From the NCBI RefSeq assembly GCF_900199705.1, contig NZ_LT904908.1:674530-738529 (forward strand): a stretch of DNA of 64,000 nt. Reading direction: 5' to 3'. The translations under genes were made by a program, and so were the position numbers. This document shows positions 1-64,000 of this stretch, one piece after another. The stretch is from Collinsella provencensis. Lineage in GTDB: Bacteria > Actinomycetota > Coriobacteriia > Coriobacteriales > Coriobacteriaceae. The notes below the pieces were generated by a model. The model saw only the letters and a list, made by a program, of their open reading frames with translations. It did no database searches and was not told the DNA's origin. Each line of letters opens with the position of its first letter. Position 1 is the stretch's first letter.

Positions 1-632
1 TCCTCGACCATGGCGGTACGCACGATACGCGTCATCTGGCCGGTAAGAGGAACTGCCAGGGAAATCGCGGGCATGATCATGCGAGCCATGTACCCGCCGA
101 AGTTCGTCGCCGGGTTGGGCAGCGCGCCAGATGCGGGCAGCACATGCATGAACGAGGAGAATATCAAGATGAGGAGGACTGCCAACCAGAACGACGGCGT
201 CGCGAGTCCCGCGATCGACACTAATCGAATCAGTTGGTCTGGCCAGCGATCGCGGTACAGTGCCGCGATGATTCCCAAGAGGAACGATACGACGGCGCCG
301 ATTAGCAGGCCGAAGAACGTGAGCTGCATGGTGACGGGCAGGGCCTTGACGATGCGGTCGGCCACGGAATTGCGGCGAGCGCTGTAAGTACCCAAGTCGC
401 CATGGAGCAAGTCACCCAGGTAACGGACGTAACGGACCGGCCAGGGATCGTCCAAGCCGTAGTCCTCGTGGTACTTCTGAATCTGCTCCTGCGTGGCGGA
501 CTCGCCCAAGGCCTTATAGGCAGGGTCGATCGGCGAGAACGACATGAGGAAGAAAATCAGAAACGTCACGGCGATAGCCATGAACGGAAGTGCGATCAAA
601 CGCCTTCCCACGAGTCTTAGGAGATTATTCAT
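1..632 (-). CDS. ABC transporter permease, DppB/OppB type (3' end cut by window edge)
   Basis: Inner-membrane channel subunit of a peptide/nickel-type ABC importer (BPD_transp_1 fold). The ATG at 632 follows GAGGGGGGAG. About 210 codons are visible: a basic N-terminus leading into a first membrane helix, then the family's periplasmic stretch with GLDDPWPVRY and HGDLGTY, then further hydrophobic helices. The gene runs off the left end, so the EAA cytoplasmic loop is only partly visible. It lies downstream of the binding-protein gene on the same strand, separated by a hairpin (671-704) that probably lowers permease expression relative to the binding protein. The family is clear; the substrate is not. 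Confidence 0.85.
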   Translation of the reverse strand, partial: MNNLLRLVGRRLIALPFMAIAVTFLIFFLMSFSPIDPAYKALGESATQEQIQKYHEDYGLDDPWPVRYVRYLGDLLHGDLGTYSARRNSVADRIVKALPVTMQLTFFGLLIGAVVSFLLGIIAALYRDRWPDQLIRLVSIAGLATPSFWLAVLLILIFSSFMHVLPASGALPNPATNFGGYMARMIMPAISLAVPLTGQMTRIVRTAMVE

Positions 633-660
633 ACACTCCCCCCTCGATATGCCAACAGTA

Positions 661-704
661 CAAAACAAAACGGGGCAGGACGCCGTGAAGCTCACCCTGC
701 CCCG
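661..704 (-). terminator. Hairpin between binding-protein and permease genes (partial terminator/attenuator)
   Basis: Perfect 9-bp inverted repeat CGGGGCAGG / CCTGCCCCG (671-679 and 696-704) with a 16-nt loop. On the minus strand it is followed by TTTTGTTTTG. It lies between the stop of the lipoprotein gene and the start of the permease gene. This is the usual place for a leaky terminator that also stabilises the upstream mRNA. Confidence 0.65.
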
Positions 705-757
705 CAATTGCCTACTTACGCGTAGGGATCTTCATCCCATCGAAATGGGAGAACGCA

Positions 758-2368
758 TTAAGCAGTAACCGTGCTCACACCGACAACCTGGACGCCGGTC
801 GTGCCGATGCCCTTGAAGTCCGCGCTGACGGCGACGCCATCGGGGCTGGGGTTCTCGCGCCAAACGCCCGTCGGGGTAACGACCTGGAGCACCGGGTACA
901 GAACAACGTTCTCGGCAAGGATGTCGAAGCACTGATTCCAAGCCTCCTGCTGGCCGGCCTCGTCGGCGCCCAGAGCCTCGTTCATGAGACCGTTGAGGGT
1001 CTTCCACTCCTCGGAGGTGTTCCAAGCGCAGCGGGTCGACATCCAGTTGTTGTCGCCGAACCACCAGTTGAGCAGCAGGTCGGTGTCGCCGCCGAAGCAG
1101 GACGGATCGCCCGGGGCGATGAGGATATCCCAAGAGTCGTCGGCCTGGTCGATGGCGGCATAGGTTGCCGGGGACTGGTCGGAAACGAGCTCGACGGTGA
1201 AGCCGAGGGCCTGGAGGTCCTGCTGGGCCTGGGTGCCCATGGAAACAACCTGAGCGTTGTCGGTGGTGCGCAGCACGATGGAGCCGGGCGTCACGCCAGC
1301 CTCCTCGAGCAGGCTCTTGGCCTTGTCGGCATCATAGGTGTAGGTGACGGAGGCCTTGTGATAGTTGGTGAAGGACTCCGGCAGGTAGCAAGTGGGGATG
1401 GAAGCAAGGCCGGAGAAGGCGTTGGCAACCATCTTCTCGGTGTTGAGCGCATACATGATGGCCTGACGCACCTTGACGTTGTCCCACGGAGCCTTCTTCA
1501 CGTTGAACATGATGAAGCGGGTACCAAAGCCGTTGACCTGGTCGACGGTGACGCCGGCGGCCTCGAGCTGCTCGATGGACTCGGGCGGCACGGACTCGGT
1601 AATCAGCGTGGTGCCCTCCTCCTGAGCGGTGGTGCGGGCGGTGGTGTCGGTGAGGACGTCGATACGCATCGCAGCGTCCTTGGCCGGGAACTCGCCGTTG
1701 TAGTTCTCGTTCGGAAGGAGCGTGACGTAGGTGTCGGACATCTCGTCATACATCCACGGGCCGGAGCCGACGGGCTTGGCGGCCGCGTCGTCGGCGGACT
1801 GGGAGGCCGGCGTGATGCGGATGATGGCCAGGCGCTCCTTCAGCAGGCCGAAGTTGGCGATATTGCACTTGACGGTGACAGTGGCGTCGTCCTTCTTCTC
1901 GATGGCGTCAAACATGGTGAGGAAGGAAACGTACATGCCGCCCTCGGCAGTGGCGCGCTCGAAAGAAGCGACGACATCGTCGGCGGTAACATCGGTGCCG
2001 TCAGAGAACTTGGCGCCCTCACGCAGCGTAACCTCATAGGTGTTGTCGTCGATCTTGGCGGGCTCGCCGTCGGCGAGGCCGGAGATGACGGAATAGTCGG
2101 TGAAGTCGATGTTGTAGAGGCCCTCAACGACGTTCATGTTGGCGCTCAGGCAGAATGCCGAGGAGCAGTTTGCCGGATCATAGGAGGACGGGGCGTAGGC
2201 GGAGCCGATGGTCATCGTGCCGCCGCCCTCGCCACCAGCGGGAGCGGAACCTGCGGGCTCCTTGTCGCCACCACCGCAGCCGGTCAGGCCGAGGCCCGCC
2301 ACCGCAGCCGTGGCACCCGTGAGGGTGAGGAAGGAACGACGAGACATACCCTTTGACAATGCTTTCAT
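758..2368 (-). CDS. Peptide-type ABC transporter substrate-binding lipoprotein (SBP_bac_5 family)
   Basis: Extracellular solute receptor for the importer whose permease follows. The start was set at the ATG at 2368 because GGAGAG lies just upstream and the N-terminus then becomes a proper export signal: MSRRSFL twin-arginine motif, hydrophobic core, lipobox LTGC, then a Gly/Ala/Pro-rich linker. A longer reading frame exists upstream but has no signal logic. The mature part has family-5 features (YEVTLREGAKFSDG, ADDVVASFERA, VGSGPW, VRQAIMYALN). Length 536 aa is normal. The twin-arginine plus lipobox pairing suggests Tat export and lipidation. Ligand not predictable. Confidence 0.9.
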   Translation of the reverse strand: MKALSKGMSRRSFLTLTGATAAVAGLGLTGCGGGDKEPAGSAPAGGEGGGTMTIGSAYAPSSYDPANCSSAFCLSANMNVVEGLYNIDFTDYSVISGLADGEPAKIDDNTYEVTLREGAKFSDGTDVTADDVVASFERATAEGGMYVSFLTMFDAIEKKDDATVTVKCNIANFGLLKERLAIIRITPASQSADDAAAKPVGSGPWMYDEMSDTYVTLLPNENYNGEFPAKDAAMRIDVLTDTTARTTAQEEGTTLITESVPPESIEQLEAAGVTVDQVNGFGTRFIMFNVKKAPWDNVKVRQAIMYALNTEKMVANAFSGLASIPTCYLPESFTNYHKASVTYTYDADKAKSLLEEAGVTPGSIVLRTTDNAQVVSMGTQAQQDLQALGFTVELVSDQSPATYAAIDQADDSWDILIAPGDPSCFGGDTDLLLNWWFGDNNWMSTRCAWNTSEEWKTLNGLMNEALGADEAGQQEAWNQCFDILAENVVLYPVLQVVTPTGVWRENPSPDGVAVSADFKGIGTTGVQVVGVSTVTA

Positions 2369-2577
2369 GAGCTCTCCAATCATGCGCTCAATCGGTATGG
2401 AGAACACATTGCGCTCCATACACCTTACATGCGATTTAAAGGTAACTCCTGCGTTTATCCATGACGTCAGACGCTCGGTAAACGGTTGCGCCGCCGCCCA
2501 GACGGTAAACCGACCGTTCGGGCGTGTTGTTGACAACGCGAGATATTAAGGTTCTACATTTAGATAAAGTGCATGCT

Positions 2578-4611
2578 TTACATTTGTTGAGAATACGTCG
2601 CATCCTCGTTACTCGACTCGCGCGAAAACGCATGGAGCGCTTCATAGATTTCTCGGGCTAATTTCATATTTACCGTATCAACGGCAGAAATATCTTCCAC
2701 GCTCGCTGCGCGCAAACGTTTCATGGACCCAAAATGGCGCATGATCGCCCGCTTGCGCTTGGGGCCGATGCCCGGAATCTCGTCCAAGATGGAGGCGGTC
2801 ATGGCCTTTCCACGCAGCTCGCGATGGAAGGTGATGGCAAAGCGATGGCTCTCGTCGCGTACCTGCTTGATGAGGTAGAGCGAGGCCGACCCGCTCGGCA
2901 ACACGATGGGCGTGTCGTCCCAGGGAACGAACACCTCCTCGTCGGCCTTGGCAAGACCGCACACGGGAATGTCGAGCCCCAGCTCCTCGAGCTGTCGAAT
3001 CGCGGCGGTGAGCTGCGGGCGACCGCCATCGACCACGAGCAGGTCGGGCCGGCTGCCAAAGCGTTCGTCGGCCATACGCTCGGGCGCATAGCGGCGACCG
3101 AGCACCTCGCTCATCGAGGCGAAGTCGTTCGCCTCATCGAGCTCGGCGCGGATCTTGAAGCGACGATACTGGGATTTGTCGGGCTTGCCGTTGGTGAACA
3201 CCACCATCGATGCCACGGTGAAGGCGCCGTGAAGCGTGGAGATGTCGAAGCACTCAATGCGCAGGGGAGGTGCGTCGAGCGCCAAGGCGCTCTCGAGCTG
3301 CAGCAGCGCTTGATTGGTGCGATCGTCAGAATAGCCCGTACGCATCATGTAGCGCATGAGAGCATGCCGGGCGTTACGCTCAGCTGTCTCGAGCAGGCGG
3401 TGCTTCTCACCGCGCTGCGGGCGGTGCATACGGCACACGCGGCCGCGCTTGGCAGTGAGCCACTCCCCTATCACCTCGGCATCGGCCAGGTCGACCGCCA
3501 CGTTAACCTCACTTGGAATGTCAGAGGTCTCGTCGTAGTAGCGCTTAACGAAACCCGCAGTGAGCTCGACCTCATCGATATCAAAGCCCTTGTCCAAAAT
3601 GAACTCGCAGGTACGCTGCACGCGCCCCTCGCGTACCACGAACACGCAGGCGCCCGCGATGGTCTCCTCGCGGTAAAAGCCGATAAGATCCAAGTCGACG
3701 CTCGTGGGAAACACCACCTGCTGCCGATCGTCCAAGCCGTTCACGACCTCCAAACGGCGCTTGATACGCCCCGCGCGCTCGAAATCGAGCTCTGCGGCGG
3801 CCTCGGCCATGTCGGCCTTGAGGTCGTTCACCAGCTCGCGACGCTGACCAGACAGGAACCGCTCCACACGACGGATGTTTTTCGCATACTCCTCGCGGCT
3901 GATCATGCCGGCACACACGCCGGGGCCGCGTCCTACGTGATAGTCAAAGCACGGACGGCCCTGATTCGCGCAGATGAGCTCGATGACGTCCGCATCGTCG
4001 GGCTGTTTGGCGAGCAGGCGCTGCACGCGCTTCCACTCCGCGCAGGTTGCGGAACATACGGGCGTCACTTTGCGCAGCGTGTCGATGGTCTCACGGGCGG
4101 CACGGCTGTCGGTGTAGGGGCCGTAGTAGCGCGTACCGGGACGATGTTTCTCGCGCGTGTATTTGATGGCGGGAAACACGTCGCCGCGTGTGATGGCGAT
4201 GTAGGGATAGGACTTGTCGTCCTTGTAGTCCACGTTGAAATACGGATGATACTGCGCGATGAGCTCGCGCTCGAGCACCAGGGCCTCGTGTTCTGTTCCC
4301 ACCACCAGGTAATCAAAGCTCGCCACGAGCTGCATCATGAGCGGGATCTTGGCGCGATCGTCGGTGAGCGTCACATATTGGCGCAAGCGGGCACGCAGGT
4401 TCTTGGCCTTGCCCACGTAGATGACCTCGCCCGAAGAATCTTTCCACAGATAACAGCCGGGATCGGTGGGTACCTTCGCGACCTGTTCCACCAGCGAGGG
4501 GGCGTGATCCGCCCCCTGTTCGCGCACATGCGCCGAAGCGGCGTGAGCATCAAAGGGGGCGATGGGAAGGTTTTGCCCGGGGCGGCCGTGCGTGTCGAGC
4601 GAACGAGGCAT
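2578..4611 (-). CDS. uvrC: Excinuclease ABC subunit C
   Basis: Makes the dual incisions around bulky DNA lesions in nucleotide excision repair after UvrAB recognition. The GIY-YIG nuclease domain starts near residue 51 (PGCYLW ... IYVGKAKN at about 64-71). A UVR motif (ELDFERAGRIKRRLE) lies near 255-270. The RNase H-like second nuclease domain is central to C-terminal (RIECFDIS, LLVVDGGRPQL). A helix-hairpin-helix ends the protein (IPGIGPKRKRAIM). At 677 aa it carries about 40 extra N-terminal residues. The ATG at 4611 follows AAGGAG. The FemAB-like gene is just upstream (14-bp gap), so the two are probably co-transcribed. uvrA lies about 10 kb away. Confidence 0.97.
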   Translation of the reverse strand: MPRSLDTHGRPGQNLPIAPFDAHAASAHVREQGADHAPSLVEQVAKVPTDPGCYLWKDSSGEVIYVGKAKNLRARLRQYVTLTDDRAKIPLMMQLVASFDYLVVGTEHEALVLERELIAQYHPYFNVDYKDDKSYPYIAITRGDVFPAIKYTREKHRPGTRYYGPYTDSRAARETIDTLRKVTPVCSATCAEWKRVQRLLAKQPDDADVIELICANQGRPCFDYHVGRGPGVCAGMISREEYAKNIRRVERFLSGQRRELVNDLKADMAEAAAELDFERAGRIKRRLEVVNGLDDRQQVVFPTSVDLDLIGFYREETIAGACVFVVREGRVQRTCEFILDKGFDIDEVELTAGFVKRYYDETSDIPSEVNVAVDLADAEVIGEWLTAKRGRVCRMHRPQRGEKHRLLETAERNARHALMRYMMRTGYSDDRTNQALLQLESALALDAPPLRIECFDISTLHGAFTVASMVVFTNGKPDKSQYRRFKIRAELDEANDFASMSEVLGRRYAPERMADERFGSRPDLLVVDGGRPQLTAAIRQLEELGLDIPVCGLAKADEEVFVPWDDTPIVLPSGSASLYLIKQVRDESHRFAITFHRELRGKAMTASILDEIPGIGPKRKRAIMRHFGSMKRLRAASVEDISAVDTVNMKLAREIYEALHAFSRESSNEDATYSQQM

Positions 4612-4625
4612 AAAAGGACTACTCC

Positions 4626-5663
4626 TTATGACCTGCCACGCAGCCGTGCACGTAGACGTTTTGCAAGTACCAAGGCGCTGTAAAAGCCCGTTTTGACCGG
4701 CAAATCGCGATCAGGGGCGATTGTCGTCACGCCGTCCTTGGCAAATTTGGTCTTGAACGTGTTGAGATTGAGCGTCTCGGGAGCGAATTCGCTGCCGATG
4801 CCCATTTGGTCATATTCCGTGCACCCCATACGCCCCAGCTCGCAGGCCTCAAAATAAATGAGACGGTCGGTGGCGAGGAAGCGCGCATCGCACGCACGGG
4901 AGGCGCCGTAATAGCGCGTGGCACGCGTGCCCGAAATGGTGGCAATGGTCCAGGTGATCACGGTGTCGCCATCGCGTCCGCAGAAGAGACGGCAATGCTC
5001 GGGCCCCAGGATTTTGAGCATGTTGCGGTAGTCGTCTGCGGGCGCGGCGGTAAATCCATCGCGTTCGGCAGTCTGCAGCATGACCTCGTAATACTCGTCG
5101 AACGACTCGATGGCGCGTTCGGTTTCATCGGAAAACGCAAGCTCGCACTCACGCAAGGCCTTGCGCACGTCGCGACGCCCGCGCGGCTTCATGCGAGAGA
5201 GGATGGCTTCATCGCCGCCCTCGAGATTAATGATGACGGTTGTATCGTATGGGAGCGTGGACAGGCAACGGCGCGTGGCAGGCAGTTCGTTCTTAACCGC
5301 CAATCGCACGAAGACCTGGCGTTTGTCCCGAGCACGCACATATGAAACCAGCGCATCCAGGGCAGCTCGCTCCTGTTCCTCCGTGGGTTCGACCGCCCAC
5401 ACAGGAGCATGTCGAGCGCGCAGGTAGCGATACCCGTGCGTTTCGTACTGCATGAACGAGATAGCCGCGACAAGCGCATCCCCCTCGTATATTCCGGCGA
5501 AACCCCAAGGACTGCGGCCCGGAATCGTCGCCTCGAAATCCTGCCACACGGGCAGCTGCTCAATAGGGGCATTGGGAGCGATTTCGCTCAATACGCGTTC
5601 ATATTCGTTCCTTGTGAGAGCGCGCACCTGCACTTGCCATCGCCTCGATTCGTCATCGGTCAT
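4626..5663 (-). CDS. FemAB-like peptidoglycan bridge aminoacyltransferase (GNAT fold)
   Basis: The 345-aa protein resembles FemX/FemA/MurM enzymes, which add amino acids from aminoacyl-tRNA to the stem-peptide side chain of lipid II in the cytoplasm. Features seen: an N-terminal segment with LPVWQDFEA, the basic PRGRRDVRKA stretch typical of the second GNAT-like half, and the RYYGASR motif followed by YFEACELG near residues 250-275. The length is slightly short for FemA and lacks an obvious coiled-coil arm, as in FemX. No clear ribosome-binding site precedes the ATG at 5663. The neighbouring D-Asp-ligase-like enzyme and MurJ support a cell-wall role. The amino acid added cannot be told from sequence. 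Confidence 0.75.
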   Translation of the reverse strand: MTDDESRRWQVQVRALTRNEYERVLSEIAPNAPIEQLPVWQDFEATIPGRSPWGFAGIYEGDALVAAISFMQYETHGYRYLRARHAPVWAVEPTEEQERAALDALVSYVRARDKRQVFVRLAVKNELPATRRCLSTLPYDTTVIINLEGGDEAILSRMKPRGRRDVRKALRECELAFSDETERAIESFDEYYEVMLQTAERDGFTAAPADDYRNMLKILGPEHCRLFCGRDGDTVITWTIATISGTRATRYYGASRACDARFLATDRLIYFEACELGRMGCTEYDQMGIGSEFAPETLNLNTFKTKFAKDGVTTIAPDRDLPVKTGFYSALVLAKRLRARLRGRS

Positions 5664-5696
5664 GTTTTGGCGTCAATCGTACCGCAGACGCGCTTG

Positions 5697-6974
5697 CTAC
5701 GCGTGCGCCTCACACGTCGCCACATCCCAAACGTAACGCTTGAACTTTTTTATCTGGTTGAGATAAACCGCGGTGGCAAACGCCTTGTGTTCAATCGTGT
5801 CGTTCGGACAATCGTAGGGGTATTGCGCCCCATGGTTTCGGTACATCGACAAAACCTCATCGCGAAGCTCTTTATTTTGAACGGTCTTGCGAATGACCTT
5901 GGCGGGAACGCATGTATACAGGAAGCGATCGTACGCCTCGCGATAAGGGATTTCCCGGCCCAAGATGTACTCGTCAACCAAGAGCTCGGCGATATTCGCA
6001 CCGCCCAGGGCCATGTAATACGTATTTCTACCCGGTCTGGTATTCACCTCGAGGAACTTATACTGACCGTCGCGCACATCGAACTTGATATCGAAATTCG
6101 CATAGCCGCGGTAACCCGTATGCTTGATGAAGCGCTTGGCGTCTTCGATGATCCGCTCGACGCGCTCGGAAAGGATGCACAAAGGGTTTCCGATGAGGAA
6201 GGGTGAGTGATCCTGCACGACCACCCTGCCGCCGGAAACCACGCGAACGTCACCCGAAGCATCGGAGAACGTCGTGAGCGAGCGAAGGGCATCGTCCTCG
6301 CCCGGAATGAAGTCCTGCACCACCAACTCGCGATCGTAGCCGGCATCACGCAGGAGGTTGAAAATGCGCGTAAGGTCACGCGGCTCGTGTACCTCGTAAA
6401 TCTTCTGCTTTCCCTCGAAGCTCATGAGGTCATACCGAGCGGAATTTGATGGTTTGGCAATCACCGGATAGGTAAACGACTCGGCATCGATCTGCACGTT
6501 CGGATCGGAGCAATCGAAGGACCAGGTTCGGGGGTAGGCGATGTCGAGCTCCTCGCACAGCTCGTAAAAGCGCTCCTTCTGGGTGATTTCATCCAGCAAC
6601 TCAAAATCGTTGTAGGGAACCGCGAACCAGCGGGAAAGCTCCTCTTTGTGAGAGGAAAGCAGGCGCGCATGCCAGTCGGCGCTGCCGATGACGAGGGCGA
6701 CCTTGCCCTGCTGCTTGAGGTCTTCTCCCAAGCGGGAAAGCAACGCGACGATGGCGTCGTCGCCCTGCCCCATCTCAGGACAGATACGGTAATCGACAAA
6801 GCGGCTGGAAGATGTCACACGGACATTCACCGCAGAGAGCACGATGGTTTTGATTCCGTATGCCTCGTTGAAACAACGAGCGAGAGAGTACGCGAAAACC
6901 TCGCCACCCAATACAACGGGAACGAATCGAGTGGCAATCTCGTCCTGCTTCAAAAGCGGCGCAGTGCTGTTCAT
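5697..6974 (-). CDS. ATP-grasp ligase resembling D-aspartate ligase (peptidoglycan cross-bridge)
   Basis: A 425-aa ATP-grasp protein. Its opening (FVPVVLGGEVFAYSLARCF then NEAYG) resembles my memory of enterococcal/lactococcal D-aspartate ligases, which acylate the diamino acid of the UDP-MurNAc-pentapeptide with D-Asp. The ATP-grasp core is visible: PVIAKPSNS near 170, VVQDFIPGEDD near 215, and the metal-binding end FLEVNTRPGRN near 310. The ATG at 6974 was chosen over the in-frame TTG at 6980 because AAGGA is then 9 nt upstream. A D-Asp bridge would suit a Coriobacteriia cell wall, where D-Asp-containing peptidoglycan has been reported to my recollection. A related carboxylate-amine ligase with another substrate is possible. 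Confidence 0.7.
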   Translation of the reverse strand: MNSTAPLLKQDEIATRFVPVVLGGEVFAYSLARCFNEAYGIKTIVLSAVNVRVTSSSRFVDYRICPEMGQGDDAIVALLSRLGEDLKQQGKVALVIGSADWHARLLSSHKEELSRWFAVPYNDFELLDEITQKERFYELCEELDIAYPRTWSFDCSDPNVQIDAESFTYPVIAKPSNSARYDLMSFEGKQKIYEVHEPRDLTRIFNLLRDAGYDRELVVQDFIPGEDDALRSLTTFSDASGDVRVVSGGRVVVQDHSPFLIGNPLCILSERVERIIEDAKRFIKHTGYRGYANFDIKFDVRDGQYKFLEVNTRPGRNTYYMALGGANIAELLVDEYILGREIPYREAYDRFLYTCVPAKVIRKTVQNKELRDEVLSMYRNHGAQYPYDCPNDTIEHKAFATAVYLNQIKKFKRYVWDVATCEAHA

Positions 6975-7076
6975 CGTCAATAGTCCTTCTCGTCCATGCC
7001 TCGCGACGGATAATCATCTCAACGGCCCTCTATCATAAAGCCTATGGTCAAAGGAGCCGCGTTGGTCTTGCAGCTT

Positions 7077-8267
7077 CTATGAAGAGACCACGCCGAGGAC
7101 AACCTCCACAACACGTTGGGCGGCATCGGGCGTGATATTGGTGGGCAGCGTGGCGACACGCGCGATAAAGCGGTCATTTTCCATCAGATTCGAGCGATCG
7201 GTAGGAACGTGATATGCCTCTTTATCGAGGACGTTTGGGTACAGCTCGGGTCGGTACCACGCCGAAGTAAAGTAACCCGCATCACACACCGCTTCGACCA
7301 CACAATCGGCAAGCGCGGTGTCATGTACGAGCAAGGGGAACTTGAGGAGGGGCTGAGCTTCGCCCTCCATCGCCGCCGCGGGAATCTCGATACCCTCGAC
7401 ACCCGACAATCCCCGTCGATAGATGGAAACGAGCTCGCGTTTGGATGCTTCGATTCCCTCAATACCCTTCAGCGCCGACAAGGCTTTTTTGCATACGTAC
7501 GCCGAGGGACGCATGGGGTCGTACGGCAACCGCCCGCGACGCTCCTCCTCCGCAACTGCGGGCTCGAACAGGCCGTGAGATGACAGCCTGCGATACCAGC
7601 GAACATGGATGTCGTGCGGCAGATGTCCGAAAACACGCAGCTGAAAGCGATTCATACGCGACAACATCTTGATGCGCACAGGAGCGGACGGCAGTTCAGC
7701 AAGTCGACGGGATACCTCGGCGGCAAGCTCGGAAAACGGTGACGCGGGGTTGACCCAAATGGCACCGCCCATAAGGGTGTCGAGCACCTTCTCGATACCA
7801 AAAGAGTGCACGGAGATATCGGCAAGCGGGCGGCCCTCCTCATCGAGAGCCATACGCCCCACGCAATGGGCGCAATCCTCGATAACGACAGCACCCGACT
7901 CGTGAGCACAGCGGGCGAGCTCACGTGAAGAGGCGTCGTCGATAATGCCGTACGTATGCTGCAACACGACAGCGCGCACGGAACCAGACAGGTCGAGGCG
8001 AAGCGAGTCGATGGAGGCAGTTCGAGGCGAGATGTCGCAATAGCGGGGCGTCAGATCGGCAGAAAGAATGGGGTCGACGGCCGTGCAGCAGGTAAGGAGC
8101 TGCGTGGCGACCTCGCCCTCCCCCATGCATTCGCGAATCGCCTCGAATGCGACGTGCATGCCGTAACGCGCCTTGAAGACGCAGTGCCAATCGGCGGCCA
8201 AAGTTCCCGTTCGCTGAGAAAGTACCTCGGAAATTTGACGTTCGATTGCGCGATCGTCCGATAGCAT
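7077..8267 (-). CDS. DegT/DnrJ/EryC1/StrS-family PLP aminotransferase-like protein
   Basis: Fold-type I PLP enzyme, 396 aa, of the sugar aminotransferase (DegT) group. Seen: VVIEDCAHCVG (Asp binding the pyridine nitrogen), then the SFGIEKVLDT-MGG segment in which Lys is the expected Schiff-base residue, followed by GGAIWV. Start set at the ATG at 8267 with AGAAGGGAAA upstream; an in-frame TTG at 8318 would overlap murJ. The protein lies between murJ and the D-Asp-ligase-like gene, so an envelope precursor is a likely substrate. The middle region (residues 190-260) is atypical and Arg-rich, and the amino acceptor is unknown. Confidence 0.75.
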   Translation of the reverse strand: MLSDDRAIERQISEVLSQRTGTLAADWHCVFKARYGMHVAFEAIRECMGEGEVATQLLTCCTAVDPILSADLTPRYCDISPRTASIDSLRLDLSGSVRAVVLQHTYGIIDDASSRELARCAHESGAVVIEDCAHCVGRMALDEEGRPLADISVHSFGIEKVLDTLMGGAIWVNPASPFSELAAEVSRRLAELPSAPVRIKMLSRMNRFQLRVFGHLPHDIHVRWYRRLSSHGLFEPAVAEEERRGRLPYDPMRPSAYVCKKALSALKGIEGIEASKRELVSIYRRGLSGVEGIEIPAAAMEGEAQPLLKFPLLVHDTALADCVVEAVCDAGYFTSAWYRPELYPNVLDKEAYHVPTDRSNLMENDRFIARVATLPTNITPDAAQRVVEVVLGVVSS

Positions 8268-8292
8268 AGATTTCCCTTCTGATGTCGACGCC

Positions 8293-9969
8293 CTAACTCC
8301 GTGCGGATTGCGGAACAAAGCGCCCCAGAATAACGGTAAGGAATGATGCCTCGGGTAAGCGCATGGCGATAGCCAGGCCGAACGTCACCACGAGGGCAGG
8401 GATGCCGCCGAGGACGGCATACGCCATGGATTGCAACATGCCGCCTGCAAGGGGCGCCATGAACATCTGGAGAGCCCAAAGAATCGCCGCACCGACTGCC
8501 GCACCGGCACCGCCCAAAACCAGAGCGCGAACGGTCGCGGTCAGAATCGACTTGAATCCAATGCTCCCAAGCTCTCTACGCAAGATGAGGAAGGTGACCA
8601 GGTCGATGGAGACGAAGAAGAACGTGGAGCTGAAGCCGACGACGTTCAGACCGAAAATCGGAGTGAATACCAGGCAAATCACAATTTGGACCGTTCCCGC
8701 GATGCATTCCGCGATGGCGAATAGATACATCTTTCGCAGCGAAGAGCAGGCCTTCTGCAGATAGGTAGCAACGCCGTACCCCGGCAGGGAAATCGCCAGC
8801 CACGTGATGTAATCGGAAAGCTCGCTCACCGACTGTGCATCCATGCGCGAGCTGCTGAGCATACCCGCCAAGCAGGGAGCAAATACCATGAGATACATGG
8901 CAAAGGGAACGAGCAGGAACAGTATCTTGCCCGAACCGTCGCTAAGGCCCTTCACGTACGCTTTCATATTGCCGCTCGCAACGAACATCGAAAGCTCGGT
9001 GAACATCGCAGTCGTGATGGGAATGGAAAACACCGAATAAGGCAGCATGTACCAGATGCGTGCATAGTAGGTGATGGTCGCACCGTTGGGATTGACCATG
9101 AGCGAACAGCTGCTCTGAACGGACGTCGTGGCAAACGACACGAGCGTCACAATAAGCGTGGGGATGCCGATGGTAAGGGTCTCACGAATGCACGGATCGT
9201 GCAGGTCGATACGGAAACGCAGGCGAACACCATGCTTCAACAACGCCGGGACCTGGACCAAAACCTGGGAGAGCACGCCCAACGGGCTGGCGATGGCAAG
9301 CGTCAAAATCGCCGCCTGCTCGAGGCCGGCATCCATGAAGAACGCATAGGTGAAGAAGGACGCAGTGGTGATGATGTTGTTCACCACGGGCGCGGCGGTG
9401 CTCCAAAAGTAATCGCGCTCGGCGTTTAGCACGCTCGAGATGATCGAGGACAACGCATACAGCACAATTGAGATGCAGAAGAATTTGAAGAAGTAAACCG
9501 AGAGATCTCGGTTGAACTCCGCGCTCGCATTGAACGACTGCGTCCAGATGATCTCGCCCGCAAAAATGAACGACAGGACCGACAGGCCGAACATGAGCAG
9601 TGTGACAAGCGAAAGGAGGTTCGAAGCGTATTCGCTCGCACCCTCGTTGCCGGCGCGGCGCTTTGCCGAAACATACACGGGCAAGAATGCCGTGGCGAGC
9701 ATGCCGCCCATCACGAGCTCATAAAGGGCGTTGGGCATACCGTTGGCAACGGTGAACGCGCTAGCCGTCAGCGAGGCGCCCAGGCCATATGCTTGAGCCC
9801 ACGTGCGGAAAAAGCCCGTGATACGGCTGACGATAACCAAGCCGCTCATAAGGGCAGTCGACTTGCCAACCGATTCGACGTCCATCTCCTCATCATCGGG
9901 CGTGAGGTCCTGAGATTCAGTCGACTGAGGGGCGCCTGGGGGCGTCTGGGTCGTATGTTCAACTGCCAT
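8293..9969 (-). CDS. murJ: Lipid II flippase MurJ (MviN family)
   Basis: Multi-pass membrane protein of the MOP superfamily that moves lipid II across the cytoplasmic membrane. After an acidic, Pro/Thr-rich N-terminal tail of about 40 residues comes the family opening (STALMSGLVIVSRITGFFRT) and then about 14 hydrophobic helices with the MviN-typical NALYELVMGG and ATAFLPVY near residues 75-95. Length 558 aa is normal. The start is placed at the ATG at 9969 (AAGG about 10 nt upstream); an earlier ATG at 9999 lacks a ribosome-binding site. It heads the run murJ-degT-ligase-femAB-uvrC, with short gaps that suggest one transcript. Confidence 0.9.
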   Translation of the reverse strand: MAVEHTTQTPPGAPQSTESQDLTPDDEEMDVESVGKSTALMSGLVIVSRITGFFRTWAQAYGLGASLTASAFTVANGMPNALYELVMGGMLATAFLPVYVSAKRRAGNEGASEYASNLLSLVTLLMFGLSVLSFIFAGEIIWTQSFNASAEFNRDLSVYFFKFFCISIVLYALSSIISSVLNAERDYFWSTAAPVVNNIITTASFFTYAFFMDAGLEQAAILTLAIASPLGVLSQVLVQVPALLKHGVRLRFRIDLHDPCIRETLTIGIPTLIVTLVSFATTSVQSSCSLMVNPNGATITYYARIWYMLPYSVFSIPITTAMFTELSMFVASGNMKAYVKGLSDGSGKILFLLVPFAMYLMVFAPCLAGMLSSSRMDAQSVSELSDYITWLAISLPGYGVATYLQKACSSLRKMYLFAIAECIAGTVQIVICLVFTPIFGLNVVGFSSTFFFVSIDLVTFLILRRELGSIGFKSILTATVRALVLGGAGAAVGAAILWALQMFMAPLAGGMLQSMAYAVLGGIPALVVTFGLAIAMRLPEASFLTVILGRFVPQSARS

Positions 9970-10065
9970 GCAAACCAGCCTTGTTGTATCGGATAACATT
10001 CGAGTTTACGTTTGAAAAAGAAAAAGCGGCGGTACCATGGGCCCGCCGCTCATGGGGTTGTTGGA

Positions 10066-11265
10066 TTAGACGATCGGTCCGCCGCCGAGGAAGCCGCCGA
10101 TGTAACTGAGCGACCTCACTTGGACACCGCCACCGGGGCAAGAGTCGATCATGCTGCCGCCGCCGACGTAAATGCCAACATGTCCGGGAGAACGACCTCC
10201 CGTGCGGAAGAATACGAGATCGCCATAGGCAAGCTTGCCGATATCACGCGTGAGGTTCGACCCCACGGCACCGTACAGGGACTCAGGGCTGTTGGAGTTG
10301 GTGGGCAGGCCCAAGGCATAGTCGACGACGCCGGAACAGGTGAACACCGACGTGTTCACATCTCCGGTCCAACGATAACCCGACCAAGAATAACCGGATC
10401 CGATGATACCCCAAGCGCGGGCGGTCATGGCGTTTGCCGCAGAAGAGGTGGTGTGGCTGCCACCAGAGCTGGACCCTCCCCCGTTGTTGGTGCTGCCGCC
10501 GTTCCCAGAGCCGCCATTGGAACCGGAGCCGGAAGAGCTTCCACCATTGGAGCCGGAGTTGGAACCGGAAGAGGCGGAGTTCTCGGCATCCTTGCGGGCC
10601 TGCTCGGCCTCTTGGCGAGCGCGCTCGCGTTCAGCGGCCTGCTCTTCCTCGATCTTCGCCTTGACCTCATCGGAAAGCTGATCGTAATATGCCTGCGCCT
10701 CCGCCGCAGCGGCATTCGCCGCATCGGCACGAGCCTGCTGCTCCTCTACGAGCTTTTCCTGTTCGGCCTTATCTGCCTCAAGCGAAGCCTTTTTCTCGTC
10801 GAGAGACTTCTGGAGCTCCTTGGATTGGGCGATAACGTTCTGGTGATGTTCCGCGATTTTATCGGCATAGCGGATATTCGAAACGAGCGTGCCAAGATCA
10901 TCCGAATTGAACAGAAGCGTGATAAGGCTCAAGCCACCGTCTTTATACTGTCCGGCCGCGAGGACACCCAGCTCGCCCTGGAGCTCGGCAAGCTGCTGCT
11001 CCTCCTCTTCGATCTGCGCTTCGGTTTCGGAAATGCTTTCTTCGATTTCCTGAAGGTCTGCCTGAACGGCATGAAGGTCATAACCTGCCTGCTCAGCCTG
11101 CGAATAAAGGTTGTTGAGCTGCTTGGATGCCGCATCGAGCTCGCTTTGGAGCTCGGCGCTCGTGACACCATAGGACTGCATGGGGAATTCAACAAGGCCG
11201 AAGCCGAGTGTGACAGCTAGTGCGGCAATCGGGATAACAGCATGGCTACGTTTAAAGTGCGTCAT
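10066..11265 (-). CDS. Secreted coiled-coil NlpC/P60 peptidoglycan hydrolase (altered active-site context)
   Basis: Predicted exported endopeptidase of 399 aa. Order: basic N-terminus and hydrophobic signal (about 1-30); a long coiled coil of Glu/Gln-rich heptads (about 35-230) in the style of PcsB/RipC regulators; a low-complexity Ser/Gly/Asn linker; and a C-terminal NlpC/P60 domain. The catalytic Cys is in FTCSGVV, where most family members have DCSG. The His is in GHVGIYVGGG, and YGDLVFF lies between them. The ATG at 11265 has GGAG about 11 nt upstream. The twin gene next to it has the same layout. It probably cleaves stem peptides during division; coiled coils of this kind are often docked by FtsEX, encoded at 26-28 kb. 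Confidence 0.85.
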   Translation of the reverse strand: MTHFKRSHAVIPIAALAVTLGFGLVEFPMQSYGVTSAELQSELDAASKQLNNLYSQAEQAGYDLHAVQADLQEIEESISETEAQIEEEEQQLAELQGELGVLAAGQYKDGGLSLITLLFNSDDLGTLVSNIRYADKIAEHHQNVIAQSKELQKSLDEKKASLEADKAEQEKLVEEQQARADAANAAAAEAQAYYDQLSDEVKAKIEEEQAAERERARQEAEQARKDAENSASSGSNSGSNGGSSSGSGSNGGSGNGGSTNNGGGSSSGGSHTTSSAANAMTARAWGIIGSGYSWSGYRWTGDVNTSVFTCSGVVDYALGLPTNSNSPESLYGAVGSNLTRDIGKLAYGDLVFFRTGGRSPGHVGIYVGGGSMIDSCPGGGVQVRSLSYIGGFLGGGPIV

Positions 11266-11522
11266 TGTAATAACGTCTCCTATCGTGTGTGCCCAAGCGT
11301 ATCGCAACGAACATTGAGCTCTCGCGCTTGCCAAGGCGAGCGATGGACATATGCATTTTACCAGCTCCGAACAGACGACTACAACCTACACGCCCCCTCC
11401 ATACCCATATTTCTTCGAATAGAAGCGACGTAGCAAGTCATTTGGGGCACAGCGCGTCACGGTAGACAGCCGAAAACCAGGCAGGCTGGTCGACGGGCAC
11501 GCGCAAACGCTGGGAGCATCCG

Positions 11523-12674
11523 CTAGAAATTGCCTCCGCCGAGGAAGGCACCGAAATACGACATGGACGTCGTACCCGCGGGAACGCCGGGGCGTCGAGC
11601 GCCGAAACACATGCCGCCACCGACATAAAACGCCACGTGCCCTGGGAAGAAAACGAGGTCGCCGTACTGAAGCTCACTCATGCTCGTGGTGAAGCGGCCC
11701 TTACGCTGCAGCAAGCCCATCTGGGCACCCGCCGAATGCGGCAGCGAGATGCCAAGCTGAGAATAGGCGTACATGGTCAAGCCGGAGCAATCAAAACCCG
11801 TGGAAGGGGACGCACCGCCGTACACATACGGGCTTCCCTCGAACTGCAAGGCGATGCTCAACGCGGAAGCGCCCACGGTGCTTGAACCGCCATTTGAGCC
11901 ACCGCCCGAACCGCTGCCGGAGCCACCGTTCCCGCCGTTACCAGAGCCGTTGTTTGAACCGTTGCCATCGGATGAAGAGCCAGAACCGCCCGTGTTGCCC
12001 GAATTGTTGGAGCCGGAATCGCTCGGCTGTTGACTGGAGCCATTATCCTGACCGCCCGCGGCAGAATCCATACCGTTCTGAATGGACTCGTTGTCCTTCG
12101 CCTCAGCCTCGAGTTCAGCGCGAACCTGGGCATCGAGCGAAGCAACGAGCGCAGCGGCTTGCGCCTGATTTTCGGCCTGCTCGGCAAGACGCGCCTCAGC
12201 GCTATCCATTGCCTCCTGCTGCTCGGCCTGCTGCTCCTCAAGATCGTCCTGAAGGTCCTCGACCTCATGAATGAGTTCCGCCTGAGCGTTGCTCACCTTG
12301 GCCGCGTAGAAAAGGCCCGAGAGCAAATCGGTCAAGCTCGTGGAGTTGAGGAACACGCGAGTCAGCGTGATGCCACCGTCTTTGTAGCCAGTCGACGTAT
12401 AATTCGCCAGTTCCTTCTGGGCGGTATCGATCTTGTCGGTCGTCTCTTCAATCTGACGAGAAGTTTCCTGCAAATCCGCACCGAGCTTTTCAATCTCTTG
12501 ATTGATGGCAGCGTATTCGTTGCCAATCTGCTCAAGCTGTGCGCGTGCAGCGGCAAGATCGCTCTGGGTGTCGGCATGTGCGACCGTGGGAACTGATGCG
12601 CAAACAAGCGTAAAGGAAAGGCTTGCAACGACAGCGCGACGAGCGCCAAGAAGCAGGCTGCTATGGAATCTCAT
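11523..12674 (-). CDS. Secreted coiled-coil NlpC/P60 peptidoglycan hydrolase
   Basis: A 383-aa exported protein parallel to its downstream neighbour. It has a signal peptide ending near AHADT (residue 35), a coiled coil to about residue 190, a Ser/Gly/Asn linker of about 60 residues and a C-terminal NlpC/P60 domain. Here the active site is canonical: FDCSGLTMYAYSQLG for the nucleophile, YGDLVFFPGHVAFYVGGG for the His. AQFEGSPYVYGG-like residues open the domain. The start ATG at 12674 has GAGAGG upstream. The two genes look like an old tandem duplication: both coiled coils share a YKDGGI/LSLI-type motif near residue 100. Role: peptidoglycan remodelling, probably cell separation. Confidence 0.9.
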   Translation of the reverse strand: MRFHSSLLLGARRAVVASLSFTLVCASVPTVAHADTQSDLAAARAQLEQIGNEYAAINQEIEKLGADLQETSRQIEETTDKIDTAQKELANYTSTGYKDGGITLTRVFLNSTSLTDLLSGLFYAAKVSNAQAELIHEVEDLQDDLEEQQAEQQEAMDSAEARLAEQAENQAQAAALVASLDAQVRAELEAEAKDNESIQNGMDSAAGGQDNGSSQQPSDSGSNNSGNTGGSGSSSDGNGSNNGSGNGGNGGSGSGSGGGSNGGSSTVGASALSIALQFEGSPYVYGGASPSTGFDCSGLTMYAYSQLGISLPHSAGAQMGLLQRKGRFTTSMSELQYGDLVFFPGHVAFYVGGGMCFGARRPGVPAGTTSMSYFGAFLGGGNF

Positions 12675-12938
12675 TACTTCGAATCCTCTCGCAAACCGGA
12701 TAATGTCAAAATCACGTGTTCAATTGTAAAGGGCAATTTCGCACACCCCTCCAAGCCACACACAACATACAGGGAACTTTAAAGGTCAACTTGAGCCTTA
12801 TACCTCGGGTTTTGTTGTTTTGGCCGAGTGTGGATTAGGCGGTTGAGGGCGAATGACACGGAGAAGGTGCTGGGGGCGATAGCTGAAATACCAAGCTAAC
12901 GCAGCGATATTACACATCGGTGTAAGGCTCTGCGTGCC

Positions 12939-13433
12939 CTATCGCGTGATGGAAGCAACCACTGCCCCAAGGTGCGCCACGAGATCGTCGGTTCCCACCG
13001 TTAGACTCAAGCCCCGACGACCGCCGGAAATATGAATCGCATCGAATAGAATGCACGTCTCATCGATCACCGTGGGAAACTGCTTGCGCATGCCCACCGG
13101 CGAGCAGCCGCCGCGCACGTAGCCCGTAACAGCGACGAGCTCCTTGGTAGGCAGCATTGCAAGCGACTTCTCCCCCACCGCGCGAGCCGCTGCCTTGAAG
13201 TCGAGCTCCTCTGCAACGGGAATGCAGCACACCACGTGATTACCTGAAGGAGCCACCGTTACCAGCGTTTTGAATCCCTGCTCCGGGTCCTCGCCCAAGC
13301 GCTCGGCGATTCGAGCGCCCAAGCCACGCGCCTCGGTACCGTCGTCTTCGTATTCATACGCTTCGTAGGCAATACCTGCCCGATCAAGCTCACGCATCGC
13401 ATTGGTTTTTTGAACTTTGTCGTGTTTTGCCAC
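12939..13433 (-). CDS. ybaK: YbaK/EbsC-family aminoacyl-tRNA deacylase
   Basis: A 164-aa YbaK-type domain that hydrolyses misacylated tRNA, classically Cys-tRNAPro, in trans. Seen: the FKTLV strand, the CCIPVAEELDFKAAAR segment, the KELVAVTGYVRGGCSPVGM loop with the substrate-binding Gly-rich turn, and ISGGRRGLSLTV near the C-terminus. The length is normal. It uses a GTG start at 13433 with GAGGGAA upstream. It is a stand-alone gene. An imperfect hairpin at 12899-12935 lies just beyond its stop but lacks a T-run. Confidence 0.9.
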   Translation of the reverse strand: MAKHDKVQKTNAMRELDRAGIAYEAYEYEDDGTEARGLGARIAERLGEDPEQGFKTLVTVAPSGNHVVCCIPVAEELDFKAAARAVGEKSLAMLPTKELVAVTGYVRGGCSPVGMRKQFPTVIDETCILFDAIHISGGRRGLSLTVGTDDLVAHLGAVVASITR

Positions 13434-13497
13434 AATTCCCTCGCATGTCTAACAAGCCACAAACATGTTGCGCCTGTCGCACATATTTGGATTGACA

Positions 13498-14148
13498 TTA
13501 AACGTCTAAATCGACTCCCCATTTCTGGGCAAACGATTCAACGCGCTTCCGCTCTTTCTTTGTTAGTCCATCGAGCACCTTGTGGACGCTCTCTTCATCA
13601 AGATAGGGCCACATACCTAAAACTGCCTGCGCATCCTTTTCTGCCTTCGCACCACGTTGGTCATTGATAGCCATCTTATGGACCACGTACGCTTCTGGAG
13701 AGGGAACGCGCACAAGATGCCCCAAACAAACGACCTCAATGGAGTCTTTGGACATTATGTCCATATGTCGAAGCGTTTGTGCCGTTACTCCGATATGTGT
13801 TTTTAGGGCAACTTCCGCGCCCGCCCCTCGTTTTGCAATTAGAAATTCAACTTCAAGGCCTGAAGAGGCGTCAAGGATTTTAGTGGTTCCGTTGAGCACG
13901 TCTGACTCTACGAAAAAGCCATTCTCACGAGCAAAAGAAGCGAGCTGTGCAGCAGGATTTGGCTGACGCAGATTTCTTATGAGAAAGTCAACGTCCAACG
14001 TTCTTATGTTCGGCATAAAACCTTTTAATATGCCCGCTTCGCGATAGACGAACTCAACCCAAGAGCCCACAAGGATAACGTGGGGCAAGCACCCTGCATC
14101 TTCTATAAGATCAAGCACCCTCGCAAAGGCCTTCTGCTGTTCAGTCAA
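13498..14148 (-). CDS. Nucleotidyltransferase-fold protein (GSU2403/NTP_transf_8-like)
   Basis: A 216-aa protein with a Pol-beta-type nucleotidyltransferase signature: VILVGSWVEF near residue 25 and TLDVDFLI near 50, the G-S and D-x-D elements that bind NTP and metal. The C-terminal half is helical. It resembles the GSU2403-type nucleotidyltransferase family (from memory). It starts with TTG at 14148, one base after the stop of the upstream small gene, so the two are translationally coupled. AbiEii and MenT toxins share this fold, so a two-gene toxin-antitoxin module is possible but not shown. Lower GC than its neighbours hints at transfer. Confidence 0.65.
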   Translation of the reverse strand: MTEQQKAFARVLDLIEDAGCLPHVILVGSWVEFVYREAGILKGFMPNIRTLDVDFLIRNLRQPNPAAQLASFARENGFFVESDVLNGTTKILDASSGLEVEFLIAKRGAGAEVALKTHIGVTAQTLRHMDIMSKDSIEVVCLGHLVRVPSPEAYVVHKMAINDQRGAKAEKDAQAVLGMWPYLDEESVHKVLDGLTKKERKRVESFAQKWGVDLDV

Positions 14149-14149
14149 T

Positions 14150-14452
14150 TTAATGCTTCACTCCCAAAGCACGCTCGATTTGTTTCTGAGAACGCTGATG
14201 CTCCCGCAAGGCGGACTGAAGCTCGCGCCGACGCTCGATCTGTGCACGAACCGCATCAACCTCCGAAGCAGGAATATACGCGGACCTTACCTTATTCCCC
14301 TCGCGGAAAGTCCGATAATAATACTCGCGACCATTGATTTTCTTTATTCGAACGCTACCTTTTGGAAGACGCTCAAGCTCCTTACGTATATGGTGACACA
14401 TTCGAACCGAGCGCTCATACTCTTCTTCCAAGATGCTGTCTAAAACTGACAT
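14150..14452 (-). CDS. Small basic protein coupled to the nucleotidyltransferase
   Basis: A 100-aa, highly charged helical protein whose function I do not recognise with certainty. It has a compact beta-type motif PKGSVRIKKINGREYYYR near residues 35-50, as in small uncharacterised proteins of the DUF6788 type, then an Arg/Gln-rich helix. The start is set at the ATG at 14452 because GGAG is 6 nt upstream; an earlier ATG at 14464 lies inside the inverted repeat. It ends one base before the nucleotidyltransferase start. By position it could be the antitoxin or substrate adaptor of that enzyme, which is inference only. Confidence 0.6.
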   Translation of the reverse strand: MSVLDSILEEEYERSVRMCHHIRKELERLPKGSVRIKKINGREYYYRTFREGNKVRSAYIPASEVDAVRAQIERRRELQSALREHQRSQKQIERALGVKH

Positions 14453-14460
14453 GACACGCT

Positions 14461-14506
14461 CCATTACCCTACATTTTTTATCATTTAAAGAATTGTAGGG
14501 TAATGG
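14461..14506 (-). promoter_or_regulatory. Perfect 13-bp inverted repeat over the promoter/start of the nucleotidyltransferase module
   Basis: CCATTACCCTACA (14461-14473) and TGTAGGGTAATGG (14494-14506) are exact reverse complements separated by 20 AT-rich bases. On the minus strand the spacer contains AAATGATAAAAAAT, a possible -10 region, so the arms flank the likely promoter. There is no trailing T-run, which argues against a simple terminator for uvrA. Most likely it is an operator for autoregulation. Confidence 0.5.
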
Positions 14507-14527
14507 AGATAAAGCTTCAACTTACGT

Positions 14528-17410
14528 CTATTCTTTATGTTCGTACTCAGCCATGCGGGCGCGGTCGCGCTCGAGGAGCGGGGCGAGGAAGCGGCCCGTG
14601 TAGCTCTCCTTGCAAGCGGCAACCTGCTCAGGCGTGCCCGAAACCACGATAGTACCGCCACCATTGCCGCCCTCGGGGCCGAGGTCGATGATGCGGTCGG
14701 CGACCTTGATTACGTCGAGGTTATGCTCGATCACCAATACGGTGTTGCCCGCATCGACCAAACGCTGGAGCACATCCACGAGCTGACGGACATCCTCGAA
14801 ATGCAGTCCCGTGGTCGGCTCGTCCAAAATGTAGAACGTCTTGCCTGTCTGCTTACGTTGCAGCTCCTTGGCGAGCTTCACGCGCTGCGCTTCACCGCCC
14901 GAAAGCGTTGTGGCGGGCTGTCCCAAGCGCACGTAGCCCAAGCCCACGTCGTAGAGGGTCTGCAGTTTGCGCTTGATCTGCGGGATGTTGCCGAAGAATG
15001 CAAGCGCCTCGGTCACCGACATGTCGAGTACGTCGGCAATCGTCTTGTTACGGTAACGAACCTCAAGCGTTTCGCGGTTGTAGCGCCTGCCGCCACACAC
15101 CTCGCACGGCACGTAGATATCCGGCAGGAAGTGCATCTCGATCTTGATTTGGCCGTCGCCTTTACACGCCTCGCAGCGACCGCCGGGCACATTGAAACTA
15201 AAGCGTCCAGGCGAATAACCGCGGGCCTTGGATTCCGGCACGCTCGCAAACAGAGCGCGCAGGTCGTCCCACAAACCGATGTACGTAGCCGGGTTCGAGC
15301 GCGGTGTACGCCCGATGGGACTCTGATCGATGTCGATGACCTTGTCGATTTGGTCGATGCCTTCAAGTTTCTTATACGGACCGACAACGCGCGCCGAGCG
15401 ATGGATGGCGTTGGTGAGGGCGGGTGCGATGGTATCTGTTACCAGCGAGCTCTTGCCCGAACCGGACACGCCCGTCACCACCGTGAGCGTGCCGAACTCA
15501 ATCTGCGCGGTAACGTTGTGCAGGTTGTTGGCAGTAGCCCCCGTGATTTTGAGCGCTCCGCGTCCGGGGTTGCGACGCTCAGCGGGAAGCTTCACCATGC
15601 GCTTGCCCGTGAGGTACGCGCCCGTGAGCGACTCGGGGCACGCCATGATTTCCTCAGGCGTTCCGGCGCACACCACGGCACCACCGTTTTCTCCCGCACC
15701 CGGGCCCATATCGACCACAAAGTCGGCAGCGCGAATGGTGTCCTCATCATGCTCGACGACGATGACGGTATTGCCGATGTCGCGCAGACGCTCAAGCGTG
15801 GCGATCAGGCGCTCGTTGTCGCGCTGATGCAGGCCGATCGACGGCTCGTCGAGGATGTAGAGCACACCCATGAGACCGGCGCCGATCTGCGTGGCAAGGC
15901 GAATGCGCTGCGCCTCGCCACCCGAAAGCGTTGCCGAAGCGCGATCGAGCGTGAGATAGTCCAAACCGACATCGACCAAGAAACGCAAACGCTCGATGAT
16001 TTCCTTCACAATGGCATGGCCGATAAGCTGCTGGCGCTCGGTGAGCTCAAGACCGCGGAAGAATTCCAGCGACTCGCGACAGCTCATGCAGCAGACCTCG
16101 TAAATGGACTTGCCACCCACGGTGACAGCGAGCATTTCGGGGCGTAGACGCGCGCCGTGGCACGTGGTACAAGGCTCCTCGCGGATAAACCGCTCGAGTT
16201 TGGCGCGGGTATTCTCATTCGTGCTCTCGGTATAGCGTTCGAACAGGATGTTGCGTACGCCGGAGTACTTGGTGAACCAATGGGTGTCGCGGCCGTCCTG
16301 CGTCTTGTAATCCACGCGCATCTTCTTGTCGCCCAGACCGTCTAGGAACGTCTTACGCACGCGCGGCGGCAGGTCCTTCCACGGCGTTGCAGGGTCGACC
16401 TTCAGATGCTTGCACAGTGCGCGAAAAATCTGCGGATAGTAATTCGATTTGCCGAAGAACGAGCCGAACACGCCCTCTTCGATGGAAAGGCCGGGGTCCT
16501 CGATCAACGCCTCTGCGTCCACGACCTTTTTGAAACCAAGTCCGTCGCATTCAGGGCAAGCACCGTAGGGCGCGTTAAATGAGAAATCGCGTGGCTGCAG
16601 GTCGTCGATGGAGTGACCGTGCTCCGGGCACGCGAGCGCGAGCGAGAACGAAAGCAGGTCGCCTTCGGTGCCCTCGGGAGCATCGCGGTCGGGCAGCAGA
16701 TATACGCTCACGTTACCGTGTGAGAGTTTGGTCGCCTGCTCCACCGACTCCGCGATGCGGCCTAAGCTCGATTCGCGGATCACGATACGGTCCACCACAA
16801 CCTCTATGGTGTGCTTGAACTTCTTGTCGAGTTCGATCGTCTCGTCGAGACCGCGGACCTCACCGTCGATGCGCACGCGCGAAAAGCCTTCGGCACGCAG
16901 GTCTTCCAACAACTTGGTGAACTCACCCTTGCGACCCATCACCACAGGAGAAAGCACAAAGGCGCGGCGCCCCTCCCCCGCTTCGAGAATCTTATCGGCA
17001 ACCTGATCCGTCGTTTGACGTACGATTTCGCGGCCGCACTCAGGACAGTGGGGTGTACCGATGCGGGCAAAGAGCAAACGCAGGTAATCGTAGATTTCCG
17101 TGACGGTTCCCACCGTGGAGCGCGGGTTTTTGGAGGTCGTTTTCTGGTCGATGGAAACGGCGGGTGAAAGACCGTCGATTGAGTCGAGATCGGGCTTGTC
17201 CATCTGCCCGAGAAACTGCCGCGCATAGCTGGAAAGCGACTCGACGTAGCGGCGCTGGCCTTCCGCATAGATGGTATCGAACGCCAGGCTCGACTTGCCG
17301 GAGCCGGAAAGGCCCGTGATGACTACGAGCTCGTCGCGCGGAATCTCGACGTCGATGTCGCGCAGGTTGTGCTCGCGCGCACCCTTGATAACGATGTTGG
17401 AATCAGACAT
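14528..17410 (-). CDS. uvrA: Excinuclease ABC subunit A
   Basis: Damage-sensing ATPase dimer of nucleotide excision repair, 960 aa. Two ABC modules: first Walker [10 protein letters not shown] near residue 30, signature [12 protein letters not shown] and [10 protein letters not shown] near 490-530; second Walker [10 protein letters not shown] near 640, [12 protein letters not shown] and [10 protein letters not shown] near 830-865. Zinc-binding cysteine pairs are visible (CPECGR, CPECDG, CTTCHG, CEACKG, CEVCGG). The ATG at 17410 with AGGATC upstream was preferred over an ORF extension starting at 17446. The length matches the family. The gene stands alone, as is usual for uvrA away from uvrB. 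Confidence 0.97.
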
Positions 17411-17560
17411 GGAGATCCTATCTGATCGAAACCGAACGTAAATCACGGGAGCATGTGCACCCGAACGTCTAGTGTATCGCCAAATTGACGCACATGTGTT
17501 CGCTTTTCATATGAACCACGTTTCCTGCACGGCTTGTTCGTTCGCGCGCGGTCTTCGCAC

Positions 17561-17591
17561 AAAAAATGCGGCCCGGATCGCTCCGAGCCGC
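17561..17591 (-). terminator. Intrinsic terminator after the SDR gene
   Basis: On the minus strand GCGGCTCGGA and TCCGGGCCGC form a 10-bp stem with one mismatch and a 4-nt loop (17568-17591), followed directly by ATTTTTTG. It lies 30 bp beyond the stop at 17621. Confidence 0.8.
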
Positions 17592-17620
17592 TTCGTGCAT
17601 GTTGGCTATGTGACCGCGTT

Positions 17621-18370
17621 TTACGCGCGGGCGGCACCGTCGACCGGGATGACGGCGCCGGTGACATAGGAGCTCATGTCGCTCGCCAGGTACACGAAGG
17701 CGTTGGCGACATCCTCGGGCTCGCCCATGCGACCCAGCGGGATGGTGGCGATCAGCGGGGCGATCATCTTCTCGGGCAGGGCGGCGACCATGTCGGTGCG
17801 CGTGATACCCGGGGCCACGGCGTTCACGCGGATGCCCTTGGGCGCGAGCTCGCGGCACAGGGACTGGACCATGCCGTTGACGGCGAACTTGGACGTGGGG
17901 TAGCCCACACCGGCAGGCTGACCGTACTTGGCGACCATCGAGCTCGTGGTGGTGATGGTACCGCCGTGACCGGCCTCCTCCATCAGCTTGGCAGCGGCGT
18001 AAGAGCCGTTGAAGACCGCGGTGACGTTGAGGTCCATGACCTTCTTCCAGTCCTCGGCGGTGTAATCGAGCAGCGGCGCGGATTGGGAGATACCCGCGTT
18101 GTTGACCACGGTGTCAAGACCGCCCATGTCCTCGGCTGCGGCGGTGAACGCCTCGACGACCTCATCCATCTCGGCGAGGTTGCAGGTGCGACCCCAGACC
18201 TTGGCCTCGGGGTGATCGGCGAGGAGCTTCTCGACCGCCGCGTCCGCCGTCTCCTGACGCGAACCGAACACGGTTACCGCAGCACCCTCCTCGATGAAAC
18301 GCTCGGCGATCGCGTAGCCGATGCCGCGTGTACCGCCCGTGATGATTGCCTTCTTACCTTCGAGCAGCAT
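17621..18370 (-). CDS. Short-chain dehydrogenase/reductase (FabG-like)
   Basis: A 249-aa classical SDR with an NAD(P)-binding TGGTRGIG motif at residues 11-18, NNAG near 90, catalytic Ser in TTSSM near 142, YPTSK (Tyr/Lys) near 155, and VAPGITRTDM near 190. The length and motifs fit 3-oxoacyl-ACP reductase, but the family covers many alcohol, sugar and steroid dehydrogenases. No fatty-acid genes are nearby, so fabG is not assigned. It does not match my memory of the Collinsella 7-beta-HSDH. The start ATG at 18370 follows AAAGGGG. It lies downstream of the FKBP gene across an 87-bp gap that holds a 7-bp GC hairpin (18390-18420). Confidence 0.85.
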   Translation of the reverse strand: MLLEGKKAIITGGTRGIGYAIAERFIEEGAAVTVFGSRQETADAAVEKLLADHPEAKVWGRTCNLAEMDEVVEAFTAAAEDMGGLDTVVNNAGISQSAPLLDYTAEDWKKVMDLNVTAVFNGSYAAAKLMEEAGHGGTITTTSSMVAKYGQPAGVGYPTSKFAVNGMVQSLCRELAPKGIRVNAVAPGITRTDMVAALPEKMIAPLIATIPLGRMGEPEDVANAFVYLASDMSSYVTGAVIPVDGAARA

Positions 18371-18457
18371 ATGTGCCCCTTTCCGTTACGGGGCGCCCTC
18401 TCTCCTGTGTGTTGCGCCCCCATTGATAGGTATGTTATCCGTACGGCGGCGCCGGCG

Positions 18458-18886
18458 CTAGTCCTCGACTTCCACGAGTTCGATGTCGAAATTGAGGTCC
18501 TTGCCCGCCATCTCGTGGTTGGCGTCAAGGGCAACGCCCTCAGTCGTGACCTCGATCACGCTCACGGGAACCGGCATGCCTCCGGGGCCCTGCAGGAAGA
18601 GCTTGTCGCCCACCTTGATCTGCTCGATGTTGGGCACCTGAGCGGCGGGGAAGTTGAGAATCAGGTCCTCACGACGCTCGCCGTATGCCTCAGCGGCGGG
18701 AATGTGAACGGTCTTCTTCTCGCCCACCTGCATATCCATGACGGCGGCATCGAAGCCCTTGATCATCTGACCGGCGCCGCACGTGAAGGCGATGGGCTCG
18801 CCACGATCATAGCTGCTGTCGAACTGCGTGCCATCGTCGAGCGTGCCGCGATAATGCGCCTTGACGTTCTTTCCGTTGTTGGACAT
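18458..18886 (-). CDS. FKBP-type peptidyl-prolyl cis-trans isomerase, SlyD-like
   Basis: A 142-aa cytoplasmic prolyl isomerase/chaperone. FKBP core residues are seen: YRGTLDDGTQFDSSY, GAGQMIKGFD, MQVGEKKTVHIPAAEAYG near residues 50-70, then the insert-in-flap-like segment with LNFPAAQVPN, and LDANHEMAGKDLNFDIEL at the end. These are SlyD-group hallmarks. The His-rich metal-binding tail of E. coli SlyD is absent. The ATG at 18886 has GAGGA upstream. It is divergent from the SprT-like gene across about 100 bp. Confidence 0.92.
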   Translation of the reverse strand: MSNNGKNVKAHYRGTLDDGTQFDSSYDRGEPIAFTCGAGQMIKGFDAAVMDMQVGEKKTVHIPAAEAYGERREDLILNFPAAQVPNIEQIKVGDKLFLQGPGGMPVPVSVIEVTTEGVALDANHEMAGKDLNFDIELVEVED

Positions 18887-18903
18887 GGGTCCTCATTTCT
18901 TGG

Positions 18904-18932
18904 TTGGGTATACGAACCTGACTTACTATACT
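18904..18932 (+). promoter_or_regulatory. Putative sigma70-type promoter of the SprT-like gene
   Basis: TTGGGT (18904-18909) and TATACT (18927-18932) are separated by 17 bp. They lie 54 bp upstream of the plus-strand start codon at 18986, in the divergent gap with the FKBP gene. Assigned by consensus match only. Confidence 0.35.
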
Positions 18933-18985
18933 GGACTGTCCGTGTTTTCGGCCGCTCGATGCGATGCCACATGAAAGGAGGATGC

Positions 18986-19672
18986 ATGCCCGCAGCGTTT
19001 GACCTTGCCGTTATCACGCCCGACGGCGCTTCCATCCCCGTTCGCGTGACGCGAAAACGCGTGAAGAATCTCAACCTGCGAGTCACGCGCGAGGGTGATG
19101 TCCTGCTGAGCATTCCCCTTCGGTGCCCCGTGAGCACTGCCGAGCGTTTTCTCAACCGCAAGGCACCATGGATTGCCGCGCGAGTGCACGCGCGCAACAG
19201 GTGGACAAAACGCCAAGAGGCAAACGAACTAGCACGGCCCACGACCATCGCGTTATGGGGAGAGAACGTCGACGCTGCACAGGTGCTCGACCTCGATGAG
19301 ACATCTTTACAGGCTTTGTCTGCCGAGGAGTTTAACGAGCGGCTCAATCACCTGTACAAAGCTGAAGTCAAGCGAGCACTCCCGCCCGTTAACGAGCGTC
19401 TTGAGGCAGTAATGGGTGTTCACGCCACGCGATGGTCGGTGCGGAGCATGAAGACACGCTGGGGATCTTGCACCCCAAAAACGGGAGCCATCCGCATCGC
19501 CTCGGGGCTTGCAGCGTATCCGCCCGAATGTTTGGAATTCGTCGTTGCCCATGAGCTCGTGCATCTGTTGGAACCCAGCCACAACGCCCGTTTCCATTCG
19601 CTGCTCGACCAATTCTGCCCGGAAAACCGCGAGCGCGCCGCACAACTCAAGAAACAGCCGAATTCTCAATAA
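18986..19672 (+). CDS. YgjP/SprT-like zinc metallopeptidase domain protein
   Basis: A 228-aa protein of the YgjP-like family (M48-related fold). The metal site HELVHLLEPSHNARFH is near residues 190-205 (HExxH plus a downstream His). Upstream lies the conserved WSVRSMKTRWGSC stretch near 152-165. The N-terminal half (VRVTRKRVKNLNLRV) matches the family's beta domain. The ATG at 18986 has an ideal AAAGGAGG 5 nt upstream; the long open frame reaching back to 17534 is antisense to other genes and was discarded. The E. coli homologue has been linked to UTP hydrolysis; the role here is unknown. The stop lies just before the repeat region. Confidence 0.88.
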   Translation: MPAAFDLAVITPDGASIPVRVTRKRVKNLNLRVTREGDVLLSIPLRCPVSTAERFLNRKAPWIAARVHARNRWTKRQEANELARPTTIALWGENVDAAQVLDLDETSLQALSAEEFNERLNHLYKAEVKRALPPVNERLEAVMGVHATRWSVRSMKTRWGSCTPKTGAIRIASGLAAYPPECLEFVVAHELVHLLEPSHNARFHSLLDQFCPENRERAAQLKKQPNSQ

Positions 19673-19690
19673 TGCTTGCAGGTCATTCAT

Positions 19691-19759
19691 CAGCCGTAAG
19701 TCACTCAACAGCCGCAAGCCACTCAACATCCGCAAGCCACTCAGCAGCCGCATGCTCCG
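19691..19759. repeat. 18-bp tandem repeat, about 3.5 copies
   Basis: CAGCCGTAAGTCACTCAA, CAGCCGCAAGCCACTCAA and CATCCGCAAGCCACTCAG follow each other at 19691, 19709 and 19727, then a partial copy begins at 19745. It lies just past the SprT-like stop and leads into the 20-bp palindromic arrays. No coding potential is evident. Confidence 0.8.
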
Positions 19760-19918
19760 TTACCTATGTCCCCTTGTCGTTGCCTATGATGGCGCTCCGT
19801 TGCCTATGCCCCCTTGCTGTTGCCTGCAATTTTCTGCACTTTAGACATCCCAAAAGGAAGAAAACCATAGGCAACAGCAAGCAATCATAGACAACACAGA
19901 GGGAACTACGGGCAAGGA
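19759..19918. repeat. Palindromic array 1 of 20-bp repeats (core GTTGCCTATG / CATAGGCAAC)
   Basis: Four 20-bp units start at 19759, 19779, 19799 and 19819 with cores TTACCTATG, TTGCCTATG, TTGCCTATG and TTGCCTGCA. A centre TTTTCTGCACTTTAGACATC follows. Then inverted units at exact 20-bp steps have cores CATAGGCAAC (19865-19874) and CATAGACAAC (19886-19895), and a decayed third. The last 8-9 bases of each unit vary. The centre resembles those of the other three arrays. RNA from either strand would fold into a long imperfect hairpin. Confidence 0.8.
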
Positions 19919-19930
19919 GAGGACACACTC

Positions 19931-20150
19931 TATTGTCTATGAAAAGCAGCTGTTTCCTATGGCAGGACGCTGTTGCCTATGGCGGGGCGCTGCTGCCTGC
20001 AGTCAGCTGTTGTTACCTATGGTTTTCTGCACTTTGAGGAGTTGATAACGCAGAAAACCATAGACAGCCGCTCGAGACCATAGACGTTGCAGCAAAAGCA
20101 CAGATAACTACCCGAGGCCATAGGCAATGCAGCAAATCCATAGGCAACAA
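19931..20150. repeat. Palindromic array 2 of 20-bp repeats with perfect 14-bp central hairpin
   Basis: Five left units at exact 20-bp steps (cores near 19932, 19952, 19972, 19992, 20012: TTGTCTATG, TTTCCTATG, TTGCCTATG, CTGCCTGCA, TTACCTATG) face right units with CCATAG near 20059, 20079, 20119 and 20139, plus a decayed one near 20099. The centre is a perfect stem CTATGGTTTTCTGC (20017-20030) / GCAGAAAACCATAG (20050-20063) with a 19-nt loop starting ACTTT. This is the largest and best preserved of the four arrays. Confidence 0.85.
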
Positions 20151-20284
20151 CACGAAGAGATAAACCGCAACAAGGAGCCAAAAACAAGAGAAAGCTCGCC
20201 AGAAAAGTTTTCCACAGGGAAATAACGCCTTCTCAAGACGGATACCGGTTGCCGACTATATCGACCGTCCGCAGCGTACCGCCC

Positions 20285-21388
20285 ATGGCAAAACCTTCAT
20301 GCAACTGCACTTTTAGATGCGAATTAGACGCAATGGAATCCGCATCAGACACCCTTTCGGGTATGGTCTTCGCATACGCTCACTCGACTTTAACTGGAAG
20401 GCACCCATTGAGAACAAACCTAGCTTTGAGCCGCCAACTTGCCTACGCCTCATCAATCGGACAGCTGCTCGTCCCGTCAACTTCAACCGAACGACGAAGC
20501 CTTAACACACGCGTTTCCAGCGGTGAAGTTGTCATGCCCTATCCTGGAGCATATGCAGAGACTGCATCTTTCGAGCGCCTCAACGCTCGCATGAGAGCGC
20601 GTGCGGTTATCAAAGCGATTCATCGCATTCACCCAAACTGGGTCTTTTGCCTTTATTCGGCAGCACTTATCCATGGGCTGCAGGTTTCTGAATCTTTGCT
20701 CGATGTCACACATATTGCCATCGCGCCGAACACAAACTGGCGTAAGACATCCGGTTACATCCAATCCCATACGCTCCATGATTCGTCTATCACCAGTTCC
20801 GATAACGTTCCTTGCATCGACCTTCTCGCCACATTACTCGACTGCCTATGCGCTTCCAGTTTTCGACACGGACTGGCAATCGTCGACTCTGCCCTGCATT
20901 ACCAGCTCACCACGAAAGAGGAACTTGAGCAATATTTCTTGAAACATGGCAGAAGACGTCACGGCATCGGCCAGGCACGTCGAACGCTCGCATATGCAGA
21001 CGGCGCCTGCGAAAACGGAGGAGAATCGATTGTCCGAGCAATCATTATTGAACTGGGGTTTGCCGCGCCGGAAATGCAGGTTGAAATTGAGGATCCTTTA
21101 CAGCCAGGTCATTTTAAGCGCGTTGACTTTTTCTGGGAGCTTCCCGGCGGAAGTACCATTATTGACGAGTTGGATGGATTGGAAAAGTACCTCGGACGCG
21201 GCAATCCCTATGCGCAATTTAACGAAAGGAACGTCGTCTCTGCTGTTCAAGCAATGCGGCGAGAGCGCATTCGCGAGTCTCGTCTCAACCTAACCGGAGC
21301 AAGAGTCCTTCGCTTCTCCTATGCCGACGCACTTGACACAGTTGAGTTCTTCAAACTGCTCTCCACCGCTGGAGTTCCGTTGCAATAG
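20285..21388 (+). CDS. AbiEi-like DNA-binding plus PD-(D/E)XK nuclease-fold protein
   Basis: A 367-aa protein. The N-terminal half resembles the AbiEi antitoxin-type domain (winged-helix region about 60-110 with PYPGAYAE, then VFCLYSAALIHGLQV). The C-terminal 120 residues look like a Vsr/DUF559-type restriction-endonuclease fold: Glu in GGESIVR, Asp in KRVDFFWE, acidic IIDELDG, then RRERIRESRL and ARVLRF. The start is uncertain: no ATG has a good ribosome-binding site. I chose 20285; 20249 (TTG), 20333 and 20363 are alternatives. Lower GC than neighbours and 20-bp palindromic arrays on both sides suggest an acquired unit. No partner toxin gene is adjacent. Confidence 0.7.
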   Translation: MAKPSCNCTFRCELDAMESASDTLSGMVFAYAHSTLTGRHPLRTNLALSRQLAYASSIGQLLVPSTSTERRSLNTRVSSGEVVMPYPGAYAETASFERLNARMRARAVIKAIHRIHPNWVFCLYSAALIHGLQVSESLLDVTHIAIAPNTNWRKTSGYIQSHTLHDSSITSSDNVPCIDLLATLLDCLCASSFRHGLAIVDSALHYQLTTKEELEQYFLKHGRRRHGIGQARRTLAYADGACENGGESIVRAIIIELGFAAPEMQVEIEDPLQPGHFKRVDFFWELPGGSTIIDELDGLEKYLGRGNPYAQFNERNVVSAVQAMRRERIRESRLNLTGARVLRFSYADALDTVEFFKLLSTAGVPLQ

Positions 21389-21393
21389 CACGC

Positions 21394-21476
21394 TGTTATC
21401 TATGGCGGTTTACCGCTGTCTGTGGTTTTCTGCCTTTTAGGAACTACAAAAGGAAGAAAGTCATAGACAACAGCAG
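21394..21476. repeat. Palindromic array 3 of 20-bp repeats (short)
   Basis: It begins 6 bp after the AbiEi-like stop. Two left units 20 bp apart (TTATCTATGG, GTCTGTGG) lead into the centre TTTTCTGCCTTTT (21425-21437), which pairs with AAAAGGAAGAAA (21448-21459) with one mismatch. One right unit CATAGACAACAGC (21462-21474) follows. It has the same architecture as arrays 1, 2 and 4. Confidence 0.75.
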
Positions 21477-21530
21477 AGAAATATGGCTGGCAGTAGGGGC
21501 ATGAGTAACTACATGTAGGAAAAAACCTCC

Positions 21531-21670
21531 TCATTGCCTATGGCAAGACGCCATTGCCTATGGAAGCTCGCTGATGACTATGAAATCCTGCACTTTGAAT
21601 GCCCTAAAACGCAAAAAGCCATAGGTAATGGCATGAAGACACAGGCAACAGCAAGAAAGCATAGGCAACG
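21531..21670. repeat. Palindromic array 4 of 20-bp repeats
   Basis: Left cores ATTGCCTATGG at 21533 and 21553 and a decayed ATGACTATG at 21573. Centre CCTGCACTTTGAATGCCC. Right cores CATAGGTAAT (21620), CACAGGCAAC (21640) and CATAGGCAAC (21660) fall at exact 20-bp steps. About 55 bp of non-repeat sequence separate it from array 3, and the rubredoxin terminator follows. Confidence 0.8.
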
Positions 21671-21725
21671 TGGTCGATGAGCGATCGATTAGCGCGTGGC
21701 ATGAAGATGCCCCAAATAACAGCAA

Positions 21726-21753
21726 GGGACGCGCTCCAGCTGGAACGCGTCCC
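21726..21753 (-). terminator. Long GC hairpin after the rubredoxin gene
   Basis: GGGACGCG and CGCGTCCC arms with an inner TCCA/TGGA stem make a 28-nt near-perfect palindrome. On the minus strand it is followed by TTGCTGTTATTTG, a weak T-rich tail. It lies 38 bp beyond the rubredoxin stop. A very similar hairpin closes the amidohydrolase/YitT gap at 34351-34379. Confidence 0.6.
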
Positions 21754-21791
21754 CAAGCAATCAATTGCTCCGAGTGAAAAGCAACCGAGAA

Positions 21792-21929
21792 TTACTCCTC
21801 GACGGCCTCGAACTGATCGGCACCCACGCCGCAAACGGGGCACACGAAATCCTCGGGCAGCTCGGGGGTGTCAACCTCGACCTCGTAACCGCACACGGTA
21901 CAAACGAACTTGTAGGTCTTGTCAGCCAT
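21792..21929 (-). CDS. Rubredoxin
   Basis: Small one-iron electron carrier, 45 aa. The two CxxC iron-binding knuckles are VCTVCGY and VCPVCGVG, with the conserved aromatic/acidic spacing between them and DQFE near the end. The length is slightly short (usual 50-54) because the loop between the knuckles is trimmed. The ATG at 21929 has AAAGGAG upstream; the longer frame to 22004 was rejected. It follows the flavin reductase gene on the same strand, so the pair probably works as an NAD(P)H-flavin-rubredoxin relay for peroxide, oxygen or NO reduction in an anaerobe. Confidence 0.95.
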
Positions 21930-22005
21930 GATGGCTCCTTTCAAAGCGTATGAACACTGAGGAGAGTATATCCACTTTCCCCTCGAATTAACCCGTGATA
22001 ACAAA

Positions 22006-22515
22006 CTATCCCTGATAGCTCGAAGCCTTGGGCGGGGTCTTGCCCTTGAGCGTTTCGTGATAGTAGGAGTATGTCAGCGGCGGTTCATCCGACAGTTTCT
22101 CTGCCTGAACGGCCTCGCCGATGAACAGGTAATGCGTACCCACATCAACCGTATCGATCAGCTTGCAAGCATACATGGCGCAAGCGTGCTCGGGACAATA
22201 CGGGCTGCCGACCTCGGACACTGCCGTCTCGTACTTCTCGAACTTGTTGTAGGTATCGCTCGAGCGGAAACCGAAGTTGCCGATGTAGAGCATGTCGGAC
22301 GTCTGGTCGAGCGCCGTGACGGTAAAAGCGCCCGCACGCTTGATAACGCCAGCCGTCACGTTGTCCTTATTGACGGCAACACTTATGCGAATAGGTTTGG
22401 ACGTGACCTGGACCGCCGTATTAATAACGCAGCCCGCCTTTTGACCATCAGCCTCGGCGCTCACCACGTACAGGCCGTAGCTCATAGAGAACATCGCTTT
22501 TGAATCGAGGGACAT
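22006..22515 (-). CDS. Flavin reductase-like FMN-binding protein
   Basis: A 169-aa protein of the flavin reductase-like split-barrel family. Motifs seen: [23 protein letters not shown] (the segment contacting FMN, near 10-30), [25 protein letters not shown], and GNFGFRSS near 85. The final part [11 protein letters not shown] and [16 protein letters not shown] matches the domain that precedes rubredoxin in high-molecular-weight rubredoxins. The ATG at 22515 follows an excellent AAGGAGG. With the adjacent rubredoxin gene it looks like a split version of such a fused protein, which feeds electrons to flavodiiron proteins in acetogens. Confidence 0.88.
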
Positions 22516-22747
22516 GACAACCTCCTTGTCGTAGATTGCTATCACCATGGTAACAAAAACACGAACACCAGCGAAGTTCAAAATCGCCGGCAACACGCAA
22601 GTCACCACATCTTAGCGGTACATACCCGCACGAAGCTGCGTATTTCACTCGATTCGTTCAACGGTTGCGCCTTTACGGCGCATTACCCGCAACCATGTTC
22701 GCTCTCCCGCAGCCATGTGTTGACAATCGCACCGCAACGGCAACATT

Positions 22748-23236
22748 CTAACGATTGCGCTCCTTGAGCGCACGCTCGATCTCGCGTTGCATATCACGCT
22801 TTGCCATGTCCTCGCGCTTGTCGTACAGTTTCTTGCCACGACCAAGACCCAGCAGCAGCTTCACGCGGCCGTCCTCGTTGAAGTAGAGCTCCAGGGGCAC
22901 AAGCGCGGTGCCGCGCACGCGCAACTTGCCATCCAGGTAGTCGATTTGCTTACGATGAAGCAACAGCTTGCGGCGGCGATCGGGGTCGCGGTTGAAAATG
23001 GACCCATTGGAATACGGATGAATGTGCACGTTGTGCAGCCAGCACTCGCGATTGCGGATGAGCGCGAACGAATCGGTGATTTGGCAAGCGCGCTCTCGCA
23101 GGCTGCGAACCTCCGTACCAGCCAGTTCGACACCGCACTCAAAGGTCTCGTCAATGAAGTACTCATGATGTGCGGAGCGATTCTTGGCGATGAGCTTCTT
23201 CTCCTTGCGCGGTTTGGGCGTATATCCCCCGGCCAT
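22748..23236 (-). CDS. smpB: SsrA-binding protein
   Basis: tmRNA partner for rescue of stalled ribosomes, 162 aa. Family residues: AKNRSAHHEYFI, ECGVELAGTEVRSLR near 40-55, GSIFNRDPDRRRKLLLHR, and LYFNEDGRVKLLLGLGRGKKLYDKRE, followed by the basic C-terminal tail that reads the empty mRNA channel. The ATG at 23236 with AAGGAGG upstream starts 2 bp after the stop of the TPR gene, so the two are translationally coupled. No tmRNA gene was found in the 232-bp gap downstream. Confidence 0.97.
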   Translation of the reverse strand: MAGGYTPKPRKEKKLIAKNRSAHHEYFIDETFECGVELAGTEVRSLRERACQITDSFALIRNRECWLHNVHIHPYSNGSIFNRDPDRRRKLLLHRKQIDYLDGKLRVRGTALVPLELYFNEDGRVKLLLGLGRGKKLYDKREDMAKRDMQREIERALKERNR

Positions 23237-23238
23237 CG

Positions 23239-24183
23239 TTACACCTCCTTGCCGTTTGCATCGCAAGCGTCAGCGTCCGTGCCAGCGTCAGCGGCAGTGC
23301 CCGCGGCAACTGCAACATCCGCAGCGACATCGGCGTTCTGCTCGTACGCCAACTCGGCATCCGATTCATGAATCAGGCGAATGAGCGCTTCGCACGCGGG
23401 CGCGCCCACCAGATCGCGCGCACGCAACGTTAAACGCGTCGCCTCGTTACGATCACCCTCGGCGGCGGCATCAGTCGCGCACATGAGCAAACACACGGCA
23501 ATTTCGGCATTTGCACCAGAAGCAAGTCCCTGAGCTGCAAGCTCAGCGTTGACTTGCTCATCCGATTCCCCGGCAAGCTCGGGATGCTCTTGGTCAAGCT
23601 GGGCAGCCAAAGCCGTCGCGGCGGGATCGGCATCATACGCACGCAACGCGGCACGGCGACACGCCTCGGCAGCGCGAAGGTTGTCTTCTTCCACAAAGTA
23701 TTGACCCAGGTTGGCATAGGCACGCGCCAGGGCTTGCGGCGTGGAAGCGCGGTCGAGCACAGAAGCGGAGAGCGCCGTCCACTCCCAGGTATTTCCCAAA
23801 GCACGAAACACCTCGGCCAAGTTCAGACGATGGGCGCAATTCATGGGGTTCCAACGAACCGCCTGTTTAAGCGCATCACGTGCAGCCTCAAGCTCCTGCT
23901 TTTGAATGTAAACATACGCCAACGCCGCATACAGGCGATCAAACGGCGCCTCGATTTGCGTGAGCTCGCGCGGGTCGTTCTCAACGCGGCGGTAAGCCAG
24001 GCGCTCAAACGCATCGGCGAAGCTGAACCACTGACGCGCCTCCGTATCGTGACAAACAGCGTCGGTGTACTCCCCCGCCTGTTCCGCTAGCGGCTCGAGC
24101 ACCATCTGGGCATGGTCGAGCTCGCCCGCAGCAAGCAAGTCCTCGGCATATTCGATATCGCGCGCCTCGATGGGCATATTCAT
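23239..24183 (-). CDS. TPR-repeat protein
   Basis: A 314-aa protein of helical repeats. Tetratricopeptide-like pairs are seen across residues 60-210, for example YAALAYVYIQKQELEAARDA, the RWNPMNCAHRLNLAEVFRALG unit and ARAYANLGQYFVEED. A Gln/Glu-rich helical region follows, then an Ala/Asp-rich low-complexity tail (about 285-314). No signal peptide or membrane segment, so a cytoplasmic scaffold is likely. It sits between rnr and smpB with AGGAGG before its ATG and only 2 bp before smpB. Function unknown; the operon suggests RNA quality control or a regulator of it. Confidence 0.8.
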   Translation of the reverse strand: MNMPIEARDIEYAEDLLAAGELDHAQMVLEPLAEQAGEYTDAVCHDTEARQWFSFADAFERLAYRRVENDPRELTQIEAPFDRLYAALAYVYIQKQELEAARDALKQAVRWNPMNCAHRLNLAEVFRALGNTWEWTALSASVLDRASTPQALARAYANLGQYFVEEDNLRAAEACRRAALRAYDADPAATALAAQLDQEHPELAGESDEQVNAELAAQGLASGANAEIAVCLLMCATDAAAEGDRNEATRLTLRARDLVGAPACEALIRLIHESDAELAYEQNADVAADVAVAAGTAADAGTDADACDANGKEV

Positions 24184-24209
24184 GGGATCCTCCTGGATAG
24201 TTTGGGATA

Positions 24210-26279
24210 TCAGTGTAGCGCAGGGCTTACGTGGATGAGCTTCAAATCGAGATGCCCGCGCAGGACGTTCACGCTCGCGATCTCGACCACCACGCGCTGA
24301 CCGAGCGAAATGACCGTCCCCGTCGATTCGCCCGTCAACGCGAGGCGCAACTCGTCATAGGCCCACCATTCATGCCCCAGCGAGCCGATACGCACCAGTC
24401 CTTCCACTCCCGTGGCATCCAAGCGGACGAAGGCGCCCATATCGGATATCCACGAGATGGTTCCCGTGTCGCGCTCGCCGATGCGCACGCCGTAGTACTG
24501 AGCCACCTTCACCTTTTGAGACGCTTTGGCGGCGGCATCAGCCGTGCGCTCGCACTCACTCGCATGGCGGCACAGCTGCGCGCACACCTCGTCAAGCGCC
24601 TGAGAACCCGTGCCCGTGAGTCGCTCGGCACGCTGCTTCATCTCACGTTTTCCCAGCTCTCGTTTAGCGAGCGCCTGTTTGAGCACGCGATGGACGAGCA
24701 GGTCGGGATATCGACGGATCGGACTGGTGAAGTGACAGTACGCACGGGCGCCGAGGGCGTAGTGTCCCTCGTTGGCGGGTTTGTACACAGCCCGTTGCTG
24801 CGCGCGCAAAAGCAGCGCGTTCACCAAGGGAGCGAAGGGCGTCGACGCGGCATTGGTAACTGCAGTGGCTATGGCCTGTGGCTCTCCAACCAAAATACCG
24901 GCTGCAAGGCCACCTTCCAGCGCTCCCAGCTCGGTAAGGGTCTTCACCGCGGCGGCAAGGCTGTCAGGCGAGGGGTCCTCGTGCACTCGATATGCCGTGG
25001 TAAGGTCGCGGTCGGCCAAGAACTCCGCCACGCACTCGTTCGCAAGCAGCATCGACTCCTCAACGAGACTGGTCGCCGCCGTGCGCTCTCGTGTAACGAG
25101 CGCCTGGGGAAATCCTTGCTCATCCAGGAGCGCATGAATCTCGGGCGTATCGAAATCAATGGCACCGCGCTTGCGACGAATCTCGCGACGCGCCACGGCG
25201 AGGGCATCGGCGGAACGCAGCGCCGCACGCAGGTCAGCGAAGCTCACACACTCATCGCACATTTCCGCACGCAGTTCCACGTCCTCGCCTGCAAGCAGGG
25301 CGTCCGCCTCGTCGTAGGACAAACGCGCCCGCGAGCGAATCACGCTGGGATACGCCTCGTAAGCGTACACGCGGCCCCGCGCATCAAGTTCCATGTCAAC
25401 GGTAAATGCCAGGCGATCCTCACACGGACGCAGGGAACAGATGTCGTTGCAAAGACATTCGGGCAGCATGGGCAACACGCGATCGGCAAGATACACCGAG
25501 GTCGAGCGCCGACGCGCCTCGAGGTCGATTGAACTGCCCCAATCAACGTAGTGCGACACATCGGCGATATGCACGCTCAGCAGCCATCCGCCCCGCTCCG
25601 TACGCTCCACCGAAATCGCGTCATCGAAGTCGCGCGCATCCACCGGGTCGATGGTGAACAGAAAACGATCGCGAATATCGCGGCGCAACGGGTCTTGAAG
25701 AGCATCCTCGATATCCGCAACCAGCGACGCCGCTTCCCTCTCCGCTACTTCGGGATATCCATCAACCAAGCCGTACCGCGCCATGATGCACTCGATACCC
25801 AGACTCGGCTCATTCGCATCTCCAATACGGCGCTCGATCGTTACCACGCCCGACTCGACACGCGTGGGATACTCCACGATGCGCGCCGCCACGATATCCC
25901 CTGGATTCACACCGAGACGCGCGGGTGAATCATCTTCAGGTAGCACGAAAAAGTCTTGGTGAATACGCGTATCGAGCGGGCGAATCGCACCCAAGGGCCC
26001 TGCCGGCTCAAACGTTCCGACGATGGCCGAGACTGCTCGCTCAATCACGTGTTCGACGACAGCGCGACGCTGACCGCCATTCCTGCGCTGCACGCTCACA
26101 TACACACGATCGCCCGGCATCGCCTCGCGCAATGAACGCGAGCTCAGGCGAAACACACCTTCCGCAGTTTCGACCTCGGCGCGCGCGTCGTAGGCGCGCA
26201 CGATACCCGTCAGCCCGGGCTGTCTTCTCGGCCTCGCCGATCCACCTCTTCTGTTACCTGAACGCCTTTTATGCGCCAT
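24210..26279 (-). CDS. rnr: Ribonuclease R (RNB-family 3'-5' exoribonuclease)
   Basis: Processive hydrolytic exoribonuclease that degrades structured RNA and works with tmRNA-SmpB. It has an Arg-rich N-terminus, a cold-shock/OB region (GDRVYVSVQRR), and the RNB catalytic domain with TIDPVDARDFDDAIS near residues 210-225, which supplies the metal-binding aspartates. HFTSPIRRYPDLLVHR lies near 555 and a C-terminal S1 domain (GTISWISDMGAFVRLD) follows. The 689-aa length is on the short side. The ATG at 26279 has AAAGGAA upstream. It is one of only three genes in the window that end in TGA. It sits in ftsX-rnr-TPR-smpB. Confidence 0.95.
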   Translation of the reverse strand: MAHKRRSGNRRGGSARPRRQPGLTGIVRAYDARAEVETAEGVFRLSSRSLREAMPGDRVYVSVQRRNGGQRRAVVEHVIERAVSAIVGTFEPAGPLGAIRPLDTRIHQDFFVLPEDDSPARLGVNPGDIVAARIVEYPTRVESGVVTIERRIGDANEPSLGIECIMARYGLVDGYPEVAEREAASLVADIEDALQDPLRRDIRDRFLFTIDPVDARDFDDAISVERTERGGWLLSVHIADVSHYVDWGSSIDLEARRRSTSVYLADRVLPMLPECLCNDICSLRPCEDRLAFTVDMELDARGRVYAYEAYPSVIRSRARLSYDEADALLAGEDVELRAEMCDECVSFADLRAALRSADALAVARREIRRKRGAIDFDTPEIHALLDEQGFPQALVTRERTAATSLVEESMLLANECVAEFLADRDLTTAYRVHEDPSPDSLAAAVKTLTELGALEGGLAAGILVGEPQAIATAVTNAASTPFAPLVNALLLRAQQRAVYKPANEGHYALGARAYCHFTSPIRRYPDLLVHRVLKQALAKRELGKREMKQRAERLTGTGSQALDEVCAQLCRHASECERTADAAAKASQKVKVAQYYGVRIGERDTGTISWISDMGAFVRLDATGVEGLVRIGSLGHEWWAYDELRLALTGESTGTVISLGQRVVVEIASVNVLRGHLDLKLIHVSPALH

Positions 26280-26428
26280 GTGTTCCTTTCAATTAACCGC
26301 AGCGATAAAGGAAGCGCCCCCGTTCTCCAACACGCGGCTTTTAACCTGTATCCCAAAGTGGAAAACAGCAAAACTGGACGTATGGAAAACGAGGGCACCC
26401 GAGCAAACAAATCGTAGTGGCGATGCGC

Positions 26429-27376
26429 CTAGACTTTGAGATACCGCCTCATGGCAATGGCCGAGCCGAACAAGCCGATGAGCACGCCGATAAGCACGAG
26501 CGAGCCATACGTGGCGAGGTAGACCTCAGTTGGCACCACGAAGCTCAGCCAGCTAACCGACGCGGAGACCTTAGGGATCACGAGGTTGCGGATGAGCTCA
26601 AGCGCACCGAGGGCAAGCAGCGATCCGAACAGGGCCTGCAGCACGCCCTCCGTAACGAACGGTCCACGGATGAATCCGTTGGAGGCGCCCACCAGACGCA
26701 TGATGGCAATCTCACGACGACGCGCGGTAATGGACAGGCGGATTGTATTGTTGATGAAGATGAACGCCACGAACGTTAGAAGCGCAACCAGCACGACGGC
26801 CGCAATGCGGATGTAGTCAGTGAGCTGGAACAGGCGAGCGACCTCTTCCTGACCATAGCGGACGTTCTCCGCCACGTCGGCATCCTTGTCCTCGACCTCG
26901 GAATTGGCGACATCGACAATCTTGCGGAAATCGGGGTCGGCCTTGATCTTGTCAGCCATTTCCTCAACCTGAGACGGGTCTTCCATCTCGACGCGATAGG
27001 AGCGAGGCAACGGGTTCTGTCCGTCGAGCGCCGACATCGTGACATCGGCGGAACTGGAAATCGACGAGCTGTACTCCTCGAGCGCCTGCTCCTTGCTCAC
27101 GAACTCAACGCCCTTGACGTTGTCCATACGCTCCAGTTTATGCAGGTAATCCTCAACATCCTCATCGGACGCCTCATCGGAGATGTACGCCTGGATGGTC
27201 ACCTGGTCCTCAACACTGCCGATAGCGGAGTTGATGAGCACAGAGCCCACAATGAACAGGCCGATGATGAACAAGGACAGGAAAATGGTAACGACAGCAC
27301 CGAAGGACGTCGTCCAGTTGCGGAAAAAGTGGCGGAAAGCCTCTTTGATGGAATAGCCGAGATTAGAAGGCGCCAT
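26429..27376 (-). CDS. ftsX: Cell division ABC transporter permease-like protein FtsX
   Basis: Membrane half of the FtsEX complex, which transmits ATP hydrolysis to periplasmic peptidoglycan hydrolases. 315 aa: cytoplasmic N-terminus with EAFRHFFRNW, TM1 near 25-45, a large extracellular loop of about 125 residues (QAYISDEASDEDVED onwards), then three TM helices (about 180-310) with the RREIAIMRLVGASNGFIRGPF motif typical of FtsX. The ATG at 27376 overlaps the end of ftsE by 14 bp, giving coupled translation. The external loop would be the docking site for a coiled-coil hydrolase; two such candidates are encoded at 10.1-12.7 kb. Confidence 0.95.
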   Translation of the reverse strand: MAPSNLGYSIKEAFRHFFRNWTTSFGAVVTIFLSLFIIGLFIVGSVLINSAIGSVEDQVTIQAYISDEASDEDVEDYLHKLERMDNVKGVEFVSKEQALEEYSSSISSSADVTMSALDGQNPLPRSYRVEMEDPSQVEEMADKIKADPDFRKIVDVANSEVEDKDADVAENVRYGQEEVARLFQLTDYIRIAAVVLVALLTFVAFIFINNTIRLSITARRREIAIMRLVGASNGFIRGPFVTEGVLQALFGSLLALGALELIRNLVIPKVSASVSWLSFVVPTEVYLATYGSLVLIGVLIGLFGSAIAMRRYLKV

Positions 27377-28577
27377 AGTTGCCGTAACCTCCCCTCTCCT
27401 GGTCGCGCACCACGCGGCCGCCCTCGAGGGCGATAACGCGACGATGCATGGAGTCGACCATCTCGCGGTCATGCGTGGCCACGATCACGGTCGTGCCGGT
27501 ACGGTTAATACGCTCAAGGAGCTTCATGATGCCCAGCGAGATCGCCGGGTCAAGGTTGCCCGTGGGCTCGTCGCAAATGAGCAGCGGCGGGCGATTCACC
27601 ATGGCACGAGCCACGGAAACACGCTGCTGCTCGCCACCGGAGAGCTGGTCGGGCAGGGAGTCCATCTGATCGGCCAGACCCACCAGGCGGAGTACCTCGG
27701 GGACCTGTGCCTTGATGACGGCGCGTGGCTTGCCGATGCACTGTAGGGCAAAGGCGACGTTCTCGTAAGCGGTACGGTTGGGTAGAAGCTTGTAGTCCTG
27801 GAACACGGCACCGATCTGACGACGCAGGAACGGGATCTTGCGGTTCTTGATGCGCATGAGATCCTGACCTGCGACCAACACGCGGCCGCTCGTGGGCTTC
27901 ACGTTGCGAAGCATGGTGTTGAGCAGCGTGGTCTTACCGGAGCCGGAATGTCCAACGAGGAAGACGAACTCGCCCGGATAGATCTCGAGGTTGATGTCAT
28001 CGAGCGCGGGCTTGTTGGGCTGCGCCGGGTAGATCTTGGTGACATGCTCCATGAGGATGACGGGCTCCATGCCGGCGGCACGAGCCTGACGCGCACGCTG
28101 GTCGGGCATGTCCTGAGCTGCGAACACCGTGGTAAAGTCCGGGCTCGCAAGCGCAGCGTCGAGGTCGGCAACCTGACGCGCCTCGTCGGCATCAGTCGAC
28201 ATGCCGGCGGGACCGGCGGACGTCATGAACATGCCGGCTCCGCCGGGAACTCCTGCTGGAGCTGCAGGGTCGGCGGGCGACGGGATGTTCGGCGTGCGCG
28301 GCACGGCCGGATCGGCGGGCGACGGAATATTGAACAGCGGATTTGCCGCAGCAGGCGACGGGGCCGCCTCGCCCTGCTGGGCGGCGGTGAGCATCGCGGA
28401 CTGCTCGACGTCGAACGTCGGGTTGTTCATGGCATCGTAAACGGATTGCGAGACAGGCTGCTCGAACAGGCGGTCCTGCATATCCGCAGCGGAAGAGACG
28501 GGCACATCATCGGTACCGATTTGCGGCACCTGTGGAATGGCTTGCTCGTCTCCGGATGTACGGAAGTGGTTACCCAC
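27363..28577 (-). CDS. ftsE: Cell division ATP-binding protein FtsE with long disordered N-terminal extension
   Basis: ATPase of the FtsEX complex. The canonical ABC domain starts near residue 170 (PVILMEHVTKIYP). Walker A GHSGSGKTT is near 208, Q-loop GAVFQDYKLLPNRT near 250, signature LSGGEQQRVSVARAM near 310, Walker B LLICDEPTGNLD and the H-loop ATHDREMV follow. About 168 extra residues precede it: Pro/Ala/Asp/Met-rich, with a repeated NIPSPADPA, no membrane helix. The GTG at 28577 has an excellent AAGGAG upstream. No good ribosome-binding site lies before the internal canonical ATG, so the extension is probably translated. Confidence 0.92.
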   Translation of the reverse strand: MGNHFRTSGDEQAIPQVPQIGTDDVPVSSAADMQDRLFEQPVSQSVYDAMNNPTFDVEQSAMLTAAQQGEAAPSPAAANPLFNIPSPADPAVPRTPNIPSPADPAAPAGVPGGAGMFMTSAGPAGMSTDADEARQVADLDAALASPDFTTVFAAQDMPDQRARQARAAGMEPVILMEHVTKIYPAQPNKPALDDINLEIYPGEFVFLVGHSGSGKTTLLNTMLRNVKPTSGRVLVAGQDLMRIKNRKIPFLRRQIGAVFQDYKLLPNRTAYENVAFALQCIGKPRAVIKAQVPEVLRLVGLADQMDSLPDQLSGGEQQRVSVARAMVNRPPLLICDEPTGNLDPAISLGIMKLLERINRTGTTVIVATHDREMVDSMHRRVIALEGGRVVRDQERGGYGNYGAF

Positions 28578-28718
28578 TAGAGCTCCTTAAGGTCGTGCGT
28601 TTTAACTGCATACGGGAGATATTGTAGCAACAACGGGGCAACATCATCAAAGTGGCACAGGAATAGCAAGCGCCATCAAGCCCCAAATCTCCTGCAAACA
28701 AGCCCAGCGCTCGCAAAA

Positions 28719-30110
28719 CTACATCGAACTTGAATCCAACAGCTCGTCATCGGGATACTCCAACAACGCCGTCACGCTAAAAACGTTCGCACTGTGCTCG
28801 ATTTTCAGGCGCCCGTGATATTTTTCGACGATACGGAGCATGTGTGTGATGCCGAGACCGTGCGACTCGGGGTCGGGCTTAACCGAAAGGTAAACGCCCT
28901 TTTCGCACTTCAAACAGCCATCAAACGAGTTTTCGACATACAGGCAGAGGAACGGCCCACGCATGCGAATATCCACGTCGATGTAGCGCCGCGGCAAATC
29001 GCCGCCCGCTGCCGACTCGAACCTATGCACCATGGCATCCGTCCCGCTGCGTGGCTGCATGCGCTCACACGCCTCAACAGCGTTATCCAGCATGTTCTCG
29101 ACCAAAATGCAGAGGTCGACGTTGTCGATCTCGAGCACCGGAGGCACCATGATGCACGAAGACACTTCGACGCCCAAACGCCGTACGGGACCGAGGCGGT
29201 CGCTCAGCAAGGCGTCGAGCAATTGGTTGTCGCACTCCATCTCCATGGCGGGGTCGCGTGCGCTGAGCAGCATGCTGCGCGCGTATTCCGCTGCCTCTTC
29301 ATTCAAGCCCGAGTCGAGCAGCGTGAGCATCGTGCGCGTACGCCCCTTGGTGTCGTGATAGATGCGACGCAACTCCCGCTGGTGCTCCTGCAGGGCGGAG
29401 TAGTACTTCTGCTGCACGGACAGCATCTGCTCAAGCGTTGCCGAATACTCCAAGCTGTGTTTGAGCAGGCCGATGCGCAGGGCGAGCATATACAGGATGA
29501 TTGCCGTGAAAAGCAGGAGCAACGCAATCGAGATGTACTGCTTGAACAGCATGTCTTGACTGTCGGGCGCAGATATCATGTAAAACTCGTTAATAATGAG
29601 GAGCACCATCAAAAGCGGCGTCAAAAACGACAGTCCCGCAATCGTCGCCGGCGCGGACACAAACCGCTTGAGCTTTTCCATGAGAAAGATGGAGCAGGTC
29701 ACCATGATCGTCAGAAACGTCTGCGACTCGAATGTCTGCGCAAGATTGGACGGAAAGCCCTCAAAGCCGTTGCCGTCAAGACCAAACACGAGCGTCGTCG
29801 CGAAAATCGTCATGGAATAGTTCACGGCAACGTACACAAACGAAATGACGAGACGCTCCTCGAGCGTGCTGTCAAAAAACCTGAACGCAATGTAGACAAT
29901 CAGGACATAGCAGATAAAAAGAACGTAGAACACCGGCATGTCGAGCAGTGCATCGACGGAGGTAATGATTAAGTACACGGCTAGAACGGCAAGGTATTCG
30001 TACATGTTCTTGTCATTCCTGCGCATAAACGCGCTGAAGGCGAAATGCACCATGAATGTTTCGGAAAGGCCGATGTACAGCAGAAGGAGGATGTCCGCAC
30101 CGGCAAACAT
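28719..30110 (-). CDS. GHKL-type sensor histidine kinase (AgrC-like)
   Basis: A 463-aa membrane sensor kinase. The N-terminal half has about six hydrophobic helices (residues 5-225) as in peptide-sensing AgrC-type kinases. A helical linker with QRELRRIYHDTKGR follows; the His near 253 is the probable phosphoacceptor. The ATP lid comes next: VENMLDNAVEAC (N-box) near 335 and HGLGITHMLRIVEKYHG (G-box) near 420. It overlaps nothing but lies 9 bp after the response regulator stop, with GGAG before its ATG. The ligand is unknown; no short signal-peptide gene was recognised next to it. Confidence 0.88.
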   Translation of the reverse strand: MFAGADILLLLYIGLSETFMVHFAFSAFMRRNDKNMYEYLAVLAVYLIITSVDALLDMPVFYVLFICYVLIVYIAFRFFDSTLEERLVISFVYVAVNYSMTIFATTLVFGLDGNGFEGFPSNLAQTFESQTFLTIMVTCSIFLMEKLKRFVSAPATIAGLSFLTPLLMVLLIINEFYMISAPDSQDMLFKQYISIALLLLFTAIILYMLALRIGLLKHSLEYSATLEQMLSVQQKYYSALQEHQRELRRIYHDTKGRTRTMLTLLDSGLNEEAAEYARSMLLSARDPAMEMECDNQLLDALLSDRLGPVRRLGVEVSSCIMVPPVLEIDNVDLCILVENMLDNAVEACERMQPRSGTDAMVHRFESAAGGDLPRRYIDVDIRMRGPFLCLYVENSFDGCLKCEKGVYLSVKPDPESHGLGITHMLRIVEKYHGRLKIEHSANVFSVTALLEYPDDELLDSSSM

Positions 30111-30119
30111 GAGAATCTC

Positions 30120-30863
30120 CTAAGAGCGCATGCGATGCGAGCTGATATGCTCACGCTCGGCTTCGTCCATCAAAGCATGGCGCAGCTGCTGTATACGGGC
30201 GCGTGAGATGTCAAGTTCATCGCCATTTACCATGACGAGCGAACGCGAGGAGAGCCTGCGCACGTGACTTAGATTGACAACGAAGCTCTTGTGAATGCGG
30301 AAGAAGCCCAAAGGTGTCAGCTGCTCATCGATGTCGCGGATGGCGCCGCGAAATTCGATGTCCTCCCGCATCGTATGCAGCGTAATCGTGTGGAGGGACG
30401 ACTCGAAGTACAGAATGTCAGCAAGGGGAACGCGCCTGATCACGGTTCCATTACTTTGAACGACGTAGCAGGTCTCGTCGCTTTTCTCCTGGCTCTTGAG
30501 GACGGCAGCCGCCTCGCGCACCAGCTCGCCTGGATCGACCGGCTTGGTCAGGTAGCGCCATGCGTTGACCTGGTATCCCGCAAGCGCGTATTGCACCGTC
30601 GAGGTCACGATGAGGATGGGCATCGACACGTCATACGTGCGAATCGCCTTCGCGGTTTCAATTCCGTTGATGGAATCCATGAGCATGTCGAGGATCAGCA
30701 GATGGTAGGACTTCTCCCCTTCCGCTATGTCGTCAATGAGCGCACGGCCCGATTGATACCACGTCTCGTCGAAGCAGATACCCAGGTGCCTGAGGCCTTG
30801 AAGAGCGGAGCTTATCTCCTGCAAGTCGTATTCGCTGTCATCGCAAATCGCAATATGAAACAT
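30120..30863 (-). CDS. LytTR-family response regulator
   Basis: A 247-aa regulator paired with the kinase downstream. Receiver domain residues: acidic pocket CDDSEYD near 7-11, phosphorylation Asp in LLILDMLMDS near 58, T/S in VTS near 85, Lys in YLTKPVDPGE near 110. The C-terminal LytTR DNA-binding domain (about 145-240) has ILYFESSLHTITLHT, FFRIHKSFVVNLSHVRRL and LDISRARIQQLR. The ATG at 30863 follows GAGGAG; a longer frame to 30935 was rejected. It probably controls the divergent permease-amidohydrolase genes or its own operon. Confidence 0.9.
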   Translation of the reverse strand: MFHIAICDDSEYDLQEISSALQGLRHLGICFDETWYQSGRALIDDIAEGEKSYHLLILDMLMDSINGIETAKAIRTYDVSMPILIVTSTVQYALAGYQVNAWRYLTKPVDPGELVREAAAVLKSQEKSDETCYVVQSNGTVIRRVPLADILYFESSLHTITLHTMREDIEFRGAIRDIDEQLTPLGFFRIHKSFVVNLSHVRRLSSRSLVMVNGDELDISRARIQQLRHALMDEAEREHISSHRMRS

Positions 30864-31181
30864 CGACACTCCTCGCGTGACAGGCGATGATCGTTCAGCG
30901 ATTACCATCATGCCACCCGCCTTGCCGTTCAACAAGTCACATAAGCAGCCGCTTTTTTATTTGCCGTTCACCCGATTAAAACCTACCGCACGCGTCTGTA
31001 ACTGTAGCGCCATATCCGATTGTGCCGTCAAACCGTCAGATTATGGCTTGGGTGAAATCGGAGTCGCCCTCCTTTGATATTTCTATAGGCAAGCAAAACC
31101 ACCGAGCGCATTGGAACGAAACCCGGGAGTTCCTCTGCACGGATTTTGCCCAGTGCCCTTGCCGAATAGAAAGGACCAACC
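30864..31181. promoter_or_regulatory. Divergent intergenic region between the LytTR regulator and the APC permease
   Basis: A 318-bp gap with no gene visible. It must hold the promoters for both directions. Within it TTGCCGTTCA occurs twice as a direct repeat (30922-30931 and 30961-30970), 39 bp apart, next to the regulator start. LytTR proteins bind paired direct repeats, though usually at closer spacing. No convincing -35/-10 pair was found for the permease gene; AAAGGA precedes its ATG. Confidence 0.4.
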
Positions 31182-32594
31182 ATGAGCGCGAAAAAATCGA
31201 CAAACCGCGGTGTCAGCCAGTTTGACATGCTCTGCAGTCTCATCACGGCAATCTTCTTCGTCGACACCATCGCGTCCGTCGCTACGATGGGGTTTGCATC
31301 CATCACGTGGAACATCATCGTCGCCCTGATCTTCTTCTTGCCGGGTTCGCTTACCGTTGCGGAGCTTGGAGCCGCCTACCCCGACAACGGCGGTTTCTAC
31401 TCCTGGATCAAACGCGCCTTTGGCAACATGTGGGGCGCGCGCATCAGCTGGATCTACTGGTCATGCAACGCGCTGTGGATGTCCTCGGTCGCTACGCTTA
31501 TCATCAATGTGTCATGCGCGATTTTCCAGATCAACCCACCCGTTTGGATTAAGACAGTCGTGAACGTGGGCATCGTGTGGCTCCTCATGTTCATGGCATC
31601 GCGTCCGGGTGAAAGCTCCCAGCTGCTCACCAACTTCAGCTGCATCGCCAAGATGATCCTCGGCGGTTGCCTCATCGCCGCTGCCATCGCGTTCTTCACA
31701 CGCGAGGGTGCCATGGCCAACGAGCTCAAGCTCAGCGCATTCAAGCCCACCTTCGGCGCCGCCATCGTGTTCATCCCCGCACTCATCTACAACTTCCTCG
31801 GATTTGAAATCTCCTGTTCAAATGCCGCCGAACTTGAAAATCCCGCACGTGACGTCCCCAAAGCAGCCATGAAAAACTGCGTGCTCGTGAGCGTTCTCTA
31901 TGTCGTCACCGTGTTTGCCATGCTGGTCATCCTGCCTTCCGACAGCATCAACATCATCACTGGCCTCGTCGACGCCTATCGCCTGGGTTTTGGCGGCACC
32001 ATCGGTGGAATCCTGGCAACCGCACTCGGACTGCTGCTCGTTATCGTGCTGTTCTGCCAAGGCATGATGTGGATTCTGGCCGTCTGCCGCGTATCCTGCG
32101 AGTCCGCCATCTCTGGCGAGCTTCCGCCGATCTTTGCCAAGCAAAACAAGCACGGTATGCCCTCCGGTAGCCTGTTCGTAACCGGATGCGTCGCCTCAGT
32201 CATGTCGATCGCATCGAGCTTCCTCACCGGCAGCGCCGAGGTCGTGTTCTGGTCCATCTTCTCGTGCACGAGCTTCTTGCTGCTCATCCCCTATGTCATC
32301 AACTTCGAGGCATATCTCAAACTCAAGCGCACCGACACGCAAACCCCGCGTCCGTACGTCTTCCCCGGTCCCGCATGGCTCGCAACCCTGTTCGTCCGCG
32401 CCGGTGAGTTCGTCTGCCTAGCCACCATGTTCCTGTTCATCTGGGTCCCCGGCACACCCTTTGACGTGCAAACCGCCACGTTCGTCAGCGCGGGCATCCT
32501 GATCACGCTCGCACTGGGCGAGGTCATCGTTCGCCGCCAGCTCGCTCGCAAGCGCCCGGCAGCGGAAGCCATAGAAGCCCCCGAAGAGATCTAA
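31182..32594 (+). CDS. APC-superfamily amino acid permease
   Basis: A 470-aa polytopic inner-membrane transporter with about 12 hydrophobic helices. APC hallmarks: a first helix with FFVDTIASVATMG (the unwound TM1 region), ELGAAYPDNGGFYSWIKRAFG near 60-80, and PALIYNFLGFEISCSNAAELENPARDVPKA near 205-235. It resembles the glutamate/GABA-type APC antiporter group more than the lysine permeases, but the substrate is uncertain. AAAGGA precedes the ATG at 31182. The amidohydrolase gene follows after 48 bp on the same strand, suggesting uptake of an N-acylated or amide compound that is then hydrolysed. Confidence 0.88.
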   Translation: MSAKKSTNRGVSQFDMLCSLITAIFFVDTIASVATMGFASITWNIIVALIFFLPGSLTVAELGAAYPDNGGFYSWIKRAFGNMWGARISWIYWSCNALWMSSVATLIINVSCAIFQINPPVWIKTVVNVGIVWLLMFMASRPGESSQLLTNFSCIAKMILGGCLIAAAIAFFTREGAMANELKLSAFKPTFGAAIVFIPALIYNFLGFEISCSNAAELENPARDVPKAAMKNCVLVSVLYVVTVFAMLVILPSDSINIITGLVDAYRLGFGGTIGGILATALGLLLVIVLFCQGMMWILAVCRVSCESAISGELPPIFAKQNKHGMPSGSLFVTGCVASVMSIASSFLTGSAEVVFWSIFSCTSFLLLIPYVINFEAYLKLKRTDTQTPRPYVFPGPAWLATLFVRAGEFVCLATMFLFIWVPGTPFDVQTATFVSAGILITLALGEVIVRRQLARKRPAAEAIEAPEEI

Positions 32595-32642
32595 CCCCTC
32601 CGTCGTCTTGAAGAGCAACATTGTCAAGAGAAAGGACTCATC

Positions 32643-34307
32643 ATGGCAGCCAACAAGGTAATCAAGAACGCGTACATCTACACCGCAGACGCGCAGCGCA
32701 CCATTGCCGAAGCGGTCGCCCTTGAAAACGGGAAGATCGTCTACGTGGGAACGAATGACGGAGCGGCTACATATATCGACGACGCAACCGAGGTCGTCGA
32801 CGCCGGCGGGCACATGATCATGCCGAGCTTTTTCGAGGGTCACGCGCACTTCACCATGGGCATTTCCGCAACCGTGGGCATCAACCTCGCCGGTTACAAC
32901 ACGACCGAAGAGTACGTGAACGCGTGCCGCGCCTACCTTAACGAGCATCCGGGCCTCACCGCGCTGCGCGGCCAGGGTTATCTCGAGGCGTGCTTCCCCG
33001 GCGTCGGCCCCAACCGCGCCGACCTCGACCTGGTGTCCACCGAGATCCCCATCGTGCTGCAGGCCGAGACGCTCCACTCCCTATGGGCGAACACCGCCGC
33101 CATCAAGCTCGCGGGCGTCACCGCCGACACGCCCGACCCCGCAAACGGCAAGATCGAGCACGGCGAAGCTGGAGAGCCTTCGGGCTGCTTCCGCGAGAGC
33201 GCACAGGACCTCATCCTCAACGCGCTGCCCGACTTCACCGTCGAGCAGTACAAAGAGGGTCTGCTCGCCTACCAGGACATGTGCCATTCCCTTGGCTTCA
33301 CCGGCAGCTACGACCCGTGGCTCTACATCAAGAGCAACGCCGTGCAGGCCATCAAGGAGCTCGGTGAAGAGGGCAAGCTGAGCATGTACCTGCATGGCGC
33401 CTACTGGGCAAATCCCCATCGCGGCGCCGAGCAGGTCGAGGAACTCGTGAACGAGCGCATCATCGGCGACAAGGACTCCCTGGTGCAGATCAACGCCGCA
33501 AAGCTGTTCATGGACGGCGTGCTTGAAAGCCAGACCGCATTCCTGCGCGAGCCCTACGAACTCGCAGCCGGGCGCCCCGAGGGTTGGCGCGGCGACCAGA
33601 TTTGGGATCCCGACAACATGAACGCCGTGGTTGCGGCCATCGACAAGGCCGGCATGGGCATCCACGTGCATTGCGCCGGCGACGCGGCAGTCAAGCAGAC
33701 GCTCGATGCGATCGCCTTCGCACGCGACGAGAACGGCGCACGCGACGCCCGTCACTGCATCACGCACATCTTCCTGCTCGATCCAGACGACATCCCACGC
33801 TTCAAGGACCTCGACGTCGTTGCCATGACCAACTCGTATTGGTTCCAGATCGACGAGACGACGGTCGTCAACGGCACCTATACGGGCGCTGAGCGCATCG
33901 CACATACATTCCCCGAGCAGTGTCTCTTTGCGGGTGGCGTGCGCGTAGCCAATGCCAGTGACTATCCCATCACGGCCATTCCCAATCCGTTCGTGGGAAT
34001 CGAGCTCGGCGTCACGCGCATCGCGCCGGACAACTACCACCCGTGGATCTTCGACTACGATGACCCGAAGTTCCATGAGCCGCTGTGGCCGGAGGAGCGC
34101 GCGAACGTCCTCGACATGATCGACTCCTTCACCATCAACCAGGCGTACGCGAACTTCATCGATGACCGCAGTGGTTCGATTGAGGCTGGCAAGGACGCCG
34201 ACTTCATCATCATCGACCGCAACATCATCGAGGGTGACCCCGAGGACATCGGCATCGCCACTGTGCTCGAAACGATCTTCCAGGGAAAGACGGTCTACGC
34301 GAAGTAG
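32643..34307 (+). CDS. YtcJ-like metal-dependent amidohydrolase (Amidohydro_3)
   Basis: A 554-aa TIM-barrel hydrolase of the YtcJ group. Metal-ligand motifs: GHAH near residue 66 (HxH), the KLFMDGVLES segment near 290 with the lysine position, HVHCAGDAAV near 343, ITHIFLLDPDD near 373, and ASDYPIT near 443 (usually GSDWPV). An N-terminal beta-sandwich strand set (NAYIYTADAQRTIAEAVALE) and the C-terminal GSIEAGKDADFIIID close the fold. AAAGGA precedes the ATG at 32643. It is cotranscribed with the APC permease. Substrate unknown; N-acyl amino acids, ureas or formamides are possible. Confidence 0.88.
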   Translation: MAANKVIKNAYIYTADAQRTIAEAVALENGKIVYVGTNDGAATYIDDATEVVDAGGHMIMPSFFEGHAHFTMGISATVGINLAGYNTTEEYVNACRAYLNEHPGLTALRGQGYLEACFPGVGPNRADLDLVSTEIPIVLQAETLHSLWANTAAIKLAGVTADTPDPANGKIEHGEAGEPSGCFRESAQDLILNALPDFTVEQYKEGLLAYQDMCHSLGFTGSYDPWLYIKSNAVQAIKELGEEGKLSMYLHGAYWANPHRGAEQVEELVNERIIGDKDSLVQINAAKLFMDGVLESQTAFLREPYELAAGRPEGWRGDQIWDPDNMNAVVAAIDKAGMGIHVHCAGDAAVKQTLDAIAFARDENGARDARHCITHIFLLDPDDIPRFKDLDVVAMTNSYWFQIDETTVVNGTYTGAERIAHTFPEQCLFAGGVRVANASDYPITAIPNPFVGIELGVTRIAPDNYHPWIFDYDDPKFHEPLWPEERANVLDMIDSFTINQAYANFIDDRSGSIEAGKDADFIIIDRNIIEGDPEDIGIATVLETIFQGKTVYAK

Positions 34308-34350
34308 CGAAGCGGCTTCCCAACACGGCGCTTTTACCGCCAACGCAACA

Positions 34351-34379
34351 GGGACGCACCCCTCTTGGGATGCGTCCCC
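34351..34379. terminator. Hairpin between convergent amidohydrolase and YitT genes
   Basis: GGGACGCACCCC TCTT GGGATGCGTCCCC: a 12-bp stem with one mismatch and a 4-nt loop, between convergent stops at 34307 and 34384. No long T-run on either side. Its arms (GGGACGC ... GCGTCCC) resemble the hairpin after the rubredoxin gene. Confidence 0.55.
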
Positions 34380-34383
34380 GTCC

Positions 34384-35274
34384 TTACTGGGTCATGGACT
34401 TGAAGCCGTAGCCGATTGCCTCATTCACGTCGGTGATGATGAGCAGTGTATCGGGGTCGTGCTCGTACACGATGGTTTTTACCAGGGGAACCTCGCGGCG
34501 GCTGAACACGAAAAACAGCACCGGGCGTTCCTTCCTGGTCCACGAGCCACGCGCTTCCAGGCGCGTGCATCCGCGGTCCATGGTGTGCAGAATATCGCGC
34601 TCGATGGCCTCGTACTCATCGGAAATGATGAACGCGGCGCGCTGCGTGTTACCGCCGTCGACAACCGCATCGACCACATAGCCCATCAATACCATCGCAA
34701 GCGCCGCATATAAGGCATTGATCAGCGAGAACACGGGGGCGGACGCCGCACATACGGCGACGTCGATCGCCATGACCGTTCCACCCACAGGCAATGAGCT
34801 CTTGCGCGAGATGATCTGGCCGATCGTATCGGACCCGCCGGTGTTGGCGCCGCAACGGAACACGAGACCGTAGCCGATGCCCGAAATGATGCCGCCCCAT
34901 AGCGCGGCGAGCATGATGTCATCGCTGCTCATGGGCAGCACAAAGGGCGCGAACAGGTCGGTGAAAAAACCGAACAACGTGAAGCCCGTAATTGTCTGAA
35001 CGGCGTATTTAACGCCACCGGAGCGCACGACCACCAACAGCAACAGCGCATTCATCACCACGGTCTGAAGACCGACGGGGATGTTCACACCTGAGCGTCT
35101 TCCCAGCTCGGCGATGATGGTGGCAAGACCCGTCAAGCCACCTGCCGCAAGACCGTTGGGAATCATGAACGCATCCGTCGCAAATGCCGCGATGGCACAG
35201 CCCAACATGACGACAGGCAGGTCGTTCATAAAATTAGATTGGATGATGCGATTGATGTCGATACGGTTTGCCAT
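34384..35274 (-). CDS. YitT-family membrane protein (DUF161/DUF2179)
   Basis: A 296-aa integral membrane protein with about five helices (residues 18-210) and a cytoplasmic C-terminal DUF2179 domain. Family residues: FMIPNGLAAGGLTGLATI near 37-55, LRCGANTGGSDTIGQII-type motif (FRCGANTGGSDTIGQI) near 138-155, and VDAVVDGGNTQRAAFIISDEYEAI near 200-225. It begins 9 bp after the prfB stop, so it is probably the last gene of secA-prfB-yitT. Function of the family is not established. Confidence 0.88.
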   Translation of the reverse strand: MANRIDINRIIQSNFMNDLPVVMLGCAIAAFATDAFMIPNGLAAGGLTGLATIIAELGRRSGVNIPVGLQTVVMNALLLLVVVRSGGVKYAVQTITGFTLFGFFTDLFAPFVLPMSSDDIMLAALWGGIISGIGYGLVFRCGANTGGSDTIGQIISRKSSLPVGGTVMAIDVAVCAASAPVFSLINALYAALAMVLMGYVVDAVVDGGNTQRAAFIISDEYEAIERDILHTMDRGCTRLEARGSWTRKERPVLFFVFSRREVPLVKTIVYEHDPDTLLIITDVNEAIGYGFKSMTQ

Positions 35275-35283
35275 GGGTTTTCT

Positions 35284-36437
35284 CTACTCGGCGCTCTGAT
35301 TGGACAAGGTTGTAGGCTCGGCATTGCCGGCAACCCATCGGTGATATCCGATGATGAACGGGTCGAGGTCGCCGTCTTCAAGCACAGATTCGACATTGCC
35401 CGTTTCGACCTCAGTACGCAAATCCTTGACCATCTGATACGGATACAGCACGTAACTGCGAATCTGGTTGCCAAAACCGATGTCGTGCTTGGGTCCGCGA
35501 ATCTCGTCGAGCGCTTCCTCGCGTTTGGCAAGCTCGAGCTCGTAGAGGCGCGCCTTGAGAATCTGCATGCACGCAGCCTTGTTTTGAATCTGGCTACGCT
35601 CGTTTTGGCACGTCACTACGATTCCCGTGGGGATGTGCGTCACACGCACGGCAGAGTCAGTCGTGTTGACGCCCTGGCCACCGGGACCGCTCGCGTGGTA
35701 CACGTCCACGCGGATGTCGTCGGGCGAAACCTCAATCTCTACGGTATCGGGCAGAACGGGAATGACCTCGACGCCGGCAAACGTAGTCTGGCGGCGCTTT
35801 TTGGCGTCCGTGGGAGAAATGCGCACCAAGCGATGCACGCCCGCCTCGGCGCGCAGCATGCCGAAGGCGTCCTTGCCCTCGACGGTAAACGTGGCGCGGT
35901 CGATGCCGATAACCTCGGCAGCGGGGCAATCGTTGATCGTGACCTTCCAACCGCGACGCGCGCAGTACTTCATGTACATCTTGAACAGCATGAAGGTCCA
36001 GTCCTGGGCCTCCAGGCCACCCTGGCCGGGCTTGATGGTCACAATGGCGTCACCGTGATCGAACTCACCGGTAAACCAGCTCGAGAGCTCCATCTCGTCG
36101 ATGACGCGCGTGAGGTCGGTAACTGCCGTCGCGGCTTCGGCCACGAACTCAGCGCCGTCCTCCCCCATCTCAGCCGCGAGCTCAAGCGCCGTACGCGCAT
36201 CGGAAATGCGCTCATGGGCGCCGTCCACAGACGTCACATCGTTTTTCGCCTGCGCAAGCTCAGCCATGACGGCGCGAGCGGCATCGGCGTCGTCCCAAAA
36301 CGCAGGATCGGCGCTCTCGGCCTCAAGCTGCGAAACGCGTCCGCGAAGCTCATCGATATGCAGGTATGACTCGACCTCGCCCAAGCGTGCCTCAAGCGCG
36401 TCGAGCTCGGCGAGCGTCGAAGTGGACTCGTCGGCCA

Positions 36438-36438
<1 letters not shown>
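35284..36438 (-). CDS. prfB: Peptide chain release factor 2, with SPT in place of SPF
   Basis: Terminates translation at UAA and UGA. 384 aa. The catalytic loop is ASGPGGQGVNTTDSAVR, the actinobacterial RF2 form, near residue 240. In the codon-reading loop the family's Ser-Pro-Phe is replaced by Ser-Pro-Thr (VRISPTDAKKRRQTTF, near residue 190; codons TCT CCC ACG at about 35812-35820). The reading frame is continuous from the ATG at 36438, so the +1 programmed frameshift found in many prfB genes is absent. The ATG overlaps the secA stop (TAATG). That the gene product is RF2 rather than RF1 follows from the SPx loop, the N-terminal helical domain and the secA context. Confidence 0.95.
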
Positions 36439-39392
<2,954 letters not shown>

Positions 39393-39520
39393 AGCAGGTT
39401 CTTTCTCTTCCGGCGCATCGCCCGCGCGTGACGGAGCACTTCTGCGAACGGTGCGCGACACAGTTGCTGATAACTCTAATCAAACAAGTACGCCGCGGTG
39501 CGCAGGTTATGTGGACACAC

Positions 39521-39554
39521 AAAACGACCCCGCATCAAGGTTGATACGGGGTCG
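39521..39554 (-). terminator. Intrinsic terminator after rpmE
   Basis: On the minus strand CGACCCCGTATCAA / TTGATGCGGGGTCG forms a long stem with one mismatch and a short central loop (39525-39554), followed by TTTTGTGTG. It lies about 30 bp beyond the rpmE stop and separates rpmE from secA. Confidence 0.85.
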
Positions 39555-39584
39555 CATGTCGCTCGTATGTGTGCGAATGAGGGC

Positions 39585-40031
39585 TTACTCGGCGTCCTCG
39601 GCAACGGGCTCCTCGGCAGGGGCCTCAGCGGCCTCGGCAGCGGGCTCCTCAGCGGGGGCCTCGGCGGCCTTCTTGGCAGCCTCGGCAGCAGCCTTCTTCT
39701 CGTACTCAGCGGCACGCTTGGCCTTCTCGGCAGCCTTAGCCTCGCGAGCGGCGGCCTTCTTGGCAGCCTCCTCCTCGGCAGCGGCCTGCTTGGCGGCCTT
39801 CTTGGCGGCCTCGCGCTCGAGAGCGGCCTGAGCGGCGCCACCGAACTTGTCGGCAAAGCGCTGGACGCGTCCGCCGGTGTCAACGAACTTCTGCTGACCG
39901 GTGTAGAACGGGTGGCACTCGTTGCAAAGCTCGACCTGGATCTCAGGCTTGGTGGAGCGGGTCACAAACGTGTTGCCGCAGCTGCAGCGAACCGTGCACT
40001 CCACATACTCGGGATGGATGCCAGACTTCAT
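39585..40031 (-). CDS. rpmE: 50S ribosomal protein L31 with long charged C-terminal tail
   Basis: The first about 65 residues are a normal zinc-type L31: [18 protein letters not shown], and [31 protein letters not shown], with four zinc cysteines or ligands. The remaining about 80 residues are Ala/Lys/Glu-rich, predicted helical and then strongly acidic ([18 protein letters not shown]). Typical L31 is 65-80 aa; this is 148. L17 in this window has a similar tail. The ATG at 40031 follows AGGAG. Two tandem hairpins precede it (40059-40104) and may be a regulatory leader. Confidence 0.95.
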
Positions 40032-40058
40032 GGCAGGGCTCCTCTTCTCAATCGCGCC

Positions 40059-40104
40059 CTGGTTTCCGACCAGAGCAAAGGGTGACTTGGTTTCCGACCA
40101 AGTC
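40059..40104 (-). ncRNA. Putative rpmE 5' leader: two tandem hairpins with identical loops
   Basis: Read on the minus strand: GACTTGGT-CGGAA-ACCAAGTC (40104-40084), 10 spacer bases, then CTGGT-CGGAA-ACCAG (40073-40059), about 15 nt before the ribosome-binding site of rpmE. Both loops are CGGAA and both stems end in GGT/ACC, so a protein could recognise the pair. L31 leaders with autoregulatory structure have been reported in several bacterial lineages, to my recollection; whether this is one of them needs a covariance-model scan. Confidence 0.55.
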
Positions 40105-40197
40105 AAAATAGCTTAACAATGCTACCACAGGGCGTGGCCGTGCGCCCATCCGCGTCCACGCACGCACGAACTGCACACAGAAAACCAAGAGGTGCGT

Positions 40198-41622
40198 TTA
40201 CGCGCGCTCGGACAGCGGCACGTACACGCCGGGCTCCATCACGGCGCGATACGCCGGACGGATGATGCGGTGCGAGCAGATGAGCTCCTCCATGCGGTGT
40301 GCCGCCCAACCGGCCGTGCGCGCCACGGCGAACATGGGCGTGAACATGGACTCGGGAATGCCGAGCATCTTGTAGATGAATCCCGTATACAGGTCGATGT
40401 TGGCGCACATGGGCTTGGTGGTGCCGCGCACATCGCGCATGACCTGAGGGGCAAGATTCTCGACACGCTCAATCAGAGCGAACTCATCGCCCATACCCTT
40501 CGCCTCGGCAAGACCGCGGGCATAGCGCTTGCACAGCACGGCGCGCGGGTCGGACAACGTGTACACGGCGTGCCCCATGCCATAAATGAGGCCCGATCCG
40601 TCAAACGCCTCGCGACGCAAGATCTTTTCGAGATACGCCGCGACCTCGTCTTCGTTTTCCCAATTGGCAACATGCTCGCGAATATCCTCGTGCATGCTTG
40701 TGACCTTGGCGTTGGCGCCGCCGTGGCGCGGCCCCTTGAGCGAGCCGATGGCGGCGGCGTACGCCGAGTAGGCATCGGTGCCCGAACTCGACAGCACGCG
40801 GCAGGCAAACGTCGAATTATTACCGCCGCCGTGCTCGGCATGGAGCATGAGCATCACGTCGAGGAGCATGGCCTCCTCGTGCGTGAAGCCCTCCTCCCCG
40901 CGCAGGATCTGCAGGATCGCCTCGGCCGTGGAGAGCTCGGGATCGGGGACGGGCGTGGGAGCGCGCGTACCCTGCACCTGCGCGCTGTGGAACGTGTGCG
41001 CAAACGACGCGATACGCGGCAAGCGCGAGAGCAGCGAGATTGCCACATCGACCTCGTGCTCGGGCGTGGTCGAATCGGGCTCAGCGTCGAAGGCGTACAG
41101 CAGCAGCACGGCGCGCTGCAAAACGTTCATGATGGAAGGACTCACCGTGGTGATGGGGAACTGGCGTACAAAGTCGCCGGACAGATTGCGGAATGCGCCC
41201 AAACGCTCACGGAAATCCGCAAGCTCGTCGGCCGTGGGCAGCTCGCCGGTAATGAGCAGGTAGGCGACCTCCTCGTACCCAAAGCGGTCCTCTGCCTGGG
41301 CGTTCGTGATGAGATCTTCGATGTCATACCCGCGCAGGTACAGATGGCCCTCATCGGGCACGATGTTGCCATCGACCTTGCGATAACCATGCACGTCGGC
41401 GATGCGCGTCAAGCCGGCAACCACGCCCGAGCCATCGGCATTACGCAGACCACGCTTGACGTCGTGCCGAATAAACAGCTCGTCGTCATATTCCTCGGAG
41501 GGAATATCGTTGTACAGGCGTTCGGCGCGCTCATCCATATGGCGACTAGCATCGTAGTCCAGCACCAAGCGGCTCAAGTGGTCGTCGAATCGATAGTAGA
41601 TGTGATGGGCATCGTATGCCAT
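40198..41622 (-). CDS. gltA: Citrate synthase
   Basis: Condenses oxaloacetate and acetyl-CoA. 474 aa, a single citrate synthase domain. Active-site motifs: HAEHGGGNNSTFACRVLSS near 275 with the first catalytic His, GPRHGGANAKVTSMH near 310, GMGHAVYTLSDPRA near 357 (second His), and the aspartate region NIDLYTGFIYKMLGIP near 415. It resembles the longer citrate synthases of anaerobic Actinobacteria and Clostridia. AAGGGA precedes the ATG at 41622. In an anaerobe it probably feeds glutamate synthesis rather than a full TCA cycle. The ACT-domain gene lies upstream. Confidence 0.95.
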   Translation of the reverse strand: MAYDAHHIYYRFDDHLSRLVLDYDASRHMDERAERLYNDIPSEEYDDELFIRHDVKRGLRNADGSGVVAGLTRIADVHGYRKVDGNIVPDEGHLYLRGYDIEDLITNAQAEDRFGYEEVAYLLITGELPTADELADFRERLGAFRNLSGDFVRQFPITTVSPSIMNVLQRAVLLLYAFDAEPDSTTPEHEVDVAISLLSRLPRIASFAHTFHSAQVQGTRAPTPVPDPELSTAEAILQILRGEEGFTHEEAMLLDVMLMLHAEHGGGNNSTFACRVLSSSGTDAYSAYAAAIGSLKGPRHGGANAKVTSMHEDIREHVANWENEDEVAAYLEKILRREAFDGSGLIYGMGHAVYTLSDPRAVLCKRYARGLAEAKGMGDEFALIERVENLAPQVMRDVRGTTKPMCANIDLYTGFIYKMLGIPESMFTPMFAVARTAGWAAHRMEELICSHRIIRPAYRAVMEPGVYVPLSERA

Positions 41623-41726
41623 GTCGGTTCCCTTCCGTGCGGTATGCAAAGCGCCCCGACGCCGTGCTGTGACCTCGCACAACGGCGGAGCGCTCGTCTG
41701 CTGCGGCAGTGCGCCTGGGGTTGCGT

Positions 41727-42014
41727 CTAGAGTCGGTACATGAATTGGAATACGTCCTCGCGCTGGACTTCACAAGTCACGCCCAAGCGCTCCCCCTCGG
41801 CGACAAGCGCCTCTTGGAGCTGCGCAAAGTCGATGGTGGCGGCCGAAATATCCGCCAGCAGCGTCATCGTGAAGATGTCTTCGATGATGCTTTGCGTAAT
41901 GTCTCGAATGTCAACGTTTGCATCGGAAAGCACATTCGTCACACCAGCGACGATGCCGGGGCGGTTCTTTCCCAGTACGGTAATCACGATGCGGTTCGCG
42001 GAAGTCTCGGCCAT
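41727..42014 (-). CDS. ACT-domain protein (UPF0237 type)
   Basis: A 95-aa stand-alone ACT domain. It starts IVITVLGKNRPGIVAGVTNVL and contains DANVDIRDITQSIIEDIFTMTLLADI, typical of the small ACT proteins thought to sense amino acids. A duplicated strand set at the C-terminus (RLGVTCEVQREDVFQFMYRL) completes the ferredoxin-like fold. The ATG at 42014 follows AAAGGA. It is immediately upstream of gltA on the same strand (104-bp gap). In many anaerobes this family precedes a PFL-like or DUF711 gene, which is not seen here. Confidence 0.9.
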   Translation of the reverse strand: MAETSANRIVITVLGKNRPGIVAGVTNVLSDANVDIRDITQSIIEDIFTMTLLADISAATIDFAQLQEALVAEGERLGVTCEVQREDVFQFMYRL

Positions 42015-42177
42015 AAGGCGTCCTTTCGTTGGGGCGCATGGAGTAGGAGAAGGCAGGCATCTCGACGCAGGCGTGCCCCTCACTCCATTTCGGTGCAGTG
42101 TTTCCATTCTATATGGTTATAACCCCTCCGTGCGCACGATTCACAACCGTTACACGGACGAAAACACTGTGCCTGTC

Positions 42178-42212
42178 AAAACGAACGCCGCGATGCGAGG
42201 TGCACCGCGGCG
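42178..42212 (-). terminator. Terminator after adenine deaminase gene
   Basis: Minus-strand CGCCGCGGTGC / GCATCGCGGCG stem (42186-42212, one wobble pair) with a 5-nt loop, followed by TTCGTTTTG. It lies about 40 bp past the stop at 42252. Confidence 0.75.
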
Positions 42213-42251
42213 TGTGTCGTCGAGCTATCTGCCGAACCGTTGCCTTTGAGC

Positions 42252-44105
42252 CTACTTCACAAAGCTGAACGTCGTAACGTCGAACATGCCCTCCGGGCGA
42301 ATGCGCAGCGTCGGGATAACGGGAAGCGGCAGGAAGATCATGCCCATGATCGGATCGAGCGGCGGCTGGATGCCGGCGTCGCGAGCTTCGGTCATAAAGA
42401 GGTCGTGCTGTGCGGCGACTTCCTCCGCCGTACCATCGCTCATCAAACCGCCCAGCGGCAGGTCGATCTTTGCGGTGACCTCACCGTTGTGCACAAGCAC
42501 GAAGCCGCCCTGGCCCACAGCCTGCACCGCCGTGAACATGTCCTCGGGATTGTCGCCCACCACGCAGATGTTGTGCGAGTCGTGGCCGATGGTCGATGCA
42601 ATCGCGCCGTTCTCAATGGTAAAGCCGCGCACCCAGCCTTGACCGATGTGTTTGCCGGCAAGGCCCGTTCCCGCAGCACCCGCGCCATCCGCACCGGCAG
42701 CCTGAGCGGCGACACCGCGACCATAGCGTTCGACGAGCATGATGCGACGCAAGCCCTCACTCGTATCGGGACGTGCGATGCCCGTCACGGCCAAACCGGG
42801 GATGACGTCAATGACCGCCTCGCCCGCCTCAAACGGATAGGAGAACACGTCGAGCGAGAGCTCGGGCATCTGCACCGAACCGTGCAGCTTTGCCTCGAGC
42901 TCAACGACACGCGGAGATGCCGGGGCGATCTCTCCCACAAAGGTGCCGTCCTGTGCGACGAGCGCACCCGCCGCATACACGCAATGCGGCGCGGATGCAA
43001 AGGTGAGGTCGTCGAGAAGCAGAAGGTCGGCGCGCTTGCCCGGAGCAACTGCGCCGCGACGCTCGAGCGGGTCGCGATACCCATGGTCGAAACCGAAGAC
43101 GTCAGCCGCGGAAAGCGTCGCCATGGAGATGGCGACCACCGGATCGATGCCCGCCTCGACGGCCATGCGACACGCGTTGTCAATCATGCCGATGCGCAGG
43201 GCGTCGGACGGTGCACGGTCGTCCGTGGCAAAGCAGCAGCGACGCGCCAGCGCCGGGTTCTCCACGATGATGGGCGCGAGCTGTGCCAGATCGTGGCTGC
43301 ACGTACCCTCGCGCAGCATGGTGTACATACCGCGCGACAGCTTGTCGAGCGCCTCGTCGGCACGCGTGTTCTCGTGATCGGCGATTATGCCTGCAGCCGT
43401 ATAGGCGTTGAGGTCCTTGCCCGCAGCGAGCGGAGCGTGCCCGTCAACCTGTCCGGACACCGTGCGGCCTGCCACATCGATACGCGAGCACGTCTCCTCA
43501 TCGGCGAAATAAACGCCCGGGAGGTTCATCATCTCGCCCAAACCGAAAATATCGCCGGGGTGCTCATCCATAAATGCATGCATGTCGGCGGCCGAAATAA
43601 CCGCACCCGCCTGCTCGTCGGGAAGCGCCGGAACGCAGGACGGCATCATGAACTTGATGCTGCCCGGCGTACGGCGAGCGTCCTCGATCATGAACTCGAG
43701 ACCGGCAAGACCGCACACGTTGGCGATCTCGTGACTGTCGGCGATAGCCGTGGTCGTACCGCGAGCAAGCGCCATGCGTGCATACTCCGCGGGGCGGATG
43801 TTCGAGCTCTCGATGTGCAGGTGCCCATCGATGAAGCCCGGGGCGAGGTAGCGGCCCTCACCGTCGATGACCTGATCTGCATCCCATGCGGGAACGGATG
43901 CATCCTCGCAGTCGCGACCCTCGAACAACACGGCGGCGATGCATCCGTTCTTGACGGCAACCTGTCCGCGTGCCACACGAAGCTGATACACGTCGACGAT
44001 CTGCACGTTCACGAACACCGCGTCCGCGCGCGCACGACCCTCGGCAACGTCAATCAGCTCTCGCATTGCCTGCACCGTATCCATCGAAGTCTCTTTTCCC
44101 ATCAT
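42252..44105 (-). CDS. ade: Adenine deaminase
   Basis: Metal-dependent deaminase converting adenine to hypoxanthine and ammonia in purine salvage. 617 aa, as in the bacterial Ade/AdeC family. Motifs: LAPGFIDGHLHIESS near 90-103 (HxH metal site), ADSHEIANVCG near 122, MMPSCVPAL near 155, VDGHAPLAAG near 223, FATDDRAP near 293, and the C-terminal beta domain with IGHDSHNICVVGDN near 515 and GGLMSD near 560. A Gly/Ala insertion (AAGADGAGAAGTGLAG near 490) is unusual. AAAGGGG precedes the ATG at 44105. Confidence 0.95.
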   Translation of the reverse strand: MMGKETSMDTVQAMRELIDVAEGRARADAVFVNVQIVDVYQLRVARGQVAVKNGCIAAVLFEGRDCEDASVPAWDADQVIDGEGRYLAPGFIDGHLHIESSNIRPAEYARMALARGTTTAIADSHEIANVCGLAGLEFMIEDARRTPGSIKFMMPSCVPALPDEQAGAVISAADMHAFMDEHPGDIFGLGEMMNLPGVYFADEETCSRIDVAGRTVSGQVDGHAPLAAGKDLNAYTAAGIIADHENTRADEALDKLSRGMYTMLREGTCSHDLAQLAPIIVENPALARRCCFATDDRAPSDALRIGMIDNACRMAVEAGIDPVVAISMATLSAADVFGFDHGYRDPLERRGAVAPGKRADLLLLDDLTFASAPHCVYAAGALVAQDGTFVGEIAPASPRVVELEAKLHGSVQMPELSLDVFSYPFEAGEAVIDVIPGLAVTGIARPDTSEGLRRIMLVERYGRGVAAQAAGADGAGAAGTGLAGKHIGQGWVRGFTIENGAIASTIGHDSHNICVVGDNPEDMFTAVQAVGQGGFVLVHNGEVTAKIDLPLGGLMSDGTAEEVAAQHDLFMTEARDAGIQPPLDPIMGMIFLPLPVIPTLRIRPEGMFDVTTFSFVK

Positions 44106-44186
44106 GCGCCCCTTTCATCAGGCCCGATTCCGCTCTATCGTACCCACGTTTTTCCGCAGCTATCAGACGCTCCACACAACGACATG

Positions 44187-44220
44187 AAAACGCCCAGCTG
44201 GCGTTTCTGCCAACTGGGCG
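44187..44220 (-). terminator. Intrinsic terminator after tyrS
   Basis: Minus-strand CGCCCAGTTGGC / GCCAGCTGGGCG, a 12-bp stem with one wobble pair and loop AGAAAC (44191-44220), followed by TTTTC. It is placed after the tyrS stop (44356), beyond a nested palindrome at 44247-44316. Confidence 0.85.
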
Positions 44221-44246
44221 TCAACTAAATCGAAGTCAGACCCATC

Positions 44247-44316
44247 GAATTCCGTTGGTTTTTCGGCATTTCATGCCTCGAAACGAGGCCATTCTTCCGG
44301 GGAAGCAACGGAATTC
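44247..44316. repeat. Nested palindrome between tyrS and adenine deaminase
   Basis: Outer arms GAATTCCGTTG (44247-44257) and CAACGGAATTC (44306-44316) are exact reverse complements. Inside, GCCTCG / CGAGGC (44275-44280, 44284-44289) forms a second stem with a 3-nt loop. It would fold as a two-stage hairpin in RNA or a cruciform in DNA. It lies between the tyrS stop and its terminator. No function can be assigned. Confidence 0.65.
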
Positions 44317-44355
44317 TCAAAGGAAAGAGAGCGCGTGAACGCGAACGCGCAAGCG

Positions 44356-45570
44356 CTATGCCAGGCGGGCGAAGTGACGCTTGCCGACCTGCAAAACCGT
44401 GCCGGGAACCAGCAACGCAGGGTCGACGTTGTACGTCTTGGGAGCGACCGCCTCACCGCTGAGCTTGACACCGCCGCCGTCGATGTCGCGGCGTGCCTGA
44501 CCGGCGCTCGGCACCAGACCGGCCGCCTGCAAAACGGCAGGCAGGTACACAAGGCCCTCGTCGTTGACGGCAATCTCGACCGTGACCTCGGCGATGTCGG
44601 TCGGCAGCTCACGATTCTTGTGAACCTGGTCGAACTCGGCCTCGGCGGCAGCAGCGGCCTCGGCACTGTGGTAGGTCGTCACCAAATCGCGACCCAGCGC
44701 GCGCTTGAGCTCGTAGGGATTCGCCGTACCGTCGGCCAGCGCGGCGTCGATCTTGTCGACCTCCTCCGGCGTAAGCGAGCTCGCCAGACGGTAGTACTTG
44801 CCGATCATCTCGTCGGGAATGGACATGGTCTTGCCGAACATGTCCGCCGGCTCGTCGGTGAGGCCAATGTAGTTGCCGTAAGACTTGGACATCTTGCGGG
44901 TGCCGTCGGTACCTTCAAGCAGCGGCATGGTGAGTGCGACCTGCGGCTCCATGCCCATCTTCTCCATGAGCTCGCGGCCGGCGAGCAGGTTGAACAGCTG
45001 GTCGGTTCCGCCCATCTCGACGTCGGCGTTAATCTGAACCGAATCGTTTGCCTGCATGACCGGGTAAAGGAACTCGTGCAGCGCAATGGGGGTCTGGGAC
45101 TGGTAACGCTTGGTGAAGTCGTCGCGCTCGAGAATGCGGGCAACCGTGAACTTGGACGCAAGGGAGAGCAACTCGGCAAGGCCCATGGGGAACATCCAGT
45201 CACCGTTGTGCACGATGGTGGTCTTCTCGGGGTCGAGGATCTTCATGGCCTGCGCCACGTAGGTAGCGGCATTTGCCTCAACCTGCTCCTGAGAAAGCTG
45301 CGGACGCGTGGAGTTCTTACCGGACGGGTCGCCGATGGTGGCGGTGCCGTTGCCGATGATGAGGGTCACGCGGTGGCCAAGGTCCTGGAACTGACGCATC
45401 TTGCGCAGCGGAACGGCATGGCCGAGATGCAGGTCGGGCGAGGTGGGGTCGACGCCGAGCTTGATGTTAAGCGGAACACCGCGCTCGAGTTTTTTGCGAA
45501 GATCGGCCTCGGGTACGATCTTGGCGGTGCCAGAGGCAATGATGCGCATCTGCTCATCTACAGGCAACAT
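44356..45570 (-). CDS. tyrS: Tyrosyl-tRNA synthetase
   Basis: Class I aminoacyl-tRNA synthetase, 404 aa, of the shorter TyrZ-like type. HIGH-type motif DLHLGHAVPLRKM near 45-57, KMSKSYGNYIGL near 228 (KMSKS), the tyrosine pocket segment with FLYPVMQANDSVQINADVEMGGTDQ near 165-190, and a C-terminal S4 RNA-binding domain (SAGQARRDIDGGGVKLSGE). AAAGGTG precedes the ATG at 45570. No T-box leader is visible in the 129-bp gap to the U32 gene. Its own terminator lies at 44187-44220. Confidence 0.97.
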   Translation of the reverse strand: MLPVDEQMRIIASGTAKIVPEADLRKKLERGVPLNIKLGVDPTSPDLHLGHAVPLRKMRQFQDLGHRVTLIIGNGTATIGDPSGKNSTRPQLSQEQVEANAATYVAQAMKILDPEKTTIVHNGDWMFPMGLAELLSLASKFTVARILERDDFTKRYQSQTPIALHEFLYPVMQANDSVQINADVEMGGTDQLFNLLAGRELMEKMGMEPQVALTMPLLEGTDGTRKMSKSYGNYIGLTDEPADMFGKTMSIPDEMIGKYYRLASSLTPEEVDKIDAALADGTANPYELKRALGRDLVTTYHSAEAAAAAEAEFDQVHKNRELPTDIAEVTVEIAVNDEGLVYLPAVLQAAGLVPSAGQARRDIDGGGVKLSGEAVAPKTYNVDPALLVPGTVLQVGKRHFARLA

Positions 45571-45699
45571 GGGAACACCTTTCTTGGTTACAGCACCCTC
45601 ACCTGCGGTTCGTCGCGCATCCACGCGCATGCCGGCGGTGCTAGGAAAAGACACGTGCCGTCCAGTTTAGCCTAGGACGGCACTCGAAATGTGCACCAT

Positions 45700-47784
45700 T
45701 TACGCGAAAATGCGCGTACGGCCGAACTCGTCCACACGCACCTGCAGCCGCGCGTGCCCGCTCTTGCGGTCCAACTCCACCAAGAAGCGATCCCCCTCTT
45801 GGCTCGCGCGGCGGCGCGCACAGGTGGCACACGCGTGATCGCAGGGACCCTCGGCGGTCAGTATGCAATGCTCGGTAATCATGAGCGGTGTCGAGCCTGG
45901 AGTGGGTACGTCGATGATGTGCGCGAGTTCAGGCTCCGCCGCAGCACGAAGGGCGGCAACATCGGAGGCGGAAAGCTCCTCGGGCAACCAGATCTTTTGA
46001 GCACCAAGGTCGCTTAGCCAGCGGGCCGTCTCGGCATTCCAAACCGAGATGGGAGATGCGGCTTCCCATCGTACGCCAGCCTCGCGTGCCGCGTCGATCT
46101 GTCCCAAGTTGCGGCAGATGACCGTCTGCTCGCGCTTGCACGCCGCCCGCACGCGAGCCATATCAGATGCACGGCACACCTCGCCAAGGTCAAACACATG
46201 TGAGACGTGGAAGTCCACGCCAGGCAGCGGCTCGTTGGGCCGCGACTTTTCGAGCAGCTTATCCCCCGAGTCTTCGAGCAGCTTATCCCTCGGGTCTTCG
46301 GACGGCCTTTCCTGCGCGCCCTCGAACGCCCGCACTGCCATCTCGTCGGTTGCCGCAGAAGACTCCCCCGTCTTCTTCGTTCTCGCGTTCGCAGAACTCT
46401 GCACATCACCCGTCCACAGGCGCTGCGCTTCCGCGCGCATGGCATCCACCGCCGCTTGCGCCTGCGCAATCACGTCTGCCGAGCGAACCACATGCACCAC
46501 GCTGCCCACCTCGACCTTGCGTTTGCAGTGGACGAGCAGGCGCTCACCTGCGCGTGCCTGCGCGGGACAAGGGACCATGGGCCAGCGCTTGGGGACGTCG
46601 GCCGGCGCATCCTCACCGGGCGTCGAACAGATCTCGAGCGTATCGCCCGCATCGACCGGACGCTCAAACTCGATGACGACCTCTTCATGCCCGCGCGATA
46701 CCACACGGCCTACCATGAGGCCCTGGTTGATCGCGCGCTCAAGACTCATATGGTCCGCACCCGTCGCAGCGTGTCCCCCGCGCAGATACCCATCGGTAAA
46801 GCCGCGATTAAATGAACGTGTGAGTTGCGCCTCGAGGTCGTCGAGTGCGGTGTCGTCAAGCGGGCGCCCTTGCTCCACCGCATCGAGTGCGGCGCGGTAG
46901 CAACGGACCACGTTGAACACGTAGTCGGGATTCTTCATACGGCCTTCGATTTTGAGCGAGGCGACGCCGGCGCGAGTCAAAGCCTCCACATAGCGAATGC
47001 CCAGGTAGTCGCGCGGACATAATAGGCGGTCGCCCGTCGCCCAAGCGTCATCGTCATCAACATGAACGCTTCCCTTGCCCGCTTCGCAAGCCTGCGCACC
47101 GTCCGCACGGCAATCGGGCACACGGCCCGTACGCCGATCTTGCGCCCCGCCTGCAAGCACGTTACCTGCGGCATCTTGCAACTCATACGCCATACGGCAC
47201 GGCTGGACGCAATCGCCCCGATTTGCCGAACGGCCTCGCCGCAACGCGGAGTACGAGCACGAACCGGAATAGCAAATGCAAATGGCACCGTGGCAAAACG
47301 CCTCGATAGGTACACCCGTGGCACACAAGTCGCGCAACTCGTCCACCGACAACTCGCGTGCACACGTCACGCGCGCAACGTCGAGCTCGCGGGCGGCAAA
47401 CTCAACCGCCTCAGCGCACTGCACGCCCGCCTGCGTGGAAAGATGCACCTCGACCTGCGGAATCTGCGCACGTAAACGCAAGCACAAGCCCGCATCGGCA
47501 ACGATGAACGCATCAGCCCCCGCCTGCGCCGCAGCCTGAGCCAAGGCAACCGCGTCATCGAGCTCCGCATCGAACACATACACGTTGAGCGTCACATACA
47601 CCCGCACACCGTGGGCATGCGCAAGCGCACAAGCGCACGCAAGCTCGTCTAAAGTAAGCCCCGCGTTCGCCGCACGCGCATTGAAGGCTCCGAGCCCCAC
47701 ATATACGGCATCGGCTCCTGCCGCCACTGCGGCAAAGAGCGCATCCAGCGAACCCGCTGGTGCGAGCAATTCCGGTACCCTCAC
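45700..47784 (-). CDS. U32-family peptidase/collagenase-like protein
   Basis: A 694-aa U32 protein. It opens VPELLAPAGSLDALFAAVAAGADAVYVGL, the family's classical start. The signature EAFCHGAICICYSGSCSYS and NRGDCVQPCR with conserved cysteines lies near 160-195. KIEGRMKNPDYV follows and the C-terminal extension ends in a Cys cluster (CDHACATCARR). The GTG at 47784 was chosen: AAGGGGAGGGG is 5 nt upstream and the frame before it is unconserved. Some members act in tRNA or 23S rRNA hydroxylation, others as peptidases. A 24-bp tandem duplication near 46243-46290 gives DKLLEDSGDKLLEKS. Divergent from the PBP gene. Confidence 0.88.
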   Translation of the reverse strand: MRVPELLAPAGSLDALFAAVAAGADAVYVGLGAFNARAANAGLTLDELACACALAHAHGVRVYVTLNVYVFDAELDDAVALAQAAAQAGADAFIVADAGLCLRLRAQIPQVEVHLSTQAGVQCAEAVEFAARELDVARVTCARELSVDELRDLCATGVPIEAFCHGAICICYSGSCSYSALRRGRSANRGDCVQPCRMAYELQDAAGNVLAGGAQDRRTGRVPDCRADGAQACEAGKGSVHVDDDDAWATGDRLLCPRDYLGIRYVEALTRAGVASLKIEGRMKNPDYVFNVVRCYRAALDAVEQGRPLDDTALDDLEAQLTRSFNRGFTDGYLRGGHAATGADHMSLERAINQGLMVGRVVSRGHEEVVIEFERPVDAGDTLEICSTPGEDAPADVPKRWPMVPCPAQARAGERLLVHCKRKVEVGSVVHVVRSADVIAQAQAAVDAMRAEAQRLWTGDVQSSANARTKKTGESSAATDEMAVRAFEGAQERPSEDPRDKLLEDSGDKLLEKSRPNEPLPGVDFHVSHVFDLGEVCRASDMARVRAACKREQTVICRNLGQIDAAREAGVRWEAASPISVWNAETARWLSDLGAQKIWLPEELSASDVAALRAAAEPELAHIIDVPTPGSTPLMITEHCILTAEGPCDHACATCARRRASQEGDRFLVELDRKSGHARLQVRVDEFGRTRIFA

Positions 47785-48031
47785 GTGCGCCCCTCCCCTT
47801 CGATATCCACACGGCTGCGCGTCGTGTTGTCCCCGCATCTGCAGATTGCGCGCCATCCAAATGCCCCTCAATACTACAAGACAGTACACGGCGACGAACG
47901 CGCCGCACACATGGTTTTTCGCGTGAAGCGAACAAGCTGCTGTATGCCTGCTCCCGCTTGCGCTAATCTGTATCTTATCTATGTGCACGGTTTCCGGGCG
48001 CACGCCCGATTCCACTCGTAGGAGGTTATAT

Positions 48032-50203
48032 ATGGGTCCCCGCACGCGGAATACACGGCAGCGCGCCAAAACACATGCCGCACCCATCATCCTGGTATCC
48101 ATCTTGGGTTTCATGCTCGTGGCGGGCATCGCCTTCGGCATCGGCATGATCGCCAACGTCAATCGCTGGCTTTCCGACCTGCCCGACTACAGTGATGCGG
48201 ATGAGTACCTCGTAAGCGAGCCCACCCACATTTATGACGCGAAGGGTAACAAGATCGCCACGTTCTTCGTGCAAAACCGTGAGAGCATCACCATCGACCA
48301 GGTGTCCGAATGGGTTCTCAAGGGCACGGTCGACGTCGAGGACGAGCGTTTCTACGAGCATCCCGGCGTCGACATCATCGGCATCGGCCGTGCCGTGTTC
48401 GCGCAGCTCGCCGGACGCTCCGAAGGCGCCTCGACCATCACCCAGCAGCTGGTGCGCAACACCATCCTTTCCGAAGAGCAGTTCGATCAAACCATCGAGC
48501 GTAAGGTGCGCGAGGCGTTCATCGCCCTCAAGATGGAAGAGATCTACAGCAAAGACGAAATCTTGATGATGTATCTCAACACCATCTACTACGGCCATGG
48601 CGCGTACGGCATCCAAGCCGCCGCCCACACGTACCTCTCGAAAGACGCCAAGGACCTCACGCTTGCCGAGGCTGCGCTGCTCGTCGGCCTACCCAACTCC
48701 CCCTCCTACTATGACCCCACCGTCAACCCCGAGGTTGCCGTCGACCGTCGCAACAAGGTACTGGGCAACATGCTGCGCCTTGGGTCCATCACGCAGGAGC
48801 AGTATGACGAGGCCGTGGCTACTCCGCTCGAGCTCAACGTCACCTCGACTTCCGACACGGGTGTTGAAGTTTACGCGGACCCGTACTTCGTCGACTATGT
48901 CAAGATGCTCCTGCAAGAGGAGTTCTCCACCGATGTCCTGTTCAAGGGCGGCCTCACCGTCAAGACGACCATCGACCCCGACATTCAGGCTGCGGCGGAG
49001 AGCGCGGCAATCGATAACATCAACCGGTACAGCGCCGCTGGCGACCTCAACATCGGTATGACGGTCGTTGACCCCAAGACCGGCCAAATCAAGGCGATGG
49101 TGGGCGGTCGCGACTACTACGCCGACGACGCGCACACCAACTTCGCCACCACGCGCCGACAACCCGGTTCATCGTTCAAGATGTTCACGCTCGCAACGGC
49201 CATCCACATGGGCATGAACCCCAGCATCACTGTCAACTGCAGCTCCCCGATTTCGTGGAAACAGTCGGACGGTTCCACGTACCGCTGCCAGAACTATGCC
49301 AATGCAGACTATGGCTACGTCTCGCTCGCCCGTGCCACCGAAGTCTCTTCGAATACCGGCTACGTGCAGATCGCCGAGGCGATTGGCAACCAGAACATCC
49401 TGCAGATGTGCCGCAAGCTCGGCGTGGACACCTCCACAATGCAAGACGTCCTTTCGCTCACGCTCGGCTCGGGTGAGGTCTCCACGCTCGAGATGGCCGA
49501 GGCCATGGGCACCTTCGCCTCGGGCGGCCAGCACCGCGAGGCGGTAGCCATCACCGAAATCGTCTCGCGCAGCGGCAAGACGCTCTACAAGCATGAGGAC
49601 GAGTACGAGCAGGTGCTTACCACCGGTGAAGCTCGCGCGGTCACTCAGGTGCTTCAGGGCGTCATGACGAACGGCACCGGTCGCGACGGCAACCCTTGGG
49701 CAAGCAGCCCCGTTGCCGGCAAAACTGGTACCGCCGGTACGGCAAACACCACCACAAACCTGTGGTTCTGCGGCTATTCTCCGCAACTCGCTGTCTCTAT
49801 CTGGGTTGGTAACCCCAGCGGTAACAAGTCGCTCCACGGTCTGACGAACTCTCACCTTACTCTGCCCGTGTTCAGGAACTTCATGTCCGCGATGCTCGCC
49901 GCCCTCCCTGCGGAGAGCTTCCCCGAAGGCGAGGCTCCCACGTATAAGGACAACAAGGAATGGGTCTTCTCCAAAACGGAGGAGGAACCGCCTGAAGAGG
50001 AGGAAGAAGAGGAGGAGACCGAGGAGCCGACGACTCCCACCGAGCCTGAAACTCCGACTGAGCCGGAGACTCCCACCGAGCCTGAAACTCCGGTTGATCC
50101 CGAGCCAGGCACGGATCCCGAGCCAGGCACGGATCCCGAGCCAGGCACGGATCCCGAGCCAGGCACGGATCCCGAGCCAGGCGCGTCAGGCGTGTCCGAA
50201 TAA
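48032..50203 (+). CDS. Class A penicillin-binding protein (bifunctional transglycosylase/transpeptidase)
   Basis: A 723-aa PBP1a-type enzyme that polymerises glycan strands and cross-links peptides. N-terminal TM helix near 20-45. GT51 transglycosylase: VEDERFYEHPGVD near 105 and GASTITQQLVRN near 135. Transpeptidase: PGSSFKMF (SxxK) near 380, SSNTGY (SxN) near 440, KTGTAGT (KTG) near 565. After the enzyme come an acidic EEEE run, TPTEPE repeats and five DPEPGT repeats (DNA repeat 50096-50185). AGGAGG precedes the ATG at 48032. It is one of few plus-strand genes, divergent from the U32 gene and convergent with argR. Confidence 0.96.
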   Translation: MGPRTRNTRQRAKTHAAPIILVSILGFMLVAGIAFGIGMIANVNRWLSDLPDYSDADEYLVSEPTHIYDAKGNKIATFFVQNRESITIDQVSEWVLKGTVDVEDERFYEHPGVDIIGIGRAVFAQLAGRSEGASTITQQLVRNTILSEEQFDQTIERKVREAFIALKMEEIYSKDEILMMYLNTIYYGHGAYGIQAAAHTYLSKDAKDLTLAEAALLVGLPNSPSYYDPTVNPEVAVDRRNKVLGNMLRLGSITQEQYDEAVATPLELNVTSTSDTGVEVYADPYFVDYVKMLLQEEFSTDVLFKGGLTVKTTIDPDIQAAAESAAIDNINRYSAAGDLNIGMTVVDPKTGQIKAMVGGRDYYADDAHTNFATTRRQPGSSFKMFTLATAIHMGMNPSITVNCSSPISWKQSDGSTYRCQNYANADYGYVSLARATEVSSNTGYVQIAEAIGNQNILQMCRKLGVDTSTMQDVLSLTLGSGEVSTLEMAEAMGTFASGGQHREAVAITEIVSRSGKTLYKHEDEYEQVLTTGEARAVTQVLQGVMTNGTGRDGNPWASSPVAGKTGTAGTANTTTNLWFCGYSPQLAVSIWVGNPSGNKSLHGLTNSHLTLPVFRNFMSAMLAALPAESFPEGEAPTYKDNKEWVFSKTEEEPPEEEEEEEETEEPTTPTEPETPTEPETPTEPETPVDPEPGTDPEPGTDPEPGTDPEPGTDPEPGASGVSE
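50096..50185 (+). repeat. 18-bp tandem repeat, five copies, in the PBP tail
   Basis: GATCCCGAGCCAGGCACG is repeated at 50096, 50114, 50132 and 50150, with a last copy ending GCG at 50168. Each encodes DPEPGT. Near-identity of copies at the DNA level points to recent slippage or recombination, so copy number probably varies between strains. Confidence 0.95.
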
Positions 50204-50271
50204 ACTACGCCACCTGATGTGGCGCCCATCACACTGTTGTCATCTGAAGTATCCGAAGGATAACGCAACGC

Positions 50272-50307
50272 AAAAGGGGCCCGGGAAAAATCCCGGGCCC
50301 CTTTCTT
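50272..50307. terminator. Strong bidirectional terminator between PBP and argR
   Basis: AAAGGGGCCCGGGA AAAA TCCCGGGCCCCTTT with TCTT beyond: a 14-bp perfect stem and 4-nt loop between convergent genes (stops at 50203 and 50455). The A-run before and T-run after the stem allow termination from both sides. Confidence 0.9.
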
Positions 50308-50454
50308 GTGGAAAACATCAACTTATAGAGCTGTTGTAGAACTGATTTGGGACGCGTAGCCGGCAAATTGCCGGCACCAGGACAAAACAGGAGCACGCCA
50401 GTCCGAAACATCGGCAGATGCAAACGCTCGCGGGGCGTTACCTGCGCACGTCCC

Positions 50455-50892
50455 CTACTTGCGGACGCTCCGCAGCTTGGAGATCAGATCCTCGAACTTC
50501 TTGCCATCCTGCGCGGTTTGGGCGATAACGAGGATCGTATCGTTGCCGGCAAGCGAGCCGAGCACGTCGGGAAGTTCCGCCGCATCGATTGCCGCCGCGA
50601 TACCGAGCGCCGTGCCGGGCTGCGCTTTAACGATGACCAGGTTCTCCGTGCGCAAGATGTCAACCACGAGCTCGGAAACCATGCGCTGAAGATGCAGGTC
50701 TTCGGCGAGAACGTACATGCCCTCATGGAGCTTCTGCAGTCCCATATCGGCGATATCGCGCGAAACGGTTGCCTGCGTGCAGTCAAACCCGCGATCTTTC
50801 AAATGATTGACCAGCTGGCGCTGCGTGCGAACATCCGAAGTGCGCACGATTTCGCGGATGGCATCTTGACGTCCATTGCGTTTTCTTGCCAT
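50455..50892 (-). CDS. argR: Arginine repressor ArgR
   Basis: A 145-aa transcription regulator of arginine metabolism. The N-terminal winged helix has RQDAIREIVRTSDVRTQRQLVNHL and TQATVSRDIADMGLQKL (residues 8-55). The C-terminal hexamer/arginine-binding domain has VIVKAQPGTALGIAAAID, LPDVLGSLAGNDTILVIA (GxxAGxDTI-like) near 100-125. GGAGGG precedes the ATG at 50892. No arginine biosynthesis genes are present nearby, so it acts in trans. Two ATGCATA motifs upstream (50938, 50991) may be its own operator. Confidence 0.95.
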   Translation of the reverse strand: MARKRNGRQDAIREIVRTSDVRTQRQLVNHLKDRGFDCTQATVSRDIADMGLQKLHEGMYVLAEDLHLQRMVSELVVDILRTENLVIVKAQPGTALGIAAAIDAAELPDVLGSLAGNDTILVIAQTAQDGKKFEDLISKLRSVRK

Positions 50893-50937
50893 TTGCGTTT
50901 CACCCTCCCGCACAAGTCTCATCCAGATGTATCGAAG

Positions 50938-50997
50938 ATGCATACCTTTTGGTTAGAATCGAGAACAATGCTAATCGATTCGAATCAACCATGCATA
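50938..50997. promoter_or_regulatory. Candidate ArgR operator motifs upstream of argR
   Basis: ATGCATA occurs at 50938-50944 and 50991-50997, 53 bp (about five helical turns) apart, flanking a palindrome GATTCGAATC (50977-50986). TGCAT-type half sites are known from some actinobacterial ARG boxes. A TATAAT hexamer (50996-51001) overlaps the second copy on the plus strand. Motif-based guess only. Confidence 0.3.
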
Positions 50998-51029
50998 TAA
51001 TACGGGATTTTTACTCAAAACGTGTATAC

Positions 51030-51063
51030 AAAATGTAATCGTTCCATGCACGGAACGATTACA
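51030..51063 (-). terminator. Intrinsic terminator after truA
   Basis: TGTAATCGTTCC / GGAACGATTACA is a perfect 12-bp stem (51034-51045, 51052-51063) with a 6-nt loop. On the minus strand it is followed by TTTTGTATAC. It lies 54 bp past the truA stop. Confidence 0.8.
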
Positions 51064-51116
51064 GTGGGAAACGGACTCGTTGGGCTTCTCCGTGATGAAA
51101 CGCACCGGGCGCGGGG

Positions 51117-51962
51117 TTACGGGCAAACCGTTAAAACGCCCTCGTCATACGTGACGTCCATAAAGCACAGTCCGCGCGCCGGTGCTGTGGGACCAGCCGC
51201 CTGACGATCGCAGGCGTCAAGCGCATCCGCAAGCCATTGCGGGTCGCGTCGATGGCAGCCGACCTCCACCAAGCTGCCCACAATCGTGCGCACCATGGAA
51301 TGCAGGAAGGCATTACCCGTGATGGTGAATGCGATATGGTCCTCGCCAAGCGCGCTTGCCTGCTCAAAACCCACCGACATCACATTGCGGCACGTCGGCT
51401 TCCCTATTGCGGAAGACACCTTACAAAAGCTCTTGAAATCGTGCTCGCCGATAAGACATGCCGCGGCGCGCTCCATAGCCTCGACGTCGAGCGGCAAACG
51501 ATGCCACCAGGTGACGTTACGCGTGAGCAACGGCGGAGCATCGCCCGTGACGATACGATACGTGTAGGCGCGCGCCCGCGCGTCAAAGCGCGCCGAGAAA
51601 CCGGGGGCGGCGTGATATACCTCTCCAAGCGCGATGTCGTTGGGCAGCAGCGCCGCCATCGCGCGCATCCAGCGCCGATGCGTGATTTCAAGCTCCGATT
51701 CATACGCCGGTACGCTCACATACTGGGAAATCGCATGCACACCCGCATCGGTACGGCCGGCACACGTAAGATCGATGGGCCGGCGCAGGAACGTCTCGAG
51801 CGCACGTCGAACCTCACCGGCAACGGTGCGCTGGCTCGGCTGCTCGGCAAACCCGGAAAACGCCGCGCCATCGTAGCCCAGTCGAAACACCAGGGTCCCG
51901 TCGAGCTCGAGCGGGTCTGTAGCGATAACGGGCGCGGTCGCCCTCTCGTTTTCCAACGTCAC
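51117..51962 (-). CDS. truA: tRNA pseudouridine(38-40) synthase TruA
   Basis: Isomerises uridines 38-40 of the tRNA anticodon arm. 281 aa. Catalytic Asp in CAGRTDAGVHAISQ near residue 72. Other motifs: LGYDGAAFSGFAEQPSQRTV near 28-47, ARAYTYRI near 130, HDFKSFCKV near 175, and GNAFLHSMVRTIVGSLVEVG near 215-235. The GTG at 51962 was chosen because AAGGAGG sits 6 nt upstream; in-frame ATGs at 51983 and 51992 lack one. It follows the ECF transporter gene by 36 bp, preserving the order rplQ-ecf-truA known from Firmicutes. The rplM-rpsI pair that usually follows is absent. Confidence 0.95.
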   Translation of the reverse strand: MTLENERATAPVIATDPLELDGTLVFRLGYDGAAFSGFAEQPSQRTVAGEVRRALETFLRRPIDLTCAGRTDAGVHAISQYVSVPAYESELEITHRRWMRAMAALLPNDIALGEVYHAAPGFSARFDARARAYTYRIVTGDAPPLLTRNVTWWHRLPLDVEAMERAAACLIGEHDFKSFCKVSSAIGKPTCRNVMSVGFEQASALGEDHIAFTITGNAFLHSMVRTIVGSLVEVGCHRRDPQWLADALDACDRQAAGPTAPARGLCFMDVTYDEGVLTVCP

Positions 51963-51998
51963 GGCATCCTCCTTGCAGCTCATACGCGCCACATCCTA

Positions 51999-54407
51999 TC
52001 ACGCGCGAACGTCGTCTTGCTGCGTCACCCCATGGTAATCTGCAGCGCCATAGCAGCGCGCCGCCATCGCGTCGCCCAAACGGTCGGCGCGGTAAAACAA
52101 ACCGGCAACGAGCGGCATGAACACAGATCCCCATACGCGAATGCGATGAACCATACCGCCTTCGTCAAAGCGCGCCCCACGGGCGAGTTGGGCGGTTCGG
52201 ATACGCGCGAGTTCATTTGCGACCAAAGGGATGCAGCGCAACGCGAGCGACAGAGCCAAACCGATGGACGAAACGGGAACGCCCAGGAGCGAAAGGGGCT
52301 TAAGCAGACGAACGCATGCATCGGAGAGCTGTGTCGCCGTTGTTGTAACGGCAACTGAAAGCGAGAAGCCCACGAGCAACACGATGCGCAACGCGGCGAT
52401 CAGACCCCTCATACCTCCTGCAGGGTCAAGTCCCACAACGCCGATGATCGGTATTGCACCATGCCCATCGCATGAGACGAGATTTGCCATCACCGTAAGC
52501 GCAAGCACGATACACACCGGTCGCATGCCGCGCACAATGGTTAGAGGGCTCATGCGGGCAGCCGCAAGGCAAACCGCGAGCAAAGCAAACCAAACGACGA
52601 TGTGCACCGGATCGAACAACACGAACAAACCGATCGCCACCGCCAGCAGCAAAGCTATCTTGATGCGGGCATCCGCACGAGACAGCAGTGCGTCGGGAGA
52701 ATAGCCGTAAAAAGGCATATAAGGCGTTTTACGGCGGTTGGACTGCGTCTTCTGCGTATTGACGCCTTCGTTTGCATGCGGGGCCACAGAAGCCCGCTGA
52801 GCTTCTGTGGGTTCATAGGACCCATTTGCAACCGAAACTGCTGCACTTACGCTTGCGTCGAAGGGCATGGCAGGCGCGTCGAAAGGCCCATCCGCAACGG
52901 ACGCTGTTGCACTTACGTCGTTGGCCGCCGCGCCGGCCTGGGGCATTGCACCGTCATACGTGCCAGTCGATTGAACGATGTTGGGTTCGCACTCCTCGAG
53001 CGTGCCATCATGCAGGCGAAGGATACGATGCGCCACGTTGGACCACTCGTCCACATCGTGGCTGATCACCATCACGGCTTTACCCTGGTCTGCCAACGCA
53101 CACACCAGCTTGTGGGCAAACGCACGCCCCGCTCCGTCGAGACCGGCGCTCGGCTCATCGAGCACATATGCCGAAGCATCGAGCGTGAACATTGACGCAA
53201 GTGCGACGCGACGCGCCTGACCGCCCGAAAGCTCAAAGGGATAGCGGTCTAAAAGCGCAGGTGCAAGGCCGACTTGCCGAGCTGCGGCTTCCACGCGATG
53301 CGCCACTTCTTCCTCAGACACATCGAAGTTGCGCGGGGCATATGCCAACTCGTCATAGACGGTATCCAGGAAAAACTGCGACTCGGGATTTTGGAACGCA
53401 CAGCCGAGCGCCCCCGGCTTTGCCTTTGCGCCGTTTACAAGCACCTCGCCCGATGAAGGTTCAAACAGGCCGGCAGCGAGGGCAGCGAGCGTCGATTTGC
53501 CAGCACCTGACGCGCCAACGAGCAGCACGATCTCCCCTGCACGCACCCCGAGATTCACATCGTGCAACACCGGGCGGTCGCCATAGCTGAACGCAACATC
53601 ATACATGCGAAGAACAGCGGGGCCTTGGACATGAGCTCCCGCACCATACGTGCTCGCGGGGGTTTGAGCATGGTCTCCCGCACCATACGGAACCGCGGGG
53701 CCCTGGGCGTGAACGCCCGCACCATACGAAGGCTCCAATGTCCGTTTGTCCCGCACAACCTCATCCGGCGCACTATCCCCTAAGCCAAAGACACGGTCGG
53801 CCAGGGCGATTTCAAGCGGGTCATGTGTGATAAGCGCCACACCTATCTGCATGTCATGCGCAAGGCGAACGAACAAAGAGCGCATCGCCGCGCGTGCGGC
53901 GGGATCGAGTTGCGCCGTCGGTTCATCGAGCACCAGATACTTGGGCCGCATGGCAAGCACACCGGCAAGCGCCAAGCGCTGCTGTTCCCCACCGGAGAGC
54001 TCCGTGGTGACGCGTCGATCAAAGTCCGCAAGACCCGCCGTGGCAAGCGCCTCGGCAACGCGCTCGGCGACCTGCGATTCATCGAGCACCAGATTGCGCG
54101 GACCAAACGCCACCTCATCACATACCAGCGAGGAGACAATTTGATTGCTCGGATCCTGTTGAACATACCCGACAAGCTCTCTCACACACAAACGCTCCAG
54201 TTCACTGACAGAAGGATCGTGACCATCGACCGTCACGCTCCCTTTGTCAACAAGCTGAGCCGCGCACATCACACGCCCCAAGGTGGACTTTCCCGCTCCG
54301 TTTTCCCCAACAAGCGCCACAAGCTCACCGCGCTCGAGCTCCAGCGAACAACCTGAGAGAACCTCACGCCCGTCATAAGAAACTGCTATGTTCTCAACTC
54401 GAATCAT
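51999..54407 (-). CDS. ECF transporter EcfA-EcfA'-EcfT fusion (two ATPases plus transmembrane protein)
   Basis: An 802-aa polypeptide holding the whole energy-coupling module for vitamin/metal importers. ATPase 1 (about 1-230): GENGAGKST, LSGGEQQRLAL, YLVLDEPTAQLD. A linker follows with three 13-aa YGAG-HAQ repeats. ATPase 2 (about 270-480): GASGAGKST, LSGGQARRVAL, AYVLDEPSAGLD. A second Ala/Ser-rich linker of about 95 residues precedes the EcfT domain (about 580-795) with hydrophobic helices and the coupling motifs LARGARF and AARCYG. The ATG at 54407 follows AGGAGG. It ends in TGA. No S-component is nearby, so it probably serves several dispersed ones (group II). Confidence 0.92.
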   Translation of the reverse strand: MIRVENIAVSYDGREVLSGCSLELERGELVALVGENGAGKSTLGRVMCAAQLVDKGSVTVDGHDPSVSELERLCVRELVGYVQQDPSNQIVSSLVCDEVAFGPRNLVLDESQVAERVAEALATAGLADFDRRVTTELSGGEQQRLALAGVLAMRPKYLVLDEPTAQLDPAARAAMRSLFVRLAHDMQIGVALITHDPLEIALADRVFGLGDSAPDEVVRDKRTLEPSYGAGVHAQGPAVPYGAGDHAQTPASTYGAGAHVQGPAVLRMYDVAFSYGDRPVLHDVNLGVRAGEIVLLVGASGAGKSTLAALAAGLFEPSSGEVLVNGAKAKPGALGCAFQNPESQFFLDTVYDELAYAPRNFDVSEEEVAHRVEAAARQVGLAPALLDRYPFELSGGQARRVALASMFTLDASAYVLDEPSAGLDGAGRAFAHKLVCALADQGKAVMVISHDVDEWSNVAHRILRLHDGTLEECEPNIVQSTGTYDGAMPQAGAAANDVSATASVADGPFDAPAMPFDASVSAAVSVANGSYEPTEAQRASVAPHANEGVNTQKTQSNRRKTPYMPFYGYSPDALLSRADARIKIALLLAVAIGLFVLFDPVHIVVWFALLAVCLAAARMSPLTIVRGMRPVCIVLALTVMANLVSCDGHGAIPIIGVVGLDPAGGMRGLIAALRIVLLVGFSLSVAVTTTATQLSDACVRLLKPLSLLGVPVSSIGLALSLALRCIPLVANELARIRTAQLARGARFDEGGMVHRIRVWGSVFMPLVAGLFYRADRLGDAMAARCYGAADYHGVTQQDDVRA
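53612..53728 (-). repeat. 39-bp tandem repeat in the ECF linker, three copies
   Basis: CCCGCACCATACG recurs at 53638, 53677 and 53716, exactly 39 bp apart, within repeat units that encode YGAG-HAQ-PA segments of 13 residues. It forms the linker between the two ATPase domains. Confidence 0.85.
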
Positions 54408-54427
54408 TCTCACCTCCTCATGGGATG

Positions 54428-54550
54428 CTTCACGCAGGCCACTTCATGCAAGACGCTTCACCTACGCCACTACGCACAGGGCACTTCACGCAGGTCACTT
54501 CATGCAAGACGCTTCGCACAGGATGCTGTGCACGGGGCACTTCACGCAGG
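54428..54550. repeat. 56-bp tandem repeat, two copies plus a partial third, upstream of the ECF gene
   Basis: CTTCACGCAGG starts at 54428, 54484 and 54540, exactly 56 bp apart. The first 32 bases of each full unit are almost identical (one difference); the rest has diverged. It lies in the 382-bp gap between rplQ and the ECF fusion gene and shows no open frame that looks real. Confidence 0.85.
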
Positions 54551-54563
54551 TCATTTCAACTTT

Positions 54564-54621
54564 GGGCTGTTTTTCCGGTTATGAGGGCCTGTAATGGGAG
54601 CCAAATGCCGAAAAACAGCCC
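54564..54621. repeat. Long hairpin in the rplQ-ECF gap
   Basis: GGGCTGTTTTTCCGG (54564-54578) pairs with CCGAAAAACAGCCC (54608-54621): 14 base pairs with one bulged base, around a 29-nt loop that can pair further (GGC/GCC). The loop is too long and the flanks lack a T-run, so it is not an obvious terminator. Confidence 0.7.
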
Positions 54622-54719
54622 TAGATTCACGCAACAGCGCGTAGATAGTAGATGTACAAGCGGATGAATTGGCATACGCCGTTTGCAAACAGCCCTAGGT
54701 TCGCACGAAAGCGCGTTGA
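54613..54719. repeat. Imperfect 33-bp direct repeat in the rplQ-ECF gap
   Basis: AAACAGCCCTAG-TTC-C-C-A-AGCGCGT-GA occurs at 54613-54645 and again at 54687-54719 with 27 of 33 positions alike. The first copy shares its start with the right arm of the hairpin at 54564-54621. Confidence 0.7.
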
Positions 54720-54730
54720 AACCAAGACGC

Positions 54731-54762
54731 AAAAAGGGCGGCCCCCAAAGGAACCACCCTTT
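54731..54762 (-). terminator. Intrinsic terminator after rplQ
   Basis: Minus-strand AAAGGGTGG / CCGCCCTTT stem (54733-54762, one wobble pair) with a run of T (54731-54735) immediately after. It lies 28 bp beyond the rplQ stop and ends the ribosomal operon before the repeat-rich gap. Confidence 0.8.
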
Positions 54763-54789
54763 ACATACATAAGATGCCCGTAGCAAATG

Positions 54790-55317
54790 CTACTCAGCGG
54801 TCTCCTCAGCCGGAGTCTCCTCGACGGGAGCCTCGGCGGCCTCCTCGACCACGGTCTCCTCGGCCTCAGCGGCAGTCTCCTCGACAGCCTCCTCAACCTT
54901 CTCGACCTTCTTGGCGGCCTTCACCGGGGTGGCCTTCTTGGCCTTGGGGGTGCAGGGCTCGGAGACGATCTCGATGATGACCATCTCAGCCGCGTCGCCC
55001 TTGCGGGGGCCGAGCTTCATGATGCGGGTGTAACCGCCGTTGCGGTCGGCCCACATGCCCTGAGCGGCCTTGTCGAAAATCTCTGCAACAAGGTTCTTGT
55101 CACCGAGAGCGGCGATGGCCAGACGGCGGGAATGCAGGTCGCCCTTCTTAGCCCAGGTAATGATGGGCTCGGCATAGCTGCGCAGCGCCTTGGCGCGGGT
55201 CTCAGTGGTCTTGATGCGGTCGTTCTCGAAGAGCGCCTTGGCAAGGCTCTTCTTCATGGCCTTGGTGTGGCTGGCGTCGGTGCCGAGCTTCAGGCCTTTC
55301 TTCTTGTTGTGACGCAT
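54790..55317 (-). CDS. rplQ: 50S ribosomal protein L17 with acidic C-terminal tail
   Basis: Residues 1-120 are a normal L17 (MRHNKKKGLKLGTDASHTKAM, ITWAKKGDLHSRRLA, GGYTRIMKLGPRKGDAAEM). A further about 50 residues are Lys then Glu/Ala-rich (VEKVEEAVEETAAEAEE and PVEETPAEETAE). Typical bacterial L17 is 115-130 aa; this one is 175. The ATG at 55317 has AGGAG upstream. Last gene of the alpha operon. Confidence 0.96.
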   Translation of the reverse strand: MRHNKKKGLKLGTDASHTKAMKKSLAKALFENDRIKTTETRAKALRSYAEPIITWAKKGDLHSRRLAIAALGDKNLVAEIFDKAAQGMWADRNGGYTRIMKLGPRKGDAAEMVIIEIVSEPCTPKAKKATPVKAAKKVEKVEEAVEETAAEAEETVVEEAAEAPVEETPAEETAE

Positions 55318-55345
55318 GGTTCTAGAATCTCCTCTAATACCTGGG

Positions 55346-56287
55346 TTAAGCCTTGAGGCTCAGGCCCATGGACTCAAGCTTGTCCTTGACTTCCTCGATC
55401 GACTTCACGCCGAAGTTGCGGATGTTCAGAAGGTCGTTCTCAGAGAACTCGACCAGCTGACGCACCGAGTGAATGCTAGCGCGCTTCAGGCAGTTGTAGG
55501 AGCGGACGGAAAGGTCCAACTGCTCAATCTCCTTGTCGAGCTCAACATTGTCACTCGTCACCTCGGGGGCGAAGATGGAAACCTCTTCCTCCGCCTCGGG
55601 CTCATCAGCCAGGGTCATGAACGCAGCCATGTGCTGGTTGATGATGTTCGCAGCCTGGACCACAGCGTCACGCGGGGAAATCGCGCCGTTCGTCTCGATC
55701 TCAAGGACGAGTCGATCGTAGTCGGTGTGCTGACCAACGCGGCAAGCCTCGACCAGCTTGGCGCAACGCGCCACAGGCGAGAAGAGCGAGTCGACATGGA
55801 TGATGCCGATCGGATCGTTGTCGCGCTTGTTCTGCTCGTAGGACACGTAACCGCGGCCATAACCGATGCGCATGCTCATGGTCAGGTGACCACCCTCGTT
55901 GAGGGTCGCGATGTGCTGCTCGGGGTTGACGAGCTCGAACTCGGACGGGATGAAGAAGTCTGCGCCGGTCACCTCGCAGGGACCGTCGACCGAAATGGTC
56001 GCGGTGCCCTCATCGGTGGTACCAAGCGTACGGAACACGAGGCCCTTCACATTGAGGACGATGTCGGTGACATCCTCCACCATGTTGGGAATCGTGGTGA
56101 ACTCGTGCTGGGCGCCATCAATCTGGATGGCCTCGACGGCTGCACCCTCGAGTGAAGACAGCAGCACGCGGCGCAGGGAGTTGCCCAGCGTGTCGCCATA
56201 GCCACGCTCAAGCGGCTCGACGGACACACGCGCAGCGGTGTCGCTGATTTCCTCGACGTGAACCTGAGGCCTGATGAATTCTGACAT
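55346..56287 (-). CDS. rpoA: RNA polymerase alpha subunit
   Basis: 313 aa. N-terminal assembly domain: EPLERGYGDTLGNSLRRVLLSSLEGAAV near 25-55, and VLEIETNGAISPRDAV near 195-210. Acidic linker with EAEEEVSIFAPE. C-terminal domain for UP-element and activator contact: LDLSVRSYNCLKRASIHSVRQLVEFSENDLLNIRNFGVKSIEEV near 255-300. Normal length and domain order. Between rpsD and rplQ, as in most bacteria. Confidence 0.98.
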   Translation of the reverse strand: MSEFIRPQVHVEEISDTAARVSVEPLERGYGDTLGNSLRRVLLSSLEGAAVEAIQIDGAQHEFTTIPNMVEDVTDIVLNVKGLVFRTLGTTDEGTATISVDGPCEVTGADFFIPSEFELVNPEQHIATLNEGGHLTMSMRIGYGRGYVSYEQNKRDNDPIGIIHVDSLFSPVARCAKLVEACRVGQHTDYDRLVLEIETNGAISPRDAVVQAANIINQHMAAFMTLADEPEAEEEVSIFAPEVTSDNVELDKEIEQLDLSVRSYNCLKRASIHSVRQLVEFSENDLLNIRNFGVKSIEEVKDKLESMGLSLKA

Positions 56288-56317
56288 GTAATAACCTCCA
56301 GCGGGGCGCGCGAACGA

Positions 56318-56914
56318 TTACTTGGAGTAGAGCTCGACGATGAGCTGCTCGTTGATATCGCCGCTGATCTGCTCACGAGTCGGCAGGGAAATAACGTTAC
56401 CGGAGAGCTTCTCGATGTCGACCTCGAGCCAGCCGGGGACCTCGAAACGCTCGGAGGAGATGAGGGCCTCCTTGATGGGGAGAAGATCGCGGAACTTCTC
56501 GCCAACAGCCACGACATCGCCGGGCTTCACGCGGTAGGACGGGATGTCGACGCGCTTGCCGTTCACGGTGAAGTGACCGTGACGGACGGTCTGACGAGCC
56601 TCCTTGCGGGTGCGGGCGAAACCAAGGCGGAAGACCACATTGTCGAGACGGGTCTCGAGGATGATCATGAGGTTCTCACCGGTAATGCCGTCCATACGGA
56701 GAGCATGCTCGTAGTAGTGGTGGAACTGCTTCTCAAGAACACCGTAGATGAACTTGACCTTCTGCTTCTCGCGCAGCTGCATGCCGTACTCGGATTCCTT
56801 GCGACGGCGCTTAGGCTGGCGGATAGATTCCTTCTTGCTGCTGTAACCCAACTCTGCGGGATCGATCCCAAGCTGGCGGCAGCGCTTAAGAACCGGAGTC
56901 CTGTCGATTGCCAT
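56318..56914 (-). CDS. rpsD: 30S ribosomal protein S4 (zinc-free form)
   Basis: 198 aa. S4 domain motif RLDNVVFRLGFARTRKEARQTVRHGHFTVNGKRVDIPSYRVKPGD near 88-130. The N-terminus keeps only one cysteine (LKRCRQLG) instead of the four zinc ligands, so this is the C-minus type. The start is canonical for Actinobacteria-type S4 with MAIDRTPVLKR. It nucleates 30S assembly and often represses this operon. Confidence 0.97.
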   Translation of the reverse strand: MAIDRTPVLKRCRQLGIDPAELGYSSKKESIRQPKRRRKESEYGMQLREKQKVKFIYGVLEKQFHHYYEHALRMDGITGENLMIILETRLDNVVFRLGFARTRKEARQTVRHGHFTVNGKRVDIPSYRVKPGDVVAVGEKFRDLLPIKEALISSERFEVPGWLEVDIEKLSGNVISLPTREQISGDINEQLIVELYSK

Positions 56915-56933
56915 AGTTAATCGATCCTTTCAG

Positions 56934-57341
56934 TTAGTTGCGGCGACGCTTCTTGGGGCGGCAGCCGTTGTGCGGGATGGGGGTCTTGTCCTGGATGCTG
57001 GTAACCTCAAGACCGGCAGCCTGGAGAGAGCGGATCGCGGTCTCGCGGCCCGAACCGGGGCCCTTCACGAGAACGGCGACCTTGTGCATGCCATGCTCCA
57101 TGGCGGCCTTGGCGCAAGCTTCGGCGGCCATCTGAGCGGCGAACGGCGTGGACTTACGGGAGCCCTTGAAGCCCACCGTGCCAGCCGACTGCCAAGCGAT
57201 GACATTGCCCGCAGGATCGGTGATGGAAACAATAGTGTTGTTGAACGTAGAACGGATGTGAGCCTGGCCCACGGAGATGTTCTTACGGTCGGCGCGCTTG
57301 ATACGGGTGGTGGCGCCGCGCTTATTCTTTGCAGTAGCCAT
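56934..57341 (-). CDS. rpsK: 30S ribosomal protein S11
   Basis: 135 aa. Family residues: [26 protein letters not shown] near 25-50, [45 protein letters not shown], and the C-terminal [18 protein letters not shown]. Binds the 30S platform near the mRNA exit. Lies between rpsM and rpsD. Confidence 0.98.
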
Positions 57342-57357
57342 GATGCGTCAGTCTCCC

Positions 57358-57732
57358 TTATTTCTTCTTCTTAGCACCGATCTGACGCTTCGGACCCTTG
57401 CGGGTGCGAGCGTTGGTGTGGGTGCGCTGACCGCGAACAGGGAGGCCCTTGCGGTGACGGAGGCCGCGGTTGCAGCCAATGTCCATAAGGCGCTTGACGT
57501 TCTGGGTGCGCTCGCGACGGAGGTCACCCTCGACCATCATGCCGTTGTCGTTGATATAATCGCGGATCGCCGAGATCTGCTCCTCGGTGAGATCCTTGAT
57601 GCGGGTACCATCAGCGATGTTGAGTTCTTTACACATCTTCGCTGCAGTAGTGCGACCGATGCCGTAGATGTAGGTCAGACCGATTTCCGCACGCTTCTCG
57701 TTCGGAAGGTCGACGCCGTTAATACGGGCCAC
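57358..57732 (-). CDS. rpsM: 30S ribosomal protein S13
   Basis: 124 aa. Starts [26 protein letters not shown]; helix-hairpin-helix-type and C-terminal basic tail [28 protein letters not shown] seen. Contacts tRNA at the A/P sites and bridges to the 50S subunit. Upstream of rpsK by 16 bp. Confidence 0.98.
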
Positions 57733-57747
57733 GTGAATCTCCTCTCT

Positions 57748-57861
57748 TTAGCCCTGGCGCTGCTTATGGCGCGGGTTCTCGCAAATCACGAGCACCTTGC
57801 CATGGCGGCGGATGATCTTGCACTTATCGCACATCTTCTTGACGGAAGGGCGTACCTTCAT
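57748..57861 (-). CDS. rpmJ: 50S ribosomal protein L36
   Basis: 37 aa, found by reading the gap between infA and rpsM. The sequence [20 protein letters not shown]...ICENPRHKQ has the zinc-binding Cys-x2-Cys and C-x4-H pattern of the canonical L36. ATG at 57861, stop TAA at 57748-57750. Confidence 0.97.
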
Positions 57862-57951
57862 CGTTCTTCCTTTCGGTAGTGCTCAAGCTACAAATGGAAT
57901 GTTATCTACTCGCCCAGCCGCAGGCGTTAATCACTCAGGCTGGAAACGCAC

Positions 57952-57987
57952 AAAAACGAACTGCGGGGCTGAGCATTCCCCCCAGTT
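57952..57987 (-). terminator. Terminator-like hairpin between infA and rpmJ
   Basis: Minus-strand AACTG-GGGG ... CCCC-CAGTT (57959-57987, one mismatch, 9-nt loop) followed by CGTTTTTG. It sits 25 bp past the infA stop inside the ribosomal operon. A second stem, CCAGCC ... GGCTGG (57913-57943), follows before the rpmJ ribosome-binding site. Likely an attenuator or processing site rather than a full stop. Confidence 0.6.
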
Positions 57988-58011
57988 CGAAAACATGCGT
58001 ATGGGCTGCTG

Positions 58012-58239
58012 CTATTTATAGCGATAGGTAATGCGACCGCGCGTGAGGTCATACGGGGAAAGCTCCACCACGACCTTGTCGCCCGGCAGAATGCGGATGT
58101 AGTTCATGCGGATCTTGCCCGAAATGGAGCACAGAACCGAATGACCGTTCTCCAGCTCAACGCGGAACATTGCGTTGGGAAGCGGCTCAGTGACCGTACC
58201 CTCGAGCTCGATTGCATCTTCCTTCTTCACTGGCATCAT
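58012..58239 (-). CDS. infA: Translation initiation factor IF-1
   Basis: 75 aa, an OB-fold protein that blocks the ribosomal A site during initiation. Motifs: [58 protein letters not shown]. Two adjacent ATGs (58239, 58236); AGAGAAAG lies just upstream. Between map and rpmJ in the usual order, but with long gaps on both sides (126 and 150 bp) that hold hairpins. Confidence 0.98.
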
Positions 58240-58291
58240 CTTTCTCTAGAAACGACAGCAATAGTGCATGTTACAACATACAAAACACAGA

Positions 58292-58314
58292 GGAGCGATT
58301 TACTCAATCGCTCC
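58292..58314 (-). promoter_or_regulatory. Hairpin in the map-infA gap
   Basis: GGAGCGATT / AATCGCTCC (58292-58300, 58306-58314) is a perfect 9-bp stem with loop TACTC (plus strand). On the minus strand TCTGTGTTTTG follows. It lies 50 bp after the map stop and 53 bp before the infA start. It may be a weak terminator combined with a separate infA promoter. Confidence 0.5.
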
Positions 58315-58365
58315 ATAACTTTGTCGGTTTCCCGATATTATTTTTACACGCAGTCCACGCGTTGG

Positions 58366-59154
58366 CTACATCATGCCGCCCTGAAGCTGACACCACGGGC
58401 CCTGCGCGTCCTGTGTGAGAATCACGGGACCGTCATTCGTGATGGCGATCGTGTTCTCGTAGTGCGCAGCGGCCAAACCGTCGTTGGTCGAGACGAGCCA
58501 ACCGTCGGGACCGGTGTGCACGTGGTTGGTGCCAAGCGTGATCATGGGCTCGATGGCGATGACCATACCCGCCTGAAGCTTGACGCCGCGACCCTTCTTG
58601 CCGTAATTCGGGACATTGGGGTCTTCGTGCATGTTGCGGCCAACGCCATGACCGACGTAATCGCGCAGCACGCCGTAGCCGTTACCCTCGGCGAGCGACT
58701 GGATGGCAAAGCCGATGTCGCCCAGATGATTGCCGGGAACCGCCTGGGCGATACCGACCTTGAGGCAATCGAGCGTGCACTCGCACAGTGCCTTGACCTC
58801 GGGCGCAGGATTGCCCACGAAGAAGGTCCAGGCGTTGTCGCCCACCCAACCGTCGACGATAGCGCCGGTGTCGATGGAGATTACATCGCCGTCGCGCAGA
58901 ATGATATCGGGGTTGGGGATGCCGTGCACAACTGCGTCGTTCAGAGAAGCGCAAATGGTGCCCGGGAATCCGCAATACCCCTTAAATGCAGGGGTGCCGC
59001 CATGCATGCGGATGATCTGCTCGGCAAGCTGGTCGAGCTCAAAAGTGGACACGCCAGGACGCACCATAGCACCAACGTGCCGGAGCGCCATCTTAGACAG
59101 CGCCCCGGCTTTCTTCATCTGCTCAATTTCGGCGGCAGACTTAATTTTGATCAT
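58366..59154 (-). CDS. map: Methionine aminopeptidase, type I
   Basis: 262 aa; removes N-terminal Met from nascent proteins. Metal ligands and motifs: HGIPNPDIILRDGDVISIDTGAIVDGWVGDNAWTF near 78-112 (two Asp), HGVGRNMHEDP near 172 (His), IEPMITLG near 205 (Glu) and HYENTIAIT near 235 (Glu). The ATG at 59154 overlaps the adk stop by 4 bp (ATGA). Confidence 0.97.
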   Translation of the reverse strand: MIKIKSAAEIEQMKKAGALSKMALRHVGAMVRPGVSTFELDQLAEQIIRMHGGTPAFKGYCGFPGTICASLNDAVVHGIPNPDIILRDGDVISIDTGAIVDGWVGDNAWTFFVGNPAPEVKALCECTLDCLKVGIAQAVPGNHLGDIGFAIQSLAEGNGYGVLRDYVGHGVGRNMHEDPNVPNYGKKGRGVKLQAGMVIAIEPMITLGTNHVHTGPDGWLVSTNDGLAAAHYENTIAITNDGPVILTQDAQGPWCQLQGGMM

Positions 59155-59777
59155 AGACCGAGCTCATCCTTCACGTCGGCATAGACCACGTCGATGTCGC
59201 GATTGCCGTCGACGACCTTCAGGATGCCCTGGCCACGGTAGTACTCCACGAGCGGGCTCGTGTTCTTCTCGTACACGTCGAGGCGGTTCTTGATGGTCTC
59301 GGGCTTGTCGTCATCGCGCTGATACATCTCGCCGGAGCACTTAGGGCACACCTCGGTGTCGGGACCTGCGGTGTAACCGCAGTCACGGCAGGTGCGGCGA
59401 GAGGACAGACGGTCGATGATGACCTCTGCCGGCACGTCGACAAGCAGCGCACCGTCGAGTTCGCGGCCCATGGCCGAAAGCTCGGTGTCGAGGGTCACGG
59501 CCTGCGTGGTATTGCGCGGGAAGCCGTCGAGAATGAAGCCCTTCTGCGCGTCGTCGGCAGCAAGGCGCTCCTTCACGAGGTCGATCACGAGCTGGTCAGG
59601 GACGAGCTCGCCGGCGTCCATGTACTTCTTCGCGGCAATGCCGAGCTCAGACTGAGCCTTGACGGCGGCACGAAGCAGGTCACCGGTGGAAATGTGGGCA
59701 ACGCCATAGTCGGCGACGAGGCGCTGGGCCTGCGTACCCTTACCGGCGCCCGGGGCGCCCAACAACACGATGTTCAT
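59151..59777 (-). CDS. adk: Adenylate kinase (zinc-LID type)
   Basis: 208 aa; interconverts ATP+AMP and 2 ADP. Walker A GAPGAGKGTQ at 7-16, GFILDGFPRNTTQA near 80 (AMP binding), LID with CRDCGYTAG and CPKCSGE, four zinc cysteines as in Gram-positive enzymes. Ends in TGA overlapping the map start, one of only three TGA stops read in the window. Confidence 0.97.
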   Translation of the reverse strand: MNIVLLGAPGAGKGTQAQRLVADYGVAHISTGDLLRAAVKAQSELGIAAKKYMDAGELVPDQLVIDLVKERLAADDAQKGFILDGFPRNTTQAVTLDTELSAMGRELDGALLVDVPAEVIIDRLSSRRTCRDCGYTAGPDTEVCPKCSGEMYQRDDDKPETIKNRLDVYEKNTSPLVEYYRGQGILKVVDGNRDIDVVYADVKDELGL

Positions 59778-59795
59778 ATAAGACTCCTTTGCGCC

Positions 59796-61085
59796 TTACT
59801 TGAAGAAACCGTCGTAGTCGTACATTTTGAGCTGGCTTTCCACCTTGTCGATGGTGTCCAGGACAACGCCGACCATGATGAGCACGGAGGTGCCACCGAA
59901 GGCCTGGATAAGGGCATTGTTCGTGAAAGAGAACACGATGGAAGGCACGATCGCGATGAGTGCCAGGAACACGGCGCTCGGAAGCGTGATCTTGTTGAGT
60001 GCGTTCTTGATGTAGGCAGCGGTCTGCTTACCGGGACGCACGCCGGGGATAAAGCCACCCTGACGCTTGAGGTTCTCGGCAGTCTCGTCCGGGTTGAACA
60101 CCATGGACGTATAGAAGTACGCGAAGAACACGATCAGGACGACATTGAGAATCCAGTTGATCCAACCGCTTGACAGAGCGCCGGCAAAAGTCTGCATCCA
60201 ACCCACGTTGGGGAAGAACACGGCGAGCTGAGCCGGGAAGTACACCAGGGCACTCGCGAAGATGATGGGGATAACGCCCGCGGTGTTCACCTTGATCGGC
60301 AGGTAGGTGGACTGACCACCCATGATGCGACGACCGACCACGCGCTTGGCGTACTGCACCGGGATACGGCGCTGGCCGCGCTCGAGGTACACGATGAACG
60401 GGATAACGCAGAGAATCACCACGAAGATGACGGCAGTGACGACAAGTCCCGTGGCGCCGGACTCGATGGACTGGAAAATCGCCTGGGGCAGACCAGCCAT
60501 GATGTTGGCGAAGATGATGAGACTCATGCCGTTGCCGATACCGCGCTGGGTGATGAGCTCGCCGATCCACATGATGAGCATGGCGCCCGCCACAAGCGTG
60601 CCCACGACCATGATGTCGAAGATGATCTCGGGCGTGCCCTCGATGCCGTTGAACTGGATACCGAAGCTCTTGAAGAGGAACAGGTAGCCAATGGAGTTCA
60701 GCAGCGCGAGACCGAGCGTAAGATAGCGGGAGTACTGGGTGATCTTGGTTTGACCAACCTCGCCCTCACGAGACAGCTCATGCAGGCTCGGGACAACGGT
60801 CTGGAGCATCTGCATGATGATGGAGCTCGTGATATACGGCATGATACCGAGCGAGAACACTGAGACGTAGGACAGTGCACCGCCCGAGAAAAGATTCAGC
60901 AGCGCCATCGCGCCGCTGGCGAAGGAATCGCCGGCAGATGCAAAAAGGGCCGACATCCCCTGGAAGGGGATGCCGGGCACCGGAACGTGCGCACCGATAC
61001 GGTACACGACGAGCATCGCGATGGTGAAAAGAATCTTTCCGCGGAGTTCTTTGATGCGGAATGCGTTCTTCAGACCAGTTAGCAC
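59796..61085 (-). CDS. secY: Preprotein translocase channel subunit SecY
   Basis: 429 aa with ten predicted TM helices. Family residues: KILFTIAMLVVYRIGAHVPVPGI near 16-38, GIMPYITSSIIMQML near 82-97, and GIGNGMSLIIFANIM near 175-190. GTG start at 61085 overlaps the rplO end by 7 bp. It forms the export pore worked by SecA, encoded at 36.4-39.4 kb. Confidence 0.98.
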   Translation of the reverse strand: MLTGLKNAFRIKELRGKILFTIAMLVVYRIGAHVPVPGIPFQGMSALFASAGDSFASGAMALLNLFSGGALSYVSVFSLGIMPYITSSIIMQMLQTVVPSLHELSREGEVGQTKITQYSRYLTLGLALLNSIGYLFLFKSFGIQFNGIEGTPEIIFDIMVVGTLVAGAMLIMWIGELITQRGIGNGMSLIIFANIMAGLPQAIFQSIESGATGLVVTAVIFVVILCVIPFIVYLERGQRRIPVQYAKRVVGRRIMGGQSTYLPIKVNTAGVIPIIFASALVYFPAQLAVFFPNVGWMQTFAGALSSGWINWILNVVLIVFFAYFYTSMVFNPDETAENLKRQGGFIPGVRPGKQTAAYIKNALNKITLPSAVFLALIAIVPSIVFSFTNNALIQAFGGTSVLIMVGVVLDTIDKVESQLKMYDYDGFFK

Positions 61086-61528
61086 GGGAGCTCGACCTTT
61101 CCGCCAGCGGCCTCGATCTTGGCCTTCGCGGAAGCGGAAGCCTTGTCGACCTTGACCGTGAGCTTCTTAGTGATTTCGCCGTTGCCGAGCACCTTGACGG
61201 GCTCGAACTCAGACTTGGTGATGCCGGCGGCCTTGAGGGAGACGCCATCGACAACGGCGCCGTCCTCGAACTTGGCCTCGAGCGTGGAAACGTTCACAGC
61301 GGTGAACTCGATGCGACGAGGATTGCGGAAGCCGGGGAGCTTGGGCAGACGCATCGCGAGCGGGGTCTGACCGCCCTCGAAGCCGGCACCCTTGGTGCCG
61401 CCGGAGCGGGAACCCTGGCCATTCAGGCCACGGCCGGCATAGGTGCCGCCCTTACCGGAGTTACCGCGACCAACGCGCTTGCGGCTGTGGGTGGAACCCG
61501 GAGCCGGAGTAAGATCATGAAGCTGCAT
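61079..61528 (-). CDS. rplO: 50S ribosomal protein L15
   Basis: 149 aa. N-terminal LHDLTPAPGSTHSRKRVGRGNSGKGGTYAGRGLNGQGSRSGG is the typical Gly/Arg-rich extension; GFEGGQTPLAMRLPKLPGFRN follows. The start ATG is 2 bp after the rpmD stop. Late 50S assembly protein. Confidence 0.97.
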   Translation of the reverse strand: MQLHDLTPAPGSTHSRKRVGRGNSGKGGTYAGRGLNGQGSRSGGTKGAGFEGGQTPLAMRLPKLPGFRNPRRIEFTAVNVSTLEAKFEDGAVVDGVSLKAAGITKSEFEPVKVLGNGEITKKLTVKVDKASASAKAKIEAAGGKVELPC

Positions 61529-61530
61529 TG

Positions 61531-61710
61531 TTACTCCTCTACAATCTCAACGAGGTGCTTGACCTTGAAGATCATGCCGCGGACGCCCTCGTTGTCGGTG
61601 ATCTCGCGCGTATCGTTGATACGGTGCAGACCAAGGGCACGCACGGTGCGACGCTGATCCTCCTTGCAGCCGTTGGTGCTGCGGACCTGCTTAATCTTGA
61701 TGGTAGCCAT
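61531..61710 (-). CDS. rpmD: 50S ribosomal protein L30
   Basis: 59 aa, found in the gap between rpsE and rplO. MATIKIKQVRSTNGCKEDQRR then TVRALGLHRINDTREI and RGMIFKVKHLVEIVEE are the L30 signature. ATG at 61710, stop TAA at 61531-61533; 2-bp gaps on both sides. Confidence 0.97.
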   Translation of the reverse strand: MATIKIKQVRSTNGCKEDQRRTVRALGLHRINDTREITDNEGVRGMIFKVKHLVEIVEE

Positions 61711-61712
61711 GC

Positions 61713-62243
61713 CTAGTTCTCCTTCTTCCCGACGAACATCTGGGAAACGGTGAGACCGCGGCGCTCAGCGACATCCTCGGGGCTGGCGAGCTGCTGCAAG
61801 CCATCGGCAGCGGCCTTGATGATGTTCAGGCCGTTGTCGGAGCCAAGGGACTTGGAAAGGATGTTCTTGATGCCAGCGAGCTCGAAGAGCGGACGCACGG
61901 CACCGCCGGCGATAACACCGGTACCCTCGACTGCCGGACGCATAACGATATCCGCAGCGCCGAAGTGACCCATCACGTCGTGCGGGATGGTGCCCTCCTC
62001 GGTAACCGGCACGTGGAACATATGCTTCTTGGCGTCGATGGACGCCTTGGAGATGGCCAGGGGCACCTCAGCGGACTTGCCCATGCCCAGGCCAACGTTG
62101 CCCTTGCCGTCGCCCACGACCACGAGGGCCACGAGGCTCATGCGGCGACCGCCCTTGACGGTCTTGGCAACACGGTTGATGAAAACGACGCGCTCCTCGA
62201 ACTCGGAGGCCTCGCGCTGCTGCTTCTGCTGATTACGAGCCAT
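61713..62243 (-). CDS. rpsE: 30S ribosomal protein S5
   Basis: 176 aa. Double-stranded-RNA-binding N-domain with EERVVFINRVAKTVKGGRRMSLVALVVVGDGKGNVGLGMGKSAEVP near 16-60 and C-terminal GTGVIAGGAVRPLFELAGIKNILSKSLGS. Involved in decoding fidelity and mRNA entry. Confidence 0.98.
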   Translation of the reverse strand: MARNQQKQQREASEFEERVVFINRVAKTVKGGRRMSLVALVVVGDGKGNVGLGMGKSAEVPLAISKASIDAKKHMFHVPVTEEGTIPHDVMGHFGAADIVMRPAVEGTGVIAGGAVRPLFELAGIKNILSKSLGSDNGLNIIKAAADGLQQLASPEDVAERRGLTVSQMFVGKKEN

Positions 62244-62254
62244 GCTCTTACCTC

Positions 62255-62617
62255 CTAGAATTCGAGACCGGCGGCGCGGGCACCGTCGGCGAGGGCCTTG
62301 ACGCGACCATGGTAGATGCGGCCACCGCGGTCAAAGGAAACGGTCTTGATGCCGGCTTCGAGAGCGCGCTCGCCAATGAGCTTACCGACCTTCTCGGCGG
62401 CCTCCTTGTTACCGGTCTTGGTGCCCTTGAACTCGGCCTCGAGCGTGGAGGCGGAGACGAGGGTGTGACCCTTGAGGTCGTCGACGATCATGGCGTAGAT
62501 GTTGGCGTTGGAACGGACTACGCGCAGACGCGGACGCTCGGGGGTGCCGAAGATCTTACCGCGGACACGGCGCTGACGACGCTTGAGGCCGGCGCGCTTT
62601 GCCTGTTGCTTGTTCAT
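62255..62617 (-). CDS. rplR: 50S ribosomal protein L18
   Basis: 120 aa. [36 protein letters not shown] near 12-48 and the C-terminal [28 protein letters not shown] are the family's 5S-rRNA-binding features. AAAGGAG precedes the ATG. Confidence 0.98.
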
Positions 62618-62642
62618 GTGAAAACTCCTTTTATGAGTCCTG

Positions 62643-62664
62643 CCAGCACCTGACGGGGTGCTGG
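62643..62664 (-). promoter_or_regulatory. Hairpin in the rplF-rplR gap
   Basis: CCAGCACC / GGTGCTGG (62643-62650, 62657-62664), a perfect 8-bp stem with a 6-nt loop, about 25 nt before the rplR ribosome-binding site. No T-run follows, so it is more likely an mRNA processing or stability element than a terminator. Confidence 0.45.
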
Positions 62665-62686
62665 TCTTACGACGTGGAAACGCCTA

Positions 62687-63223
62687 CTACTTGGCGGCCT
62701 TACCCAGCTTGCGACGGATGTGCTCGCCCAGGTAGTGGATACCCTTGCCCTTGTAAGGCTCAGGCGGACGCTTGCCACGGATCTCGGCGGCAACCTGGCC
62801 GACCTGCTGCTTGTCGATGCCCTTCACGTGGATGTGCGTGTTGTCGGGGCACTCGAACGTGATGCCCTCGGGGGCCTCGTACAGCACCGGGTGGGAATAG
62901 CCGAGGGAGAGGTCGAGCGTGTTGCCCTTGAGGGCGACACGGTAACCAACGCCCGCGAGCTCGAGGACCTTGGTGTAGCCCTCGGACACGCCGGTGACCA
63001 TGTTCTGGATCAGGGCGCGGGTGAGGCCGTGACGGGCACGGGTCTCACGCTCGTCGTCGGGGCGGGAGACGGTCAGCACGCCGTCGGCAACCTCGATGGT
63101 GAGCTTCTCATAAAAATCAGCCTCAAGAGTACCCTTGGGGCCCTTAACGGCAACGTGCGTGCCGTCGACTGTCACTTCGACTCCGGCGGGAATCTGGACA
63201 GGCTTCTTACCGATACGAGACAC
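62687..63223 (-). CDS. rplF: 50S ribosomal protein L6
   Basis: 178 aa. [31 protein letters not shown] at the start, [38 protein letters not shown] mid-protein, and the C-terminal [27 protein letters not shown] signature. Binds near the factor site of the 50S subunit. Confidence 0.98.
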
Positions 63224-63256
63224 GGTGTTCTCCTTTCCTTCTACTCGCCGAACGAA

Positions 63257-63655
63257 TTACCAAACGAGAGCGATGACCTCGCCGCCGATGCCCTTGTTGC
63301 GAGCATCGCGGTCGGCCATAACGCCCTGGCTGGTGGAAACGATGGCAGTGCCCAGACCACCGCGGACGCGGGGAAGGTCCTTGCAACCGGCGTACTTGCG
63401 CAGACCCGGCTTGGAGTAGCGCTTGATGCCGTTGATGACCTTGGTCTTCTTGGGGCCGTACTTAAGGGTGATGTGCAGAGTCTTGGCGGGAGTGGTGTCC
63501 TCGACGGTGTAACCCTCGATGTAGCCCTCCTCGCAAAGGACGCGAGCGATCTCGACGAGCTTCTTGCTGCTCGGCATCGAGACCTCGGCCTTGTTCGCAG
63601 CATTGCCGTTGCGGATGCGCGTAAGCATGTCTGCGATCGGGTCAGTGAGATTCAT
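63257..63655 (-). CDS. rpsH: 30S ribosomal protein S8
   Basis: 132 aa. [40 protein letters not shown] at the start and the C-terminal [34 protein letters not shown] signature. Often the translational repressor of the spc operon. A 129-bp gap separates it from rpsN, longer than usual, with a CCCTG/CAGGG hairpin near 63701-63717. Confidence 0.98.
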
Positions 63656-63784
63656 GCGGATTCTCCTTCGTTCTTGATGAGTCCGTGCCTACGGTACTCC
63701 CCTGCCCATAACAGGGAAGCCTATAAGACACGTCTTCCTTGCGCGCCAACTGAGCGTGTGCCCAGGGCGCACGCTGGCAGTGAC

Positions 63785-63970
63785 TTACCAGCTGGCCTTC
63801 TTGATGCCGGGAAGCTCGCCCTTGAGTGCAAGCTCACGGAAGCAGACACGGCACAGGCCGAACTTGCGGTACACAGAGTGCGGACGGCCGCAGCGCTGGC
63901 AGCGCGTGTACTCGCGGGTCGAGAACTTCTGCTTGCGATTGCACTTGACGATCATCGATGTCTTAGCCAC
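63785..63970 (-). CDS. rpsN: 30S ribosomal protein S14, type Z
   Basis: 61 aa. Zinc-binding [23 protein letters not shown] (CxxC ... CxxC) marks the short, zinc type, as in Gram-positives; ends [13 protein letters not shown] start at 63970 with AGGAGG upstream. The upstream gene should be rplE by order, but only about 5-10 of its codons could be in the window. Confidence 0.98.
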
Positions 63971-64000
63971 TTATTTCCTCCTCACATGGCATATTTGAGC

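Follow-up and report, generated by a model that had tools for sequence, protein, structure and literature searches.

In this analysis of a single window, the whole stretch of 64,000 nucleotides, we find that a gene whose protein is predicted to join an AbiEi-like DNA-binding fold to a Vsr-type nuclease fold stands between palindromic arrays, two before it and two after, and that most of the homologs surveyed are bracketed by matched repeats of their own. Dyads of the same build are scattered through the genome, and at one locus in related genomes the gene and both of its dyads are either present or absent. We lean towards reading this arrangement as a non-homologous counterpart of the RAYT/REP systems, in which a nuclease gene would carry its own binding sites as ends. 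The open-access literature searched yielded no comparable system, and no paper linking the AbiEi_4 plus MTES_1575/DUF559 pair to palindromes. The features of the window are as follows.

19759..19905, + strand: array 1, left units at 19759, 19779, 19799 and 19819, right units at 19865 and 19885; dyad core 19819-19875 (57 bp)
19932..20150, + strand: array 2, five units on the left (19932-20012) and five on the right (20058-20138); dyad core 20012-20068 (57 bp)
20285..21388, + strand: gene between the arrays, with a predicted AbiEi-like fold (residues 43-239) and a predicted Vsr / I-Bth0305I-like nuclease fold (residues 242-365)
21395..21471, + strand: array 3, left units at 21395 and 21415, one right unit at 21461; dyad core 21415-21471 (57 bp)
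21533..21670, + strand: array 4, left units at 21533, 21553 and 21573, right units at 21619, 21639 and 21659; dyad core 21573-21629 (57 bp)
54562..54623, no strand assigned: solo palindrome of a second dyad family, TTGGGCTGTTTTT...AAAAACAGCCC, the family that flanks a paralog of the gene at another place in the genome

Build of the arrays

Each array consists of a 57-bp dyad, with arms of 24 bp separated by 9 bp, and of flanking half-site units in exact 20-bp register. Within all four dyads the half-site cores start 46 bp apart, and further units follow outward every 20 bp. When up to 4 mismatches of 11 are allowed, the in-register units to the left and right number 4/2 in array 1, 5/5 in array 2, 2/1 in array 3 and 3/3 in array 4. 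A first-pass annotation of this DNA had described four arrays around the gene (19759-21670), an exact 20-bp register, and a second array of five left and five right units about a perfect 14-bp central stem, and we recovered every one of these elements. At no more than 3 mismatches array 2 has 7 in-register units, against a maximum of 2 in 200 dinucleotide-block shuffles of the region.

The protein

The gene reported at 20285-21388 is confirmed, but 20285 is probably not its true start. Homologs align, and the structural model becomes confident, only from about residue 41 of the 20285 reading, so that translation probably starts at the TTG at 20408, which has GGAAGG at 20396-20401. In the predicted structure, residues 43-239 match AbiEi (6y8q; Z 12.0, rmsd 6.8 Å over 179 residues), and residues 242-365 match I-Bth0305I (3r3p; Z 9.9, 2.9 Å over 94 residues) and Vsr (1cw0; Z 9.6); the comparison table (VIA) re-examined what Foldseek had listed, and families beyond that list may also fit. 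Foldseek itself returned nothing at E ≤0.001, its best match being AbiEi at 2.7e-3, and a sequence search of the PDB gave a sole match at E 1.3, which we took as chance. The best of the PADLOC AbiEi models matches 15/17 members of the family at E ≤1, with a best E of 6.3e-11 in the 17-member set and of 1.8e-4 for the window protein. E247, D281, E295, D297 and K301 are invariant in 17 sequences and again in a set of 37, made up of the window protein and 36 of the 80 named loci, in which the invariance of E247 was partly imposed by the search pattern. Both these residues and the structural model are of the PD-(D/E)XK / Vsr type. The proposal of an AbiEi-like half and a PD-(D/E)XK-like half is thereby backed by the PADLOC matches and the fold comparison; DUF559-like and EDxHD are names that may suit the window protein on our own reading. 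Pfam matches to E 1 in the 17 members include no transposase family.

A YgjP-like gene lies upstream, and rubredoxin and flavin reductase genes lie downstream; these neighbours include no gene for an AbiEii nucleotidyltransferase toxin. Elsewhere, 6 kb from the window gene and on the opposite strand, there is a nucleotidyltransferase gene.

Matched repeats bracket many members of the gene family

Repeats that match upstream and downstream (at least 36 bits) flank 50/79 homologs, compared with 51/6162 mismatched pairs; in the other 29/79 the flanks do not match at that threshold. The homologs were drawn from 80 of 248 relatives, mostly titled Coriobacteriia (exceptions include L151, titled Bifidobacteriaceae, and L102, titled Actinomycetes), and the count of 79 leaves out the truncated L101, adds the window locus (L019) and drops L111 for its short downstream flank. 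Among loci with full flanks, 50/76 real genes have matched flanks, against 3/135 pseudo-genes placed in the same loci as a control. The coding region is broken in 6/80 loci (79 named plus L019). Outside the Coriobacteriia, 16/20 homologs have matched flanks (20 of 21 matches listed, one G120 match being left out) versus 2/380 mismatched pairs, and 13 of those 16 loci reach a self-palindrome score of at least 40. A further set of Coriobacteriia loci (L358-L377) gave 14/20, a set that is not independent, given that at least L358, L359, L375 and L376 repeat L078, L083, L146 and L137. The suggestion that the arrays co-occur with this gene family is thus upheld, and bracketing by private motifs recurs in several families of the phylum.

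The motif follows protein identity. Among the 50 bracketed loci, repeats are shared by 40/42 ordered pairs whose proteins are at least 70% identical, by 6/14 at 55-70% and by 1/2394 below 55%, and so are common almost only to close proteins; dyad families differ from gene to gene and switch within a genus. A conserved centre with 20-bp units had been seen as the defining build. What is general is the pair of dyads around the gene, to which the window's lineage and a few others have added the 20-bp units.

Family libraries name these proteins in part. Five of 7 out-of-class homologs match Pfam AbiEi_4 above its cut-off, and 5 match MTES_1575 or DUF559 below those cut-offs; NCBIfam names none of the 7. 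The protein has no match in the phage collection and a single one in the plasmid collection, at 32% identity on a 0.9-Mb Collinsella record.

Dyads are dispersed through the genome

Across the genome we counted 41 dyad sites of the window's family, hand-picked from 90 profile matches with partial matches of under 30 model positions left out; 20 of the 41 trained the site model and match it by construction. These genome-wide copies rule out the arrays as a local feature specific to the gene. The dispersed dyads lie mostly outside ORFs: 8/41 sites are mostly inside ORFs of at least 200 aa, although such ORFs cover 68% of the same loci, and at a cut-off of 120 aa the figures are 15/41 and 79%. 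In the first-pass annotation, arrays equally common far from such genes and without a conserved centre were named as an argument against a defined system. Most copies do lie at a distance from the gene, yet the centre is preserved in them, a pattern that membership of a dispersed repeat family explains.

A paralogous gene elsewhere in the same genome is bracketed by a second dyad family, itself dispersed, so that two paralogs and two dispersed families coexist in one genome. Since the second-family pattern gave 36 matches at no more than 3 mismatches against 16 for a control, only pairs with the 46-bp offset were counted as belonging to it. The families differ in how units are spaced. In the window's family, units stand at +20 in 56% of 82 arms and at +19 or +21 in 1.2% each; a C. 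aerofaciens-like family (39 palindromes) has outward spacings of 29 and 51 bp; and in the second family (10 palindromes) no outward spacing stands out, 1/20 arms having a unit at 22 or 51. There is therefore no fixed multiple of 10.5 bp, and the argument from helical turns is kept as a hint only.

Presence and absence in related genomes

At one locus in C. aerofaciens-like genomes (18, chosen from 20 with the motif), the gene and both dyads are present in 8/18 and absent from 10/18, which supplies the empty and occupied alleles that a comparison of relatives had been proposed to find. One of these genomes (G012) has a lone outward unit at its empty locus, which we read as a footprint, the junctions having been judged by eye; by eye, too, no target-site duplication is visible at this locus in the 18 genomes. 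Dyads persist in genomes that lack the gene at the locus, these genomes having been selected for the motif. Both flanks are shared in every one of the 23 pairs of proteins that are at least 77% identical, so that these pairs give no sign of recent movement between loci.

Solo palindromes vary as well. At one site the palindrome is present in 6/16 genomes, while the other 10 have different intergenic DNA as far as it was fetched (4/16 pieces are without the left flank). At another it is present in 8/18, and in 8 others homology ends 7 bp before the palindrome; of the remaining genomes, G006 is cut off by the end of its contig and G012 matches in part. At the first of these sites the alternative alleles differ in their whole intergenic content and not by a clean insertion. 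Dyads of the C. aerofaciens type also bracket a Fic gene in 7/16 genomes; this locus is variable, with other contents in other genomes, and we do not claim the Fic gene as captured cargo.

Alternative explanations

A different account is that the protein is an autoregulated AbiEi-like repressor combined with a defence or housekeeping nuclease, without self-mobility. The dyads would then be operators, and ordinary recombination would have spread the dispersed ones, which would serve as silencing sites or make up a regulon. The available parts of two reports (PMC3985639, PMC7319586) describe AbiEi proteins that regulate themselves by way of dyads of this kind, and the latter gives Rv2827c two tandem pairs of repeats; the extragenic position of most dyad copies and the shared loci of the 23 close protein pairs agree with this account. 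Plain autorepression sits oddly, however, with matched repeats downstream as well as upstream, with upstream dyads a median of 287 bp before the matched coding region (35 loci), and with the joint loss of gene and dyads in 10/18 genomes, and we consider the account rather unlikely. Another account, that proteins assemble on the arrays to shape the nucleoid, to aid segregation or to control replication, would fit dispersed sites with phased units in exact register. Chromosome-organising sites would hardly be expected, though, to form families that vary from gene to gene and change within a genus, or to be retained in 10/18 close genomes whose locus lacks the gene, and this seems very improbable.

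It is equally improbable that the palindromes are passive, spread by another enzyme, with the gene merely caught between two of them. C. aerofaciens-like genomes have two further types of dispersed palindrome, not found beside these genes in the loci examined, and these types and the bracketed Fic gene speak for it; the recurrence of private bracketing motifs across families and their tracking of protein identity speak against it. As for a new structured RNA family, which the first-pass annotation had entertained, or terminator hairpins, a single strand of an array would fold into a long hairpin, and in other subfamilies compensatory changes between upstream and downstream copies number 25 against an expected 6.6 or so (a rough figure, with some loci, L082 and L146, seemingly misregistered). 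In the window's family, by contrast, the arms at 19 distinct sites are 78.1% paired versus 79.7% in shuffles, 499/500 of which are at least as highly paired, so that symmetry is not kept alike everywhere. The spacers, too, are less complementary across arms than when shuffled (3.20 of 9 versus 3.65; 1979/2000 shuffles at least as complementary), and Rfam gave only microRNA matches and one snoRNA match far below gathering scores, the best at 32.2 bits against 99 (E 0.00052). We therefore reject the RNA explanation, whose chances appear slight indeed, and the failure of the window-family arms to covary makes DNA binding likelier than RNA.

Proposed mechanism

We thus return to the RAYT/REP-like reading, in which, by analogy, the gene and its flanking dyads would form one unit worked by an unrelated enzyme; on balance we favour it, with reserve. 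By analogy with published AbiEi operators, the protein very probably binds its own dyads, AbiEi-like monomers occupying the half-sites of each dyad of about 57 bp. The outward 20-bp units would, from their register, be extra half-sites on which more copies load side by side. From its fold and conserved residues, the Vsr / I-Bth0305I-like domain would nick or cut at or beside the dyads, and action there is likely. Breaks at the two bracketing dyads could lead to loss or copying of the unit, whose presence and absence we observe, and repair between dyads could scatter and reshuffle them, scatter being again what we observe; that nuclease action drives this dispersal or gain and loss has about an even chance. 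Since subfamilies have their own recognition sequences, several can coexist per genome, as two families and two genes do here. That the gene may act on these arrays by recognising, cutting or spreading them, as suggested earlier, is still the best working hypothesis for its role. More tentatively still, there may be in the Actinomycetota a large and as yet undescribed class of selfish or self-dispersing AbiEi-Vsr nucleases that bind and cut private dyads, excise, copy or protect their own genes and seed arrays over the chromosome, with new specificities emerging as protein and dyad diverge together.

Comparison with known systems

AbiE systems resemble the present one in the AbiEi fold with its winged helix and in long inverted arms, from whose geometry binding is predicted. 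According to the available parts of PMC3985639 and PMC7319586, the 23-bp inverted repeats that AbiEi binds are separated by 3 bp in S. agalactiae and by 13 bp in the case of Rv2827c. The window protein differs in being fused to a nuclease domain, with no AbiEii toxin as a neighbour, and its dyads stand on both sides and are dispersed. With the EDxHD homing endonucleases it shares a modelled Vsr / I-Bth0305I nuclease fold; I-Bth0305I appears to be dimeric on a target of nearly 60 bp in the portion of PMC3943268 at hand. Here, however, DNA binding would fall to an AbiEi-like part, and neither an intron nor an intein is seen as host. Empty and occupied alleles exist at one locus, and site-specific cleavage with copying into the empty ones would be a prediction from the model. 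Classical insertion sequences differ in their target-site duplication, which is not visible at the polymorphic locus.

There is a likeness, too, to the REP/RAYT units, or REPtrons. As in the excerpts available of PMC2817692 and PMC3733652, a nuclease- or transposase-type gene lies between two cognate palindromes, copies are dispersed and mostly extragenic in the window's family and in the second, families are gene-specific, and complementary changes preserve the palindrome. RAYTs are HUH / Y1 tyrosine transposases related to IS200/IS605, whereas the window protein joins an AbiEi-like part to a Vsr-type nuclease; it is consequently not a RAYT, yet may work like one. REPs usually exceed 100 copies per genome (PMC2817692, in the part available), against 41 dyads here. 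The dyads also differ in build, with half-sites set apart within about 57 bp and, in some families, phased units further out. If our reading is correct, the RAYT/REP plan was invented twice, and its second version employs an unrelated nuclease fused to a DNA-binding fold of the antitoxin type. Our reading would give a role to AbiEi-plus-nuclease proteins, which the libraries searched name only in part, their genes being of a little-known sort that spread or mark themselves. It would also explain why one class of palindromes lies between genes in Actinomycetota, gut Collinsella among them, and would offer a ready source of protein-site pairs of many specificities in which to test pair co-evolution.

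Results

All four arrays in the window (G000:C3:674530-738529, from a genome of 1,735,664 bases) are built on a dyad of 57 bp, with 46 bp between the starts of its two 11-bp half-site cores, and their outward half-sites step at exactly 20 bp. The direct units in exact 20-bp register around a conserved centre, described in the first-pass annotation, thus hold for all four, and chance is ruled out as the source of the in-register units, since seven were found at up to three mismatches against a maximum of two among 200 shuffles. An 18-bp tandem repeat (3.7 copies, window 19687-19752) lies directly ahead of array 1.

The centre motif occurs 18 times in the genome at up to one mismatch, against none for the reversed control; two occurrences (L009 and L011) have no surrounding dyad. 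R1, a sequence-only model of 20 aligned sites that all have the 46-bp offset, gave 90 matches on both strands; manual selection among these left 41 full sites, including the 20 used for training. In the 82 arms of the 41 sites, outward units are present at +20 in 56%, at +40 in 26% and at +60 in 13%, versus 1.2% at each of +19 and +21 and a background of 0.97%; 36 arms have no outward unit. Eight of the 41 sites lie mostly within an ORF of at least 200 aa, even though 68% of the same loci is covered by ORFs of this length. At E 0.01, R1 matches 6 of 58 genomes including its own, the other five more weakly, and the motif is therefore lineage-specific. In G005 (L046, L051, L055) and G028 (L047, L053), whose gene at the orthologous locus is broken or has switched to another dyad type, first-family-like orphan dyads remain.

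The same genome encodes a paralog (C3:1373130-1374047, 43% identical) with a dyad on each side that differs from those of the window's gene. This second family is likewise dispersed: paired arms with the 46-bp offset occur at nine places, including the two bracketing the paralog, a looser rule gives ten palindromes, and its pattern at three mismatches has 36 matches versus 16 in the control. One member stands alone in the window, abutted by a degenerate 28/56-bp tandem repeat, the two lying within window 54427-54623:

Window 54562-54623: solo palindrome of the second family

The central result is that bracketing by matched repeats is a property of the gene family. By eye, a shared palindrome stands on either side of the gene in 10 of an initial 21 loci. 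When the 900 bp before the gene are compared with the 900 bp after it, the best match reaches at least 36 bits in 50 of 79 loci, which are phylogenetically non-independent (six are close C. aerofaciens-like loci, for example), versus 51 of 6162 mismatched pairs and 3 of 135 pseudo-gene controls set within those loci. A search across the phylum had matches in 24 of 296 genomes, of which 11 lie outside the class; among out-of-class homologs, flanks match in 16 of 20 versus 2 of 380 mismatched pairs, and 13 of these 16 have a self-palindrome score of at least 40. The proposed tie between arrays and gene family is thereby upheld. The repeats are private to close proteins: within the 50 bracketed loci, ordered pairs have them in common in 40 of 42 cases where protein identity is at least 70%, in 6 of 14 at 55-70% and in 1 of 2394 below 55%.

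The first-pass annotation read the protein as an AbiEi-like half and a nuclease half, and its AlphaFold2 model (37 sequences; pLDDT 86.2, pTM 0.82; unreliable for residues 1-40) agrees: its residues 43-239 match AbiEi (antitoxin structure 6y8q; Z 12.0, 6.8 A over 179 residues), and its residues 242-365 match both I-Bth0305I (Z 9.9) and Vsr (Z 9.6). Foldseek with this model gave a best E of 2.7e-3. Five residues (E247, D281, E295, D297 and K301) are invariant. At E up to 1, 15 of 17 members match the best of the PADLOC AbiEi models, and Pfam gave no match above cut-off on the 17. In seven out-of-class homologs, AbiEi_4 passes its cut-off in five, and MTES_1575 (a nuclease domain of Vsr fold according to PMC3710099) or DUF559 matches below cut-off in five. 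Upstream, the gene is preceded by a YgjP-like gene; downstream, it is followed by genes for rubredoxin and flavin reductase, with no AbiEii toxin gene among these neighbours. Six kb from the arrays, on the minus strand at window 13501-14464, a nucleotidyltransferase gene (Pfam NTP_transf_8) adjoins a small gene that matches DUF6788 below cut-off, and the two look like a toxin-antitoxin-type pair.

Of 39 genomes of the genus, 20 contain the motif of a homolog from C. aerofaciens-like genomes. At the locus of this homolog, 18 genomes chosen from these 20 were compared: eight have the gene together with its two dyads and ten lack gene and dyads alike, and nine of the ten absent alleles carry no dyad. 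In the absent allele of G012, the left flank, by eye, stops where the dyad would start and a single outward unit is left, a footprint of loss. In this comparison of empty sites, of the kind suggested earlier, no target-site duplication is visible by eye in the 18 genomes. A single 22-bp unit separates locus L262 from locus L263, so the number of units varies among close genomes. Both flanks are shared by all 23 protein pairs of at least 77% identity, which counts against recent movement. Flanks are not shared by L105/L142 (74% identity, same contig) or L096/L135 (71%, same genome); copies at different places in one genome therefore exist. L076, L077 and L080 occupy the same locus as the window's gene, between the YgjP-like and rubredoxin genes. 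Their proteins have 53-58% identity to that of the window, and they have different dyads, which in L077 and L080 look unrelated by eye; the L080 gene is broken.

In 7 of 16 C. aerofaciens-like genomes, two aero-type dyads about 1.44 kb apart enclose a gene of the Fic/DOC family (L178 788-2325); in other genomes this locus is filled differently. Two further dispersed palindromes in C. aerofaciens-like genomes, of the CCGTTTTCCTCCGTCCCC and GGGGACGTTCTTAAACGACTAGTC types (L182 1124-1212; L204, L205, L207, L210), are not beside homologs of the window's gene among the loci examined.

Discussion

The arrays had also been proposed as a new structured RNA family. Across 19 distinct dyads, arm pairing (78.1%) does not exceed that with partners shuffled (79.7%), and cross-arm complementarity of inter-unit spacers falls below shuffled (3.20 vs 3.65 of 9), so we reject a selected RNA stem; the pairing is explained by two arms each keeping a protein half-site. 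In other subfamilies, compensatory changes between upstream and downstream copies number 25 versus roughly 6.6 expected (34 loci). Selection for symmetry, or correction of one arm by the other, would fit this pattern, which also cautions against one simple rule.

In geometry the dyads are close to operators reported for AbiEi. The AbiEi of S. agalactiae is described as binding a pair of 23-bp inverted repeats separated by 3 bp, and M. tuberculosis Rv2827c as binding pairs 13 bp apart, with two pairs in tandem (PMC3985639, PMC7319586); the dyads here, with 24-bp arms 9 bp apart, fall between these spacings. I-Bth0305I, whose nuclease domain that of the window's protein resembles, is reported to appear to dimerise on a target of nearly 60 bp (PMC3943268). 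From these likenesses, we propose that the protein most likely occupies its own dyads and may cut at them. The main rival is that it is a regulator acting on its own gene, but the downstream dyads, the dispersed dyads and the joint absence of gene and dyads go beyond autoregulation, and for that reason we favour a reading akin to RAYT/REP systems, known nuclease/transposase genes with their own dispersed palindromes.

In the open-access papers searched, we found no description of the domain pair, of DUF559 with a transposase and inverted repeats, or of palindromic repeats in Collinsella or Coriobacteria, and we rate the system as categorically new in its components. In published descriptions of RAYTs, a pair of inverted REPs flanks the gene and REPs are also dispersed (PMC2817692, PMC3733652). 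The plan here is the same, a gene flanked by palindromes with dispersed copies, but the enzyme differs and the system is therefore not a RAYT/REP member, although its working may be analogous.
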